Part shown: positions 1 through 31,665 of the stretch, in pieces
Layout of the letters: each line of letters opens with the position of its first letter
How positions within the stretch are numbered: position 1 is the first letter of the stretch
Origin: a virus
Length of the DNA stretch: 31,665 nucleotides
Reading direction: 5' to 3' (one strand)
Virus record (IMG/VR): IMGVR_UViG_3300036851_000474
Location: 1-31,665 of that record
Notes under the pieces: generated by a model
What the model saw: the letters and a program-made list of their open reading frames with translations, nothing else
The model's database searches: none
Told to the model about the DNA's origin: nothing
Made by a program: the position numbers and the translations under genes

Positions 1-26
1 TCGAGCAAGAGATTGCACCGCCGCCT

Positions 27-260
27 TTGATTCAGGACCGTCCAAAGACCAATGCGTTTTGGGTTATGTGCCCGCATTGCAGCGTGCGAGCCATCCGAAG
101 CCCGTTGCGAATGGAAACTAACGGCGTTGTGACTGTGCCGGACGGCGACCAGATTGAACGCACGATTTATTTTCGCTGCTGTCACCAAGAGTTCAAAGCG
201 CGCAATTTCAAGTTTGTCGAAACTCCCATTGCCGAGGAAGTCACTGTGCCGGCCAAATGA
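27..260 (+). CDS. Ogr/Delta-like zinc-finger protein, possibly 5'-partial
   Basis: The protein has a CPHC pair followed by about 30 residues and then YFRCCHQEF, which follows the layout of phage Ogr/Delta late-gene activators (CPxC, an Arg/Tyr-containing middle, then a Cys-rich YxxC segment ending in an aromatic). Such proteins are small transcription activators in P2-like phages. The second metal pair here is CC rather than the usual C-x4-C, so zinc binding may be altered. The frame is open to the left edge, so the TTG at 27 may not be the true start; the ATG at 66 would give a more Ogr-like N terminus. Its stop overlaps the next start as ATGA. Confidence 0.5.
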   Translation: MIQDRPKTNAFWVMCPHCSVRAIRSPLRMETNGVVTVPDGDQIERTIYFRCCHQEFKARNFKFVETPIAEEVTVPAK

Positions 261-397
261 CAAAGCTCCAAAAAGCCGAACGCAAAATTCGCAAGCTGAA
301 AAGGCTGCTTATGGAAGCCGCCCACATTTTGATTTTCGCAGGCGAAGGTATCGTCAACGAACGGTTGAAAGACAGAATCCAAAAGCAAATCAAATGA
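257..397 (+). CDS. Small basic helical protein, unknown function
   Basis: A 46-residue ORF whose ATG overlaps the previous stop (ATGA) and whose stop overlaps the next ATG in the same way. The N-terminal half is strongly basic and helical (TKLQKAERKIRKLKRLL), followed by a short hydrophobic stretch and a second charged helix. I do not recognise the family. Support comes from the double ATGA coupling and the phage-like gene packing. Confidence 0.5.
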   Translation: MTKLQKAERKIRKLKRLLMEAAHILIFAGEGIVNERLKDRIQKQIK

Positions 398-780
398 ATC
401 CCATCGATATTCGAAAACTCCAGCGCGTGCCCGTAACACGCGGCCGCTTGTTGGAAGATCCCGGCTTCTTCCCTGGTGATGAACCTTTGATCACCGTCGA
501 TTTTCAATGGATGAATCTCGTCAGGAACGGCGTTTATCTCCGTGTCATTCGTGACTGGCGCGGAGGTCCGCCCGTAGTGCCGCGCGTTTTCATCAGTCCA
601 GACTCAGGGCATTACAATGAATGGGTCAAGATTTCCGATTTCCCGCCCCTAGTTCACTGCCCATTCATCTACGATCTGACTGGCACCGAATGGGAATATG
701 ACGCGCGGAATTTGCGTCTTGGCGAAGACCGCAATATCCCGCTTGTCGTCACCGGCTTTGTTGACCGCGGCCCAATGTAA
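394..780 (+). CDS. Hypothetical phage protein, 128 aa
   Basis: The ATG at 394 overlaps the stop of the preceding small gene (ATGA), so I take it as the start although the frame is open further upstream. The soluble protein is rich in Trp, Pro and aromatics, with no signal peptide, membrane segment or Cys motif. It reads as one compact beta-rich domain (ITVDFQWMNLVRNGVYLRVI, then WEYDARNLRLG). I do not recognise the family. It belongs to a three-gene coupled run that ends before a secreted-protein gene. Confidence 0.6.
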   Translation: MNPIDIRKLQRVPVTRGRLLEDPGFFPGDEPLITVDFQWMNLVRNGVYLRVIRDWRGGPPVVPRVFISPDSGHYNEWVKISDFPPLVHCPFIYDLTGTEWEYDARNLRLGEDRNIPLVVTGFVDRGPM

Positions 781-807
781 CCACCAAACCAAAAACGAAA
801 GAACTCA

Positions 808-1293
808 ATGAAATCGAAACTATTCATCATACTCGGACTGCTCCTGACGCTCGGATGTCTGACACACCTCTGCGCTCAGGAGACAAAATACTATCGCCCA
901 TTCGAATTCCAAATCGATGGCTTTGGCGAAATCAAAACGCCAGACCTGGATCGCGAACGTTCCGCCGCCGGCGTGGGCGTGAACCTGTTCTTTACCGAGA
1001 ACTTCGGCATGGGCGTCTCTTCATCCATCGAAGACACGCGCGGCTCATTCGTGGACCACGTCTCGTTCAAGGGCATCTTTCGCGTGCCAGTCAATCGCTT
1101 CGCCTTCTACGTTTACGGCGGCGCCACGCGCCAGCTAAAGGCCGGGGAATGGAGTTTGATTCTTGGGCCGGGCGGTGAATTCCGCTTCACGCCGAACGTT
1201 GGGCTATTCACCGAGATTGGGATGGATAAGCAACTGACGGGAGAGCGCACCGTTACGGCGCAGGCGCGGACGGGCCTGCGGGTGTCCTTCTAG
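808..1293 (+). CDS. Secreted outer-membrane beta-barrel-like protein
   Basis: Residues 1-23 form a classical signal peptide: two Lys, a Leu-rich core, and LCA before QE as a probable signal peptidase I site. The rest alternates polar and hydrophobic residues with many Gly and aromatics (GVGVNLFFTENFGMGVSSS, YVYGGATRQL, NVGLFTEIGM) and ends in a strand finishing with Phe, the usual C-terminal signature of outer-membrane barrels. About 138 mature residues would make a small eight-stranded barrel. It is a plausible lysogenic-conversion gene because the host surface would change. A Cys in the signal region is poorly placed for a lipobox. It ends at a strong terminator. Confidence 0.65.
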   Translation: MKSKLFIILGLLLTLGCLTHLCAQETKYYRPFEFQIDGFGEIKTPDLDRERSAAGVGVNLFFTENFGMGVSSSIEDTRGSFVDHVSFKGIFRVPVNRFAFYVYGGATRQLKAGEWSLILGPGGEFRFTPNVGLFTEIGMDKQLTGERTVTAQARTGLRVSF

Positions 1294-1316
1294 AGAACTT
1301 CCACAAATCGCCAAGG

Positions 1317-1359
1317 CTCCAAGGTGAGTTCGATATCCGCCTTGGAGTTTTATTTTTTT
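1317..1359. terminator. Bidirectional Rho-independent terminator
   Basis: A perfect 8-bp stem (CTCCAAGG at 1317-1324 pairing with CCTTGGAG at 1340-1347) is followed by a T-rich tract. It sits between convergent genes, and the T tract overlaps the stop codon of the leftward gene. Confidence 0.85.
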
Positions 1360-1808
1360 AGTTCGCCTTTATCTCGATATAACGCCCAAACCAGTGAGCC
1401 TACCCACAACAGAGAAATCGGATTAGGCCGAGTCGCAATGGCTTGGATTACAGTTTGACTCTCGAATAAACGGATGATATCTGCCGCCAATAAGCCCGAT
1501 GTCCACCCCGTGAAAAGATTCAGCCAGAAAATAGCTGTGGTATTTCGATGATGACGATTGTGTGCTACGACTGTAGGCACAAAGTAAATTCCCAATGCCA
1601 GCATGAATCCGAAGACGCCGAAAATAACGCCTAATATCGTTTGAAAAGTCCCTGGCTCCATCTGCGCCAATAGGTAAATTATTGACCAGATAAGACTTGC
1701 ACCTGCCACCGTAAATAAAAGTGGCATCCAAACCGGGCGCATCATCTTTTTGAATGCTGCCCACCAGCGTTCAAGCGCGTCATCTGCAACCTCGTTCCAC
1801 CTCTTCAT
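1350..1808 (-). CDS. Superinfection-immunity family membrane protein
   Basis: A 152-aa protein starting at ATG 1808, which has AAGGA upstream; the frame extends further but overlaps the neighbouring gene. It has three to four hydrophobic segments. The middle one reads GIYFVPTVVAHNRHH and is followed by FWLNLFTGWT and then WVGSLVWAL. This matches the superinfection-immunity (Imm, T4-like) Pfam pattern: a membrane segment with P-T-x-x-A, a basic stretch, N-x-x-x-G-W-T, and a second membrane segment ending WALY. In known members the protein sits in the inner membrane and blocks DNA entry by related phages. That role is inferred here. The N-terminal about 50 residues are an extra basic helix plus one more membrane segment. 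Confidence 0.75.
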   Translation of the reverse strand: MKRWNEVADDALERWWAAFKKMMRPVWMPLLFTVAGASLIWSIIYLLAQMEPGTFQTILGVIFGVFGFMLALGIYFVPTVVAHNRHHRNTTAIFWLNLFTGWTSGLLAADIIRLFESQTVIQAIATRPNPISLLWVGSLVWALYRDKGELKK

Positions 1809-1824
1809 ACCAGAATTCCTTTTT

Positions 1825-2118
1825 TCATCGGCGTGTTCGTTTTGCCTTTTCTTCCATAATTGAGCCTTGCGGCTCATGTGGTGGAAAAGGCAATGCCGAC
1901 GAAGGCTCACGCGAGTCAGTGTCCAGAACCGTGAATTCAAGCGGCACGATTCTTTTTAGGCCATCTTTGTTCAACGCTGTAATGCCAGCTTGAACAACTC
2001 GCCGGATCACCTCCTGCTCGGACATTTGGAATAGTTTTGCAATCTTCGCAATCTCCACGTCATCCTTCTTCCATAATCGGACGGGCTTCGACTCGGCCAG
2101 GGTATCATCCTTTTTCAT
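1825..2118 (-). CDS. Small DNA-binding-like regulator, 97 aa
   Basis: The central part (KKDDVEIAKIAKLFQMSEQEVIRR and following) reads as two helices with a turn, similar to small CopG/HTH-like plasmid and phage regulators. The C-terminal third is Pro-rich and charged and ends KRTRR. It lies upstream of the immunity-type gene on the same strand and divergent from the gene at 2205. An AT-rich divergent promoter region lies in between, which fits a regulator. The family assignment is tentative. Confidence 0.6.
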   Translation of the reverse strand: MKKDDTLAESKPVRLWKKDDVEIAKIAKLFQMSEQEVIRRVVQAGITALNKDGLKRIVPLEFTVLDTDSREPSSALPFPPHEPQGSIMEEKAKRTRR

Positions 2119-2167
2119 GATTAATCGATAGTAGATTCCTCTTATAAAAATATTTCAACAAAAATTA

Positions 2168-2195
2168 TTGACATACTTCTACCAAAGACTACAAA
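2168..2195 (+). promoter_or_regulatory. Rightward sigma70-like promoter in a divergent AT-rich region
   Basis: TTGACA at 2168-2173 and TACAAA at 2190-2195 are separated by 16 bp, just upstream of the ATG at 2205, in an AT-rich stretch (2119-2204) between divergent genes. The -10 match is only moderate. Confidence 0.5.
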
Positions 2196-2204
2196 ACATA
2201 CCCA

Positions 2205-2420
2205 ATGAGTAAGGACATAAAGAAATTAGCGGGGGAGATGGAGGAACTTGGAGATCCGCGGCAAATGCGTTTTCAGAAGAAAGTTGAACAAGAGCTGGAA
2301 ACCATTGCCTCCCTGAATGGCATTGAGTTTGCCGCAGCTGCTCGAATTGCGGCACGTCTCGGGTTACAGGAATTGAAGCAGAGTCTTGGCATTGCCAACG
2401 GCAAAAAGAAAGCCGCGTGA
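2205..2420 (+). CDS. Small helical protein, 71 aa
   Basis: A charged, helical N-terminal half (LAGEMEELGDPRQMRFQKKVEQELE) leads to an Ala-rich helix-turn-helix-like C-terminal half (GIEFAAAARIAARLGLQELKQ) and a Lys tail. It is the first gene after the promoter-like site at 2168. I do not recognise the family; a small DNA-binding or accessory protein is possible. Confidence 0.55.
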   Translation: MSKDIKKLAGEMEELGDPRQMRFQKKVEQELETIASLNGIEFAAAARIAARLGLQELKQSLGIANGKKKAA

Positions 2421-2465
2421 AAGACACAGATCAATACGACGGGGACAGCGAAACTGACCGGCTCA

Positions 2466-2717
2466 TTAGAGCCCTGGAAGCGGCCTCCGGTCCAATTTCG
2501 CCGCAAGAGCGGGCGAGACGGCTTCAATGTTTTCAAGCAATTCTTGATGACGTCGGTTTGTCGCTTCATCAATCGCCTCGTCCATCTTCACTGGGTCAAC
2601 TCCGCAATGATGTGCCAATGTGCAAATCGCAATGTCCAGTGCATCGCATCGGGCAGTTAATTTCAGGTTTCCAGCGCAGAGTGCGTCAACTTTTGCAGCG
2701 AGTTCTTCGAGGTTCAT
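2466..2717 (-). CDS. Hypothetical helical protein, 83 aa
   Basis: This leftward ORF has convincing protein-like composition: an N-terminal amphipathic heptad-like helix (MNLEELAAKVDALCAGNLKL), a Cys/His-containing middle (ICTLAHHCGVDP) and a C-terminal helix. The overlapping plus-strand ORF loses protein character after about 35 residues. The gene would be antisense to its neighbours and has no clear ribosome-binding site. Confidence 0.5.
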   Translation of the reverse strand: MNLEELAAKVDALCAGNLKLTARCDALDIAICTLAHHCGVDPVKMDEAIDEATNRRHQELLENIEAVSPALAAKLDRRPLPGL

Positions 2718-2740
2718 AATCGCGGACTATGGACTAAACC

Positions 2741-3103
2741 ATGAGCATCAGCCAATCCGATTACATCGCCATGGAGACGCGACTTCGGCAGAAGCGCAAG
2801 CCCATGGTCTCAATTGTCCCGCCCACTGGCCACCAGACCGAACGTCAGTTGCATGACGACATTCTGACCGAATGCCGGCGCCGTGGCTGGATTGCCCTTC
2901 ATTCGCGAATGGACATGGCCGCCACGCTCACCGTAGGGGCACCCGATTTCGTGATTTTGGCTGAAGGCCGAATCTTGCTCATCGAAGTCAAAACCCGCAC
3001 GGGCAAGTTATCGCCAGCACAGCAAGCCCTTCATGCCTGGGCCCGGAAGCTTGGGCATGAAGTGAATGTAGTGCGGTCAGTGGAAGAATTTAACGCCCTA
3101 TGA
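2741..3103 (+). CDS. VRR-NUC domain nuclease
   Basis: A 120-aa protein matching the VRR-NUC (PD-(D/E)XK superfamily) pattern: an N-terminal helix (LHDDILTECRRRGW), then GAPDFVIL carrying the catalytic Asp, then LLIEVKTRTGKLSPAQQALHAWARKLGHEV with the E-x-K pair and the following Gln helix. Stand-alone VRR-NUC proteins in phages are thought to cut branched DNA, including Holliday junctions, during recombination or packaging. The catalytic D, E and K are all present. Its stop overlaps the next start (ATGA). Confidence 0.85.
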   Translation: MSISQSDYIAMETRLRQKRKPMVSIVPPTGHQTERQLHDDILTECRRRGWIALHSRMDMAATLTVGAPDFVILAEGRILLIEVKTRTGKLSPAQQALHAWARKLGHEVNVVRSVEEFNAL

Positions 3104-3744
3104 AAGCCGCGAAAATCCCCATTCTAAGCGCCGAAGAATCCCGGTTGCTGACACAACTCGAAGGCGTCATCGAACGCGGGATGCCCGATTTCCTGAATGT
3201 GGCTGAGGCGCTGTTGACCATTTCCGAACAGCGGCTTTACCGGGTAAGCCATTCCTCATTCGAGCTCTACTGTCAGGAACGTTGGCAAATGACGGGCCGC
3301 CGCGCGTATCAGCTTTGCCAAGCCGCTGAAATCGTAAAACGCATCGCTTCGAAATCGAAAACTGTGAACAATTGTTCAGTCTCGGAAGGTCAAAGTGTGA
3401 ACAATTGTTCAGTCCTTCCTAAGACTGAATCGCAAGTTCGTCCTTTGGCCAAGCTCCCCCCTGAAGAACAAAAGCCCGCATGGGAACAAGCCGTTGTCAC
3501 AGCGCCAAACGGTAAAGTCACCGCCCGTCACGTCGCCGAAGTTGTTGAAAGCCGTATGCCTGAAAAACCCGAATCTGAACCTGACTTCGCAGCAGCTATC
3601 AACACCTTGGGCAAAATGGAAGAGCATCTGCGCCAACTTTATCCCGAGCCTGATTTCGTCGAAGAAACCGAACTGGAAACCATTTACGCCAGCCTGGCAC
3701 GGTTGCGCGATTACTACGCCCAAAGGAGCAAAGCCGCCGCATGA
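3100..3744 (+). CDS. ParB/DUF3102-like phage protein with internal VNNCSV repeat
   Basis: The N-terminal half resembles plasmid and phage proteins containing 'SFELYCQERW..GRRAYQLCQAAEIV', a HTH-like region that recognises or couples to DNA. The middle motif VRPLAKLPPEEQKPAWEQAV with NGKVTARHV is typical of ParB-like accessory proteins. Residues around 88-107 contain an 11-residue repeat (VNNCSV twice), encoded by two identical palindromes listed separately. The C-terminal part is acidic and helical. It may be a regulator or partition-like protein; function is not established. It is coupled by ATGA to both neighbours. Confidence 0.55.
   Translation: MKAAKIPILSAEESRLLTQLEGVIERGMPDFLNVAEALLTISEQRLYRVSHSSFELYCQERWQMTGRRAYQLCQAAEIVKRIASKSKTVNNCSVSEGQSVNNCSVLPKTESQVRPLAKLPPEEQKPAWEQAVVTAPNGKVTARHVAEVVESRMPEKPESEPDFAAAINTLGKMEEHLRQLYPEPDFVEETELETIYASLARLRDYYAQRSKAAA
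3365..3411. promoter_or_regulatory. Two perfect 14-bp palindromes, candidate protein-binding sites
   Basis: TGAACAATTGTTCA occurs at 3365-3378 and 3398-3411. Both are perfectly self-complementary and their centres are 33 bp apart, about three helical turns. They lie inside the ParB-like gene. Confidence 0.55.
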
Positions 3745-4055
3745 ACAACCCGCTTTCTCTTTATACCATTTGGGCTTTGGTTGCTGAGATGAAACGCCGC
3801 GGTCACGTCGGCTTTACGCGGAGCTACCTTTATCAACTTCGCGACATGGGCCTTCCGATGCTGAACAATCGGACTTCGCCGGAGGCAGTATTGCAATTTG
3901 TGGAATCCCGCTTGGGAACAGTTTCGACAATGCCGAATCAAGATCTGAATCCGAGTAGCGGTTGTAAACCTCGTGAATCGTCGCCGAGGCGTGGTCAACC
4001 AATTGCATCATCGTCCAACGGTCGATCCCAGCGCGCCGTCCAGCTGAAATCATAG
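3741..4055 (+). CDS. Small HTH-like protein overlapping the integrase 3' end
   Basis: The ATG at 3741 overlaps the preceding stop (ATGA). The first about 60 residues look like a real small DNA-binding protein (TRSYLYQLRDMGLPM reads as a recognition-helix region), perhaps an excisionase-like or replication regulator. The remaining about 45 residues are Ser/Arg-rich and antisense to the integrase, so the functional end may be earlier or the overlap may reflect a rearrangement. The two ORFs converge and overlap by about 240 bp. Confidence 0.45.
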   Translation: MNNPLSLYTIWALVAEMKRRGHVGFTRSYLYQLRDMGLPMLNNRTSPEAVLQFVESRLGTVSTMPNQDLNPSSGCKPRESSPRRGQPIASSSNGRSQRAVQLKS

Positions 4056-4923
4056 TCACCCGAAAGCAATGGAACGAATATGGCATCTGAAGTTTGCGAA
4101 AGAATTTCCACCATTCTTTCGTAGCCTGACTCACTGGAATATCATGGGTAAACTTTTGCTTGGTCTCTTTCAGTTGTCGGAACAACGACAGCAGCATTGG
4201 ATGAATCGGTTTGCCTTTCGTCTTGCCGCCTTTCAAACGCACGATGTATTCCCTGCGATTGAGGTCCACGGTGCTCAGGTCGATGCGCGTTTCGCTGATA
4301 CGCCGGCCGGAATACAGCCCGATTTGGAATTGCACAGTCATCCAGTCCGGCCAGTTTTTAAGTTCGTGTTCGATAGCTTTCAAGTCTTCTGGCGAAATTT
4401 CCTGCTTCACCTTGCGCGCCTCGCGTCCTATGCGCAGTTTGAGGCAAGGATTTTTCAGAACATAATCTCGGCGCACAGCTTCATTGAGCAACATCTTCAG
4501 CAGATCCAATTCGCCCATAGCCGTGTTGTGGGATACCCGGGAAAGTTCTTTGCCAGATTTGCGCCAGGACAAAAATTCAAAAGCATGTTCGCGCGTGAAC
4601 TGGCACGGATAGGCAATACTGTTGGCATCCATGAACGTGCCCAGAGTCACCCATCTGCTTTTATAAATGGCCAGCGTCGAAGGGCACTTGATGCAATGCT
4701 GCTCGAGGAACGGCACAACCCAGCGCGCCCAAGCCGAGTTGATGGGTGCCAGTGTGAATTGCTTTTCTTCAGACAATTTTTTATTCAGCAACCGTTGAGC
4801 TGCCCGAACCTCCTCACGTTTATCGGCTCGCAAGTGCGTCGATTCTCTGCGCAATTGGCCAGCTTGATTACGAAATTCGATTTGGAAAAACGGAGAACCC
4901 TTGCGCTGATAGAGCCTTGCCAT
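3814..4923 (-). CDS. int: Phage tyrosine integrase
   Basis: A 369-aa site-specific recombinase starting at ATG 4923 (MARLYQRKG). The N-terminal region is an arm-binding plus core-binding (SAM-like) domain. The C-terminal catalytic domain shows SGRRISE with the first Arg, the HCFRVT box (H-x-x-R), LVDHAS (second His) and VYNRYSD with the nucleophilic Tyr. It would integrate and excise the phage at an attP site and is distinct from the integron integrase at 18782. It is transcribed leftward, away from the early operon, with a 273-bp regulatory gap upstream. The roughly 40-residue tail after the Tyr overlaps the convergent gene at 3741. Confidence 0.93.
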   Translation of the reverse strand: MARLYQRKGSPFFQIEFRNQAGQLRRESTHLRADKREEVRAAQRLLNKKLSEEKQFTLAPINSAWARWVVPFLEQHCIKCPSTLAIYKSRWVTLGTFMDANSIAYPCQFTREHAFEFLSWRKSGKELSRVSHNTAMGELDLLKMLLNEAVRRDYVLKNPCLKLRIGREARKVKQEISPEDLKAIEHELKNWPDWMTVQFQIGLYSGRRISETRIDLSTVDLNRREYIVRLKGGKTKGKPIHPMLLSLFRQLKETKQKFTHDIPVSQATKEWWKFFRKLQMPYSFHCFRVTMISAGRRAGIDRWTMMQLVDHASATIHEVYNRYSDSDLDSALSKLFPSGIPQIAILPPAKSDCSASEGPCREVDKGSSA

Positions 4924-5196
4924 ACTGAGTGTGCGACAGTGTGCGTTTTGTGCGGACAAGTGGCAAGAGACAAAACACAATCTTGCAATTCAGTGGAGAA
5001 ATCGGAAGATTTCAATCAATCATCGCCGCAAAAATTCATCTGCGAAAAAGTACTATATTTAAGACATCTTCTCCGGTCGGTTGTTGGTAGTTGGTTAGCA
5101 AGAGGTTTCAATCAGTCAATTCAGAGTGTGCGGAATTTGTGTGTCTATGACACGCGAGTTCCGCTTTTTGTTTAATCCCGTTACCAAGAAATCAAA
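4924..5196. promoter_or_regulatory. Gene-free control region between int and the early operon
   Basis: No convincing gene is seen. The region holds GTGCG three times at 9-10 bp spacing (4931, 4941, 4950) just upstream of int, a 16-bp inverted repeat at 4998-5013 (GAAATC-GGAA-GATTTC), and two near-identical 13-mers beginning TTTCAATCA at 5010 and 5106. These are plausible integrase arm sites and operators. No attP core could be identified without the host junction. Confidence 0.45.
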
Positions 5197-5373
5197 ATGA
5201 GCATCGCTATCGCTTTCGTTTCGTTTCTGATGTGGCTGGCTTTGGCGGCGGCCATGCGTGAAATCAATCTGGCGGGGTGTCGGTGTGTTTCTTCTGGCTA
5301 TCCTCAAGCCGAACTCCTTGGCACTTCGGCATCCCGCTTTTGCTTTTTACAACGGTGGAAGGAGGTCAATTGA
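5197..5373 (+). CDS. Small membrane-like protein, 58 aa
   Basis: An N-terminal hydrophobic segment (IAIAFVSFLMWLALAAAM) suggests one membrane span, followed by a Cys-containing soluble tail that ends RWKEVN. The same six residues close the next protein because both gene ends carry the same 20-bp sequence, which also supplies GGAGG to the following start. It is the first gene of the rightward early operon. Function unknown; the start lacks a strong ribosome-binding site. Confidence 0.4.
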   Translation: MSIAIAFVSFLMWLALAAAMREINLAGCRCVSSGYPQAELLGTSASRFCFLQRWKEVN

Positions 5374-5648
5374 TGAATACTTTCACTCTACCCATTCGCA
5401 GTTGTCTCGTTGGAAAGCAGAAATGGGGATCGCAAGTTTGTGCCTGCTGGAATTGTGGATTCTCTCCAGTGCGTCATGAGGTAACTCTGGACAACGGTAA
5501 CAAGGAGTTCTGCTATTCGTGTCCGAATATTGAATGCGGTGCCGCTTCAATGTCGCCGCCACGTAAGGCGTGGAGCACATCAAAACAAGTCGCCGCTGAT
5601 TATTGGAATACGGCTAACATGGTACGGTGGAAGGAGGTCAATTTATGA
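5373..5648 (+). CDS. Lar-like zinc-ribbon protein
   Basis: A 91-aa protein with CACWNCGF, then CYSCPNIECGA, then a helix ending ADYWNTAN. This matches the layout of Lar/restriction-alleviation zinc-ribbon proteins and similar small phage proteins (CPxCG, a second Cys cluster, and a WN near the end). Lar modulates type I restriction in Rac prophage; the same role is only possible here. GGAGG lies directly upstream of the ATG at 5373. The C terminus RWKEVNL is encoded by the repeat shared with the gene before. Confidence 0.6.
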   Translation: MNTFTLPIRSCLVGKQKWGSQVCACWNCGFSPVRHEVTLDNGNKEFCYSCPNIECGAASMSPPRKAWSTSKQVAADYWNTANMVRWKEVNL

Positions 5649-5842
5649 CCCCCACCATTTGCAGAGTTTGCGGCGAGCCGATTGTCCGTTGCCGCTGCGA
5701 TGTTACCGACAATCCGAACATCTGCCCGGCGTGTGAAAATACTTTGGCCGACCCGGGGAGCGATAAGGCGGATTCTTCGTTTATCACGATCCCGCCCGCG
5801 GTGATCCGGGTTGGCCATTCAAATGATAAGGAGGCGGCTTGA
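5645..5842 (+). CDS. Small zinc-binding protein, 65 aa
   Basis: Two Cys clusters, CRVCGEPIVRCRC and CPAC, suggest a compact zinc ribbon. The start overlaps the previous stop (ATGA) and has GGAGG upstream in the repeated 20-bp sequence at 5624-5643. The C-terminal half is polar with no motif that I recognise. It is one of several small zinc-ribbon proteins in the early region. Confidence 0.55.
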   Translation: MTPTICRVCGEPIVRCRCDVTDNPNICPACENTLADPGSDKADSSFITIPPAVIRVGHSNDKEAA

Positions 5843-6684
5843 CTCAACCCATCACCCCAGCCGTTGGCCTGCATCGGGGCGTGTCGTTCGAAGATTATCG
5901 CCAATGGGATGCCGTCAATATCTCGCGGCTGAAACCGCTTCGCCGTTCTGCCTTGGAATGCAAATGGGAACTGGACCATCCACGGGAGGAAACGGACGCG
6001 CTGCTGATGGGGTGCGCTCTACATTGTGCGGTGTTCGAGCCCGCGCGGTTCGGCTCGGATTTCGTTGTGATTCCGAAGTTCGATCGGCGAACAAAGGATG
6101 GGAAGAACCAATACGCTGAGGCCATAGCCACCGCGCAAGGGAAGACCTTGTTGAATGCCGATCAACATGAATCCGTATCCAATATGGCCAAGGCGTTACA
6201 GGCTCATCCCAAAGCCTCACGCATCATCCAGGCTGCGGGTGAATGCGAAGTATCCGCTTTGTGGACCGTCAACGGCACGCTTTGCAAGGGGCGGTTCGAC
6301 CGGCTGATTCGAGCGGGCGAACTGCTCAATGTGCCGGTCATTCTGGAATTGAAATCCACGCGCGATCCGTTGCCGTGGCATTTCGCCAGTGACGTCGAAA
6401 AATTCGGCTATGATTTGCAGGCCAGCTGGTATTGCGAGGGGCATAGCATCATTACCGGCGTGTCTCCACAGCACATCATTATCGCCGTCCAGAATGAGGG
6501 GCCGTTCGATGTGATGGTTTACATCGGAGAGAATGTGCCGATGGCCGAGGCGCGGGCAACGAATCAGAAACTTTTTGAACAGTATTGCCAGTGTGTGGCA
6601 ACGGGCAAGTGGCCTGGTTATTCGAACGAAATCCAACCGCTCGGGAGAGCATTCGAGGAACGGAGGAAATTAAGGACATCATGA
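5839..6684 (+). CDS. RecE/exonuclease VIII-like PD-(D/E)XK nuclease
   Basis: A 281-aa protein beginning at TTG 5839. The unusual start is supported by AAGGAGG at about 5828-5834 and by overlap with the previous stop. Motifs of the exodeoxyribonuclease VIII C-terminal domain are visible: GCALHCAVFEP near residue 56, CKGRFDRL with the catalytic Asp, VILELKST with E-x-K, and LQASWYCEG (the Q-x3-Y motif of the RecB-like branch). It would resect double-stranded DNA 5'-3' to feed the annealing protein encoded next, forming a RecE/RecT-type recombination pair. Confidence 0.85.
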   Translation: MTQPITPAVGLHRGVSFEDYRQWDAVNISRLKPLRRSALECKWELDHPREETDALLMGCALHCAVFEPARFGSDFVVIPKFDRRTKDGKNQYAEAIATAQGKTLLNADQHESVSNMAKALQAHPKASRIIQAAGECEVSALWTVNGTLCKGRFDRLIRAGELLNVPVILELKSTRDPLPWHFASDVEKFGYDLQASWYCEGHSIITGVSPQHIIIAVQNEGPFDVMVYIGENVPMAEARATNQKLFEQYCQCVATGKWPGYSNEIQPLGRAFEERRKLRTS

Positions 6685-7742
6685 TTCAAGCTTTGGAACA
6701 TACCAATGGAACGCCCGTGCCGACCGATGTTTCGGTGGGGGCCGTGGAACTGGCGATAGTGGGCGGTGACTTTTCCAAGATGGCATCGGGTGAGCGGCTG
6801 AAGTATCTGGCCAAGCTCTGCGAGTGGACTGGATTGAACCCGCTGGCGAAGCCCTTTGATTACATCGTGCTGAACGGTAAGCTGACGCTCTACGCGAACA
6901 AAGGTTGTGCTGAACAGCTTCGTGGGAAGCATCACATCACGATTGAATCAGTGACGCAATGGCGCCCGCCGTCGCATCTTGTTGATTCATTCAAGGATGT
7001 TTATGTCGTCGAAGCCGTCGCGATTAAGGGCGACCAGAAAGACCGAGCCTTGGGCGCCGTGTTCATCGGCGGTCTTCGCGGGCAGGACTTGGCCAATGCG
7101 GTGATGAAGGCGGAGACAAAGGCCAAGCGCCGGGTGACTCTTTCCATTTGCGGGCTGGGGATGCCGGATGAATCGGAGCTTACGGAACGGGGAACGAGGA
7201 ACGCGGAACAACCCACGAATATTTTGGAGATGGAGACGGCTGCGGACCGGGCCGAGGATTTGAACAAGCGTTTGGGGGAAGGAACACCAGAGCGGCAGCC
7301 TGTCGTTGCCGAGTTGGTTTCCGAGCCAGTCAATTTATCAACCCAGAGCAGAAGGGCCGATGCCGGAGATAAGAGAACCGCCAAGACTGTGGGGGATGGC
7401 GGTGGTTCTGAGTCGGCACAGCAAACTCAAAGCGCACAGACGGCAACGGTGGTCGAACCAACTGCTCGCCATGAACCAATGAAGTCCCCGGAGAATGTGG
7501 AAAGCCGACCTTCTCCGGGGCAACCGGGACTTCTGCCCGATGATTTGGTTTCTCAAGTCGAAAACGCCTTGGGCGAACACGGGATATTGGCCACACGCTG
7601 GATGATGGCTCAAAATCCGCCGTGGCTGATACCTGGGCAGACGTTGGCTCATCTCCGTTCGGTGCGCGCGAATCGGATTGTTAAACAACGCGATTCGTTT
7701 ATCGCGAGTCTCAAGACTTGGGCGGCCAGTCAGGGAAAGTAA
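6681..7742 (+). CDS. RecT-like single-strand annealing protein
   Basis: A 353-aa protein overlapping the exonuclease by ATGA. Residues about 28-170 match the RecT/Bet-type core: LAKLCEWTGLNPLAKPFDYIVLNGKLTLYANKG (in pieces), then QDLANAVMKAETKAKRRVTLSICGLGM followed by DESE. Such proteins anneal complementary strands and act with a partner exonuclease. The C-terminal half (after about 180) is a low-complexity Glu/Ser/Pro-rich linker ending in a short helical domain, likely for partner binding. The immediate neighbours (RecE-like, then DUF669) support the assignment. Confidence 0.75.
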   Translation: MIQALEHTNGTPVPTDVSVGAVELAIVGGDFSKMASGERLKYLAKLCEWTGLNPLAKPFDYIVLNGKLTLYANKGCAEQLRGKHHITIESVTQWRPPSHLVDSFKDVYVVEAVAIKGDQKDRALGAVFIGGLRGQDLANAVMKAETKAKRRVTLSICGLGMPDESELTERGTRNAEQPTNILEMETAADRAEDLNKRLGEGTPERQPVVAELVSEPVNLSTQSRRADAGDKRTAKTVGDGGGSESAQQTQSAQTATVVEPTARHEPMKSPENVESRPSPGQPGLLPDDLVSQVENALGEHGILATRWMMAQNPPWLIPGQTLAHLRSVRANRIVKQRDSFIASLKTWAASQGK

Positions 7743-7763
7743 ATTCAGAAGGAAGGAACCGCA

Positions 7764-8246
7764 ATGCCCACTTTTAAAAACGCTGAGAACAAAACCCAAA
7801 GTGAACTTGTTCCCGACGGTGATTACGTCTTTTGCGTGGTTGATTTCGAGCAAGGCCTTTCATCCGGCGACAAGACTAATGGCGCTACGATGTTTGAACT
7901 GACGTTGGAATTGGAAAACACCAAGGCCGTCATTTACGAAAATCTGATTGATCATGAATCCACCGGCTGGAAGTTGGACACCTTTCTAAAATCCTGCGGC
8001 ATCCAATTGAAGGAAGGTCAGGCGTATGAGTTCCGCTCGGACCTGGCTGAACAGGCCGGTGTGACCTGGGTGAATCCTATTGGCCTGCGCGGCTGGTGCC
8101 GGATTGAAACGCAGGGTTACACGCCGAAGGGGGCGACTGCGATTCGCAAGGTCAACAAGGTAGCTACTTACTACACCGACCGCGAGAAGTTGCCACGACG
8201 CGCCATCGGTGATGAAGCAGTCAGCGAGGAAGATCAACCATTCTAA
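7764..8246 (+). CDS. DUF669-type single-strand DNA binding-associated protein
   Basis: A 160-aa protein with VPDGDYVFCVVDFEQ at the start, a beta-rich centre (GATMFELTLELENTKAVIYENLI), GWKLDTFLKSCGI, and an acidic C-terminal tail ending EEDQPF. The fold signature and acidic phenylalanine tail match DUF669 proteins, which occur next to phage recombinases and probably bind single-stranded DNA like SSB. AAGGA precedes the ATG by about six bases. It follows the RecE/RecT-like pair directly. Confidence 0.75.
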   Translation: MPTFKNAENKTQSELVPDGDYVFCVVDFEQGLSSGDKTNGATMFELTLELENTKAVIYENLIDHESTGWKLDTFLKSCGIQLKEGQAYEFRSDLAEQAGVTWVNPIGLRGWCRIETQGYTPKGATAIRKVNKVATYYTDREKLPRRAIGDEAVSEEDQPF

Positions 8247-8413
8247 TGAACGAACGCGAACGGCTTTTGTTGGATGAGAATAACCGGCTTCGCCTTTGCC
8301 TGATGAAATGTGAACCGCTGGTGCGCTTCTGTAACAACAAAACCGTGCTGACCCAGCTCCGCTATTTGGTTGCTGTGAAAGTCAAAAATTATCCGCCTTT
8401 TGTGCGGCGATGA
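8246..8413 (+). CDS. Small hypothetical protein, 55 aa
   Basis: The start overlaps the preceding TAA by one base (TAATG). The N-terminal helix ERERLLLDENNRLRLCL could form a coiled coil; two to three Cys and a basic C terminus follow. I do not recognise it. Support is positional: it fills the gap between two coupled genes with no other coding frame. Confidence 0.45.
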   Translation: MNERERLLLDENNRLRLCLMKCEPLVRFCNNKTVLTQLRYLVAVKVKNYPPFVRR

Positions 8414-8419
8414 AAGCTT

Positions 8420-8800
8420 ATGTTTGGACTCGACAAATCCATCAACAATCTCACTGCGGCCTTGCGTGAGGCCACCGAGCAGCGAGCAACCGAATTCAAA
8501 TGGCTCAAGTCACATTTCGAATTCGCCACCAAGCAGGACTTGAAAGAAATGGAGAAACGTATCCTCATGACACAAGCAGAACTATCGACAGCGTTGGATA
8601 AGCTGACGAGTCAAACCGGCAAAATCGCCCAAGAACAGAGTGACCGCTTCGACAAGCTGTCCGCTGAAATCAAAAAGCTGACGGACATCATCAATGCCGG
8701 AGGCGACGTGACGCCCCAAGTCACTGAAGCTCTGGCCAAGACTCAGACGGCATTGGATAACCTTGATGCTGCGATTCCTGACGCGCCGGAACCGGCGTAA
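8420..8800 (+). CDS. Coiled-coil protein, 126 aa
   Basis: Almost wholly helical with heptad-like patterns (LSTALDKLTSQTGKIAQEQ, then FDKLSAEIKKLTDIINAGG), ending in TPQVTEALAKTQTALDNLD and a Pro/Ala tail. Phage proteins with this appearance are common accessory coiled coils; function is unknown. No membrane segment or signal peptide is present. A weak hairpin follows the stop. Confidence 0.6.
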   Translation: MFGLDKSINNLTAALREATEQRATEFKWLKSHFEFATKQDLKEMEKRILMTQAELSTALDKLTSQTGKIAQEQSDRFDKLSAEIKKLTDIINAGGDVTPQVTEALAKTQTALDNLDAAIPDAPEPA

Positions 8801-8821
8801 ACTTGCGGCTACCTCCAACGG

Positions 8822-8855
8822 CTGGCGGAAGCGGCTCCTTTCGCCAGTCGGTTTT
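8822..8855 (+). terminator. Weak terminator-like hairpin
   Basis: CTGGCGGAA (8822-8830) pairs with TTTCGCCAG (8839-8847) with one G-T wobble, followed after four bases by TTTT. It may attenuate transcription before the methylase gene; the T tract is short. Confidence 0.35.
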
Positions 8856-8859
8856 AAAA

Positions 8860-9846
8860 ATGAGTGAGACAAGTTCATCGTTGGTCATCTTCACGAAAGG
8901 GGCATTAATGCTCGCGGAAGCGGACACGATCCAAAGGTGCAAGGAACTGAAGAGTCTCGGATTAACTGCCGCTGATTGGGCCAAGCGAAAGGGCATGGGA
9001 GAGAAAGCGATTCTATATTGCCGGTCGTTTGCATTGGAAGCAGAACGGAAAATGGGCCAAATGCTAAATAAGACTCCTGTTTCGACCGGGCGACCTGGTC
9101 CTGGTAGGGGGAAAAAGGGCGTAGCAGCAGGGAACGCCCTTTCCGGCTCTCCACCAACGGCAAAGGAACTTGGACTTAATCGCAAGCAACGCGCCGAAGC
9201 CCGATTGCTGGCAGCGTTATCACAGACATTGTTTGAACTGGTGAAGTCTGGCGAAAAAACCAAACGAGAAGTGTTCAAGATCGTCAAGCGGGAAAAGAAA
9301 AAACGCGAACATGCAGCCAAGATAAAATGCGCTGTCGCCTCTGACTTCACGGGACCGTTTGATTTGGTGGCCGCGGACCCGCCGTGGCGTTACGAGCACT
9401 GCGAGGCAAACAACCGCGAAATCGAGAACCATTACAACACGGCCACGCTCGAAGACATTTTCAAACACAAGCCAAACGCTGCGGACGCTTCCGTTTTGTT
9501 CCTTTGGGCGACGGCACCAAAGATTGAAGAGGCGATTTCGGTAATGAACGCCTGGGGGTTCAGCTATCGCAGTTGCGCGGTGTGGGACAAGCAACGGATG
9601 GGAATGGGTTACTGGTGGCGAATCCAGCATGAATTGCTACTGGTCGGAGTCAAGGGAGACCATGGTTGCACACCGGAGTCAGTTCGGGTGTCGAGTATTT
9701 TTACTTCGCCCCGTGGTAAGCATAGCGAGAAACCGGCCTGCGTTTACAAATGGATCGAACGGGCGTTTCCTGATGCAAGAAAACTTGAAATGTATGCCCG
9801 CAAGCCTCGGCCAGGATGGGCAACGTCGGGCAACGAAATATCATGA
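8860..9846 (+). CDS. MT-A70 family DNA adenine (N6) methyltransferase
   Basis: A 328-aa protein from ATG 8860 (an in-frame TTG at 8803 would run through the upstream hairpin, so I prefer 8860). The C-terminal 170 residues are an MT-A70 domain: FDLVAADPPWRY with the DPPW catalytic motif, VLFLWATAP, GFSYRSCAVWDK, HELLLVGVKG and HSEKPACVYKWIERAFP. The N-terminal half is helical and basic, as in other phage MT-A70 proteins. It would methylate adenine in phage or host DNA, probably as protection from restriction. It is coupled by ATGA to a nuclease-like gene. Confidence 0.88.
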   Translation: MSETSSSLVIFTKGALMLAEADTIQRCKELKSLGLTAADWAKRKGMGEKAILYCRSFALEAERKMGQMLNKTPVSTGRPGPGRGKKGVAAGNALSGSPPTAKELGLNRKQRAEARLLAALSQTLFELVKSGEKTKREVFKIVKREKKKREHAAKIKCAVASDFTGPFDLVAADPPWRYEHCEANNREIENHYNTATLEDIFKHKPNAADASVLFLWATAPKIEEAISVMNAWGFSYRSCAVWDKQRMGMGYWWRIQHELLLVGVKGDHGCTPESVRVSSIFTSPRGKHSEKPACVYKWIERAFPDARKLEMYARKPRPGWATSGNEIS

Positions 9847-10367
9847 ATGAATTTCGCAAAGATTTACGTTGGTCTGGGAGTCCAGACTATCAGGATTGGC
9901 TGTTGCCGCTTTATCGCAAAGCATTTCCATCCTATGTGCGGATTCTCCCCGTGCTGGGTCGCTGTCCAGAACAGGCGGCAGGAGTTGACAAATGGGTGGA
10001 ATTGCCTGGAGGCAAAAGACTGGCGATCGAAGAAAAACAACGGCGCAATCAAAAGCCTGACGACATTGCGTTGGAGTTCGAGCATTTTACAATTACCAAG
10101 GGGGACAGCTGGCCAGGTTGGATTGAGAAACCAAATCAATTAACGGATTACTTGGTAATGTGTTTTAAGGAATATAAGACAGCATTTTTTCTCCCCTATT
10201 CAACGCTGCAAAAGACATGGGTTATGCACAAAGAGGATTGGAAGTTGAAATATGCAAAACAAGCCCCCAATCTTAAAAGCAATCCTCCATATATCACGCG
10301 GTTCTGTGCGGTTCCGACAGACATCCTTATGGGCCTTGTGCCTGACGCAATGCGGATGACAGCATGA
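9843..10367 (+). CDS. Putative PD-(D/E)XK nuclease-like protein
   Basis: A 174-aa protein overlapping the methylase stop. GVDKWVELPGGKRLAIEEKQR contains a D followed about 13 residues later by E-E-K, the spacing of a PD-(D/E)XK catalytic core, with the flanking beta-strands expected. The later YITRFCAVPTDILMGLVPDAM resembles C-terminal parts of small phage endonuclease-like proteins. Pairing with an adenine methylase suggests a possible restriction-modification pair or a nuclease for host DNA. I do not recognise a named family, so the activity is inferred. Confidence 0.45.
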   Translation: MNEFRKDLRWSGSPDYQDWLLPLYRKAFPSYVRILPVLGRCPEQAAGVDKWVELPGGKRLAIEEKQRRNQKPDDIALEFEHFTITKGDSWPGWIEKPNQLTDYLVMCFKEYKTAFFLPYSTLQKTWVMHKEDWKLKYAKQAPNLKSNPPYITRFCAVPTDILMGLVPDAMRMTA

Positions 10368-10407
10368 GACGATTCACCAACACATACAACCCTGACGAGC
10401 AAGGATT

Positions 10408-10611
10408 ATGAAAAAGACTATCCTCCGATTCTTCTGGCGCTGTCTGCCTCATCGGCTAAAACCTACAGGACTTCAGCCTTGGCATACCTGCCACGGAGAC
10501 GCAGCCGTGGACTATTATTGGCGCTGGCATTGGGTGAAGATCCACCGTGACTTCAGCTACGACGGTCACAACTGGGATTATTACAAAAAGTCTTACGGTC
10601 AATCTTGGTAA
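10408..10611 (+). CDS. Small Trp/Tyr-rich protein, 67 aa
   Basis: The ATG at 10408 has AAGGA just upstream and overlaps the end of a 15-codon relay ORF (10364-10411). The protein is basic and unusually rich in Trp, Tyr and His (DYYWRWHWVKIHRDFSY). No family is recognised. Its stop overlaps the helicase ATG (TAATG). Confidence 0.5.
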   Translation: MKKTILRFFWRCLPHRLKPTGLQPWHTCHGDAAVDYYWRWHWVKIHRDFSYDGHNWDYYKKSYGQSW

Positions 10612-12155
10612 TGAATCTGCGCCCATATCAAATCGAAGCGGACGAAAAGACTGAAGCCGGCTGGGCACAGTTTGATCGTCAGCTTGGGGTTGCTCCGACC
10701 GGCAGTGGAAAAACTGTGCTGTTCGCGAAGATGGCACAACGCCGCGCGGAACGGGGTGAACGCGCGCTCATCATGGCGCATCGCGATGAATTGATTGATC
10801 AGGCCGTGGATAAGCTCGCCAAGGCAGCGGGCATTCCCGCTGACGTTGAGAAGGCCGACCGCTACGCATCGCTTGAATCCCATGTTGTGGTCGGCTCAGT
10901 CCAAACTTTGATGCGGCCCAATCGCCGCGAACGTTTTCCCGTGGGGCATTTCAGTTTGATTGTCTTGGATGAGTGCCATCATGCCATCAGCAAAAGCAAT
11001 CTGGAAGTGCTGCGCTACTTCGACCAGGGCGCCAAGGTTCTCGGGGTGACCGCCACGCATGATCGTGGTGACAAAAAGAATCTCGGTCAGTATTTTCAGA
11101 ACATCGCGTTCGAGGTGAAGTTGCTGGACCTTATCAATCAAGGTTATCTCAGCCGGATAACTATCAAGGCCATTCCCATTTCGATTGACCTGAATTCAGT
11201 GCGTCAGACGGCCGGCGATTTTAACGAAACTGATTTGGGCCATGCCATCGAGCCTTATCTGGACCGCATCGCATTAGCCATTCGTGAACAGGCTTCCTTC
11301 CGTCGCGTCTTGGGCTTCGCACCGCTCATCGATACCGCGCGAAAGGCATCAGAGGCCTGCGCCAAGGTCGGGCTGCGATCAGGTTTCGTTTATGGGCAAG
11401 ATCCGGACCGAGACCGGAAGCGCGTCGATTTCGCCAACTGGCAATATGACGTGATGTGGAACGCAATGCTTTGGACGGAGGGTTTTGATGATCCCGGGAT
11501 TGATTGCATCGTTATCTTGCGTCCCACTCGCAGCCGTCCACATTATGCGCAGATGGTAGGCCGCGGCACGCGTATTGAAGATACTAAGGAAAACTTGTTG
11601 TTGCTGGATTTCCTTTGGTTGCACGAGAAGCATTCTATCTCGCGTCCTGCTGATTTGATTGCGCAGTCGTCGGAAGAATCTGAAGTCATCACTGAACTGG
11701 CCATGTCCGGGGGCGGTCCGCAGGCGCTGGATCTGCAGGACTTGGCCACGGAAGCGGCATCGCAACGGGAAGCGACGTTGCGCAAACGGCTGGAGGAACA
11801 GCGGAAGAAAAAGGCCAAGTATATTTCGGCGGAAGATTTTGCTCTTCAACACAACTCGCTAGCGATTGCTGAATATGAGCCGACGATGTTTTGGGAATTG
11901 GCGCCGGTAACTCCAAAACAAAAGCGACATCTGACAGCGGCAGGTATTGATACTGGCACGGTCAAAGGCGTTGCCCATGCCAGCAAGCTTTTGGATATCG
12001 TTTTCAAAACGCAAAAAATGAGAGCGGCAACACCTGGGCAACGCCGTTTGATGACGCGCATGAAATGGCCTGGCGCTGCAACCGCAACGCAGGCTGACGC
12101 GCGAAGATTCTTCGCGCAATTGAAGGGAGCGCCATGGGCAAACACTCCCCTATGA
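10611..12155 (+). CDS. Superfamily 2 DEAD/DEAH-like DNA helicase
   Basis: A 514-aa protein starting at ATG 10611 (TAATG overlap). Visible SF2 motifs are: Q-like start LRPYQIEA, Walker A APTGSGKT, motif Ia MAHRDELI, Ib GSVQTLM, motif II LDECHH (a DExH variant), motif III GVTAT, and motif VI QMVGRGTR. The helicase core ends near residue 350. The C-terminal region is a helical domain with a Lys-rich coiled coil (RKRLEEQRKKKAKY) and an end resembling other phage helicases (ATPGQRRLM). It likely unwinds DNA during replication or recombination in the early operon, just before the integron. Confidence 0.88.
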   Translation: MNLRPYQIEADEKTEAGWAQFDRQLGVAPTGSGKTVLFAKMAQRRAERGERALIMAHRDELIDQAVDKLAKAAGIPADVEKADRYASLESHVVVGSVQTLMRPNRRERFPVGHFSLIVLDECHHAISKSNLEVLRYFDQGAKVLGVTATHDRGDKKNLGQYFQNIAFEVKLLDLINQGYLSRITIKAIPISIDLNSVRQTAGDFNETDLGHAIEPYLDRIALAIREQASFRRVLGFAPLIDTARKASEACAKVGLRSGFVYGQDPDRDRKRVDFANWQYDVMWNAMLWTEGFDDPGIDCIVILRPTRSRPHYAQMVGRGTRIEDTKENLLLLDFLWLHEKHSISRPADLIAQSSEESEVITELAMSGGGPQALDLQDLATEAASQREATLRKRLEEQRKKKAKYISAEDFALQHNSLAIAEYEPTMFWELAPVTPKQKRHLTAAGIDTGTVKGVAHASKLLDIVFKTQKMRAATPGQRRLMTRMKWPGAATATQADARRFFAQLKGAPWANTPL

Positions 12156-12379
12156 GCACTCGAAAGAAACCGTGGCGTCGAAACTATAAGCGCGAACTGG
12201 AGGCTGTGACCAAGCCCGGTTCGACCATGCGGTGGCTGGTGGATGACTGCGTAGAAATGCCAAACCATGCGCTGATAGAGTTAGCCCGTGACTACGGCTA
12301 TTGGGGCCACAACCTACTGGATGCTCGGCTGCTATTGATTATATGCGGTGTTTCAGTAGTCCCCGTCGAGCCGACATGA
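12152..12379 (+). CDS. Hypothetical protein, 75 aa
   Basis: I chose ATG 12152 because it overlaps the helicase stop (ATGA); an in-frame ATG at 12134 is also possible. The N terminus is very basic (TRKKPWRRNYKREL), followed by a helix and a short hydrophobic C-terminal stretch. No family recognised. It is the last ordinary early gene before the promoter-like site at the left end of the integron. Confidence 0.5.
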   Translation: MSTRKKPWRRNYKRELEAVTKPGSTMRWLVDDCVEMPNHALIELARDYGYWGHNLLDARLLLIICGVSVVPVEPT

Positions 12380-12450
12380 GCAAACAAAGAACTAGTAGAA
12401 AAGGGACCCGGCCAACAAAAGCAAAATACTTTCCGATTTCTCTTGCATAA
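12376..12450 (+). CDS. 24-codon ORF, possibly a gene remnant at the integron border
   Basis: Begins with ATGA overlap at 12376 and encodes MSKQRTSRKGTRPTKAKY plus six residues. Its stop lies inside the promoter-like element. It may be a tiny basic protein or the 5' end of a gene broken when the integron arrived. Confidence 0.3.
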   Translation: MSKQRTSRKGTRPTKAKYFPISLA

Positions 12451-12470
12451 CCTAACTGTTGGGTTATTCT
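12443..12470 (+). promoter_or_regulatory. Candidate promoter at the left end of the cassette array
   Basis: TTGCAT at 12443-12448 and TATTCT at 12465-12470 with a 16-bp spacer. The 50 bases from 12421 align with 17052-17102 at roughly two thirds identity by eye, including TTCCGATTT, CTAAC and GGTTAT. It would serve as the cassette promoter and, in an empty integron, as the intI promoter (inference). Confidence 0.45.
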
Positions 12471-12480
12471 GTTACCAACG
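12451..12480 (+). other. Candidate attI left half
   Basis: Contains GTTGGGT at 12458, GTTATTCT at 12463-12470, then G-TTACCAACG at 12471, which looks like a cassette start. GTTATTCT recurs at 18760-18767 between the last cassette and intI, and CTGTTACCAA (12469-12478) is the inverse of TTGGTAACAG (18751-18760). These match what two halves of an attI separated by cassettes would look like. Confidence 0.4.
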
Positions 12481-12519
12481 ATACGAATGAATCGCATCGG
12501 GTAACTGAAAGAACCAAAA

Positions 12520-12726
12520 ATGAAATCACTGAACCAAACTCAAATCGCGCAACTGTCTCTCCTCAAAGTCCGCCTCGGCAGCACGGTTCCGAGCGGAATG
12601 CACGGCTACCTAGACCTGCTCACGAAATCAGAGCAACCGCAACCCGTCGCGGCTGAGTGGCTGGCCCGACTCGAAACGGTCAGCCCTGGAGTCACTGCTG
12701 AATTTTGGAGCATCGTAAACTCATGA
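12520..12726 (+). CDS. Hypothetical cassette-region protein, 68 aa
   Basis: First gene inside the integron, 50 bp after the promoter-like site. The helical protein (LNQTQIAQLSLLKVRLGS, then PVAAEWLARLETVSPG) has no Cys motif or membrane segment. No family recognised. It overlaps the next gene by ATGA. No attC separates the two, so they share one cassette or an ancestral segment. Confidence 0.5.
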   Translation: MKSLNQTQIAQLSLLKVRLGSTVPSGMHGYLDLLTKSEQPQPVAAEWLARLETVSPGVTAEFWSIVNS

Positions 12727-12905
12727 ACTGCCCGTACTGCGGAAAGGACATTAACGTCGGAGCGCTCATCGGGAGCGTTTCGACGCCTGCGAAAGCGCGA
12801 AGCTCCCGCGCAAACGGCAAGCTTGGAGGACGCCCGAAGAAAAAGAAGCGCATCGCCCGGCGGCCTAACGAATCAAGCTCAGCGACCGGGCCAAAAGTGA
12901 AATAA
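12723..12905 (+). CDS. Small zinc-finger, Lys/Arg-rich protein, 60 aa
   Basis: Starts MNCPYCGKD, a single CxxC knuckle, followed by a strongly basic nucleic-acid-binding-like stretch (GKLGGRPKKKKRIARR). The last 13 residues, NESSSATGPKVK with its preceding Pro, are encoded by the R''/L'' half of a degenerate attC. The NESSS tail recurs in the protein at 17561. Function unknown; DNA or RNA binding is plausible. Confidence 0.5.
   Translation: MNCPYCGKDINVGALIGSVSTPAKARSSRANGKLGGRPKKKKRIARRPNESSSATGPKVK
12857..12890 (+). other. Degenerate attC, left half only
   Basis: GCCTAAC followed by GAATCAAGCTCAGCGACC matches the R''/L'' half of the other sites, but no GTT core or matching right arm is found within 150 bp. 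Confidence 0.5.
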
Positions 12906-12910
12906 GGATT

Positions 12911-13339
12911 ATGAAATCTCGGAACCCTGAAATAGCACATGGCCTGCCGGTGGTCGTGTGCGACTACTGCGGAGAAAAATCGAGGATGCGCGTCGATGCC
13001 CAACGGCACCCGATAGACAGGTGCCCCCACTGCAAAACTGAAGGCTTCATGAATCTGCCCAAGAGGCATCGCCCGATAGTTGGGCTTCCGGTCGAATGTG
13101 AAAGGCGCTACTACGCAAACCGTGAAGCTGTCCCCGGCGACTACGACACCGCCAGCTTTCGGCAAAACATGGAAGTGCCGGGCGGCGACCACTGGCTGGC
13201 CGAACTAAACCTCGAACGCTGGAGGAACGCGGCAGAACTCGCGGCGTATCTTCGCTGGACCGCAGCGAGCATCGAAGCACTCGCGGCAAGGAAGCCCAAC
13301 GCCGCGGGTGAGCTACCCGGCGCGAAAACCCAAAAGTAA
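12911..13339 (+). CDS. Zinc-ribbon protein spanning a cassette boundary, 142 aa
   Basis: Residues about 17-43 carry CDYC and CPHC, a classic zinc ribbon. The ORF then crosses the crossover point at 13079 (GTTGGGC), so the C-terminal 86 residues (RYYANREAVPGDYD onward, ending AAELAAYLRWTAASIEAL) belong to a separate cassette. The chimera may be a genuine fusion created by cassette insertion, or the C-terminal part may once have had its own start. The last residues are encoded by attC. No family recognised. Confidence 0.55.
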   Translation: MKSRNPEIAHGLPVVVCDYCGEKSRMRVDAQRHPIDRCPHCKTEGFMNLPKRHRPIVGLPVECERRYYANREAVPGDYDTASFRQNMEVPGGDHWLAELNLERWRNAAELAAYLRWTAASIEALAARKPNAAGELPGAKTQK

Positions 13340-13404
13340 AATATGAAAACTGACGTTCAAACTGCCGAGCGGCCCGCCGGGTTAGCTCCAACCGCTTGTT
13401 CTGC
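13294..13404 (+). other. attC site 1
   Basis: R'' GCCCAAC, R' GTTCTGC (non-canonical), 111 bp. GAGCTACCCGGCG on the left pairs with CGCCGGGTTAGCTC on the right with an unpaired A. GGAAGCCCAAC at 13290 is the inverse of the cassette start GTTGGGCTTCC at 13079. Holds TAA 13337 and ATG 13343. Confidence 0.85.
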
Positions 13405-13771
13405 TTCCGCGCGCAAGGACGACAAAGGGGTGCTGCGGAAATACTACGATGCGAAACCAAACCCGCTGTGGTCGGAACTGACAACGGCGTGCCTCCGTTT
13501 CGTGCGCTACAAGGAGAAAGTGCCATGCGCTCTATGTGGGAAGCAACGCAAGGAGCACTGGACCTGCGTTGTGCGCTTTAAGGCTTCCGATCTGGAGAAG
13601 TGCATGTTCGAGGTGAAATTAGACCCGCGATGGTTTGCGGCAGGCTCGCCGGTGTGCGAGGACCATCCGCTACAGCCAGACGAGCGCGAATTTCTACGGA
13701 AGGTGCGAGCGGCACAAAGGAAGCAGAACGCAGAACTGAGCCACGCCGCCGAAAAGCCAAAGGACAAATGA
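13343..13771 (+). CDS. Cassette protein with CxxC, 142 aa, unknown
   Basis: Translation starts inside attC 1, so the first about 18 residues (MKTDVQTAERPAGLAPTA) are encoded by the upstream cassette's site. The body has CALCGKQRKEHWTC, a later CEDHP, and a helical C terminus (REFLRKVRAAQRKQNAEL), suggesting a small zinc-binding fold. The tail HAAEKPKDK comes from its own attC. No family recognised. The cassette start GTTCTGCTTCC is matched by its own GGAAGCAGAAC. Confidence 0.6.
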   Translation: MKTDVQTAERPAGLAPTACSASARKDDKGVLRKYYDAKPNPLWSELTTACLRFVRYKEKVPCALCGKQRKEHWTCVVRFKASDLEKCMFEVKLDPRWFAAGSPVCEDHPLQPDEREFLRKVRAAQRKQNAELSHAAEKPKDK

Positions 13772-13832
13772 AAACAGATCAAACATCCAAACAGCCAACG
13801 CCAGCGGCGTTGACTCCAGTGACGGGTTCGGC
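13723..13832 (+). other. attC site 2
   Basis: R'' GCAGAAC, R' GTTCGGC (both non-canonical), 110 bp. ACTGAGCCACGCCGC on the left pairs with GCGGCGTTGACTCCAGT on the right with extrahelical bases. Holds the ATGA stop-start at 13768. Confidence 0.85.
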
Positions 13833-13974
13833 GTGCATTGTGTATTCGGGCCCGCACTACGGACGCACCCACCGATATCTGGGCCAGAAGGGAACCCTGG
13901 TGTGGGTGGAGTATGAGGGGCACCAATTCTCAGTGCCGTATTGTGACGTGGAGATGTGTAGCCCTAAAACATAA
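13768..13974 (+). CDS. Cassette protein, small beta-rich, 68 aa
   Basis: The attC-encoded leader MKTDQTSKQPTPAALTPVTG resembles the leader of the preceding protein. The body alternates beta-strand residues (CIVYSGPHYGRTHRYLG, TLVWVEYEGHQFSVPY) like a small SH3/KOW-type barrel. No family recognised. The downstream 100 bases (13975-14070) hold no clear gene. The cassette start does not match its R'' at 14071, so this cassette is probably a fusion of two after loss of an intervening site. Confidence 0.5.
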   Translation: MKTDQTSKQPTPAALTPVTGSACIVYSGPHYGRTHRYLGQKGTLVWVEYEGHQFSVPYCDVEMCSPKT

Positions 13975-14070
13975 CGAAATCGAACGAAATGCTCCACCGC
14001 CTTGCGGCGATGCCGGACAATCATCGGCGAGGGGCACTCTGGATCTCTCGCAGGTGGATACGACCAGGTG

Positions 14071-14180
14071 CTCTAACGAATCAAGCTCACCTGCGGCGAT
14101 TGAAAAAGACTGAACTATGCGGCGACCAGTACCCAAATCTAAGAGCGCACCCGCCGTCAAGGTGCAGCGTGTTGTTGTGC
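14071..14180 (+). other. attC site 3
   Basis: R'' CTCTAAC, R' GTTGTGC, 110 bp. GCTCACCTGCGGCG on the left pairs with CGCCGTCAAGGTGCAGC on the right with extrahelical bases. ATG 14117 for the next gene lies inside. Left and right cores do not match, as expected only if the cassette is rearranged. Confidence 0.75.
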
Positions 14181-14386
14181 TGCGCTGGCGTCGAATCGGG
14201 AATAGTCGGCGAACGGCATGCAGTGGGCGGTTCGTCGCGTATAGAAGTGGCCCAAGTCATTGGGCGCTTTACGATAACGGCATCTTCGCCGACGGCGCAA
14301 CATGGACGCAAATCACGGAGACGGCACGGAGACGCATCGAAAAGGAAGCGCAGCACAACGCAGACTTCAGAGACCCGGCCAAATGA
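14117..14386 (+). CDS. Cassette protein, 89 aa, unknown
   Basis: The first about 19 residues are attC-encoded and basic (MRRPVPKSKSAPAVKVQR). The body (VLRWRRIGNSRRTACSG, then GPSHWALYDNGIFADGA) looks like a small mixed fold. The C-terminal HNADFRDPAK is encoded by its own attC and resembles the tail of the protein at 15129 (HNDDFRHPPK). No family recognised. The cassette start GTTGTGCTGCGC is matched by GCGCAGCACAAC at 14348. Confidence 0.5.
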   Translation: MRRPVPKSKSAPAVKVQRVVVLRWRRIGNSRRTACSGRFVAYRSGPSHWALYDNGIFADGATWTQITETARRRIEKEAQHNADFRDPAK

Positions 14387-14443
14387 GAGCTACGATTGCA
14401 ACTGAGGCGCAAAGGCCGGGTTCTCTGCAAGGACTTGTTACAC
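14353..14443 (+). other. attC site 4
   Basis: R'' GCACAAC, R' GTTACAC, 91 bp. ACTTCAGAGACCCGGCC on the left pairs with GGCCGGGTTCTCTGCAAG on the right, with one unpaired G and one unpaired A. ATGA at 14383 links two genes. Confidence 0.92.
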
Positions 14444-15132
14444 GCCGTCCTCGCGCAATAGATCTCTTCTGCGGTGCTGGTGGCGTGAGTATGGGACTGC
14501 ATCGAGCTGGCTTTGATGTGACCGGAGTCGATATCAGGCCGCAAAAGCGATACCCGTTCGCGTTTCAACAGGGGGATGCACTCGAAGCCGACCTGGATGG
14601 GTTTGATGTCGCGTGGGCATCGCCGCCGTGCCAGCGATACTCTCTCGCCAGCGTGCGCCACCGCAACGAGGGGAAGGTGTATCCCGATTTGGTCGCGCTC
14701 ATCAGAGAGAAACTCAAGCGATGGGGCGGGCCGTGGATAATGGAGAATGTGGTAAATGCGCCGCTGTCCGGGAATGTCGTGATGCTGTGCGGGACGATGT
14801 TCGGTCTCGGGGTGTTCCGGCACCGCCTTTTTGAAAGCAACTTCCTGCTACTGGTGCCGGCGCATAGTGGGCACTCGGGAACGATTGGGGACGGAAAATA
14901 CTTCAGTGTGGCCGGCGGCTCAGGTCGCTGGAAATCATGGGGCACTGTCCATCGCAACGTATCGAAAGGCACTGCGACCGAGTGGCGCCAGGCCATGGGC
15001 ATTGATTGGATGACGCGAGACGAAATCAAAGAGGCCATACCGCCGGCCTACTCCGAATTTTTGGGGGCGCAGATACTCGCGGCGCTCAAGGCGGGTAACG
15101 CAGAGATGAGGCACGGCGAGCAAATACCATGA
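14383..15132 (+). CDS. Cytosine-C5 DNA methyltransferase carried on a cassette
   Basis: A 249-aa protein. Motif I is IDLFCGAGGVSMGLHRAGF, motif IV is SPPCQRYS with the catalytic Cys, motif VI is MENV, motif VIII is FRHRLFES, and motif X is IPPAYSEFLGAQIL. All core elements are present, with a very short target-recognition region, as in compact phage and orphan enzymes. It would methylate cytosine C5, protecting phage DNA from restriction or marking the host chromosome. The first about 18 residues come from the upstream attC. The cassette start GTTACACGCCG and its R'' region at 15090 match with one mismatch. It is the only clearly enzymatic cassette here. Confidence 0.93.
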   Translation: MRATIATEAQRPGSLQGLVTRRPRAIDLFCGAGGVSMGLHRAGFDVTGVDIRPQKRYPFAFQQGDALEADLDGFDVAWASPPCQRYSLASVRHRNEGKVYPDLVALIREKLKRWGGPWIMENVVNAPLSGNVVMLCGTMFGLGVFRHRLFESNFLLLVPAHSGHSGTIGDGKYFSVAGGSGRWKSWGTVHRNVSKGTATEWRQAMGIDWMTRDEIKEAIPPAYSEFLGAQILAALKAGNAEMRHGEQIP

Positions 15133-15196
15133 GCCTAAATTCTGACAAACTGAACGGAGTAGCGGGACCGCCGTTGCCTCCATCGACGGGTTATGC
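15093..15196 (+). other. attC site 5
   Basis: R'' GGGTAAC, R' GTTATGC, 104 bp. GATGAGGCACGGCG on the left pairs with CGCCGTTGCCTCCATC on the right with extrahelical bases. ATGA at 15129 inside. Confidence 0.9.
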
Positions 15197-15425
15197 CAAC
15201 TGGGTGCTATCCGAGCACGGCGGACTGAATATGTGGACGTGGATACCGACGCCGGATGTCCGCTACGGTGTGACTCAGGTGAAGGCTGACATTCAGGCTC
15301 ACGTCACCACGGGGACGCGCTACAAATTTTCAAAGACTATCGGCAGCTACGCGACGGTCAAAGAAGCGAAGACCATGTGCGAGGAGCATTGGCATAACGA
15401 TGACTTCAGGCACCCGCCCAAATGA
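15129..15425 (+). CDS. Cassette protein, 98 aa, unknown
   Basis: The leader MSLNSDKLNGVAGPPLPPST is attC-encoded. The body (NWVLSEHGGLNMWTWIPTPDV, then a beta-alpha stretch KTIGSYATVKEAKTMCEEHW) suggests a small soluble fold. The tail HNDDFRHPPK comes from its own attC. No family recognised. The cassette start GTTATGCCAA is matched by TTGGCATAAC at 15389. Confidence 0.5.
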   Translation: MSLNSDKLNGVAGPPLPPSTGYANWVLSEHGGLNMWTWIPTPDVRYGVTQVKADIQAHVTTGTRYKFSKTIGSYATVKEAKTMCEEHWHNDDFRHPPK

Positions 15426-15480
15426 ACGCCACGATTTCACCCAGAACGCTTGAGGGGTTGCCTGCAAGGACGGGTTATCT
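15392..15480 (+). other. attC site 6
   Basis: R'' GCATAAC, R' GTTATCT, 89 bp. GACTTCAGGCACCC on the left pairs with GGGTTGCCTGCAAGG on the right with one unpaired G and one unpaired A. ATGA at 15422 inside. Confidence 0.92.
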
Positions 15481-15823
15481 TCCGGTCCACCGCGCAAGGC
15501 AACACCTACAGGACAACGGGCAAACACTCGACGATTGGGAGGGCATCTGCGGCGAACTAGCGAACGCAGTCATCGGCCCGAATGATCATATCGTCCACGT
15601 CGAGCCTGCGTGCCTGTGGAAATATCACATGGTCCCGATCATTGACGACCTGGTGCATGACGCCTGGTGCGACGGGCCACCAATCCCGATCAAGGAGTGG
15701 CTGATCCGTCTCTGTGATCGAGATGTCGTAACTGTGGCCATTGATGGGGTGGATATCTACAGCGGCCCTGCTGGAGATTTCGAGGAAGATAACGAATCAG
15801 CTCAGCGACGGCAAAATGAGTAA
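15422..15823 (+). CDS. Cassette protein, 133 aa, unknown
   Basis: The leader (MNATISPRTLEGLPARTG) is attC-encoded. The body has a helical middle (ARQHLQDNGQTLDDWEGIC) and acidic C terminus (DIYSGPAGDFEEDNES). It resembles no family I can name. Two Cys and several Trp suggest a compact globular protein. The tail NESAQRRQNE is encoded by its own attC. The cassette start GTTATCTTCC is matched by GGAAGATAAC at 15784. Confidence 0.5.
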   Translation: MNATISPRTLEGLPARTGYLPVHRARQHLQDNGQTLDDWEGICGELANAVIGPNDHIVHVEPACLWKYHMVPIIDDLVHDAWCDGPPIPIKEWLIRLCDRDVVTVAIDGVDIYSGPAGDFEEDNESAQRRQNE

Positions 15824-15891
15824 GGGCACGAGACGCAAGATGGCGGCGGAAGTGAACGGCGGTAGCCGTTCGCTGAAGCGCGTGGTTGGGC
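15787..15891 (+). other. attC site 7
   Basis: R'' AGATAAC, R' GTTGGGC, 105 bp. AGCTCAGCGACGGC on the left pairs with GCCGTTCGCTGAAGC on the right with extrahelical bases. The next gene starts at ATG 15816 and overlaps the TAA at 15821 by eight bases. Confidence 0.9.
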
Positions 15892-16070
15892 CGAGCGCCC
15901 CATGCAAACATCCTGACGCGATGGTCTGCGTCCTGATTGCATACCACTGGTGTCACGACTGCGGCGCACTACGGGAGATTGAGCGAGGCAAGCCAGGGAA
16001 ATGGTTTATACCGTTCCGCGCTCGGCCCAACGGTGACATGAGCAACGCCGCCGAAAAACCGAAAGCGTGA
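15816..16070 (+). CDS. Cassette zinc-ribbon protein, 84 aa
   Basis: The basic attC-encoded leader (MSKGTRRKMAAEVNGGSRS) is followed by CKHPDAMVCVLIAYHWCHDCG, whose Cys and His residues suggest a zinc-binding fold. The C-terminal NAAEKPKA is attC-encoded. No family recognised. The cassette start and its own R'' share 14 complementary bases (GTTGGGCCGAGCGC and GCGCTCGGCCCAAC), the longest match in the array. Confidence 0.55.
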   Translation: MSKGTRRKMAAEVNGGSRSLKRVVGPSAPCKHPDAMVCVLIAYHWCHDCGALREIERGKPGKWFIPFRARPNGDMSNAAEKPKA

Positions 16071-16132
16071 ATATGCAAACTGACGTTGAAGAACCCAAGG
16101 GCAGCGGCGTTGGCTCCATGGAATTGTTAGAC
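16025..16132 (+). other. attC site 8
   Basis: R'' GCCCAAC, R' GTTAGAC, 108 bp. CATGAGCAACGCCGC on the left pairs with GCGGCGTTGGCTCCATG on the right with extrahelical bases. TGA 16068 and ATG 16073 are inside. Confidence 0.92.
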
Positions 16133-16411
16133 ATCCGGGATGTGCCATCGCTCTGCTCGAATGACGACTGCGAAGGATGTGGAGAACTCAAGACGTATCG
16201 AGGCAAGCCAGCATCCTCGCTCGTCTGCTGCAATCAATGCTGGAAGAAACTCCCGAAGTGGATGCGTGATGCGTTTGTTAATGGAGACGACAAGAGACCT
16301 GAAGGCGGATCGTCCCACGGCGCTACCATCTGGGAAAACCGCATCGCAGTCACACTGACGTGGCTGAGGATGTCTAACGATGACATCAGCGAGCGCGGGC
16401 CGCTGACGTGA
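16073..16411 (+). CDS. Cassette zinc-finger protein, 112 aa
   Basis: The leader MQTDVEEPKGSGVGSMELLD is attC-encoded; a second in-frame ATG at 16118 is also inside the site. The body has CSNDDCEGC and CCNQC, a likely zinc-binding domain, followed by PKWMRDAFVNGD and a C-terminal helix (ENRIAVTLTWLRM). No family recognised. Its tail (NDDISERGPLT) crosses its own attC. The cassette start GTTAGACATCC is matched by GGATGTCTAAC at 16368. Confidence 0.55.
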   Translation: MQTDVEEPKGSGVGSMELLDIRDVPSLCSNDDCEGCGELKTYRGKPASSLVCCNQCWKKLPKWMRDAFVNGDDKRPEGGSSHGATIWENRIAVTLTWLRMSNDDISERGPLT

Positions 16412-16460
16412 GATTAAACCCGTAGCGATACCCGCGCTTCGCTGCATGGAATTGTTAGAC
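16372..16460 (+). other. attC site 9, the best-formed copy
   Basis: R'' GTCTAAC and R' GTTAGAC are perfectly complementary, 89 bp. CATCAGCGAGCGCGGG on the left pairs with CCCGCGCTTCGCTGCATG on the right, with one unpaired G and one unpaired A, the classic attC pattern. Confidence 0.95.
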
Positions 16461-16465
16461 TCCGT

Positions 16466-16933
16466 ATGATCGAAATAAAGAAATCTGGGACAGCAGACAC
16501 GCGGACGTGCGATTTTGCGAACACGTCCAAAGAAACACTTCTGGCGTCAAGCGTTCAGCACATCGGGGACGTGGTAAAGGCAATGGCGTTCTTCTGTGCC
16601 ACAATTACCGAGCAAGCCGGATGGCACGACAACGACAAACTGACCACTATCGACTGGTTCCATAAAGATTTTCTGACGGGCTTCAAGGAGTCCGGGTGGT
16701 GGGACAATCACCGCAAGATCACTCGGCACCATATCAGCAAGGAGGACGGGATACCTGCCGACGTGAACCTGATTGACGTGCTTGAACACATTGCCGACTG
16801 CGTAATGGCTGGTATGGCGCGAAGCGGGAGCGTCTATGAATTGAAGCTGCCCGATGAACTGCTTCAGCGGGCCTTTCGGAACACAACCGAACTCCTAAAG
16901 GCTCAGATAGTGGTAAAGGAGTCTAACGAGTAG
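16466..16933 (+). CDS. Cassette protein resembling DUF5662 phage proteins, 155 aa
   Basis: This is the only cassette gene that starts fully inside its own cassette (ATG six bases after R'). It has WHDNDKL, WWDNHRKITRHH and a later DVLEHIADCVMAGMARSG. The spaced His and Asp residues and H-x-x-x-x-HH segment resemble DUF5662-type proteins found in phages, which may be HD-like metal-dependent enzymes. The resemblance is by eye only. The cassette start GTTAGACTCC is matched by GGAGTCTAAC at 16918. Confidence 0.5.
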   Translation: MIEIKKSGTADTRTCDFANTSKETLLASSVQHIGDVVKAMAFFCATITEQAGWHDNDKLTTIDWFHKDFLTGFKESGWWDNHRKITRHHISKEDGIPADVNLIDVLEHIADCVMAGMARSGSVYELKLPDELLQRAFRNTTELLKAQIVVKESNE

Positions 16934-17009
16934 CTCATGCACGCGCCCACCATTACGCCCGCTTTGACCACTGACGCTCCGGCGCGTTGCATGCAGCGAT
17001 TTGTTGGGC
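16921..17009 (+). other. attC site 10
   Basis: R'' GTCTAAC, R' GTTGGGC, 89 bp. AGCTCATGCACGCGCC on the left pairs with GGCGCGTTGCATGCAGC on the right with extrahelical bases. TAG 16931 and ATG 16937 are inside. Confidence 0.92.
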
Positions 17010-17051
17010 ATCCGTCGCATTATCAAAGACTTCCGAATGGTGAAAATAAAT

Positions 17052-17101
17052 GCAAAAATCTTCCGATTTTCGTTGACTCTCTAACGATAACCGGTTATCG
17101 T
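17052..17101 (+). promoter_or_regulatory. Promoter-like element inside a cassette
   Basis: TTGACT at 17073-17078, a 17-bp spacer, then TATCGT at 17096-17101. A perfect inverted repeat (AAAATC-TTCC-GATTTT, 17055-17070) lies just upstream and a perfect 16-bp palindrome at 17085-17100 overlaps the -10. The element resembles the one at 12421-12471. Confidence 0.55.
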
Positions 17102-17107
17102 GTGGAT

Positions 17108-17377
17108 ATGACGACAAACGAACGAATCCAAAGAGCGAACAAAATCGCAAAGCACATCAATGACCACGGCTCAATTGCGCAGCCAGACTTCAAGCCGGAA
17201 TATACCGCGAAGGTTTGGAACAAGGGAGAGACCGTCAGGATATACCTGAGCAACGGTGGAAAAGGTGCGGGAAACCTCACCGTGGAAGCTGACGGAACAA
17301 TAGGTGAGCAGTATGCGACTCCGGGACGCTTTGGCTGGGAATTGATCGAAGCCGCGAAGAAAGAGGTGGGGCTGTGA
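17108..17377 (+). CDS. Cassette protein, 89 aa, unknown
   Basis: I chose ATG 17108, just after the promoter-like element. The frame stays open to an ATG at 16937 inside the upstream attC, so a longer attC-led form is possible. The body has a helical start (NERIQRANKIAKHINDHG) and a beta-rich end (ETVRIYLSNGGKGAGNLTV). No family recognised. The cassette holds three genes and begins GTTGGGCATCC, matched by GGATGCCCAAC at 17712. Confidence 0.55.
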   Translation: MTTNERIQRANKIAKHINDHGSIAQPDFKPEYTAKVWNKGETVRIYLSNGGKGAGNLTVEADGTIGEQYATPGRFGWELIEAAKKEVGL

Positions 17378-17571
17378 AATACAAAGGCTACTCAATCGAA
17401 CCGTGGAAAGGTCCATACGGAGAAACGCCGGACAAAGGCGAGCCTAAATATTTCGTGCAAATCTACGACCGCGCCACCGGGCTTCCCATGGGTGCCGAGT
17501 TTTGCCCTCGCGCGTGGTCATTGCGCGAGGCGAAGGAAACAATCAACGAAACCCTGCGCTATGCGAGCTAA
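17374..17571 (+). CDS. Cassette protein, 65 aa, unknown
   Basis: GTG start overlapping the previous stop (GTGA). The sequence (KYKGYSIEPWKGPYGETPDKG, then KYFVQIYDRATGLPMG) reads as a small beta-rich fold with a C-terminal helix. No family recognised. It is the second gene of a three-gene cassette. Confidence 0.55.
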   Translation: MKYKGYSIEPWKGPYGETPDKGEPKYFVQIYDRATGLPMGAEFCPRAWSLREAKETINETLRYAS

Positions 17572-17764
17572 GAATCCCGCCGCCGTCGCGCTCGGTAAGC
17601 TGGCCGCTGGTGTTCCAAAACAATTCAGCGTCTCCGAATTGGAACGTCGGCGCAAACTAATGGCGGGCATCAACGCCCGAAAACGAAAGGCGTCGAAAGC
17701 GAAGAAACGCAGGATGCCCAACGAATCAAGCTCACCGACGACGCGGTCGGTGGAACTAAAATGA
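17561..17764 (+). CDS. Basic cassette protein, 67 aa
   Basis: The gene overlaps its neighbour at ATG 17561. The protein is very basic (LERRRKLMAGINARKRKASKAKKRR), so nucleic-acid binding is likely. The C-terminal NESSSPTTRSVELK is encoded by the attC and matches the tail type of the 12723 protein. No family recognised. Its stop overlaps the next start as ATGA. Confidence 0.5.
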   Translation: MRAKNPAAVALGKLAAGVPKQFSVSELERRRKLMAGINARKRKASKAKKRRMPNESSSPTTRSVELK

Positions 17765-17849
17765 AACCCTCAGAAGACATTTTAGACTGGAACGACGAGC
17801 GACGAAATCAGGAACGGGAGCGTCGTTCGAGTGCAGCGCGTTGTTCGGT
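17716..17849 (+). other. attC site 11
   Basis: R'' GCCCAAC, R' GTTCGGT (non-canonical), 134 bp. AAGCTCACCGACGACG on the left pairs with CGTCGTTCGAGTGCAGC on the right with extrahelical bases. ATGA at 17761 inside. Confidence 0.8.
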
Positions 17850-17991
17850 GGCAACGTGCGAGAAGGGAAACCACACGATATCTAGGCACTTCCAACAGCT
17901 AAAACCGCGCACTGCCGAAGCAACGTGTCGCTGTCTCACATGCGGCCATGAATGGCAAGAGTACTACGAACTGGAAAGGTTGTCGGAATGA
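17761..17991 (+). CDS. Cassette zinc-ribbon protein, 76 aa
   Basis: The first about 28 residues are encoded by attC 11 (MKPSEDILDWNDERRNQE and on). The body has CEKGNH and CRCLTCGHEWQEYYELERL, a zinc-ribbon with a C-terminal helix. No family recognised. A 17-codon relay ORF (17988-18041) links its stop to the GTG at 18038. The cassette start GTTCGGTGGCA is matched by TGCCACCGAAC at 17995. Confidence 0.55.
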   Translation: MKPSEDILDWNDERRNQERERRSSAARCSVATCEKGNHTISRHFQQLKPRTAEATCRCLTCGHEWQEYYELERLSE

Positions 17992-17998
17992 GACTGCC

Positions 17999-18101
17999 AC
18001 CGAACGTTGACATGAGCAGCGCACCGAAAGGCAAACAGTGAAGGACGGGTTATCGAAAAACAGGAAGCGGGCCAAGCGTCTGCTCCATGGAGTTGTTACC
18101 A
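17999..18101 (+). other. attC site 12
   Basis: R'' ACCGAAC, R' GTTACCA, 103 bp. CATGAGCAGCGC on the left pairs with GCGTCTGCTCCATG on the right with extrahelical bases. GTGA at 18038 inside. From 18003 it is identical to attC site 14. Confidence 0.9.
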
Positions 18102-18238
18102 AGCACGACGGAAAGTATGTGTGCCGTTGCGAATGCGGTGGAAAGGTTCTGGGCATCGAAAGTTTCGGCAGGCTTTTTACTTGGTGTGATCGCTGCTCGC
18201 CTATGGTGAACATCGTACTAAAACGCCCGCTTGGTAAC
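18003..18238 (+). repeat. 236-bp exact direct repeat, copy 1
   Basis: Identical to 18523-18758 (offset 520). It begins at the AAC of one R'' and ends at the AAC of the next, so it contains an attC plus one cassette body. Confidence 0.97.
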
Positions 18239-18271
18239 GAAAAGCTCACGCGCAGCGCGACACCCAAATGA
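18038..18271 (+). CDS. Cassette zinc-ribbon protein, copy 1, 77 aa
   Basis: GTG start in attC 12 overlapping a stop (GTGA). The leader (MKDGLSKNRKRAKRLLHG) is attC-encoded. The body has CRCECGG and CDRC, a four-Cys zinc ribbon, and the C terminus differs from copy 2 because it runs into a different junction (NEKLTRSATPK). No family recognised. The cassette start GTTACCAAGC is matched by GCTTGGTAAC at 18229. Confidence 0.6.
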   Translation: MKDGLSKNRKRAKRLLHGVVTKHDGKYVCRCECGGKVLGIESFGRLFTWCDRCSPMVNIVLKRPLGNEKLTRSATPK

Positions 18272-18324
18272 ACAAATTGCCCACACCGTGCGAGAGCGCT
18301 GTTGCGTGCAGCGATTTGTTAGCC
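18232..18324 (+). other. attC site 13
   Basis: R'' TGGTAAC, R' GTTAGCC, 93 bp. AGCTCACGCGCAGCGC on the left pairs with GCGCTGTTGCGTGCAGC on the right with extrahelical bases. ATGA at 18268 inside. Confidence 0.9.
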
Positions 18325-18561
18325 GCGCACACGCAAAAATGGACTGAAGTATGCGAAGAACTCGAAGCAAAGTTTCCAAAGGACGCCGCAATGCTATACG
18401 TGCGAGGTTACATAATGGGGCTACGCCATGCTGTCGCCATCGCGTCCCGTTCGATAAGCACTGTGGTCGGTGCTGGCGGGCAATCCACGGAGAACCAGCC
18501 GCGTGTAAGCCAAGGCGCGGCTAACGTTGACATGAGCAGCGCACCGAAAGGCAAACAGTGA
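18268..18561 (+). CDS. Cassette protein, 97 aa, unknown
   Basis: The leader (MNKLPTPCESAVACSDL) is attC-encoded. The body is helical (QKWTEVCEELEAKFPKDAAM, then GYIMGLRHAVAIA) followed by a low-complexity tail ending SSAPKGKQ, which is attC-encoded. No family recognised. The cassette start GTTAGCCGCGC is matched by GCGCGGCTAAC at 18515. Confidence 0.5.
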   Translation: MNKLPTPCESAVACSDLLAAHTQKWTEVCEELEAKFPKDAAMLYVRGYIMGLRHAVAIASRSISTVVGAGGQSTENQPRVSQGAANVDMSSAPKGKQ

Positions 18562-18621
18562 AGGACGGGTTATCGAAAAACAGGAAGCGGGCCAAGCGTC
18601 TGCTCCATGGAGTTGTTACCA
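18519..18621 (+). other. attC site 14
   Basis: R'' GGCTAAC, R' GTTACCA, 103 bp, same stem as site 12. GTGA at 18558 inside. Confidence 0.9.
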
Positions 18622-18758
18622 AGCACGACGGAAAGTATGTGTGCCGTTGCGAATGCGGTGGAAAGGTTCTGGGCATCGAAAGTTTCGGCAGGCTTTTTAC
18701 TTGGTGTGATCGCTGCTCGCCTATGGTGAACATCGTACTAAAACGCCCGCTTGGTAAC
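18523..18758 (+). repeat. 236-bp exact direct repeat, copy 2
   Basis: Identical to 18003-18238. It ends at R'' AAC, followed one base later by GTTATTCT, so the attC of this last cassette is missing. Confidence 0.97.
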
Positions 18759-18785
18759 AGTTATTCTAACGACTTGAAGCCATGA
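18558..18785 (+). CDS. Cassette zinc-ribbon protein, copy 2, 75 aa
   Basis: Identical to copy 1 through LKRPLGN, then diverges to SYSNDLKP because the attC is lost and the frame runs to the TGA overlapping intI (ATGA at 18782). It is the last cassette. A perfect second copy suggests very recent duplication. Confidence 0.6.
   Translation: MKDGLSKNRKRAKRLLHGVVTKHDGKYVCRCECGGKVLGIESFGRLFTWCDRCSPMVNIVLKRPLGNSYSNDLKP
18759..18781 (+). other. Candidate attI right half in front of intI
   Basis: The 8-mer GTTATTCT at 18760-18767 also occurs at 12463-12470. It is followed by AACGACTTGAAGCC and the intI start. The G-TT at 18760 is in the position of an attI crossover. Confidence 0.4.
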
Positions 18786-19768
18786 TAGCCGCATTGGAAC
18801 CCCGCAAAGCCGATTCGCTGAAGCCGCGTGAGGTGTTTCGACGTTGGCTTGTGACTAAACATTACTCGCCGCGGACGGTAGATTGTTACGTCAATCGGCT
18901 GGTGGATTTCGCCAGGCATTTTCGCCGACCTCCTGCCGAGATGGGTGCCGTTGAGGTTGCAGAATACCTCTCCTATCTGGCCAATTCGGTCCACGTCACA
19001 GCCAAGACTCAAACGCAGGCCCTGTGTGCGCTGGTGCGGTTCTTCGATTCTATTTCCAAATCGCTCGGGAACATCGGTAAATTTGAATATGCCAGCACAC
19101 CAACGCGATTGCCTGTCGTGCTTTCCAAAGCAGAAGTGGAACGCCTTCTCAGTGCGATTCCTGGCACTCCCGGTCTGATGGCCCGCCTTACTTACGGCTG
19201 TGGACTTCGTTTGATGGAATGCTGCAAGTTACGAGTTAAGGACATCGATTTTGACCGGCACGTCCTGATGGTGCGCGGTGGTAAGGGAGATAAGGACAGG
19301 CAGTTGATGTTGCCGGAATCTATCCGCGCGGATTTACAACAGCACTTGCACCACATCAAACTGCGCTTCGACCAGGACGGAGGCTGGCTCGTGCATTTGC
19401 CGGGGGCATTGCTGAAGAAGTTTCCGCATTACGAACGGGATTGGCGCTGGCAATTCGTGTTTCCATCACGGTCCTTGTCTGAAGATCCAGATGATGACCG
19501 GCTGAAACGGCATCACGTTCAGGAAAGCACCTTGCAAAAGGCGGTCAAGCGAGCGTCTGAACTTTGCCAGTTCACCAAACGGGTTACGGTTCACACCTTG
19601 CGGCATAGTTTCGCCACTCATCTTCTGGAATCGGGCGTGCCGTTAACGGATATCCAAAAGCTTCTCGGTCATTCCCGTCTGGAAACAACGGGAATTTATA
19701 TTCATGTCGCCGCCCCATTGGAACGTCGCATCAAAAGCCCTCTCGATTCTTTCAATGGGCATCATTGA
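18782..19768 (+). CDS. intI: Integron integrase (IntI-type tyrosine recombinase)
   Basis: A 328-aa protein. Catalytic residues are in YGCGLRLMECCKLRVKD (Arg), HTLRHSFATHLL (H-x-x-R), LLGHSRLETT (His) and GIYIHV (Tyr). Between the first Arg box and HTLRHS lies the IntI-specific insertion (LVHLPGALLKKFPHYERDWRW, then FVFPSR and RRHHxxE-like RLKRHHVQESTLQKAVKRA) that is absent from XerC/D and phage integrases and binds extrahelical attC bases. It would excise and insert the cassettes. The gene overlaps the last cassette by ATGA and the primase by 14 bp, and shares the strand of the cassettes. Canonical integrons have intI divergent and next to attI. Confidence 0.94.
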   Translation: MIAALEPRKADSLKPREVFRRWLVTKHYSPRTVDCYVNRLVDFARHFRRPPAEMGAVEVAEYLSYLANSVHVTAKTQTQALCALVRFFDSISKSLGNIGKFEYASTPTRLPVVLSKAEVERLLSAIPGTPGLMARLTYGCGLRLMECCKLRVKDIDFDRHVLMVRGGKGDKDRQLMLPESIRADLQQHLHHIKLRFDQDGGWLVHLPGALLKKFPHYERDWRWQFVFPSRSLSEDPDDDRLKRHHVQESTLQKAVKRASELCQFTKRVTVHTLRHSFATHLLESGVPLTDIQKLLGHSRLETTGIYIHVAAPLERRIKSPLDSFNGHH

Positions 19769-21755
19769 TCGCGCCCGCGGTTATATCGCCAAATGTCCGC
19801 CTGCCATCTCGGGCCAAGGTGGTCACAACCAGACTTTCGACATCGCCTGTGCCTTGGTGCATGGCTTTGCGCTGCCGGAAACTGATGCGCTGATGTTGCT
19901 CAGGGAATACAATGCCACTCTTGCAGAAAAATGGACTGAGAAGGAACTGCTTCACAAAATCGAATCGGCGGCAAAGTCGGGCAAACATAATAAGCCGCGC
20001 GGCCATCTGGTTGGTTCGGGTTTGACGTTTGGGAAATACTCAAAGCAGCCTGATGGCAATGGGAAATTCCATAACGCTCCGGTGCCGAAAAACGCCAAGA
20101 AGCGTTACGACATTACTGGCGGTCAATTACCGGGGCCGATGGGTGATGGCGCTCGCCTGCTCATTCAAACACTCTTCAAGGAAGGCGAAGGCATTCGTGT
20201 TGCGCCAGCGCACATCAATGACAAGGGTGATGAGGTGCCAGACGGCAAAGGGCCTTGCCTGCCCCGTGAGGAATGGTTGCGCAAGTTGGATGCGGTAAAA
20301 GGTAACCCCAACGGCATTTTTTCATCATCGAAAAAGACCGGGATCTACATCGGCTTAAATCCAATGCGTATCGGTGGCAGCACAGATAGCGACGTAACCG
20401 ATTTCCGTTTGGCTTTAGTAGAATTCGATAAGGAGCTTTCCTTGGAAGAGCAATTCAAGCTTTACCAGGAATCCAAACTGCCCTGCGCGGCGGTTTTATA
20501 TTCAGGCGGCAAGTCCGTTCACGCTTGGGTGAAGGTGGGGGCCGCCAATCATCGTGAGTATGATGAGCGTGTAAAACTACTTTATGACCATTTCGTGGCC
20601 AATGGTTTTCCACTTGATCCGCAAAACAAAAACCCGTCGCGGCTTTCCAGATTGCCGAACTGTGTACGATTCGACCGGCGCCAGGAACTTCTGTTGCTCA
20701 ATCCAGACTGGGGGTGCGAAACGTTCGCCGACTGGATTGAGATTGCCCAAGGGGGCGCCGCAAACCTTCGTCAATTGCTTATCGAACGCAGGTTTGACCC
20801 CACGCGGAAACCGCCTGAAACACGCTCGGTTTATCGCATGGCTGGCGTGACGATTTCTACTCCTGGCAATCTGACGGTCATTAGCGCACAGGCTAAAACC
20901 GGGAAGAGTGCGCTTGTAGGTGCCTTCATCGCCTCGACAATTGTTTCCGAAGGGACAACAGCGGACACGCTGAGTGTGACCAGTAGCAACCCAAGCGAGT
21001 TTGCGGTTATCCACTTCGACACTGAGCAATCGCTAGATGACTATTGGCGACATGTGGACCGCGCACGGCGCCGGGCCGGCGGGGTTTCAGTCCCGTCGTG
21101 GTTGCTCTCCTACTGTCTGACAGGAATGACACCCCGACAATTGCGTAATGCTCTGAACCTGTCCTTGGAGGATGCCCAAAAGCAATTTGGTGGCGTCCAT
21201 TCCGTTCTCATCGATGGAGCCGCCGATTTGGTGTTGGACGTTAACAACCCCAGCGAGAGCAACCCGCTTGTGACGGAACTTCACGCCTTGGCCATCCAAT
21301 ACAATTGCCCGATTATTGGTGTCATTCATTTCAATCCCGCCTCAGACCGCGGACCGCAGAAAACTCGCGGCCACTTCGGGAGCCAACTGGAAAGGAAGTC
21401 GGAAACGAACCTCGTTCTTACCAAGAATGATGAAACCATTGAGATCCATTCCGAGAAGCAACGAGGCGCGCCAATCTTCAAGGGCATGGGGCCGTCATTC
21501 CGCTGGTCTCAGGAGGCGGGAATGCACGTATCATGCAAAACAGAGATGGATGCCAAACTTGCCGATCAGATAGAAGACCTGCGGTGCCTACGAGATGACA
21601 TTTTCGGTGACAAAGCAACAATGCGATGGGGTGATATGCAGGCCATTATCGCAGCGCGAACCTCTCCGAAGACGGCAGAGCGCAGAATCAAGGCTTTAAA
21701 ACATCACCGTCTGATTAAGGAACTTGGCCAAGGTAATTGGGAGAAAGGAGATTAG
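19755..21755 (+). CDS. Primase-helicase (AEP-like primase fused to RecA-like ATPase)
   Basis: A 666-aa protein from ATG 19755, overlapping intI by 14 bp. Residues about 5-75 resemble a primase-associated helical domain (ACALVHGFALPETDALMLL). The middle holds archaeo-eukaryotic-primase-like motifs: ALVEFDKE, SGGKSVHAWV and RLSRLPNC. The C-terminal half is a RecA-like ATPase with Walker A AQAKTGKSA, Walker B-like VLIDGAADL and IGVIHFN. It ends in a winged-helix-like region. It would prime and unwind at the phage origin. Cassette-linked expression through intI is a regulatory oddity. Confidence 0.85.
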   Translation: MGIIDRARGYIAKCPPAISGQGGHNQTFDIACALVHGFALPETDALMLLREYNATLAEKWTEKELLHKIESAAKSGKHNKPRGHLVGSGLTFGKYSKQPDGNGKFHNAPVPKNAKKRYDITGGQLPGPMGDGARLLIQTLFKEGEGIRVAPAHINDKGDEVPDGKGPCLPREEWLRKLDAVKGNPNGIFSSSKKTGIYIGLNPMRIGGSTDSDVTDFRLALVEFDKELSLEEQFKLYQESKLPCAAVLYSGGKSVHAWVKVGAANHREYDERVKLLYDHFVANGFPLDPQNKNPSRLSRLPNCVRFDRRQELLLLNPDWGCETFADWIEIAQGGAANLRQLLIERRFDPTRKPPETRSVYRMAGVTISTPGNLTVISAQAKTGKSALVGAFIASTIVSEGTTADTLSVTSSNPSEFAVIHFDTEQSLDDYWRHVDRARRRAGGVSVPSWLLSYCLTGMTPRQLRNALNLSLEDAQKQFGGVHSVLIDGAADLVLDVNNPSESNPLVTELHALAIQYNCPIIGVIHFNPASDRGPQKTRGHFGSQLERKSETNLVLTKNDETIEIHSEKQRGAPIFKGMGPSFRWSQEAGMHVSCKTEMDAKLADQIEDLRCLRDDIFGDKATMRWGDMQAIIAARTSPKTAERRIKALKHHRLIKELGQGNWEKGD

Positions 21756-21763
21756 GTCATGTT

Positions 21764-21868
21764 ACCGTCACACCGTCACCCTACCGTCAAACCTACCGTC
21801 ATGACGGTAGTCACCGTCACACCGTCAGGGCGTATATATATATACGCCCATAGGTTGACGGTGACGGG
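21764..21868. other. Iteron cluster, candidate origin or packaging site
   Basis: ACCGTCA occurs at 21764, 21772, 21783, 21795, 21813 and 21821, its inverse TGACGGT at 21802 and 21856, and a near match at 21862. A perfect 22-bp AT-cored palindrome lies at 21828-21849. It follows the primase gene and precedes the terminase genes, so either a replication origin or a cos/pac recognition site fits. Confidence 0.7.
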
Positions 21869-21979
21869 CAGCGGAGACGGTGCAAGGCAAGCCAAGGTTC
21901 TTTTTTGCCTACCCCTTCAAAGTAAGGTTCCATGCGTGACTTGTTTTTGAACTGAGACCAATTTTTAGAAAAAACGACA

Positions 21980-22411
21980 ATGCCAAAGACTGCTGCAACA
22001 ATCCGGTGGACGATCCAGAAGGCTGCGACTGAGTTTGACCGTTCACGCGAGACTATAACCAAAGGAATCAAAGCGCACTCGATTGAGCCAGGAGTGGACG
22101 GCAAGTATTCAACAAAACAAATCGCCGCGGCCATTTACGGCGATTGGGATTCTTCGCGGTTAAAGAACGATGAGCTGGATGCCGCCATCAAAGAAGAGAA
22201 GCTCAAGAAACTTCGAACGTTGGACTACGTGCGAATGTCATTCGTCGTTCTCTTGTGGCGAAGCATGGTCAATGCCTGGAAACAAAAAATTATTAACTCA
22301 CAACTACCGCAGGAGTTAAAAGAGGAACTCACAGCGGACATGCAGGAGATTCCAATTGAAGAATACGCAAGAACTGCAATTGCTGATTCAGGGAGCGAAG
22401 ACAACAAATAG
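21980..22411 (+). CDS. Terminase small subunit-like protein (Nu1-type)
   Basis: A 143-aa protein with an N-terminal winged-helix-like region (AATEFDRSRETITKGIKAHS), a middle helix (DELDAAIKEEKLKKLRTLDYV) and a C-terminal helical part. The gene lies just upstream of the GpA-family large subunit and overlaps it, the usual position for the DNA-recognition subunit. In lambda, gpNu1 binds repeated sites at cos, and the repeat cluster immediately upstream supports a similar role. The 21756-21979 stretch has no other gene. Confidence 0.7.
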   Translation: MPKTAATIRWTIQKAATEFDRSRETITKGIKAHSIEPGVDGKYSTKQIAAAIYGDWDSSRLKNDELDAAIKEEKLKKLRTLDYVRMSFVVLLWRSMVNAWKQKIINSQLPQELKEELTADMQEIPIEEYARTAIADSGSEDNK

Positions 22412-24305
22412 TGACTGGACGATCCAGAAGCGGTTGCGCTTTTGGGATTGGGCCGAACACAAAAGGCGGCTTCCGAAATCCGTCACCGCCAAGCCGGGGC
22501 GTTATCGCACTGCCAGTGCCCCCTATCAGAAACATCCGCAAGAATCGTTCGAGCATCCAGACGTGCAAATCACGGTTCTGATGTGGGCGAAGCGCCTTGG
22601 CAAAACTGAGATGACCGTGAATGTCGTTGGCGCGACCATGGATCAGAATCCAAGGAACATACTCATTGTTTATCCGACTGATGCATCTGGCCGGAACTTT
22701 TCAAAGAAGTTTTTCGATCCAATGGTGAAGAGCACGGATTGTCTTAAGGGAATGATCCTCGACACACGACGTAAAAACTCGAACAACACACTTCTTTCGA
22801 AAGACTTTCCTGGCGGGAATATTTCCATTGTGACCGCTGGTTCAGAGAATGCGTTTCGCATGGTGCAAGCGCCAGTGGTCATCTGTGACGAGATAGACGG
22901 GATGGAGGACACTGCGAACGGCGATCCTGTGTTGCGTGCCCTCGGGCGTGCAGAGAACTACAACGATTGCATTCAAATTCTTAGTTCCACTCCGACGAAG
23001 AAAGGAATCTCAAGAATTGAGACGTGGTTCAATCGTTCGGACAAATGCATGTGGCATTGCCCATGTCCGCGTTGCGGCTTCGAACAAGTTCTGAAATGGG
23101 AACAAATCAATTTTAAGGATAAGTTTATTGAGCAGACAACCTATACCTGTGAGTCATGCAATGCCGATCTGTCGGATGAAGACAGATTGAAAATGGTAAA
23201 AGCGGGGCGCTGGGTAGCGATGGCGCCGTTCAAAGGCATTCGCGGATATTGGCTGAATGGGTTGAATTCCACATTTCCACCGAAGAAAGGATTCAAGAGC
23301 AAGCTTCACCAATTCGCACAAGAATTCCTGGATGCTGTTTCGGAAGGCGAGAAAGGGCTTACTGTTTGGACCAACGAGTTTAAGGCTGAGACATGGGAAA
23401 TCAAAGGCGACTCCATCGATCACAAGCCGATTCTGGAACGGTGTGAACTCTATGGGCAGGACGGCAAGCTGCCTGTCGGCGCGCTCGTGTTGACCAGCTA
23501 TTGCGATGTCCAGGATGACCGGCTTGAAATGACAACATTCGGCTGGGGCATTGGCGAAGAGGCATGGGGCATCGAACATCAAGTCATCATGGGCGACCCG
23601 CGTGGGAAAGAAGTCTGGGATAACCTTGATGAAATTTGGTCGCAGGCGTACGAACATCCGAGCGGATCGAAGCTGCGCATTGCCTGTGCGCTCGTGGACG
23701 CTACGCATCTTCCGCGCGAAGTGATAAAATTCACCAAGCCACGCCAGCACCGAAGGATTTACGCCGCGTTTGGTTCCAAACAGGCCTGGCAGCCGTTGGT
23801 GGCGCGTCCGAAGAAATCGACCATCAAAGAGGCGACTACTTTCACTATCGGGACCGACACAGCCAAGGAAACGATCTTTTCCCGGTTGCGCATCGAGAAG
23901 TCGAAAGATTGGAAGCCGGGGACGCTCATCCCGCGCTTCATCCATTTCCCAATCGGCCAAGGCTTCGACGAAGAATATTTTAAGCAATTGGCTTCTGAAA
24001 AGCTCGTGACGGAATATGATGAGCACAACATCCCGACCGAAAAGCATTACGTGAAAGTCCGCACGCGGAACGAGGCACTGGACATCATCTGCGGCAACCT
24101 GGCGGCCCTGGATGTGTTGCCAAAACGATCGCGAGTCAATTGGGATGCGCTCGCTAAATCCTTGCAAGTTCAGCTGGAAGAGCCTAAAGACACACCAAAT
24201 GGAAAAGCCGAGCTGGTCGGAGCGACAGACGCCAAAGAAGCAAAAGCAGTCCCACGTCGGCCCATTCAAGGGTCGGGCTGGATCAATCGGTGGAAGATGC
24301 GATGA
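22356..24305 (+). CDS. terL: Terminase large subunit, GpA family
   Basis: A 649-aa protein, close to lambda gpA (641 aa). The start is TTG 22356 with GGAG about seven bases upstream, overlapping the small subunit by 56 bp. The N-terminal ATPase shows MWAKRLGKTE (Walker A-like), VVICDEIDGM (Walker B) and LSSTPTKKG. A zinc-binding CPRCGF and CESCNADL pair follows, then the nuclease region with YCDVQDDRLEMTTFG and ALVDATHLP. It packages DNA into proheads and cuts it at the packaging site. Confidence 0.93.
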   Translation: MKNTQELQLLIQGAKTTNSDWTIQKRLRFWDWAEHKRRLPKSVTAKPGRYRTASAPYQKHPQESFEHPDVQITVLMWAKRLGKTEMTVNVVGATMDQNPRNILIVYPTDASGRNFSKKFFDPMVKSTDCLKGMILDTRRKNSNNTLLSKDFPGGNISIVTAGSENAFRMVQAPVVICDEIDGMEDTANGDPVLRALGRAENYNDCIQILSSTPTKKGISRIETWFNRSDKCMWHCPCPRCGFEQVLKWEQINFKDKFIEQTTYTCESCNADLSDEDRLKMVKAGRWVAMAPFKGIRGYWLNGLNSTFPPKKGFKSKLHQFAQEFLDAVSEGEKGLTVWTNEFKAETWEIKGDSIDHKPILERCELYGQDGKLPVGALVLTSYCDVQDDRLEMTTFGWGIGEEAWGIEHQVIMGDPRGKEVWDNLDEIWSQAYEHPSGSKLRIACALVDATHLPREVIKFTKPRQHRRIYAAFGSKQAWQPLVARPKKSTIKEATTFTIGTDTAKETIFSRLRIEKSKDWKPGTLIPRFIHFPIGQGFDEEYFKQLASEKLVTEYDEHNIPTEKHYVKVRTRNEALDIICGNLAALDVLPKRSRVNWDALAKSLQVQLEEPKDTPNGKAELVGATDAKEAKAVPRRPIQGSGWINRWKMR

Positions 24306-24410
24306 GAATTTCCCCTTCAACCCACTGCGGAGCGGTCAGCGCGGGCGCTTCTGTCATCCCCTGACCACGCCATCACGCGCGCCGCAATTCCCTGCTCATA
24401 TCGAGGTCAT

Positions 24411-24454
24411 AGCGCAGTCTGAACTCTCTGGATTGATTCAGGCTGCGCTTTTTT
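24411..24454 (+). terminator. Rho-independent terminator
   Basis: AGCGCAG-T-CTGAA pairs with TTCAG-G-CTGCGCT (24411-24449) and is followed by TTTTTT. It lies in the 150-bp gap after the large terminase gene, which holds no gene otherwise. Confidence 0.8.
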
Positions 24455-24455
24455 A

Positions 24456-25019
24456 ATGCACACCGCCACCGACATACCCGAGGAGGAACCGAAAGAATTC
24501 ACGGCCGGCGAAACCGTGAAATGGACTCGCGACCTGTCCGACCATTACCCGGCAGATGAGAGCTGGCTTCTCAACTACACTCTGATTGGACCATCCAAAC
24601 TTACGTTCTCGGGCACACCGGCTGACGATGAATTTGCCATCACACTTTCACTGGCCCAAACCGCCGCATTGAAACCCGGTCGTTACACGTTGACCGGGCG
24701 CGTCTCGAAAGCCGGTGAAGTGTTCCCGGTCTATTCCAGCATTCTGGATGTTCTCGAAGATCCGACACAAATCGAAGAGGGCCGCGACATGCGGTCCGAT
24801 GCCAAACAGATTTTGGCCGCGCACATCGAGACCTACAAAACGCGCGCGGCCCGGCGTGAAAAGGCTTATTCGGTTTCGGCAGTGGGGCGTTCCTTCACCT
24901 ACGACGAACTTGACGCTTTGTTAAAGGCGATTGACTACTGGACAGCCGTGGTCCGTCGCGAAGAAGATCCAACCGGGAAACAAAATCAAGTGCTGGTCAG
25001 GTTCACCAGGCCAAGATGA
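24456..25019 (+). CDS. Head-joining-like protein with Ig-like and gpW-like parts
   Basis: A 187-aa protein. The first about 110 residues are beta-rich and Ig-like (SKLTFSGTPADDEFAITLSLAQTAAL, in parts, then KPGRYTLTGRVSKAGEVFPV). The C terminus (RSFTYDELDALLKAIDYWTAVVR) matches the gpW-like head-tail joining helix-hairpin. It sits between terminase and portal, where gpW lies in lambda. It probably completes the head. The fusion is uncommon in my experience. Confidence 0.55.
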   Translation: MHTATDIPEEEPKEFTAGETVKWTRDLSDHYPADESWLLNYTLIGPSKLTFSGTPADDEFAITLSLAQTAALKPGRYTLTGRVSKAGEVFPVYSSILDVLEDPTQIEEGRDMRSDAKQILAAHIETYKTRAARREKAYSVSAVGRSFTYDELDALLKAIDYWTAVVRREEDPTGKQNQVLVRFTRPR

Positions 25020-25261
25020 AATACCCAAAGGAAAGACCGGGAAATCCAGTGGGGCCTTATAGAGAGGCGCTTCGCTTGGGGTTGATCGAATGCAACCAAC
25101 TTAGACTCACGCTAAAAGGAAGACTGTTTTTAAGATCACGAATGTGGCGAATCGTTTATGCTTGGCAAATGCCATGTGGAACAAATCTGCTGGTCGAATA
25201 TTTGCGGCGAGTGGATTTGCACAATTCAATTTTTTTGGAAGGTAGATGCGCTGAGCTGTGA
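25016..25261 (+). CDS. Small hypothetical protein, 81 aa
   Basis: It is coupled by ATGA to the preceding gene and by GTGA to the portal gene. The protein is basic and mixed, with no recognised motif. It may simply be a connecting ORF in the head operon, but the tight overlaps at both ends argue for translation. Confidence 0.45.
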   Translation: MKYPKERPGNPVGPYREALRLGLIECNQLRLTLKGRLFLRSRMWRIVYAWQMPCGTNLLVEYLRRVDLHNSIFLEGRCAEL

Positions 25262-26883
25262 AACTTCTCGAACGTATCATCAACCCGATTGCCAAGCGCA
25301 TCGGGTACGTTCCCGTTCAGCAGGTCAACCGCGCGCTGCGATCCTTCAAAGCTGCTTCCACATCCCGGCTCGTCCAGCAGGTCAACCGCGCGCTGCGTTC
25401 CTTCAAAGCTGCGTCCACATCCCGGCTATTCGCGGATTGGACAACATCAACCACCAGCGCCGACGCTGATACGCGGACCGATCTTGTGGTCATGCGTGCG
25501 CGTGCGCGGGACGTGCGCAAGAATTATGAATACGGCCGCAAATTCGGCACACTCGCGAAAACCAACGTGCTCGGTGAAGTGGGCATCACCCTGCGCAACA
25601 AAGCGAAAGATCCAGATCGAGTTCAAGGCGGAAAGCTCATCGCCGGGCCTCTTGATATTTTCGCTAACAAACAAATCGAAGACGCTTGGTGGTATTGGGG
25701 CAAAAAAGAAAACTGCACCGTAACCCGCAAACTCTGCTGGTTGGACGTGCAACGCATCATCCTCGATTCCGTTCTGACGGATGGCGAACATCTCATCCGC
25801 AAAGTCAAAGGATTCAAAAACGATTTTTCTTTCGCGCTGCAACTTTTGGAATCGGATCATCTCGATGTCGAGCTCAACAAGGATTTGGGCAACGGCAATA
25901 AAATCAAGATGGGCGTCGAGATGAACCAATGGCAGGAGCCCATTGCGTATCACGTCTATCGCGATAACCCGAACGATTGGTATTACTACGGCCTGGGAAC
26001 GAGCGTCAGTCAGCGTTACTACCGATTGCCGGCCACTGAAATCGTTCACCCGTTTTTGGCCGAACGCGCTGGGCAAACACGCGGGGTCCCGTGGCTTGCG
26101 ACCGCGTTGCCGTCATTGATGCGCCTTTCGGCTTATGAAGAGGCGGAACTGGTCGCAAGCGATGTGGCTGCTGCCAAAATGGGTTTCTTTAAAAAAGTTG
26201 GTGATGCGCAATATCAAGGTGATAAAGAAGCCAACACCGGGCATAAGTTGATGAGTGTTGAACCGGGACACTTCGAGGAATTGCCCGAAGGGTTGGAATT
26301 GGAAAAGTGGGACCCGCAACACCCAAACGGGAACTACGCAGGATTCGTGAAGGCCTGCATACGGCGCGTGGCCGCTGGGCTGGGCGTCTCTTACAACATG
26401 CTGGGCGAAGACATGGAATCGGTGAACTTCGCTTCCGGCAAACTTTCGCTGGATGCCGAGCGTCGCGTCTGGCGCTGTCTTCAAGGTTGGTTCAGCGAAA
26501 ACGTTTGCACGGACATCTTCAGCGATTGGCTTGACGCGGCCATGATGAGCTGGCCGGGATTGAAAACGCTGCCGCCTACCAAATTTGAAAAATTCAATTC
26601 CCCGACGTGGCAGGGACCGAGCTGGCCGCATGTGAATCCGTTGCAGGAAATGTCCGCGATTGAATCCAAGTTGCGTTTGCGTCTGACCTCGTGGACGCGC
26701 GAGATCATCGCCTTGGGCCTGGACCCCGGCGAACTTTGGGATGAAATCGAGAGCGACGAAAAAGAGATGGAACGCCGCGGGATTGAACCGACTGGCGCCT
26801 TCAGCACGTTGAAGGAGATGGCCGAAACGGAGATGGTCGAGAACGGTGAGACTCAACCGCCGCGTCGAAAAGTGGCTGCTTAA
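25258..26883 (+). CDS. Portal protein, lambda gpB family
   Basis: A 541-aa protein with a GTG start overlapping the previous stop. Characteristic lambda-type portal segments are LVVMRARARDVRKNYEYGR, LDSVLTDGEHLIRKV, YRLPATEIVHPFLAERAGQTRGVPWLA, AAGLGVSYNMLGEDMESVNFASGKLS and WPHVNPLQE. It forms the ring at the capsid vertex through which DNA enters. A 57-bp in-frame tandem duplication lies near the N terminus (see separate feature). The C-terminal Glu-rich tail is typical. No separate protease gene follows, because that function is fused to the capsid protein. Confidence 0.93.
   Translation: MKLLERIINPIAKRIGYVPVQQVNRALRSFKAASTSRLVQQVNRALRSFKAASTSRLFADWTTSTTSADADTRTDLVVMRARARDVRKNYEYGRKFGTLAKTNVLGEVGITLRNKAKDPDRVQGGKLIAGPLDIFANKQIEDAWWYWGKKENCTVTRKLCWLDVQRIILDSVLTDGEHLIRKVKGFKNDFSFALQLLESDHLDVELNKDLGNGNKIKMGVEMNQWQEPIAYHVYRDNPNDWYYYGLGTSVSQRYYRLPATEIVHPFLAERAGQTRGVPWLATALPSLMRLSAYEEAELVASDVAAAKMGFFKKVGDAQYQGDKEANTGHKLMSVEPGHFEELPEGLELEKWDPQHPNGNYAGFVKACIRRVAAGLGVSYNMLGEDMESVNFASGKLSLDAERRVWRCLQGWFSENVCTDIFSDWLDAAMMSWPGLKTLPPTKFEKFNSPTWQGPSWPHVNPLQEMSAIESKLRLRLTSWTREIIALGLDPGELWDEIESDEKEMERRGIEPTGAFSTLKEMAETEMVENGETQPPRRKVAA
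25315..25428 (+). repeat. 57-bp tandem duplication in the portal gene
   Basis: Two adjacent copies (25315-25371 and 25372-25428) encode the same 19 residues (VQQVNRALRSFKAASTSRL) with a few silent differences. Confidence 0.9.
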
Positions 26884-27038
26884 TTTCCCGCCAACTTGTC
26901 AATAATTTGCCCCGGTTTTCTGTCTTGAGATTTTAGCCAATTGCGGGTGTCTGGTTTAACCCAGATTTCCATGCGGACGGTTCCGGCTGGTTTGCGACCT
27001 GCGCCTTTGCGGGCACCGCCCTTTTTATGTTTCTTCAT
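26880..27038 (-). CDS. Small basic DNA-binding-like protein, 52 aa
   Basis: Leftward ORF starting at ATG 27038. The N terminus is Lys-rich with GARKGAGRKPAG, a motif common in small phage ribbon-helix-helix or CopG-like proteins, and the remainder (VRMEIWVKPDTRNWLKSQ) gives a beta-strand followed by helices, as in such folds. It overlaps the portal stop by four bases. It is the downstream partner of the gene at 27124. Confidence 0.6.
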   Translation of the reverse strand: MKKHKKGGARKGAGRKPAGTVRMEIWVKPDTRNWLKSQDRKPGQIIDKLAGN

Positions 27039-27123
27039 TTTTAAAAAGCCCCCCCGCTCGGCTTCGAACGGGGAGGCAACATGCCTCAGGGAGGCTGAAG
27101 TAACCCCAGCCTCGCAGGGGGGC
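27039..27123. other. Hairpin-rich segment between two leftward genes
   Basis: AGCCCCCC at 27046 pairs with GGGGGGCT at 27116. Nested hairpins (GAGGC/GCCTC and GAGGCTG/CAGCCTC) lie inside. It could be a strong transcription terminator or an RNA structure. Confidence 0.45.
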
Positions 27124-27417
27124 TTAGATTATTGCGGCGATGTCTGCACGGGCGATGGCTGCGACATCAGCCATGTAGGGCCGATCAAGTTTGGACAGCA
27201 TTTCCTTGGCTTCGCGGGGAGTGATTTTGTGACCAAGATCCCCAAATTGCGGGGCCAGTTTGGCCACATAATATTCACCCCAGCCAGTGAGACTCCAAGC
27301 ATCTGCATGTGTCAGGACGTAGCCGCCCGCCACCGCCGGTGCCCCCATCAGCCTGCGAGCTTCGGTCCCACTTATAATGCACATCCGATAAGTTTTCGTT
27401 GGTGTTTGTTTGGTCAT
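27124..27417 (-). CDS. Hypothetical leftward protein, 97 aa
   Basis: Starts at ATG 27417 with AAAGG upstream; an in-frame ATG at 27465 is less likely. The mixed soluble protein (ARRLMGAPAVAGGYVLTHADAW, then YYVAKLAPQFGDLGHKITPREAKEML) has no recognised motif. It is transcribed against the head genes from a palindrome-rich control region (27438-27476), as typical for a 'moron' inserted in the late operon. Confidence 0.65.
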   Translation of the reverse strand: MTKQTPTKTYRMCIISGTEARRLMGAPAVAGGYVLTHADAWSLTGWGEYYVAKLAPQFGDLGHKITPREAKEMLSKLDRPYMADVAAIARADIAAII

Positions 27418-27437
27418 TTTGTTGCCTTTCAGTTTTG

Positions 27438-27476
27438 TTACCGGGTTCGAAATCCGGGTAATCAACTTTTGATTAC
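27438..27476. promoter_or_regulatory. Two inverted repeats, candidate operator
   Basis: An imperfect inverted repeat (27438-27461, centred on TTCGAA) and a perfect 8-bp inverted repeat GTAATCAA-CTT-TTGATTAC (27458-27476) lie upstream of the leftward gene at 27417. Confidence 0.55.
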
Positions 27477-27615
27477 GTCTCTAAATTACGAAAAGTCCGT
27501 TTGATTGTCAACGGGTTTTTTCAACTATTTTTCAATCTTTTTTAGGTATCATCGACTGCTTGCTTATAACAAATCGGCATTGACACCTTTCGGCACTGAG
27601 CGTAGAAACCGCACA

Positions 27616-29556
27616 GTGAGCGCGAAGGTGATCCTTCAACCTGAGTTCCGAAAACTCGGCGGGGACGATTTTCTTCGCGAAGCTTCTTTTGATCGCGCAT
27701 CCATCAAGGAAGATGAACGGACGATTGATCTCTCCTTCTCTTCCGAAGCCGAAGTGCTTCAGTGGCGCGGTTTCGAGACGCTTGAGCACACCCCGGGCGC
27801 CGTAGATCTTGGCAGGCTCAAGAACAAGGCGTCCGTACGCGACTCACATTTCGGCGATCAGGTCGGTGTGGTGGAATCGGCGGAACTGCACCCGACGGAG
27901 CGGAAGCTTCGCGGCACAGTTCGATTCAGCAAAAATGCCCGTGCTGATGAAATCTGGAAAGACGTTGTGGACGGAATCCGCACCGGCGTTTCTATCCGAT
28001 ACCAGGTTGAGAAAGTGCAGCAGATGGGCGAGCGCGATGGGACCCCCGTTTATCGCGTGACAAAATGGAAGCCGATCCATGTCTCATTGGAGCCTGACCC
28101 CGCCGACGACAGCGTCGGAGTTGGCCGGGAAAAAACACAACCCGACGACAGCAAAGCTTTTGAAAATATGAGAATACTTTTGGACTCTTCCCCGCCCGCG
28201 GCTCCGGCTGGTGGCGGCGGAACTACGACTGTGACGAGTCCGGCGGCCCCTCCCGCCGCGCCGCCGGCGAACATCGAACAAACCCGCCATCTGGCCATCG
28301 AAGAGGAGCGCACGCGCATCAGTGAGATTCGCGCTATTGCCGCGAAACAACGGACGAAATATCCCGAAGTTGATGTCGCCGCAGATAAAGCCATCAAAGA
28401 GGGATGGACCCTCGACAAGATGCGCACCTTCGTACTCGAGGAACTGTGGAAAGCGGAGCCGGTCACCACGCCCGAAATTGGCATGACAGACAAGGAAGCG
28501 CGCCGCTTTTCACTCCTGAAAGCTTGTCGTGAGATGGCCCATCCGCGCGAGCCGAAGCTGACTGGACTGGAAAAAGAATCCTGCGAGGCCATGGCCAAAC
28601 AGATTCGGCGCCAGCCCAAAGATAGCCGCGCCTTTGTCATCCCCGAAGAAGTTTCGCGGCTGCATGATCAAATGCTCTGGCAGGAATGCTTGCGACAGAT
28701 GTTCGCGCGCGCGCAGAACGTCGGGACGGCTAGCGCCGGCGGATTCACCGTCGATACGCAGATGATGCCGCTCATCGAACTCCTGCGGAACAAGACTGTT
28801 CTCGGGCGCATGGGTATCACCATTCTCGATGGACTGGTCGGCGATTTGACCTTCCCGGTGCAGACCGGCGGGGCAACCGCTTATTGGGTGTCGGAGACGG
28901 GTGCCATTACCGACAGCGAAGCGACGTTCGGCCAAAAAGCCATGACCCCGCATCGTCTCGGCGCATCCATCCCGTTCACGATGCAATTCCTCGCGCAGAC
29001 CAGCCTTTCCGCGGACGCCTTTCTCCGTAACGAAATGGACATCGTTCTGGCGCTGAAGAAAGACCTTGCTGGATTGCTCGGCACCGGCGTTGGCGGTGAA
29101 CCCTTGGGCGTGGCCAACACGACCGGCATCAATGCGACCGTGACTTACGGCGGTGCGGCGACCTGGGCGGATATCGTCGAGCACGAAACCGGCATCAACG
29201 TTGACAATGCCGACATCGGCACCATGGGCTTTGTTCTTTCAGGTGCCACTGTTGGCAAATGGAAAACAATCCTAAAGGATTCAGTTGCGGGCGCTGATTA
29301 TCTGATCAATTCCACGAACGCACTGGTCAACGGGTATAATTACGAGCGTACCCAGCAAATTTCTTCCGCGAACCAAAGTTTCTTTGGTGTCTGGAGCCAA
29401 CTGCTGCTCGGCATGTGGGCTGGACGTGAGGTGACTGTGGACAACATCACGTTGGCCAAGCAGGGCCAGCATCAAATCATCATGAACGAGTTCTGCGATT
29501 TCCTCGTTCGGCAACCGTTGGCCTTCAACGTTTCCACCGATTCTGCCGCGCAATAA
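27616..29556 (+). CDS. HK97-family prohead protease fused to major capsid protein
   Basis: A 646-aa fusion; I take the GTG at 27616 as start because the residues upstream look non-coding. Residues about 1-165 are an S78-type prohead protease (SHFGDQVGVVES with the His, GVSIRYQV with the Ser, KPIHVSLEPDP). A Pro/Ala/Gly linker (around 190-215) leads to the delta-like coiled coil (EEERTRISEIRA) and an HK97-fold capsid (GGFTVDTQMMPLIELLRNKTVLG, GVGGEPLGVANTTG, SFFGVWSQLLLGMW). It makes the icosahedral shell and cuts its own scaffold. The AT-rich 27466-27615 gap holds no gene. Confidence 0.9.
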   Translation: MSAKVILQPEFRKLGGDDFLREASFDRASIKEDERTIDLSFSSEAEVLQWRGFETLEHTPGAVDLGRLKNKASVRDSHFGDQVGVVESAELHPTERKLRGTVRFSKNARADEIWKDVVDGIRTGVSIRYQVEKVQQMGERDGTPVYRVTKWKPIHVSLEPDPADDSVGVGREKTQPDDSKAFENMRILLDSSPPAAPAGGGGTTTVTSPAAPPAAPPANIEQTRHLAIEEERTRISEIRAIAAKQRTKYPEVDVAADKAIKEGWTLDKMRTFVLEELWKAEPVTTPEIGMTDKEARRFSLLKACREMAHPREPKLTGLEKESCEAMAKQIRRQPKDSRAFVIPEEVSRLHDQMLWQECLRQMFARAQNVGTASAGGFTVDTQMMPLIELLRNKTVLGRMGITILDGLVGDLTFPVQTGGATAYWVSETGAITDSEATFGQKAMTPHRLGASIPFTMQFLAQTSLSADAFLRNEMDIVLALKKDLAGLLGTGVGGEPLGVANTTGINATVTYGGAATWADIVEHETGINVDNADIGTMGFVLSGATVGKWKTILKDSVAGADYLINSTNALVNGYNYERTQQISSANQSFFGVWSQLLLGMWAGREVTVDNITLAKQGQHQIIMNEFCDFLVRQPLAFNVSTDSAAQ

Positions 29557-29564
29557 GGAACACA

Positions 29565-29807
29565 ATGAAGATCAAAACTACTGACAAATGCAAAACGGTT
29601 GACGGCGCCAAGGTCAAGCCTGGCGACATTGTTGAAACCGACGCGAACACGGCGCGCAACCTGATTAAAAAAGGTTTTGCTGAACCGCACGACGCCGAAT
29701 CCAAGGCGCTGGATCTGGATGAAAAAAGCGTTCTGAGCGCGGCAGCCGCACAAGAACAGATTGCTGAAGCCGTTGCCGAAAAAGAAGCCAAGAAAGGACA
29801 CAAGTAA
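29565..29807 (+). CDS. Small head-associated protein, 80 aa
   Basis: Begins MKIKTTDKCKTVDGAKVKPGDIV, with AAGGA upstream, followed by an Ala/Glu-rich helical tail. Short proteins of this kind with a beta-rich start follow capsid genes in many siphophages (DUF7210-like by eye). Probable role in head completion; low resolution. Confidence 0.55.
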   Translation: MKIKTTDKCKTVDGAKVKPGDIVETDANTARNLIKKGFAEPHDAESKALDLDEKSVLSAAAAQEQIAEAVAEKEAKKGHK

Positions 29808-29809
29808 TC

Positions 29810-30205
29810 ATGAATCTAACATCTTCAGGAAATCGGATCGGAAAGCTGCTGATGGCCAAGAAAATCCTGGTCGCTGCGGGAACACAAACGGCCGCAGGAT
29901 TGGACACGCGCGACTTCATCGGCACCATTGATGCCATTGTGGCCAGCGAAGGCGATAACGGCGACGGCGGCGCAACGATTGTGTTCACCGTGCTGACCAG
30001 CTCGGACAACGCCACGTTCGCGACCTACGCCGGCGCGCCAACGCCTGTCACCGTCACGGCGGCGAGTGCGATCAACACGCTGGCCATCGACACACGGGCA
30101 ACGGGTATCGCGCGTTACGTGCAGTTGAAAGCCTTGACCGCTTCAACCACGGCCACGTTCAACACGGCGGCCATTGCCTACGGCGTGAAACAATCGATGC
30201 CGTAA
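29810..30205 (+). CDS. Capsid decoration-like protein, 131 aa
   Basis: Ala/Thr-rich beta-strand pattern (ATIVFTVLTSSDNATFATYAGA, in parts, then PTPVTVTAASAINTLAI), a common look for head-decoration or stabilising proteins. AGGA precedes the ATG. It ends just before a strong terminator, so it closes the head operon segment. The family is not certain. Confidence 0.6.
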   Translation: MNLTSSGNRIGKLLMAKKILVAAGTQTAAGLDTRDFIGTIDAIVASEGDNGDGGATIVFTVLTSSDNATFATYAGAPTPVTVTAASAINTLAIDTRATGIARYVQLKALTASTTATFNTAAIAYGVKQSMP

Positions 30206-30227
30206 TCATTTCCCGTTAGGTTCGCAG

Positions 30228-30264
30228 CCCGCCGATTCGGGCATAGGGTCGGCGGGTTTTTTTT
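30228..30264 (+). terminator. Rho-independent terminator
   Basis: CCCGCCGA (30228-30235) pairs perfectly with TCGGCGGG (30249-30256), followed by eight Ts. Confidence 0.9.
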
Positions 30265-31632
30265 ATGATTGATCCGCCTATCGCCCCTTACGAACGCCGA
30301 CTGGCGGAAGCCCTGGCACATCACGAAGCGCAACGCTGGGCCGAAGCGGACAAGCTTTACCGCCTCATTATCGCGCAACGCCCGCGCTGGGCCCCGGGCC
30401 TGTGGAATTACGGCCGGATGTTACACGGGTTCGGTCATCAACAGAAAGCGGCGCTATGCCGCGCGGCGGAACTCTATAGCGCGACCCTGAAGGCCGACGG
30501 CGACGATTGCGACTTGAAAGCCGAAGCGTTTAACAATCTTGGCACCATTCTGCTCGGCTGGGGCCATATCGCCGAAGCCAAAGGTTGTTTCGAGCGATGC
30601 CTTGCCTTGCGTTCCGGGCACCCGCACGCGCGCGTAAATCTGGGCATCGCCTGCCGCGTTGCCGGCGAACTGCACGAGGCGTCCGCCCATCAAAATTCCG
30701 TCCTGCTCGATAACCCGGACAATCCAGAAGCCCATTTCGAGAGCGCGTTTATCCGGTTGACCATGGGCGATATCTCCGGCGGCTTCGAGGAATATGAATG
30801 GCGCTGGCAATGTGACCAGTTTTTGACGACTCGCTTGGTCACCAACCGCCCGCGATGGGAAGGCGAAGACTTGGTCGGCAAACGCATCTTGCTTTGGCAC
30901 GAGCAAGGCCTTGGGGATACTCTCATGTTTTGTCGCTACGCCCGGCTGGTCAAGTACCGGGGCGCCGAAGTCTGGCTCCAATGCCCGCCCGAATTGGTCC
31001 GACTAATGGGATCTGTCCCCGGAATTGACCGCGCTTTTGCCGCTCGTGCTGACGACGACAACGATTTTGACTGTCATTGCCCGCTCTTGAGTCTGCCTCG
31101 GGTGTTAAAAACGCGCCACGGTGCCATTCCGTGCGAAATTCCCTATGTTAAAAACGTCGCTAGGATAGACACGGAACGTCCAAGGATGGCAAAACGAATT
31201 GGAATCGTCTGGGCAGGCCGTCCCGAGCACGGCGGCGACCGTTGGCGATCCACAAAATTGGAGCAATGGAAACTGCTGTTTGGCGTCCCCGGGATTGAAT
31301 GGTACTCCCTGCAAATGGGCGTGGTGTGTGAGCAATTGAAGAATGAGCGGTCAATAACAGACCTGACAGACGGGATCACGGACTTTGCCGATACCGCCGA
31401 ACGGCTGGCCGGGCTTGACCTGCTGATTTCGGTCGATACCGCCGTTGTGCACTTGGCCGGGGCCATGGGCAAACCTGTCTGGTGCCTCCTGCCATGGTCC
31501 CCGGATTGGCGCTGGATGCTCGAACGCGAAGATTCCCCCTGGTACCCGACGTTGCGTCTCTTCCGCCAGCAGGCCAAGGGCGAATGGAGGCCAGTCTTTG
31601 ATCAGGTGAAGGCCAATCTTGTGCGCCTGTGA
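30265..31632 (+). CDS. TPR protein fused to a GT9/GT41-like glycosyltransferase
   Basis: A 455-aa protein. The N-terminal 150 residues are tetratricopeptide repeats (AEAFNNLGTILLGWGHIAEAKGCF, in parts, and ARVNLGIACRVAGELHEA). The C-terminal about 280 residues are a GT-B-like transferase: RILLWHEQGLGDTLMFCRYARLV, RIGIVWAGRPEHGGDRWRS, LAGLDLLISVDTAVVHLAGAMG and PVWCLLPW. Such TPR-GTs occur in phage genomes and may glycosylate virion or host-surface targets. The enzyme's substrate cannot be read from the sequence. It starts just after the terminator. Confidence 0.75.
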   Translation: MIDPPIAPYERRLAEALAHHEAQRWAEADKLYRLIIAQRPRWAPGLWNYGRMLHGFGHQQKAALCRAAELYSATLKADGDDCDLKAEAFNNLGTILLGWGHIAEAKGCFERCLALRSGHPHARVNLGIACRVAGELHEASAHQNSVLLDNPDNPEAHFESAFIRLTMGDISGGFEEYEWRWQCDQFLTTRLVTNRPRWEGEDLVGKRILLWHEQGLGDTLMFCRYARLVKYRGAEVWLQCPPELVRLMGSVPGIDRAFAARADDDNDFDCHCPLLSLPRVLKTRHGAIPCEIPYVKNVARIDTERPRMAKRIGIVWAGRPEHGGDRWRSTKLEQWKLLFGVPGIEWYSLQMGVVCEQLKNERSITDLTDGITDFADTAERLAGLDLLISVDTAVVHLAGAMGKPVWCLLPWSPDWRWMLEREDSPWYPTLRLFRQQAKGEWRPVFDQVKANLVRL

Positions 31633-31665
31633 CCCGCTTCTACGATTTCCTGTTGGAGATTGCGA
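31629..31665 (+). CDS. Start of a downstream phage gene, cut by the window edge
   Basis: GTG 31629 overlaps the previous stop (GTGA) and encodes MTRFYDFLLEIA before the edge. The overlap and phage-like start support it, but no function can be given. Confidence 0.4.
   Translation, partial: MTRFYDFLLEIA

Follow-up and report, generated by a model that had tools for sequence, protein, structure and literature searches.

The locus described here raises the question of what a dense array of short repeats around a perfect palindrome is for when it lies between the replication and the packaging genes of a phage. The DNA analysed (hereafter the window; 31,665 nucleotides) is a tailed-phage fragment from a virus record, and its initial annotation left two options side by side: a replication origin for the upstream primase-helicase or a cos/pac site for the small terminase downstream. 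Our findings uphold the former, as the same anatomy recurs beside helicases, but not the latter, as the array keeps close to the helicase in genomes with a distant terminase. So to our minds, and with a probability of roughly 0.8, the array is the phage's replication origin and adjoins the 3' end of the gene for its proposed initiator, a primase-helicase. The features on which this reading draws are as follows.

18782-19768: tyrosine integrase
19704-21755, plus strand: primase-helicase, the proposed initiator (Pfam AAA_25, 4e-7; PHROG 2597 DNA primase, 1e-43; PHROG 243 DnaB-like helicase, 2e-6)
21537-21746, plus strand: C-terminal domain of the helicase (residues 612-681), a predicted winged helix and proposed iteron reader
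Between the primase-helicase and the 143-aa ORF: non-coding stretch of 224 bp with the ACCGTCA array at its start
21764-21827: left iteron set, exact ACCGTCA on the plus strand at 21764, 21772, 21783, 21795, 21813 and 21821 and on the minus strand at 21802
21793-21810: second perfect palindrome, CTACCGTCATGACGGTAG, formed by two abutting inverted iterons
21821-21862: core dyad of inward iteron, palindrome and inverted iteron, a layout that recurs, built on different words, in about 14 phages
21828-21849: perfect 22-bp palindrome, GGGCGTATATATATATACGCCC, that is GGGCG(TA)6CGCCC, the proposed melting core
21856-21881, minus strand: right iteron set, exact TGACGGT at 21856 and one-mismatch copies at 21862 (TGACGGG) and 21875 (AGACGGT)
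21980-22411: 143-aa ORF, putative small terminase
Downstream of the 143-aa ORF: gpA-family large terminase, then lambda-family portal and major capsid protein (Pfam/PHROG matches)

That a primase gene lies upstream of the array, as had been proposed, is borne out by its matches to Pfam AAA_25 and PHROG 'DNA primase', and the 3' end of this gene is 8 bp away from the array. The proposed small terminase fares less well: a gpA-family large terminase does follow downstream, but the intervening 143-aa ORF, which is without match to Pfam, PHROG models or phage records, owes its name to position and size only. On the far side of the primase-helicase, the integrase gene overlaps the start of its ORF by about 65 bp, so that integration and replication genes adjoin. 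The gene at 30265-31632, directly downstream of the capsid gene, encodes a protein of 455 aa that contains TPR repeats and weakly matches glycosyltransferase family 9. An ORF spanning the array (21759-21950) reads as a translation of the repeats and is probably no gene.

In the array itself, eight exact copies of ACCGTCA/TGACGGT (six direct, two inverted) lie within 99 bp. The counts and coordinates given in the initial annotation thus hold, and because one-mismatch copies follow at 21862 and 21875, the array is slightly longer than described, ending at about 21881; a further one-mismatch copy (21706) lies within the helicase gene. Start-to-start spacings are as irregular as had been noted (8, 11, 12, 7, 11, 8 and 35 bp), and the 22-bp palindrome proved to be perfect, with no spacer. 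Its AT-rich part measures only 12 bp and is flanked by seven exact copies on the left and by one exact and two near copies on the right. Such clustering is far beyond chance. The 31.7-kb window holds 12 copies versus 4.0 expected, a count that none of 100 shuffles reached, and only four of these are outside the array; in 60 Markov-1 genomes, the top 7-mer cluster per 120 bp had 4 copies (58 of the 60 had 3) versus 8 in the window, the rest of which shows no 7-mer cluster above 4 copies. GC skew does not shift at the array and there is no DnaA box near it of the kind that marks classical iteron plasmid origins, the sole TTWTNCACA of the window being at 10222; a self-sufficient initiator would not need one.

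Is this anatomy peculiar to the window? We scanned 2.9 million viral contigs with the queries CG(TA)6CG, CG(TA)5CG and GCG(TA)4CGC. The first returned two matches, in both of which the palindrome is surrounded by copies of another short word and a helicase gene adjoins, and the other two returned many more. At least 12 other words were found around similar palindromes in viral contigs, among them ACCCTCA, AGTCTCA, TCCTCAC, CCTCAGT, CCACAGT, CCGCACC, CCGCAGT, ACGGCAA, TCTTCA, GGAACAT, TGTCAAC and GATTGCA. The palindrome arms vary as well (GGGCG, CAGGCCG, GCCCCCG, CCCCGGGCG, GGCGCG) while remaining self-complementary throughout, and it is therefore the symmetry itself that is kept. An inward orientation of the iterons nearest the palindrome is common to the window and to phages whose words are quite unlike its own, for example accctcac[palindrome]aggtgagggt, ccacagtca[palindrome]gactgtgg and gggacag[palindrome]..aaatgtccc. 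Across 17 representatives, 67 direct versus 19 inverted iterons lie on the helicase side and 24 inverted versus 8 direct ones beyond the palindrome, figures that are descriptive because 'direct' was sometimes named after the commoner left orientation and because related genomes are included. Array-bearing palindromes fall inside an ORF of at least 150 aa in 2 of 32 cases versus 24 of 47 (about half) for array-less ones; here as elsewhere, counts across genomes include near-identical genomes. Among GTDB cellular genomes, we found 26 armed palindromes, none of them with an array of at least five copies. From a scan for ACCGTCACACCGTCA, only many-copy loci were used because most of the matches listed were single pairs.

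As for the genes next to such arrays (identified with a simple ORF caller in uncultivated contigs), nine of ten large ones encode a replicative helicase or primase, the tenth being a portal from the GATTGCA family; beside array-less palindromes, this applies to only a few of 44. The adjoining architectures comprise PrimPol plus AAA_25, Toprim plus AAA_25, AAA_25 without a Pfam-recognised primase domain, DnaB-like proteins and VapE. Replicative helicases, in at least five architectures, are hence the usual neighbours of the array anatomy, whose word is different each time, and in some marine phages a small gene sits between helicase and array. Among the matches listed, the window's own word recurs as an array 3' of a PrimPol helicase (L100) and of a VapE protein (L052). 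A further test came from seven annotated relatives of the window helicase, selected without regard to arrays: in five, the gap immediately after the gene contains a strong array, unmatched by any control stretch from the same locus, while the result is borderline for one (10 of 275 control stretches) and not significant for another. The gap in Paenibacillus phage Hayley is not significant, the stretch examined in Arthrobacter phage Shambre1 and in a Bacteroides finegoldii plasmid contains no array, and the window helicase as a direct query retrieved no relatives from IMG/VR.

Could the repeats instead be small-terminase binding sites as in lambda cosB, with the palindrome at or near the cleavage site? 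Packaging genes do come directly after the window array, and some other arrays are followed by HNH or small-terminase-like genes. The same option is favoured by the marine GATTGCA family (L225:1648-1854, also L265, L279, L229, L231, L243, L244, L249), where the array and a palindrome of ATAGCG(TA)4 type have an ArdC-like gene on one side and a small terminase (phrog_1482) on the other, with an SU10-type portal downstream and no helicase adjoining. Through this exception to the helicase rule the packaging reading stays alive, though with low weight. GATTGCA family apart, the site does not travel with terminase genes in the manner of a lambda-type cos. In Streptococcus, Bacillus and Arthrobacter phages as well as a Streptomyces phage-plasmid, the array accompanies the helicase and the terminase is remote: Arthrobacter phage GlobiWarming, at 43 kb, has its small terminase from base 51 onwards and its array at around 39.1 kb, and the phage-plasmid has its array directly 3' of a primase/polymerase gene and about 9 kb from the terminase. 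In the annotated helicase relatives, the array is followed by RusA, other nucleases or hypothetical proteins rather than a terminase, and on a 96-kb contig filed as viral an ACCGTCA array (L081:1085-1150) follows an AAA_25 gene and precedes a plasmid relaxase (Mob_Pre). Moreover, the sole TerL relative found (L313) has copies of a different word, CGGGACA, 3' of its AAA_25 helicase, and another gene stands between this array and the presumed small terminase. Next-gene identities, remote terminases and L313 therefore suggest that the array tracks replication and not packaging, so a packaging site seems quite improbable to us. An annotated GlobiWarming ORF, gp64 (L316:6475-6816), overlaps the array there and may be an annotation artefact of repeat DNA.

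Less probable again is an operator or 3' UTR element by which the repeats, or an RNA hairpin, would control expression of the helicase or the terminase gene. Its location between two gene modules and the strong folding of the strand (z -6.2) would suit such a role, but the fold score stems from the inverted repeats themselves, the words change between phages while the link between array and helicase persists, and the region from 21600 to 22050 has no promoter-like or terminator-like site (GC-rich hairpin plus T run included), nor does the array region match Rfam. Plasmid iteron arrays can serve copy control, and the presence of a similar site on the Streptomyces phage-plasmid is consistent with an incompatibility, copy-control or partition site that is not the start point itself. 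This we regard as the least probable among the alternatives weighed here, given that the window offers no second cluster of comparable copy number as an alternative origin, and that the same arrangement is an origin in a tested PICI (PMC6092414).

The reading we prefer, an origin directly 3' of its initiator gene, has close counterparts among known systems. Pri-rep-ori modules of PICI and SaPI elements (EcCICFT073, SaPIbov1) resemble the window in that short iterons in both orientations lie directly 3' of the gene for a primase/helicase initiator, with a word of its own for each element; their two iteron sets flank an AT-rich site, a layout that the window may share (PMC6092414, PMC7581432). 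In the E. coli PICI EcCICFT073, the gap that follows the primase gene contains 11 copies of GGTAGA, and replicon tests showed that its rep gene is required for maintenance and that deletion of ori lowers colony numbers (PMC6092414), while in SaPI it is the C-terminal domain of Rep that reads an origin located just past the end of the rep gene (PMC7581432). The proposed initiator of the window has its Pfam and PHROG matches in AAA_25, DNA primase and DnaB-like helicase, and we do not class it with the SaPI Rep family. There are also differences. Whereas PICI and SaPI are satellites, the window is from a phage. Its helicase has AAA_25 as its match, and the AT-rich site consists of 12 bp, (TA)6, within a GC-armed perfect palindrome; the EcCICFT073 gap, in contrast, has no perfect palindrome with arms of at least 7 bp. 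On SCCmec, the helicase Cch2 binds direct repeats in the intergenic stretch that follows the cch2 gene (PMC7581432), as is predicted for the window, but there are only three 5-nt iterons and the primase is separate. Similarly, the pRN1 origin lies 3' of a primase-helicase gene (orf904) whose product has a C-terminal winged helix (a prediction in the window), yet consists of a single large stem-loop without iterons, the secondary structure of which is required (PMC4234260). Further counterparts are Streptococcus phages Javan355, Javan273 and Javan249, whose 'repA' helicase is homologous and whose array and palindrome occupy the same place with inward iterons; their word, however, is AGGGACA or GACAAAACC, their AT-rich palindrome lacks (TA)n, and their records do not annotate the array as an origin. 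The alpha protein of phage P4 differs from the window in helicase family and origin layout. It is nonetheless a primase-helicase fusion, too, and binds origin repeats, as PMC4234260 discusses. By analogy, then, the window feature appears to work like the origins of PICI/SaPI, Cch2 and pRN1, from which its AAA_25 helicase and its GC-armed (TA)n palindrome set it apart.

Which part of the initiator might read the iterons? The AlphaFold model of the helicase C-terminal domain has the order helix-strand-helix-helix-strand-strand (pLDDT about 70-79 for this block, mean 64.8, pTM 0.45), and the structures it resembles most are winged-helix domains (70 aligned residues at an rmsd of 3.4, with Z up to 7.1). 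We are moderately confident that the C-terminus is a winged helix. Comparison of its sequence with Pfam and PDB sequences gave no significant match, the best PDB entry being 2ezh, a transposase DNA-binding domain (E 0.17), and the absence of SaPI Rep or P4 alpha domains among the structural matches listed is uninformative either way. A full-length model of the helicase was too poor (pLDDT 44) and was discarded. Within one phage group, the helicases fall into two sets by word, GTGAGGA or ACTGAGGA; between the sets, identity is 92-93% in the primase and ATPase parts but only 74-75% over the last 100 residues. Divergence of the tail where the word differs fits a role as iteron reader; a faster-evolving tail alone could also account for it.

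Based on the features of the array and on the known systems above, a mechanism may be envisaged in which several primase-helicase copies attach to the ACCGTCA iterons by their C-terminal winged helices, and two helicase assemblies are arranged head to head by the inward iteron pair around the GC-armed (TA)6 palindrome. Under supercoiling, the alternating TA core would melt or extrude, each assembly would take one strand and the primase part would prime. With a short word of its own, each phage would have an initiator that acts on its own origin.

Whether this amounts to one origin plan common to phages and mobile elements, with inward iterons and a GC-armed palindrome (often (TA)n) in a phage-specific array, with helicases of at least five architectures and with a word that co-diversifies with the C-terminal reader domain, is a more tentative idea to which we give slightly less than an even chance. 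We found neither such a shared plan across phages nor a GC-armed (TA)n palindrome with inward iterons described in the open-access literature; Streptococcus thermophilus phage origins, reportedly mapped in the 1990s (e.g. Sfi21), may be earlier members. If the idea is true, the sequence could tell both where an origin lies and what its specificity is. Few phage origins have been mapped, and if this anatomy marks them, origins would become callable by sequence in many uncultivated phages. In addition, the array anatomy would tie phage replication modules to the experimentally tested origins of PICI/SaPI and SCCmec, and the pairing of word and C-terminal domain would offer a direct test of how initiators avoid firing the origin of a rival. 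Smaller arrays of GGAACAT-like, TGTCAAC and TGTAAGA words accompany (TA)4 palindromes at six further loci (L232, L233, L237, L257, L246, L261); two of these (L257, L246) adjoin VapE genes and several of the six precede genes for VRR-NUC-like nucleases.
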